Source: Acidobacteriota bacterium (GTDB taxonomy: Bacteria > Acidobacteriota > Terriglobia > Terriglobales > Acidobacteriaceae). From it: a stretch of DNA of 10,670 bases. Made by a program: the position numbers and the translations under genes. The stretch is taken from NCBI GenBank assembly GCA_021841795.1, contig JAKCDN010000069.1, positions 1 through 10,670 on the forward strand. The letters are read 5' to 3'. The notes beneath the pieces are model-generated. The model had not been told where the DNA came from, did no database searches, and saw only the letters and a list, made by a program, of their open reading frames with translations. Below, piece by piece: positions 1-10,670 of this stretch (positions within the stretch are counted from its first letter, which is position 1; each line of letters begins with the position of its first letter).

Positions 1-51
1 AAGAAGATCCAGGAGCTGGAAGGCTACATTGCGGGCGCATACCCGGGATAG
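1..51 (+). CDS. 3' end of an unidentified gene (partial)
   Basis: The first 17 codons of the window read openly in frame 1 to a TAG at 49-51, giving the C-terminal residues KKIQELEGYIAGAYPG. The start lies before the window. Codon use (AAG, CTG, GGC, CCG) looks like normal coding sequence, and the gene converges on the minus-strand RES remnant, with only 15 bases between the two stop codons. The tail is too short to assign a family. The K/E/L-rich stretch could be the end of a helix. No terminator hairpin is evident directly after it. Confidence 0.5.
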   Translation, partial: KKIQELEGYIAGAYPG

Positions 52-66
52 GTGCGCCCCGCCGCA

Positions 67-303
67 TTACCGGAACAGCCGCTCCTCAAATCGAAACGGC
101 TTCATCGCGCCCGCTTCCACCTTGGCGAAGTCCGGATGCTTCGGATTCAGCAGCGCATTCCAGTCGCCGTCCGCCACCGCCGCAGGAACCTTCAGCGCCA
201 CCGAGCGCAATTCTGCGCCCCACGCCGAGCCCAGGTCGCGGCAGCGCGGGTTGTTCAGGCTGCGCCGGTTGCGCGGCAGCTCCGCCTGCGGGCGATCTTG
301 GTT
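67..303 (-). pseudogene. Truncated RES-domain toxin remnant (C-terminal half only)
   Basis: Reading the minus strand to the TAA at 67-69 gives a tail that resembles the end of the RES domain. It contains CRDLGSAWGAELRSVALKVP, then WNALLNPKHPDF and a final FRFEERLFR. RES proteins typically have an LG-x-x-W block, an L-x-VPS block and an N-x-LLNP-x-H-PDF block near the C terminus. They are NAD-degrading or ADP-ribosylating toxins, usually paired with an Xre-type antitoxin encoded upstream. Here only about 75 residues remain of a domain of about 150. The frame is closed upstream by a stop at 340-342, and no ATG, GTG or TTG in it could start the preserved part. The N-terminal half, with the conserved Arg and Glu, is absent, and the homology stops where nupC ends. 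The residue after VP is Ala instead of the common Ser. No antitoxin gene is next to it. I read it as a decayed, non-functional relic; the family call rests on memory of the motif pattern. Confidence 0.65.
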
Positions 304-304
304 T

Positions 305-1582
305 CTACCCCAGAAAGATTCCGGCGATCGACGCCGAGATCAGGTTGGCCATGGTGCCGGCGAGCATGGCGCGCACGCCCAGTCGCGCCAGGTCGTTGCG
401 CCGTTCCGGAACCAGCGCCCCAATGCCCCCGATCTGCATGCCGATCGAGCCGAGGTTGGCGAATCCGCACAGGGCAAACGTGGCGATCGTGAACGAGCGC
501 GGCATCAGCGCGGCCTTCTCCGCTCCCAGGCTGATATACGCAATCACCTCGTTCAGGGCCATGCGCGTCCCCAGCAGGTTGCCGATGGCCATGCAGTCGT
601 GCCACGGCACCCCGATCAGCCACGCGACCGGCGCAAACAGGAAACCCAGGATCGCTCCCAGTGAGCCCGGAACCCAGTGCATGTAAGCCAGGCCGTGCAC
701 CCACAGCAGAATCATGTCCAGCAGCGCCACCAGCGCCAGGAAGCTGACCAGCATGATGCCCACGTTCATCGCCAGCTTGCCCCCGTCGATGGTTCCGCGG
801 GCAATCGCGCCGATCAGGTTCTCCTCGGCGTGCATCTCGTCCTGAGGAATCACAACCTTGCCTTCGGTGGCCGGCGTTTCCGTCTCTGGAACCAGCATCT
901 TGGCCATCAGGATGGTTCCCGGCGAGGTCATGATCACGGCCGAAAGCAGATGGCGCGCCTCCACGCCCTGCGCGATGTACATCGCCATGATGCCGCCCGA
1001 GACATGCGCCATGCCGCTGGTCATAATGGTCATTAGCTCGCTGCGGGTGGCCCGCGCAAGAAACGGACGGATGGTCAGCGGCGCTTCCGTCTGGCCCATG
1101 AAGATCGAGGCCGCGACGTTCATGCTCTCCGCTCCCGAGATGCGCATCGTCTTCAGCATCGCCCACGCCATCACGCGGATGATGCGCTGCATCACCCCGA
1201 TGTGATACAGCACCGCGAAGAAGGCGGAGATGAAGATGATGGTGGGCAGCACCTGGAACGCGAACACCGCGCCCTGATTGGCCGTGTGCCCAGGGGCTTT
1301 GGAGAGCAGCTCGCCGAAGGCGCCCGAGTTGGGCAGTCCGAGCTCGCCGAAGAGAACCCGCGTTCCCGCAAACGTCGCCGAGAGCATCTGCGTGACCACG
1401 CCGCCGGCCCAGGACATCGCATCGCGCCCGAAGCTGAAGCGCAACACCAGAAAGGCGAAGGTGATCTGCAGCCCCAGGCCCCAGACGATGGTGCGCCAGC
1501 GGATACGCCTGCGATCCGTCGAAAACAGCCACGCGGCACCAAGCACCGCAAGAATCCCCAACACTCCGGTGAATCGCGCCAA
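305..1582 (-). CDS. nupC: Concentrative nucleoside transporter (CNT/NupC family)
   Basis: Inner-membrane symporter that takes up nucleosides using an ion gradient. The 425-residue length fits the family. It opens with a hydrophobic helix and STDRRRI (21-27), as is usual for NupC proteins, followed by many hydrophobic segments. Substrate-site blocks are intact: GQTEAPLTIRPF (163-174), MAHVSGGIMAMYI (191-203), NLLGTRMALNEVIAY (335-349) and CGFANLGSIGMQIGG (372-386), then VPERR (391-395). These carry the equivalents of the Gln-Thr-Glu, Glu, Asn and Ser residues that bind nucleoside in Vibrio CNT. I chose the TTG at 1580-1582 because a perfect AGGAGG sits 9 bases upstream and translation from there gives the standard N terminus (M)ARFTGVLG. 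A TTG six codons earlier would place that AGGAGG inside the gene. It is last in the cdd-deoA-nupC salvage unit, 165 bases after deoA, a gap that leaves room for its own promoter or processing. Confidence 0.93.
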   Translation of the reverse strand: MARFTGVLGILAVLGAAWLFSTDRRRIRWRTIVWGLGLQITFAFLVLRFSFGRDAMSWAGGVVTQMLSATFAGTRVLFGELGLPNSGAFGELLSKAPGHTANQGAVFAFQVLPTIIFISAFFAVLYHIGVMQRIIRVMAWAMLKTMRISGAESMNVAASIFMGQTEAPLTIRPFLARATRSELMTIMTSGMAHVSGGIMAMYIAQGVEARHLLSAVIMTSPGTILMAKMLVPETETPATEGKVVIPQDEMHAEENLIGAIARGTIDGGKLAMNVGIMLVSFLALVALLDMILLWVHGLAYMHWVPGSLGAILGFLFAPVAWLIGVPWHDCMAIGNLLGTRMALNEVIAYISLGAEKAALMPRSFTIATFALCGFANLGSIGMQIGGIGALVPERRNDLARLGVRAMLAGTMANLISASIAGIFLG

Positions 1583-1591
1583 TTCGGTCTG

Positions 1592-1597
1592 CCTCCT
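1592..1597 (-). promoter_or_regulatory. Ribosome-binding site that sets the nupC start
   Basis: A perfect AGGAGG on the minus strand lies 9 bases before the TTG at 1580-1582. The more upstream in-frame TTG at 1598-1600 has no such site, so the shorter 425-residue product is preferred. Confidence 0.7.
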
Positions 1598-1643
1598 CAA
1601 TACAGGAATCAGGGATCGATCGAGCGGGGCTCGCGCTCTCCCC

Positions 1644-1668
1644 GGAATGCGGCGCCTGCTTGCATTCC
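1644..1668 (-). other. 7-bp stem-loop in the deoA-nupC spacer
   Basis: GGAATGC at 1644-1650 and GCATTCC at 1662-1668 form a perfect 7-bp stem with an 11-base loop. It lies in the presumed nupC leader, about 60 bases before the start codon on the minus strand. No T-run follows it, so it is not a typical terminator. It could be an RNA processing or stability element, or chance in GC-rich sequence. Confidence 0.3.
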
Positions 1669-1747
1669 CCCCTGCCGCCGCCTCACCTCTCCAATGGATG
1701 AAAAATGATAACCGATCCGCCCGCGCCGCCCGCTCGGGCGATCCACC

Positions 1748-3229
1748 TTAGCGGCGCCATCTCTCGTCCCTGGTGCCCGCTTCCTGGTTCCTCAGGTACT
1801 CTTCCGCCGTCTCGCGGGTAAACACCCGCGCCACCAGCGGCGTCACCGCCGGGGACGGACCGTCCGAGAAGCGAATCGCCTGTTGCAGCATCGCCGCCGG
1901 CTCCGCCAGCATCGCCTCGCTGCTGGCATAGATCGTTGCCAGGGGCTGGCCGCGCTCCACACGCGCCCCGCGGCGCGCGTGAAAGAGGATTCCGGCGTGC
2001 GGATCGATGTCCTGCGTTCCCGCCTCTCCGGAGCGCTCTCCGGCATCGCCGGCGTGCGTGCGCCCCGCGCCGGTCCGCTGCACCGCCCAGCCCAGCGCGG
2101 TCGTGTCCATCGCGGCCACGTAGCCGCTTTGCCAGGCCTTCACCTCCAGGGTTGCGCCCGGCTTGTGGAAGCCTCGCGGCGCATCGAAGACACTCACGTC
2201 GCCGCCCTGCGCGTCCACCATTTTGGTAAAGGCCGCCAGCCCCGCCCCGTCCGTCAGCGCCGCTTCCGCCAGCGTGTAGCCGGCCTCGGGCGACTCCGCC
2301 CGCTCTCCCAGGTGAATCATCCACCCCGCGAGCAGAAGGGCCAGCCGGCGCAGATCTTCGCTCTCCGCCGGCCTCTCGCCCCGCAGCAGGCTCAGGCACT
2401 CCATGATCTCGATCCAGTTGCCCGCGGCGTGGCCGAGAGGCTGGCTCATGTCCGTCAGCAGCGCCACCGTGCGTGTGGCGGCGGACTCGGCCGTCACCAC
2501 CATGAGCGCCGCCAGAGCCTCCGCGTCCGCGCTCCGGCGCAGGAATGCCCCCGATCCGGTCTTCACGTCAAGCACCAGTCCGCTCAGCCCCGCCGCAAGC
2601 TTCTTGCTCAGAATCGACGCGCAGATCAGGCCCCGGTTCTCCACCGTGCCGGTCCGGTCGCGCAGCGCATACAGCCTGCGGTCGGCCGGGGCCAGCTCAT
2701 CCGTCTGGCCGATGATCGACACTCCGCAGCGCACGATCACGGCTTCAAACTCGGCCAGCGACAGGTTCGTGCGGCAGCCCGGAATCGATTCCAGCTTGTC
2801 CAGCGTCCCTCCGCTGTGCCCCAGCGCCCGTCCGCTGATCATCGGCACCGCCACGCCGCAGGCCGCGGCCAGCGGTGCCGCCAGAAAGCTGGTCTTGTCG
2901 CCCACGCCCCCCGTGGAGTGCTTGTCCACGCTTCGGACCGCCAGTGTGCGCTGGCTCGGGAATTGGGGGGCGAAGATCTCGCCGGAGTCCCGCATCGCCA
3001 GCGTAAGCGCGCCGGTTTCCGCGCGCGAAAGGCCGTGAATCCACACCGCCATGAGCCACGCCGCCAGTTGATCGTCGGCGATCGCCCCCGTGGCCGCGCC
3101 GCGCGCCACAAACGTGATCTCCTCCAGGCTCAGCGCGCGGCCATCGCGCTTCTTGCACAGAATGTCGATCATGCGCGGCGGCGTGGATGCCTCCACGTGC
3201 CCCCGGTCGATTTTGCCCGTCTCCGCCAT
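1748..3229 (-). CDS. deoA: Pyrimidine-nucleoside (thymidine) phosphorylase
   Basis: Cytoplasmic enzyme that phosphorolyses thymidine, deoxyuridine or uridine to the base and (deoxy)ribose-1-phosphate. Phosphate-site motif VDKHSTGGVGDKTS is at 101-114, and the family signature SGRALGHSGGTLDKLE is at 132-147. R190, S205 and K209 fall at exactly the spacing of E. coli Arg171, Ser186 and Lys190, which hold the pyrimidine. TDMSQPLGHAAGN is at 259-271, and the C-terminal alpha/beta domain includes MDTTALGWAV (374-383) and HAGILFHARRGARV (411-424). At 493 residues it is longer than the usual 430-440. The excess comes from about 19 N-terminal residues, a hydrophilic insertion near 390-410 and an Arg-rich tail. 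The ATG at 3229 lies 12 bases after the cdd stop, which suggests translational coupling. An internal ATG at 3172 would give the more typical N terminus MIDILCKKRDG but has no ribosome site. Both thymidine phosphorylase (deoA) and broad-specificity Pdp are possible; sequence reading alone does not separate them. Confidence 0.92.
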   Translation of the reverse strand: MAETGKIDRGHVEASTPPRMIDILCKKRDGRALSLEEITFVARGAATGAIADDQLAAWLMAVWIHGLSRAETGALTLAMRDSGEIFAPQFPSQRTLAVRSVDKHSTGGVGDKTSFLAAPLAAACGVAVPMISGRALGHSGGTLDKLESIPGCRTNLSLAEFEAVIVRCGVSIIGQTDELAPADRRLYALRDRTGTVENRGLICASILSKKLAAGLSGLVLDVKTGSGAFLRRSADAEALAALMVVTAESAATRTVALLTDMSQPLGHAAGNWIEIMECLSLLRGERPAESEDLRRLALLLAGWMIHLGERAESPEAGYTLAEAALTDGAGLAAFTKMVDAQGGDVSVFDAPRGFHKPGATLEVKAWQSGYVAAMDTTALGWAVQRTGAGRTHAGDAGERSGEAGTQDIDPHAGILFHARRGARVERGQPLATIYASSEAMLAEPAAMLQQAIRFSDGPSPAVTPLVARVFTRETAEEYLRNQEAGTRDERWRR

Positions 3230-3241
3230 GGCATTTTCGCC

Positions 3242-3658
3242 TTATCGCAGTTTCAACTCGAATCCAAGGGGCAACATTTCGCGGAACGCCATCGTCCGCA
3301 TGCCCTCGGCCGCCGGAAACCGCACCGGCGCCTCGGGCAGAATGAACTCCGCCAGCATCTGCCGGCAGGCGCCGCAGGGCGGGCTCGGCTGCCCGTTCAG
3401 GTTGGCCACCGCCACGGCATCGATGCGGATTTCCGGCCCAGATTGAGAGACCGCCCGCACCAGCGCCGACCGCTCCGCGCAGATCGTGAGCCCGTAGCTG
3501 ACGTTCTCCACGTTGGTTCCGGTCACGATCTCCCCGCTGCTGAGCCGCAGCGCCGCGCCCACGCGAAATCCGGAGTAGGGCGCGTAAGCATTCTGCGCGG
3601 CCTGCGCGGCCAGTTCGTGCAGCTCGTCGAGCAGGGTCGGAGTCATAGTGCTGATCAT
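3242..3658 (-). CDS. cdd: Cytidine deaminase
   Basis: Zinc enzyme converting cytidine and deoxycytidine to uridine and deoxyuridine. The 138-residue length matches the small homotetrameric type. Visible motifs are AYAPYSGFRVGAAL (24-37), the substrate-binding NVEN (49-52), the catalytic CAE (C60 zinc ligand, E62 proton shuttle) and PCGACRQ (94-100), with C95 and C98 as the other zinc ligands. The common ERNA after the Cys-Ala-Glu is ERSA here, a mild change. The ATG at 3656-3658 is preceded by AAGGA about 10 bases upstream; the second ATG, four codons in, has no such site. It is the first gene of the salvage unit and its product feeds the phosphorylase encoded next. A likely promoter lies in the divergent spacer shared with cheA. 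Confidence 0.96.
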   Translation of the reverse strand: MISTMTPTLLDELHELAAQAAQNAYAPYSGFRVGAALRLSSGEIVTGTNVENVSYGLTICAERSALVRAVSQSGPEIRIDAVAVANLNGQPSPPCGACRQMLAEFILPEAPVRFPAAEGMRTMAFREMLPLGFELKLR

Positions 3659-3715
3659 GGCTGCCCCGTTCCTTCGCAGGAGCGAAGATTAGAGGCTAAT
3701 CCATTTGCGCGGGGA

Positions 3716-3721
3716 AGTATA
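3716..3721 (-). promoter_or_regulatory. Possible -10 box of the cdd-deoA-nupC promoter
   Basis: On the minus strand the only AT-rich patch of the divergent spacer reads TAAATATCTATACT, containing TATACT, one base from TATAAT. It would start transcription about 50 bases before the cdd ATG. No convincing -35 box lies 16-18 bases upstream, since that region is GC-rich, so an activator or another sigma factor may be involved. Confidence 0.35.
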
Positions 3722-3784
3722 GATATTTACGCCGGCTTCGCCCGTCCGCCGCATCGGCGCCCAACTCTGCAGCCCCACGGCCGC

Positions 3785-3811
3785 TCAAGTTGTGTTGCCG
3801 CCATCCGATAA
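3785..3811 (+). promoter_or_regulatory. Sigma-28 (FliA) type flagellar promoter of the che operon
   Basis: TCAAGTTG (3785-3792), exactly 11 bases, then TCCGATAA (3804-3811). The enterobacterial FliA consensus is TAAAGTTT-N11-GCCGATAA, so 6 of 8 and 7 of 8 positions match at the exact spacing. Transcription would start near 3817-3819, leaving a leader of about 50 bases before the cheA ATG at 3870. It would place the chemotaxis genes in the late flagellar class. It also argues against starting cheA at the in-frame GTG at 3792, which lies inside this promoter. Confidence 0.7.
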
Positions 3812-3869
3812 GACTTTTGAGTGTCCGCTGCCCCGGCTGCGATGGGGGGCTGCCGGACGAGTGGGAGCT

Positions 3870-6800
3870 ATGGACGATCTGACAAGAGAGTTCCTGATCG
3901 AAAGCCAGGAGGGACTGGACCGCATGGAGCGGTGTCTCACCGAGCTGGAGGAACGGCCGCAGGAGACGGCGCTGCTGGCCGAGATCTTTCGCTCCGTGCA
4001 CACCATCAAGGGGACCACAGGGTTTCTGGGCTACAAACGGCTGGAGAAGCTGGCCCACGCCGGCGAAAACCTGCTCGGGCAGTTGCGCGACGGCAGGGTG
4101 CAGGCCGGCGCCGAGGTGATTACCGCCCTGCTCAAGCTCCTCGACGGGCTGCGGGAACTGCTCCGGACCATTGAAGCCGAAGACAACGAGGGCGCCGGCG
4201 ACGACAGCGCGCTCATTGCCCGGCTGGAAGAGCTCCAGGCGCCGGTCCATCCGGGCCAGGCCCAGGCCGCGCGCCGGGAGACCCGCGCCGCCGCGCCCTC
4301 CGCGCCCGTGGCTTCCGAGCCTGCGCCCGCACCGTCCGAGCCCGTCCCGCCGTCGGCTGAAGCCGCAAAAGCGCGGTCCCAGGGAGCGGCGGCCGAAAGC
4401 ACCCTGCGCGTCGATGTGGCCCTGCTCAACCGCATGATGAACCTGGTCGGCGAGCTGGTGCTCACGCGCAACCAGGTCTTGCAGGCGACCGCCTCCGACC
4501 CCAACATGACCCTGCTCTCGCGGCGGCTCGACATGGTTACCGCCGATCTGCGCGAGTCGGTCATGAAGGCGCGGATGCAGCCGGTCTCGAACGTCTTCTC
4601 CAAGATGCCCCGCCTGGTGCGCGATCTCACCCATGCCCTCGGCCGCAGGGTGCGTCTGCAGATGGAGGGCCAGGAGACCGAGCTGGACAAGAGCCTCCTC
4701 GAGGCCATCAAGGATCCCCTCACCCATGCGGTGCGCAACGCGCTCGATCACGGAATCGAGCCGCCCGGCGCGCGCCAGGCCGCGGGCAAGGAGCCGGAGG
4801 GCACGCTCACCCTGCGCGCGGCGCAGGAGGGCAGCCACGTGATCATCGAGGTCGCCGACGACGGCGCCGGCATCGCTCCCGACAGGATTCGCGCCAAGGC
4901 CATGGAGCGCGGGCTGCTCACGCCCGAGCGCGCCGCGCACCTCGGCGAGCGGGATCTGCTGCAGCTCATCTTTCTGCCCGGATTCTCGACCGCCGCGCAG
5001 GTCACCAACGTCAGCGGGCGCGGCGTGGGCATGGATGTGGTCCGCACCAACGTCGAGAAGATCGGCGGCAAGGTCGAGGTGGACTCGCGCGTGGGCAAGG
5101 GCACCACCCTGCGCTTGCGCATTCCGCTCACGCTCGCGATCATCCCCGCGCTCATCGTGCGCAGCATCGGGCAGAGCTTTGCCCTGCCGCAGGGCGCTTT
5201 ATCCGAGCTCGTGCACATCCCCCCCGAGCGCGCCGCGGCCGCCATTGAGTGGATGGAGGGCGCGCCGCTCTACCGGCTCCGCGGCCATCTGCTCCCGCTG
5301 GTGTTTCTTGACCGCCTGCTCACGCCCGGGCGCGCATGCGGACTTTCAACCGGGCGCGACAACTTTATCGCCGTGCTCGACGCCGATGGACGCCGCTTCG
5401 GCCTGGTCGTCGATTCGCTCGCCGATCCCGAAGAGATCGTGGTCAAGCCCCTCAGCGCCGTACTCAAGGATATCGGTCTCTTCTCCGGCGCCACCGTGCT
5501 CGGCAACGCGGACCTGGCGCTGATCCTCGATCCCGGATCGATCGCCGTGAAGGCGGGTGTCGCGCTGAGCGGCGAAGACGAGTCCGCGCTCGCCGTCGAG
5601 GATGAACAGGACGCCGCCCGCAGCCGCTACCTGCTGGTCGAGGTGGCCGGCAGGCAGGCCGCCGTGCCGCTTGGCGATGTGCTGCGCATCGAACAGGTTC
5701 CCTTCGCGCGGGTCGAGTACATCGGCTACCGCCCCGTGCTCAACTTCGAGGGCCAGCTCCTGCCGGTCGAGGATTCCGGCGGCCTCCTCGAAGCCGCCGC
5801 GGGCGATCCCGCCATGCGCATCGTGGTCGTCGTCTGCCGCGACGGCAGCCGGCACGTGGGCATTGCCGTGACCCACGTGCTCGACGTTACCTCCGGCGGC
5901 AGCCTCATCGAGGCCGGCACCGGAACCCCCACCGACGGCGTCACGCTGCTCAAGGATCGCGTCACCGGCATCGTCAACCTGGGCGGCGTGCCGCCCCTGC
6001 CCGCGGCAGACGGCGCCCCGGAACCATGGCCGCAGGCCGAGGAGGTGGCGCAATGCGCACAACCGCAGGCACTGCCCCGCACAGACTCAAAAACGAGACC
6101 CTGGTCGAGCTTTGTTCCGTCCGCGTGGGCAAGACCCTGTTTGGCGTCCCCATCCGCCACATCCTGGAGATCGTGGGCTCTACCCGTCCCCGGCCCGTTC
6201 CCCTGGCGCCCGGCTTCGTGGGCGGACTCGTCCATTACCGCGGCGATGTCCTCACCACCGTCAGCCTCCGCCATCTGCTCGATCTGCCCGCCCTCGAATC
6301 CGCCCAGGACATCCTCGTCCTCGAAAGCGCGGCCGGGTGCTTCGGCTTGCTGGTCGATTCGGTTGGCGAGGTGCTCACCGTCCCGGCCGTCGACTACGAG
6401 CCCAACCCGTCGATCCTCGACCGGCGCCGCGGAGCCCTGCTGGCCGGCGCCTACAAGCTCAAGGACACCCTGCTCGTCATGCTGGATCCGGAACGCCTGG
6501 ACCCGGCGCGCCTCGGCGAGTCGCGGCTCGGCGATTCGCAGGCGGCATAGTGGCGCGCGCAACCATCCCATCGGGAGGAAGACAATGCGGGCACTGATCG
6601 TGGACGACTCGCGCTTTGTCAGAGGCTACCTGCGCGGCATGCTCGAAGAACGGGGCATGGCCTGCGAAGAGGCCGCCGACGGACGCGCCGGCCTGGAGCG
6701 GCTGCATAGCGGCATCCGCTTCGACCTCGCGCTGCTGGACTGGAACATGCCCGTCATGAACGGGCTCGAGATGCTGCGCCGGCTGCGCGCCGAGGGCTTC

Positions 6801-6953
6801 GGCGACCTCAAGGTCATGATGGTCACCACAGAGGCCGAAAACGACTACATCGTCCGCGCCCTCGATGCCGGAGCCGATGAGTATCTGATGAAACCCTTCG
6901 ACGACGAAGCGCTCAATGAAAAACTGGCCATACTCGGCATGGTGGAGGCCTGA
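3870..6953 (+). CDS. cheA: Chemotaxis histidine kinase CheA; frame open into cheY
   Basis: Receptor-controlled kinase that autophosphorylates and passes phosphate to CheY and CheB. Domains: HPt at 1-105 with phosphorylated H44 in VHTIKGTTGF; a Pro/Ala-rich linker at about 123-175 where the CheY/CheB-binding P2 domain would usually sit; dimerisation helices at about 178-240; an ATPase domain with N-box HAVRNALDHGIE (286-297), G1 DDGAGI (330-335) and G2 GRGVGMDVV (383-391); a CheW-like P5 domain at about 418-560; and a second, more divergent CheW-like domain at about 586-706. The ATG at 3870 begins MDDLTREFLIESQEGLDRME, the normal CheA N terminus, with GGGAG just upstream. Recognisable CheA ends near 5990. 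No stop follows: the frame reads CAA TGC at the cheW start, crosses cheW in the wrong frame as a Ser/Pro/Arg-rich stretch (about 730-905), and joins cheY in frame from residue 906 to the TGA at 6951-6953. That makes 1027 residues as written. The intended product is probably about 728 residues, with a TGA lost at 6054-6056. Identity is certain; the 3' end is not. Confidence 0.85.
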   Translation: MDDLTREFLIESQEGLDRMERCLTELEERPQETALLAEIFRSVHTIKGTTGFLGYKRLEKLAHAGENLLGQLRDGRVQAGAEVITALLKLLDGLRELLRTIEAEDNEGAGDDSALIARLEELQAPVHPGQAQAARRETRAAAPSAPVASEPAPAPSEPVPPSAEAAKARSQGAAAESTLRVDVALLNRMMNLVGELVLTRNQVLQATASDPNMTLLSRRLDMVTADLRESVMKARMQPVSNVFSKMPRLVRDLTHALGRRVRLQMEGQETELDKSLLEAIKDPLTHAVRNALDHGIEPPGARQAAGKEPEGTLTLRAAQEGSHVIIEVADDGAGIAPDRIRAKAMERGLLTPERAAHLGERDLLQLIFLPGFSTAAQVTNVSGRGVGMDVVRTNVEKIGGKVEVDSRVGKGTTLRLRIPLTLAIIPALIVRSIGQSFALPQGALSELVHIPPERAAAAIEWMEGAPLYRLRGHLLPLVFLDRLLTPGRACGLSTGRDNFIAVLDADGRRFGLVVDSLADPEEIVVKPLSAVLKDIGLFSGATVLGNADLALILDPGSIAVKAGVALSGEDESALAVEDEQDAARSRYLLVEVAGRQAAVPLGDVLRIEQVPFARVEYIGYRPVLNFEGQLLPVEDSGGLLEAAAGDPAMRIVVVVCRDGSRHVGIAVTHVLDVTSGGSLIEAGTGTPTDGVTLLKDRVTGIVNLGGVPPLPAADGAPEPWPQAEEVAQCAQPQALPRTDSKTRPWSSFVPSAWARPCLASPSATSWRSWALPVPGPFPWRPASWADSSITAAMSSPPSASAICSICPPSNPPRTSSSSKARPGASACWSIRLARCSPSRPSTTSPTRRSSTGAAEPCWPAPTSSRTPCSSCWIRNAWTRRASASRGSAIRRRHSGARNHPIGRKTMRALIVDDSRFVRGYLRGMLEERGMACEEAADGRAGLERLHSGIRFDLALLDWNMPVMNGLEMLRRLRAEGFGDLKVMMVTTEAENDYIVRALDAGADEYLMKPFDDEALNEKLAILGMVEA
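6053..6550 (+). CDS. cheW: Chemotaxis coupling protein CheW
   Basis: Scaffold protein that links chemoreceptors to CheA at the membrane array. It is a single CheW domain of 165 residues: LVELCSVRVGKTLFGVPI (17-34), IRHILEIVGSTRPRPVPLAP (34-53), GFVGGLVHYRGDVLTTVSL (54-72), then VLESAAGCFGLLVDSVGEVL (89-108). The run FGVP...EI...PVP...P.fv.GLv.yRG follows the family pattern. I chose the ATG at 6053 because AGGAGG (6040-6045) lies 7 bases before it. An ATG nine codons earlier has no such site and would only add a Gly-rich MAAGRGGGA. Third codon positions are strongly G/C in this frame, so this is the true coding frame of the stretch. The gene is overlapped along its whole length by the stop-free cheA frame. 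It precedes cheY by 34 bases and is co-transcribed with it. Confidence 0.93.
   Translation: MRTTAGTAPHRLKNETLVELCSVRVGKTLFGVPIRHILEIVGSTRPRPVPLAPGFVGGLVHYRGDVLTTVSLRHLLDLPALESAQDILVLESAAGCFGLLVDSVGEVLTVPAVDYEPNPSILDRRRGALLAGAYKLKDTLLVMLDPERLDPARLGESRLGDSQAA
6585..6953 (+). CDS. cheY: Single-domain response regulator CheY
   Basis: Receiver domain of 122 residues that, once phosphorylated by CheA, normally diffuses to the flagellar motor switch. The acidic pair D7-D8 (LIVDDSR), phosphoacceptor D52 (LLDWNMPVMNG), T81/T82 (MMVTTEAEN) and K103 (MKPFDD) are all present. There is no output domain. It has its own ribosome site, GGGAGGA at 6573-6579, five bases before the ATG, so a separate CheY should be made even if cheA reads through. 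The gene is in the same frame as cheA with no stop between them, so the identical sequence would also form a C-terminal receiver on CheA. cheB starts three bases after its stop. Confidence 0.93.
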   Translation: MRALIVDDSRFVRGYLRGMLEERGMACEEAADGRAGLERLHSGIRFDLALLDWNMPVMNGLEMLRRLRAEGFGDLKVMMVTTEAENDYIVRALDAGADEYLMKPFDDEALNEKLAILGMVEA

Positions 6954-6956
6954 ACC

Positions 6957-8072
6957 ATGACGGCAGAAGGCCGCACCCGGGTGCTGATCGTCGAGGACTC
7001 CGCCGTCATGCGCAGCCTGCTGCGCTCCGTCATTCTCTCCGACCCCGCCCTGGAGATGGCCGGAACCGCCGCCGATGGCGCATCCGCGCTCGACTGCGTG
7101 CACCTCCAGCCTCCTGACCTGATCCTGCTCGATGTCGAGATGCCCGTCATGGACGGCCTGGCAACCCTGCGTGAGCTGCGCGCCCGCCGCCACACCATGC
7201 CCGTCATCATGTGCAGCTCGCTCACCCAGCGCGGAGCCAGGGTCACAATCGAGGCTCTGGCCTGCGGCGCCTGCGACTATGTCGCCAAACCCACCGGGCA
7301 GCAGAACCGCGAAGCCGCCACCCGCGCGCTCGCCATGGAGCTGCTGCCCAGGATTCACGCCCTCGTCCGCCATGCGTCGGCCTCGCGCCCCGCCCCGCGC
7401 AGCCTCCTGCCCATCCCCGCGCCCCCGCCGCCCGCCCAATCCTCGGCAAAGCCCCTGGCGCTGGCAATCGGAGTCTCCACCGGCGGCCCGGCGGCCCTCG
7501 ACGTCCTTCTGCCGCAGCTCCCCGCCGGTTTCCCGCTCCCGGTCCTGATCGTGCAGCATATGCCCGAGGTCTTCACCCGCCTGCTGGCCGAGCGGCTCAG
7601 CCGCCGCTGCTCCCTGCGCGTGCTCGAAGCCGCTGACGGCATGCCCGCCGCCGCCGGATATGCCTACATCGCGCGCGGCAACTGGCACCTGCAGGTCGTC
7701 GCCGCCGCCCGGCCCGGCGCTCCCGCCACGCTCCATCTCAACCAGGAGCCTCCTGAGAATCACTGCCGGCCCGCCGTCGATGTCCTCTTCCGCTCCGCCG
7801 CGCGGGTCTACGGCCCCGGCGCGCTCGCCGTCGTGCTCACCGGCATGGGGTGCGACGGCCTCGCCGGCGCGCGCGCCGTCCGCGATCTGGGCGGCGCCGT
7901 CCTCGCTCAGGACCAGGCCAGCAGCACCGTTTGGGGCATGCCCGGAGCCGTCGCCCAGGCCGGCCTCGCGTACAAGGTTCTGCCCCTCTCCGCCCTGGCC
8001 GCGGAGATCGTCCGCGTCGTCGGCCATCTCCCTCACCCCGCTCCCGCCCCCGGCTTCGCAAGGATGGTGTAG
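6957..8072 (+). CDS. cheB: Protein-glutamate methylesterase/deamidase CheB
   Basis: Removes methyl groups from receptor glutamates and deamidates receptor glutamines, giving adaptation feedback when phosphorylated by CheA. The 371-residue protein has an N-terminal receiver (about 7-125) with E13-D14, phosphoacceptor D59 in LILLDVEMPVMDG and K111 in AKPTG. A Pro/Ala-rich linker (about 140-165) leads to the C-terminal methylesterase. Catalytic residues are S174 in GVSTGGP, H201 in VQHMP and D300 in TGMGCDG. HCRPAVDVLFRSAA (269-282) is the family's usual H.P.VD.LF block. The ATG at 6957 follows the cheY stop by three bases, with GGAGG overlapping the end of cheY, so it is likely translated by coupling. 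All active-site residues are intact and the length is normal. Confidence 0.96.
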   Translation: MTAEGRTRVLIVEDSAVMRSLLRSVILSDPALEMAGTAADGASALDCVHLQPPDLILLDVEMPVMDGLATLRELRARRHTMPVIMCSSLTQRGARVTIEALACGACDYVAKPTGQQNREAATRALAMELLPRIHALVRHASASRPAPRSLLPIPAPPPPAQSSAKPLALAIGVSTGGPAALDVLLPQLPAGFPLPVLIVQHMPEVFTRLLAERLSRRCSLRVLEAADGMPAAAGYAYIARGNWHLQVVAAARPGAPATLHLNQEPPENHCRPAVDVLFRSAARVYGPGALAVVLTGMGCDGLAGARAVRDLGGAVLAQDQASSTVWGMPGAVAQAGLAYKVLPLSALAAEIVRVVGHLPHPAPAPGFARMV

Positions 8073-8074
8073 CC

Positions 8075-8914
8075 ATGGAACCGACAGTGAATGCCGACTA
8101 CGGCTACCTGCGCCAGGTCGTCTTCGGAGTCTCGCAAAACGTCCTGGACGCCTCCCGGGATTACCTCTTCGACACTCGCCTCGCCAAACTCCTGCGCAAC
8201 CAGGGCATGGCCCGGCTCGACGAGCTCGTCCGCAAACTGCGGATCGAGAAAAACCCCGCCCTCGAACGGGAAGTGGCTGAGGCCATGACCATCAACGAGA
8301 CCAGCTTCTTCCGCGATCTCCGCCCGTTCGAGCTGCTGCGGCAGGAGCTGCTCCCCAGGCTCATCGCGGCCCGCCGGGCCCGCCGCACCCTCCGCCTCTG
8401 GAGCGCCGCCTGCGCCACCGGGCAGGAAGCCTACAGCCTGGCCATGATGCTCCTCGAAAACTTCCCCAGCCTCGCCGGATGGAACCTCGTCATCGAGGGC
8501 ACCGACATCTGCCGCGAGGTCGTGCAGCGCGCCCAGACCGGCCGCTATCATCGCATCGAGATCAACCGCGGCCTCCCCGCGCGCTACGTCGTCCGCTACT
8601 TTGACCGCCAGGGCGAAGATTGGATCGTCAGGCCCGAGCTGCGCCGGCTCTGCCACTTCCGCCAGGCCAACCTCTGCGGCCCCGTCCTGCCCTTCAACCG
8701 TTCCACCGACGCCTTCGACGTCATCTTCCTCCGCAACGTCATGCTCTACTTCGATCTCCCCACGCGTCGCGCCCTCATGGCCGGCATCCATCGCCTGCTC
8801 GCGCCCGATAGCATCCTCTTCCTCGGCTCCAGCGAGCAGCCGGTCGATATGGCGCCCTGGACCCCCGTGCTCGCCGGCGGCACCTGCCACTACCGCCCCA
8901 GGCAGGCCGGCTGA
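8075..8914 (+). CDS. cheR: Chemotaxis protein methyltransferase CheR
   Basis: S-adenosylmethionine-dependent enzyme that methylates receptor glutamates, opposing CheB. The 279-residue protein has the N-terminal helical domain, then TINETSFFRD (72-81), the SAM-binding loop LWSAACATGQEAYSLAM (108-124), EGTDI (141-145) and DVIFLRNVMLYFD (215-227), matching the family's D.I.CRNV.IYFD. There is no C-terminal TPR extension, so it resembles the plain motility-type CheR. The ATG at 8075 lies two bases after the cheB stop with AAGGA about 10 bases upstream. An upstream-extended reading would only overlap cheB in another frame. It is the last gene of the operon and is followed by an intrinsic terminator. 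Confidence 0.96.
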   Translation: MEPTVNADYGYLRQVVFGVSQNVLDASRDYLFDTRLAKLLRNQGMARLDELVRKLRIEKNPALEREVAEAMTINETSFFRDLRPFELLRQELLPRLIAARRARRTLRLWSAACATGQEAYSLAMMLLENFPSLAGWNLVIEGTDICREVVQRAQTGRYHRIEINRGLPARYVVRYFDRQGEDWIVRPELRRLCHFRQANLCGPVLPFNRSTDAFDVIFLRNVMLYFDLPTRRALMAGIHRLLAPDSILFLGSSEQPVDMAPWTPVLAGGTCHYRPRQAG

Positions 8915-8932
8915 GCCTCTGCGGCGCGGACC

Positions 8933-8954
8933 CGCCGGTCCTGCCCGGCGTTTT
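8933..8954 (+). terminator. Intrinsic terminator after cheR
   Basis: CGCCGG (8933-8938), a 6-base loop, CCGGCG (8945-8950), then TTTT (8951-8954). The stem is perfect and all G-C, directly followed by the T-run, 19 bases after the cheR stop. It closes the che operon and separates it from pta. The T-run is short, so termination may be partial. Confidence 0.65.
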
Positions 8955-9017
8955 CCCCCATCCGCCGCTTGCTCCTCAGCCCGTCCTCATGCCGCCGCTC
9001 TCAGACCACCCAATACT

Positions 9018-9043
9018 GCACTGCGAGACACAAAACCGCACTG
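9018..9043 (+). repeat. Direct repeat GCACTG upstream of pta
   Basis: GCACTG occurs at 9018-9023 and 9038-9043, 20 bases apart (about two helical turns), with a further GCAC at 9053. It lies in the 224-base spacer between cheR and pta, about 100 bases before the pta start. Spacing and position would suit a regulator site, but six-base repeats arise easily by chance. Confidence 0.25.
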
Positions 9044-9138
9044 TGATTCAAAGCACAATCCTTCTCCCGCCGTCAGGCGACAATGTTCCTGTGCGAGCGC
9101 CTGCTCCCGCGCTCTGCCCCGATAAGGAGATTCCCTTC

Positions 9139-10119
9139 ATGAGCGACCTCGCTCCCCTGGCTGAGGCTGTTGCCGTTGACCCGCTCGTCGAACACCCCGC
9201 CGACTATCACGTCTTCCATCAGTTCATCGAGCGCTGCAAATCCCTCCCCGCCATCACCACCGCCGTTGTCTGGCCGCTCAGCGGCGTCGCCCTCAAGGGC
9301 GCTGTTGAAGCCGCCGCCGCGGGGCTCATTCAGCCCACCCTCATCGGTCCCGTTGAAGCCATCAGGGCCCTGGCCGCAAAACTCGGCGTCGATATCAGCC
9401 TGTATCCCGTCCTCGATGCGGAAACCGAGTCTCAGGCCGCCGCCGCCGCCGTCGCCATGTGCCGCGCCGGCAACGCCCAGGCCCTCATGAAGGGCAGTCT
9501 CCACACCGACGAGCTCCTCAAGCCCGCCATGGCCCGCGACACCGGCCTCCGCACCTCCCGCCGCGTCTCCCACGTCTTCATCATGGATACGCCCGCCTAC
9601 GCCCGCACCCTCCTCATCACCGACGCCGCCATCAACATCACGCCCGAGCTTGAAGACAAGGTCGATATCGTGCAGAACGCCATCGATCTGGCCCACGCCC
9701 TCGGCATCCCCGAGCCCAAGGTCGCTCTCCTCTCCGCCGTCGAAACCGTCAATCCCAAGATCGCCTCCACCCTCGACGCCGCCGCCCTCTGCAAGATGGC
9801 TGACCGCGGCCAGATCACCGGCGGCATCCTCGACGGGCCCCTCGCCTTTGACACCGCCGTCAGCCAGAAGGCCGCCTCCATCAAAAAACTGGTCTCGCCC
9901 GTCACCGGCCAGGCTGACATCCTCGTCGTCCCCGATCTCGAAAGCGGCAACATGCTCGCCAAGCAGCTCGAGTACCTTGGCGGAGCGCAACTGGCCGGCA
10001 TCGTCCTCGGCGCGCGCGTGCCCACCATCCTCACCAGCCGCGCAGACTCCGCTGAAACCCGCCTCACCAGTTGCGCCGTCGCTGTCCTCCTCCACCACGC
10101 CAAACACTCCGCGGCATAA
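9139..10119 (+). CDS. pta: Phosphate acetyl/butyryltransferase (Pta/Ptb family)
   Basis: Cytoplasmic enzyme that exchanges the CoA of acetyl- or butyryl-CoA for phosphate, giving an acyl-phosphate used for ATP by an acyl kinase, or the reverse. The 326-residue protein is the short catalytic form, lacking both the long N-terminal regulatory part of enteric Pta and the MaoC hydratase domain of some fused versions. Motifs: ALMKGSLHTDELL (115-127), GLRTSRRVSHVFIMD (136-150), ITDAAINITP (160-169), NPKIASTLDAAALCKMADRG (205-224), GPLAFDTAVS (233-242), ADILVVPDLESGNMLAKQL (259-277) and GARVPTILTSRADS (291-304). I chose the ATG at 9139 because AAGGAGA lies 8 bases before it; an in-frame ATG at 8989 would add 50 residues of non-coding character. 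The partner acyl kinase (ackA or buk), commonly adjacent, is not in the window. Acetyl versus butyryl specificity cannot be read from the sequence. Confidence 0.93.
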   Translation: MSDLAPLAEAVAVDPLVEHPADYHVFHQFIERCKSLPAITTAVVWPLSGVALKGAVEAAAAGLIQPTLIGPVEAIRALAAKLGVDISLYPVLDAETESQAAAAAVAMCRAGNAQALMKGSLHTDELLKPAMARDTGLRTSRRVSHVFIMDTPAYARTLLITDAAINITPELEDKVDIVQNAIDLAHALGIPEPKVALLSAVETVNPKIASTLDAAALCKMADRGQITGGILDGPLAFDTAVSQKAASIKKLVSPVTGQADILVVPDLESGNMLAKQLEYLGGAQLAGIVLGARVPTILTSRADSAETRLTSCAVAVLLHHAKHSAA

Positions 10120-10131
10120 CCCGGGCTCTTT

Positions 10132-10181
10132 CCTGGCGCCGCCAGGCCCCCGACACTGGAGCGCCAGGCCCTCAAGGCCTG
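10132..10181 (+). terminator. Tandem hairpins after pta, possible weak terminator
   Basis: Two perfect 6-bp stems follow the pta stop: CCTGGC-GCC-GCCAGG at 10132-10146 and CAGGCC-CTCAA-GGCCTG at 10165-10181. Neither is followed by a T-run, so they are not classic intrinsic terminators. They may aid Rho-dependent ending or protect the mRNA 3' end. Confidence 0.35.
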
Positions 10182-10472
10182 CCGCCAACTCCGACCGCCG
10201 GGCCTGGCCCCGCTCCGGCGCTACCCCGCTCCGGAATAGCTCCGTTCCACGGCCGCATAGTTTTTCCGCCCGATTTGCCGATTATTTCTCCCCTCCGGCG
10301 CACAATAGATCCAGAGCGCAAGCAGCCGCCTTGGCCGGTGCAGCGGGATCTTCGCAGCCGCCCGTCGTTCCCTGCCCTTAACTCCTTTGTTGTCTAGATT
10401 CTGGCCACAAGCCATTGAAAGCAAAGATTTTAATCAATTTTCCTTGCCGTAAGTTGTTGAAAAATAAATAAC

Positions 10473-10501
10473 TTGTTTGCAGGATCTATCGAAAATATTT
10501 T
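10473..10501 (+). promoter_or_regulatory. Possible sigma-70 promoter upstream of the tandem palindromes
   Basis: TTGTTT (10473-10478), a 17-base spacer, then TATTTT (10496-10501) in the AT-rich patch. The boxes are weak matches to TTGACA and TATAAT, but the spacing is optimal. A start near 10508 would put both palindromes just downstream, where a bound repressor would block transcription. Confidence 0.35.
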
Positions 10502-10522
10502 TTTCCGGCCCGAACCGCGCAA

Positions 10523-10574
10523 TTGCACCGCTCTCAGTGCAAAAAATGCCCATTTTGCACCCTTCCGAGTGCAA
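10523..10574. promoter_or_regulatory. Two tandem 6-8-6 palindromic operators
   Basis: TTGCAC-N8-GTGCAA occurs twice, at 10523-10542 and 10555-10574. Both copies have perfect arms and an 8-base spacer of different sequence (cgctctca and ccttccga), so the arms are conserved and the spacer is not. The copies start exactly 32 bases apart, about three helical turns, putting them on the same DNA face. This is the form expected for paired dimer sites of a helix-turn-helix regulator; HipB operators, for example, also have short arms with an 8-base gap. The regulator is unknown and the target gene is probably beyond the right edge. Confidence 0.6.
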
Positions 10575-10670
10575 TTCCTCCTGCGCGCCTCTCCTTGCTC
10601 GGCGCCGTCCCGTCCTCGCCCGCCTGCGCCGCCTTACCGCCTTCGTCCGCTTGCCCGGCCCCGTCCGCTC

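Follow-up and report, generated by a model that had tools for sequence, protein, structure and literature searches.

The chemotaxis operon analysed here carries a cheA gene whose reading frame runs without a stop through cheW and into cheY, which condition we attribute, with a probability of about 0.7, to a recent point mutation (TGA to TGC) at a conserved 4-base overlap of cheA and cheW in one Acidobacteriaceae (Terracidiphilus-like) lineage; the lost stop is probably real, young, and unselected. The window, by which we mean the whole stretch of 10,670 bp, is an entire contig of a metagenome-type assembly that is 71% complete in 380 contigs, and the relatives bearing names are Acidobacteriaceae, several of them labeled Terracidiphilus. 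In sequence comparisons, what points to a stop loss is the ATGA overlap in most orthologous loci, a second cheW codon lying one step from AGC, the same read-through in a second protein record (P0001), the serine at residue 2 of a near-identical CheW (P0121), a linker shared with P0001 alone, and motifs that appear intact.

From the ATG at 3870, a single open reading frame of 1027 aa extends on the + strand to the first stop at 6951–6953, the cheA frame containing zero stops from 6054 to 6950; the stop scan and the list of open reading frames thus agree with the initial annotation, which had read cheA as stopless over that distance. The further claims that this frame crosses cheW, encoded in another frame, before becoming that of cheY, and that it reads CAA TGC at the cheW start, are confirmed by the coordinates in Table 1, with CAA at 6051–6053 followed directly by TGC. 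In the Pfam analysis the read-through frame comprised Hpt, H-kinase_dim, HATPase_c, two CheW-like domains and, past residue 905, a receiver, so that the FrzE-type set of Hpt, kinase core, CheW-like domain, and receiver is present in one open reading frame; cheW and cheY contained one Pfam domain each. What we take to be the kinase and receiver motifs are intact in the read-through protein, the putative phospho-acceptor presumably being the Asp at residue 957 of the fusion. The linker is the out-of-frame reading of cheW together with the cheW–cheY spacer. The frames in the window that we assume to be nupC-, deoA-, cdd-, and pta-like, along with the cheB-like one, have no internal stops, and the + strand frame following cheB and ending at 8914, presumably cheR, is likewise open. 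The cheB gene lies in the cheY frame with only TGA ACC between (6951–6959), and another stop loss there would append CheB.

Table 1. Features of the cheA–cheW–cheY region of the window (G000:C365).
Feature	Position	Strand	Description and basis
cheA proper	3870..6053	+	residues 1-728: Hpt, H-kinase_dim, HATPase_c, two CheW-like domains (Pfam; orthologues)
Shine-Dalgarno-like site of cheW, AGGAGGTG	6040..6047	+	duplex energy -16.0 kcal/mol
Inverted repeat 5+1+5, GCGCAATGCGC	6048..6058	+	cheW start at its centre; sequence
cheW	6053..6550	+	intact, 165 aa, other frame than cheA; PF01584; homologues
TGC in place of the cheA TGA stop	6054..6056	+	differing base 6056; junctions of orthologues
Read-through linker	6054..6584	+	177 codons, residues 729-905; no stop; no Pfam domain
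cheY	6585..6953	+	intact, 122 aa, cheA frame; PF00072; C-terminal receiver of the read-through protein
cheB	6957-8072	+	

For the junctions in relatives we fetched 111 loci, of which 104 were classifiable; in six, a cheA stop or a cheW match was absent from the fetched locus, and in L002 the match to cheA was insufficient. Once exact duplicates were dropped there were 90 loci, consisting of the window's own copy, 23 that were set aside with a CheA identity below 52%, and 66 accepted as orthologous, the criterion being a best CheA segment at least 52% identical. The ATGA overlap was present in the cheW frame, its TGA being the cheA stop, in 56 of these 66; by text alone the count was 59, from which we removed L063 and L079, whose ATG is out of frame with the cheW match, and also L085, where the string marks the end of a fusion. 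This alignment of the relatives' cheA ends bears out the earlier suggestion that a TGA at the site would form the usual ATGA overlap. The cheA stop was TGA in 63 loci, TAA in two, and TAG in one, and it preceded the end of cheW in 65 of the 66, the exception being L085, where cheA is fused to cheW. A search of 80 genomes from the genus, counting that of the window, yielded 29 further loci with two previously unseen junctions, both ATGA. The orthologous-cheA match of L008 (G028:C118), for its part, carries one in-frame TAA.

The window junction reads ATGC, one base (6056) off ATGA, and the cheA C-terminus aligns in frame with the last residues of the orthologues right up to the stop, which differs by that one base; a frameshift near the cheA end was ruled out by the same alignment. 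The second cheW codon begins with A in all 56 ATGA loci and is AGC or AGT in 41, that of the window being CGC (Arg), one step from AGC (Ser). At the protein level, residue 2 in the 120 best-listed of 2661 CheW homologues is Ser in 106, Asn in eight, Thr in three, and Arg in none, the remaining three starting differently. We infer that TGA was the ancestral state of the window's lineage.

The same read-through appears in one record, P0001, of a database of 5.8 billion proteins: with 1027 aa it matches the window's protein at 1026 of 1027 residues, the sole difference being R29W, and its linker is the same from residue 728 on. Since P0001 reads Q-C-A at residues 728–730, its second cheW codon should, by deduction from the genetic code, be CGC or TGC (Arg or Cys), which implies the same lost stop. 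We took the eight members of its cluster as one record and not as eight read-throughs, near-identical proteins forming separate entries in that database, so that the size of a cluster is of little meaning.

If, alternatively, base 6056 were an error of sequencing or assembly and the true gene had the usual TGA, the fragmented state of the assembly would be in keeping with such a fault, and so would the CheA lengths: of 8000 scored homologues, the 120 best-listed include 119 besides P0001, all of 735–784 aa, a receiver domain being listed for P0001 alone and for none of those 119. Moreover, the base that removes the cheA stop also completes the inverted repeat GCGCA-A-TGCGC of GCGCAATGCGC, and inverted repeats are a context prone to template-switch errors; by the same token the base is possibly a template-switch mutation. 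Against an error stands P0001, whose representative lies on a contig of 99,221 bp, in contrast to the 10,670 bp of the window's: a read-through on another, non-identical contig makes a real allele likelier than a one-off assembly error, although P0001 may come from the window's sample or even its reads. The open state of the nupC-, deoA-, cdd-, cheB-, and pta-like frames and of the frame presumed to be cheR also argues against a faulty assembly. An error is accordingly unlikely, and of the interpretation offered in the initial annotation we retain the lost TGA, the unselected-looking linker, and the stop loss, while sequence error, there named as an option, has lost ground.

The closest CheW among the matches listed, P0121, is identical at 162 of 165 residues and differs at residues 2 (Ser), 9, and 10. 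As its longest contig (68,726 bp) is shorter than that of P0001, the CheW encoded on P0001's contig is a different one. If Ser2 of P0121 is encoded by the usual AGC or AGT, then the TGA would be intact there, a TCN codon being also conceivable; the cheA stop is thus probably intact in the P0121 haplotype, and an intact stop in a conspecific rests on this Ser2 together with parsimony. All three positions at which P0121 departs from the window's CheW fall inside the first 10 codons (6053–6082). Among the 80 genus genomes no conspecific DNA was found, identity over the whole query of 1554 bases reaching 78% at best, and a search of viral contigs for the junction pattern gave 0 matches. Another protein, P0002 (738 aa, from a 5,251-bp contig, 93% identical and with a normal end), is near-identical to CheA of the window as far as residue 660 or thereabouts, a 9-residue insertion apart, and from there on, over roughly the final 70 residues, shows a block of differences; this block, which we read as recombination or a chimeric contig, led us to leave P0002 out as a clean conspecific.

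Under the preferred reading of a recent stop loss, one substitution at base 6056 would have turned the cheA TGA into TGC, with a downstream frame that by chance was stop-free through the GC-rich cheW and in phase with cheY. Ribosomes translating cheA would then run on for some 300 codons and produce CheA followed by a non-homologous linker of 177 aa and a receiver, 1027 aa in all, and CheW would lose its normal supply at an ATGA overlap, the CheA ribosome that terminates there. Huber et al. (2019; PMC6728339) report strictly coupled translation in 13 of 14 tested ATGA gene pairs; the overlap in 56 of the 66 cheA/cheW orthologues resembles such termination–reinitiation pairs and should tie the initiation of cheW to the end of cheA translation, whereas the window, being without the stop, is without termination at that place. 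Both CheW and CheY nevertheless remain encoded, each with a ribosome site of its own that allows de novo initiation. As to the receiver, that fused to FrzE is described as a likely phosphate sink which inhibits signaling at low stimulation (PMC4546325), and, by analogy, the tethered receiver might drain phosphate from the kinase; if the long protein is produced, its likeliest consequence would hence be weaker signaling. We suppose that this protein would be both made and stable, and that the allele would be young and either nearly neutral or mildly harmful.

The strength of the internal ribosome sites, which the initial annotation had asserted for both genes, applied to cheW and not to cheY. 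The Shine-Dalgarno-like site of cheW, AGGAGGTG, has a duplex energy of -16.0 kcal/mol versus a median of -9.5 and a best value of -14.1 in the 56 ATGA relatives, and is the strongest of the 57; the cheY site, at -10.3, is ordinary (median -9.8 in 57 relatives). The start region of cheW also has the most stable fold of the 57 (-18.0 versus a median of -7.4 and a lowest value of -17.8 in the 56 relatives). We do not rely on the stronger cheW site as a compensation for the lost stop, the cheY sites of relatives being nearly as strong and the cheW start fold being the most stable.

The open frame beyond the lost stop is uncommon. In the relatives, the cheA frame past the natural stop and before cheY contains 1 to 12 stops, and in none of 63 is it open; this number derives from the 64 relatives with a cheY match (a weak one, 31–39% identical, in seven of the 63) upon exclusion of L085, whose counted stop ends the CheA–CheW fusion. 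In 20,000 trials of synonymous resampling of the window's cheW with the window's codon usage, 1.0% had zero stops (mean 3.3), and in 20,000 shuffles of codons within that gene 4.2% did (mean 2.3), which frequencies mean that chance can reach an open frame. The phase of cheY with cheA is unremarkable, being shared by 26 of the 64 relatives, L085 included. The frequencies of 1–4% and the 0 of 63 tell against an accident, an objection softened since the case was picked as striking; a second is that none of the other 56 cheW ribosome sites matches that of the window in strength, which a selected account would predict.

Those same two observations would favor a selected CheA–receiver hybrid, in which the receiver served as a phosphate sink in the manner of FrzE or CheA3 and selection had cleared the linker frame of stops: a cheW site of -16.0 beating the best (-14.1) of the 56 ATGA relatives would be expected if CheW needed de novo initiation, and CheA proteins with a receiver do occur in the genus. 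We nonetheless consider a selected hybrid quite improbable. The fusion is found in a single protein cluster and is not kept among the orthologues; the linker, rich in Ser, Pro, Ala, and Arg (48% Ser+Pro+Arg), lacks a Pfam domain and contains 10 Trp and 9 Cys; the strong cheW site is not extraordinary, as the cheY sites of relatives reach -15.9, with five of 57 at -15.0 or below; and the most stable cheW start fold of the 57 cuts against easier initiation. The Ser2 of P0121 and its near-identical CheW also tell against such selection, for the open frame may predate the stop loss. A search with the linker (residues 728–905; 2811 candidates scored), which needs shared 5-residue words and covers predicted proteins of similar length, found P0001 as the only protein. 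The linker thus looks unselected and the read-through, as judged from these comparisons, is not conserved, in line with the earlier view that a wrong-frame linker rich in Ser, Pro, and Arg fits a stop loss better than a selected linker. The length of CheW itself is normal, at 165 aa versus 153–185 aa in the 120 listed homologues.

That the strain's chemotaxis operon is decaying, with the stop loss among the first lesions, is very improbable: CheW departs from P0121 at N-terminal residues only and P0001 has Trp at CheA position 29, where Arg stands in 100 of the 120 listed CheA proteins and Trp in none besides P0001, but the other operon frames are intact, as are the presumed motifs of kinase and receiver.

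A recent stop loss fits a known class of 3'-extension overlaps, the class iii of Palleja et al. (2008; PMC2478687), arising through a point mutation of the stop codon or a 3' frameshift; as in that class, the upstream gene is longer at its 3' end and the downstream gene is of normal length. The mean overlap given there is 121 bp, whereas the extension in the window spans a whole gene of 498 bp and, by an unusual twist, finishes joined in frame to a third gene. Same-strand overlaps are also reported to originate more often from 3' elongation of the upstream gene (PMC3887535). Within our literature search on stop loss, CheA hybrids, coupling, CheA read-through, and chemotaxis in Acidobacteria, no title or abstract opening described such a case.

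The window's frame shares with FrzE of Myxococcus xanthus and CheA3 of Rhodospirillum centenum the union of a CheA-type kinase and a receiver in one polypeptide (PMC4546325, PMC3868531); these, however, are established hybrids whose receivers have been tested, whereas the window's linker is an out-of-frame cheW known from one cluster. The FrzE-like architecture proposed earlier therefore holds for the domain order, and the likeness goes no further. It is a doubtful idea that we see a hybrid kinase caught at birth, created by one base change in an ATGA, with cheW nested in another frame and a near-perfect ribosome site maintaining free CheW, haplotypes with and without the stop perhaps coexisting in one species. 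If the long protein is made, the locus would offer a one-step route, requiring neither deletion nor rearrangement, from separate cheA, cheW, and cheY to a hybrid kinase, as well as a natural test of CheW output once an ATGA overlap loses its stop; if the allele is unselected or an error, it would illustrate how one lost stop in a GC-rich operon can mimic a designed fusion.

Two CheA paralogues of the same genus, in L022 (1501–4002) and L025 (1501–4005), are 49% identical and have a receiver-like C-terminal domain, which in L025 scores just above and in L022 below the Pfam cut-off; both are likely CheA–receiver hybrids. In the Acidobacteriaceae relative L085 (6001–8715; CheA 58% identical), cheA and cheW are joined in frame into a protein of 904 aa that has three CheW domains besides Hpt and kinase, and cheY comes next. 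As in the window, this cheA has no separate end and is fused to a neighbor, but the partner joined in frame is cheW itself in L085 and cheY in the window. Together, the receivers of L022 and L025 and the fusion of L085 indicate that fusions around such junctions do arise.
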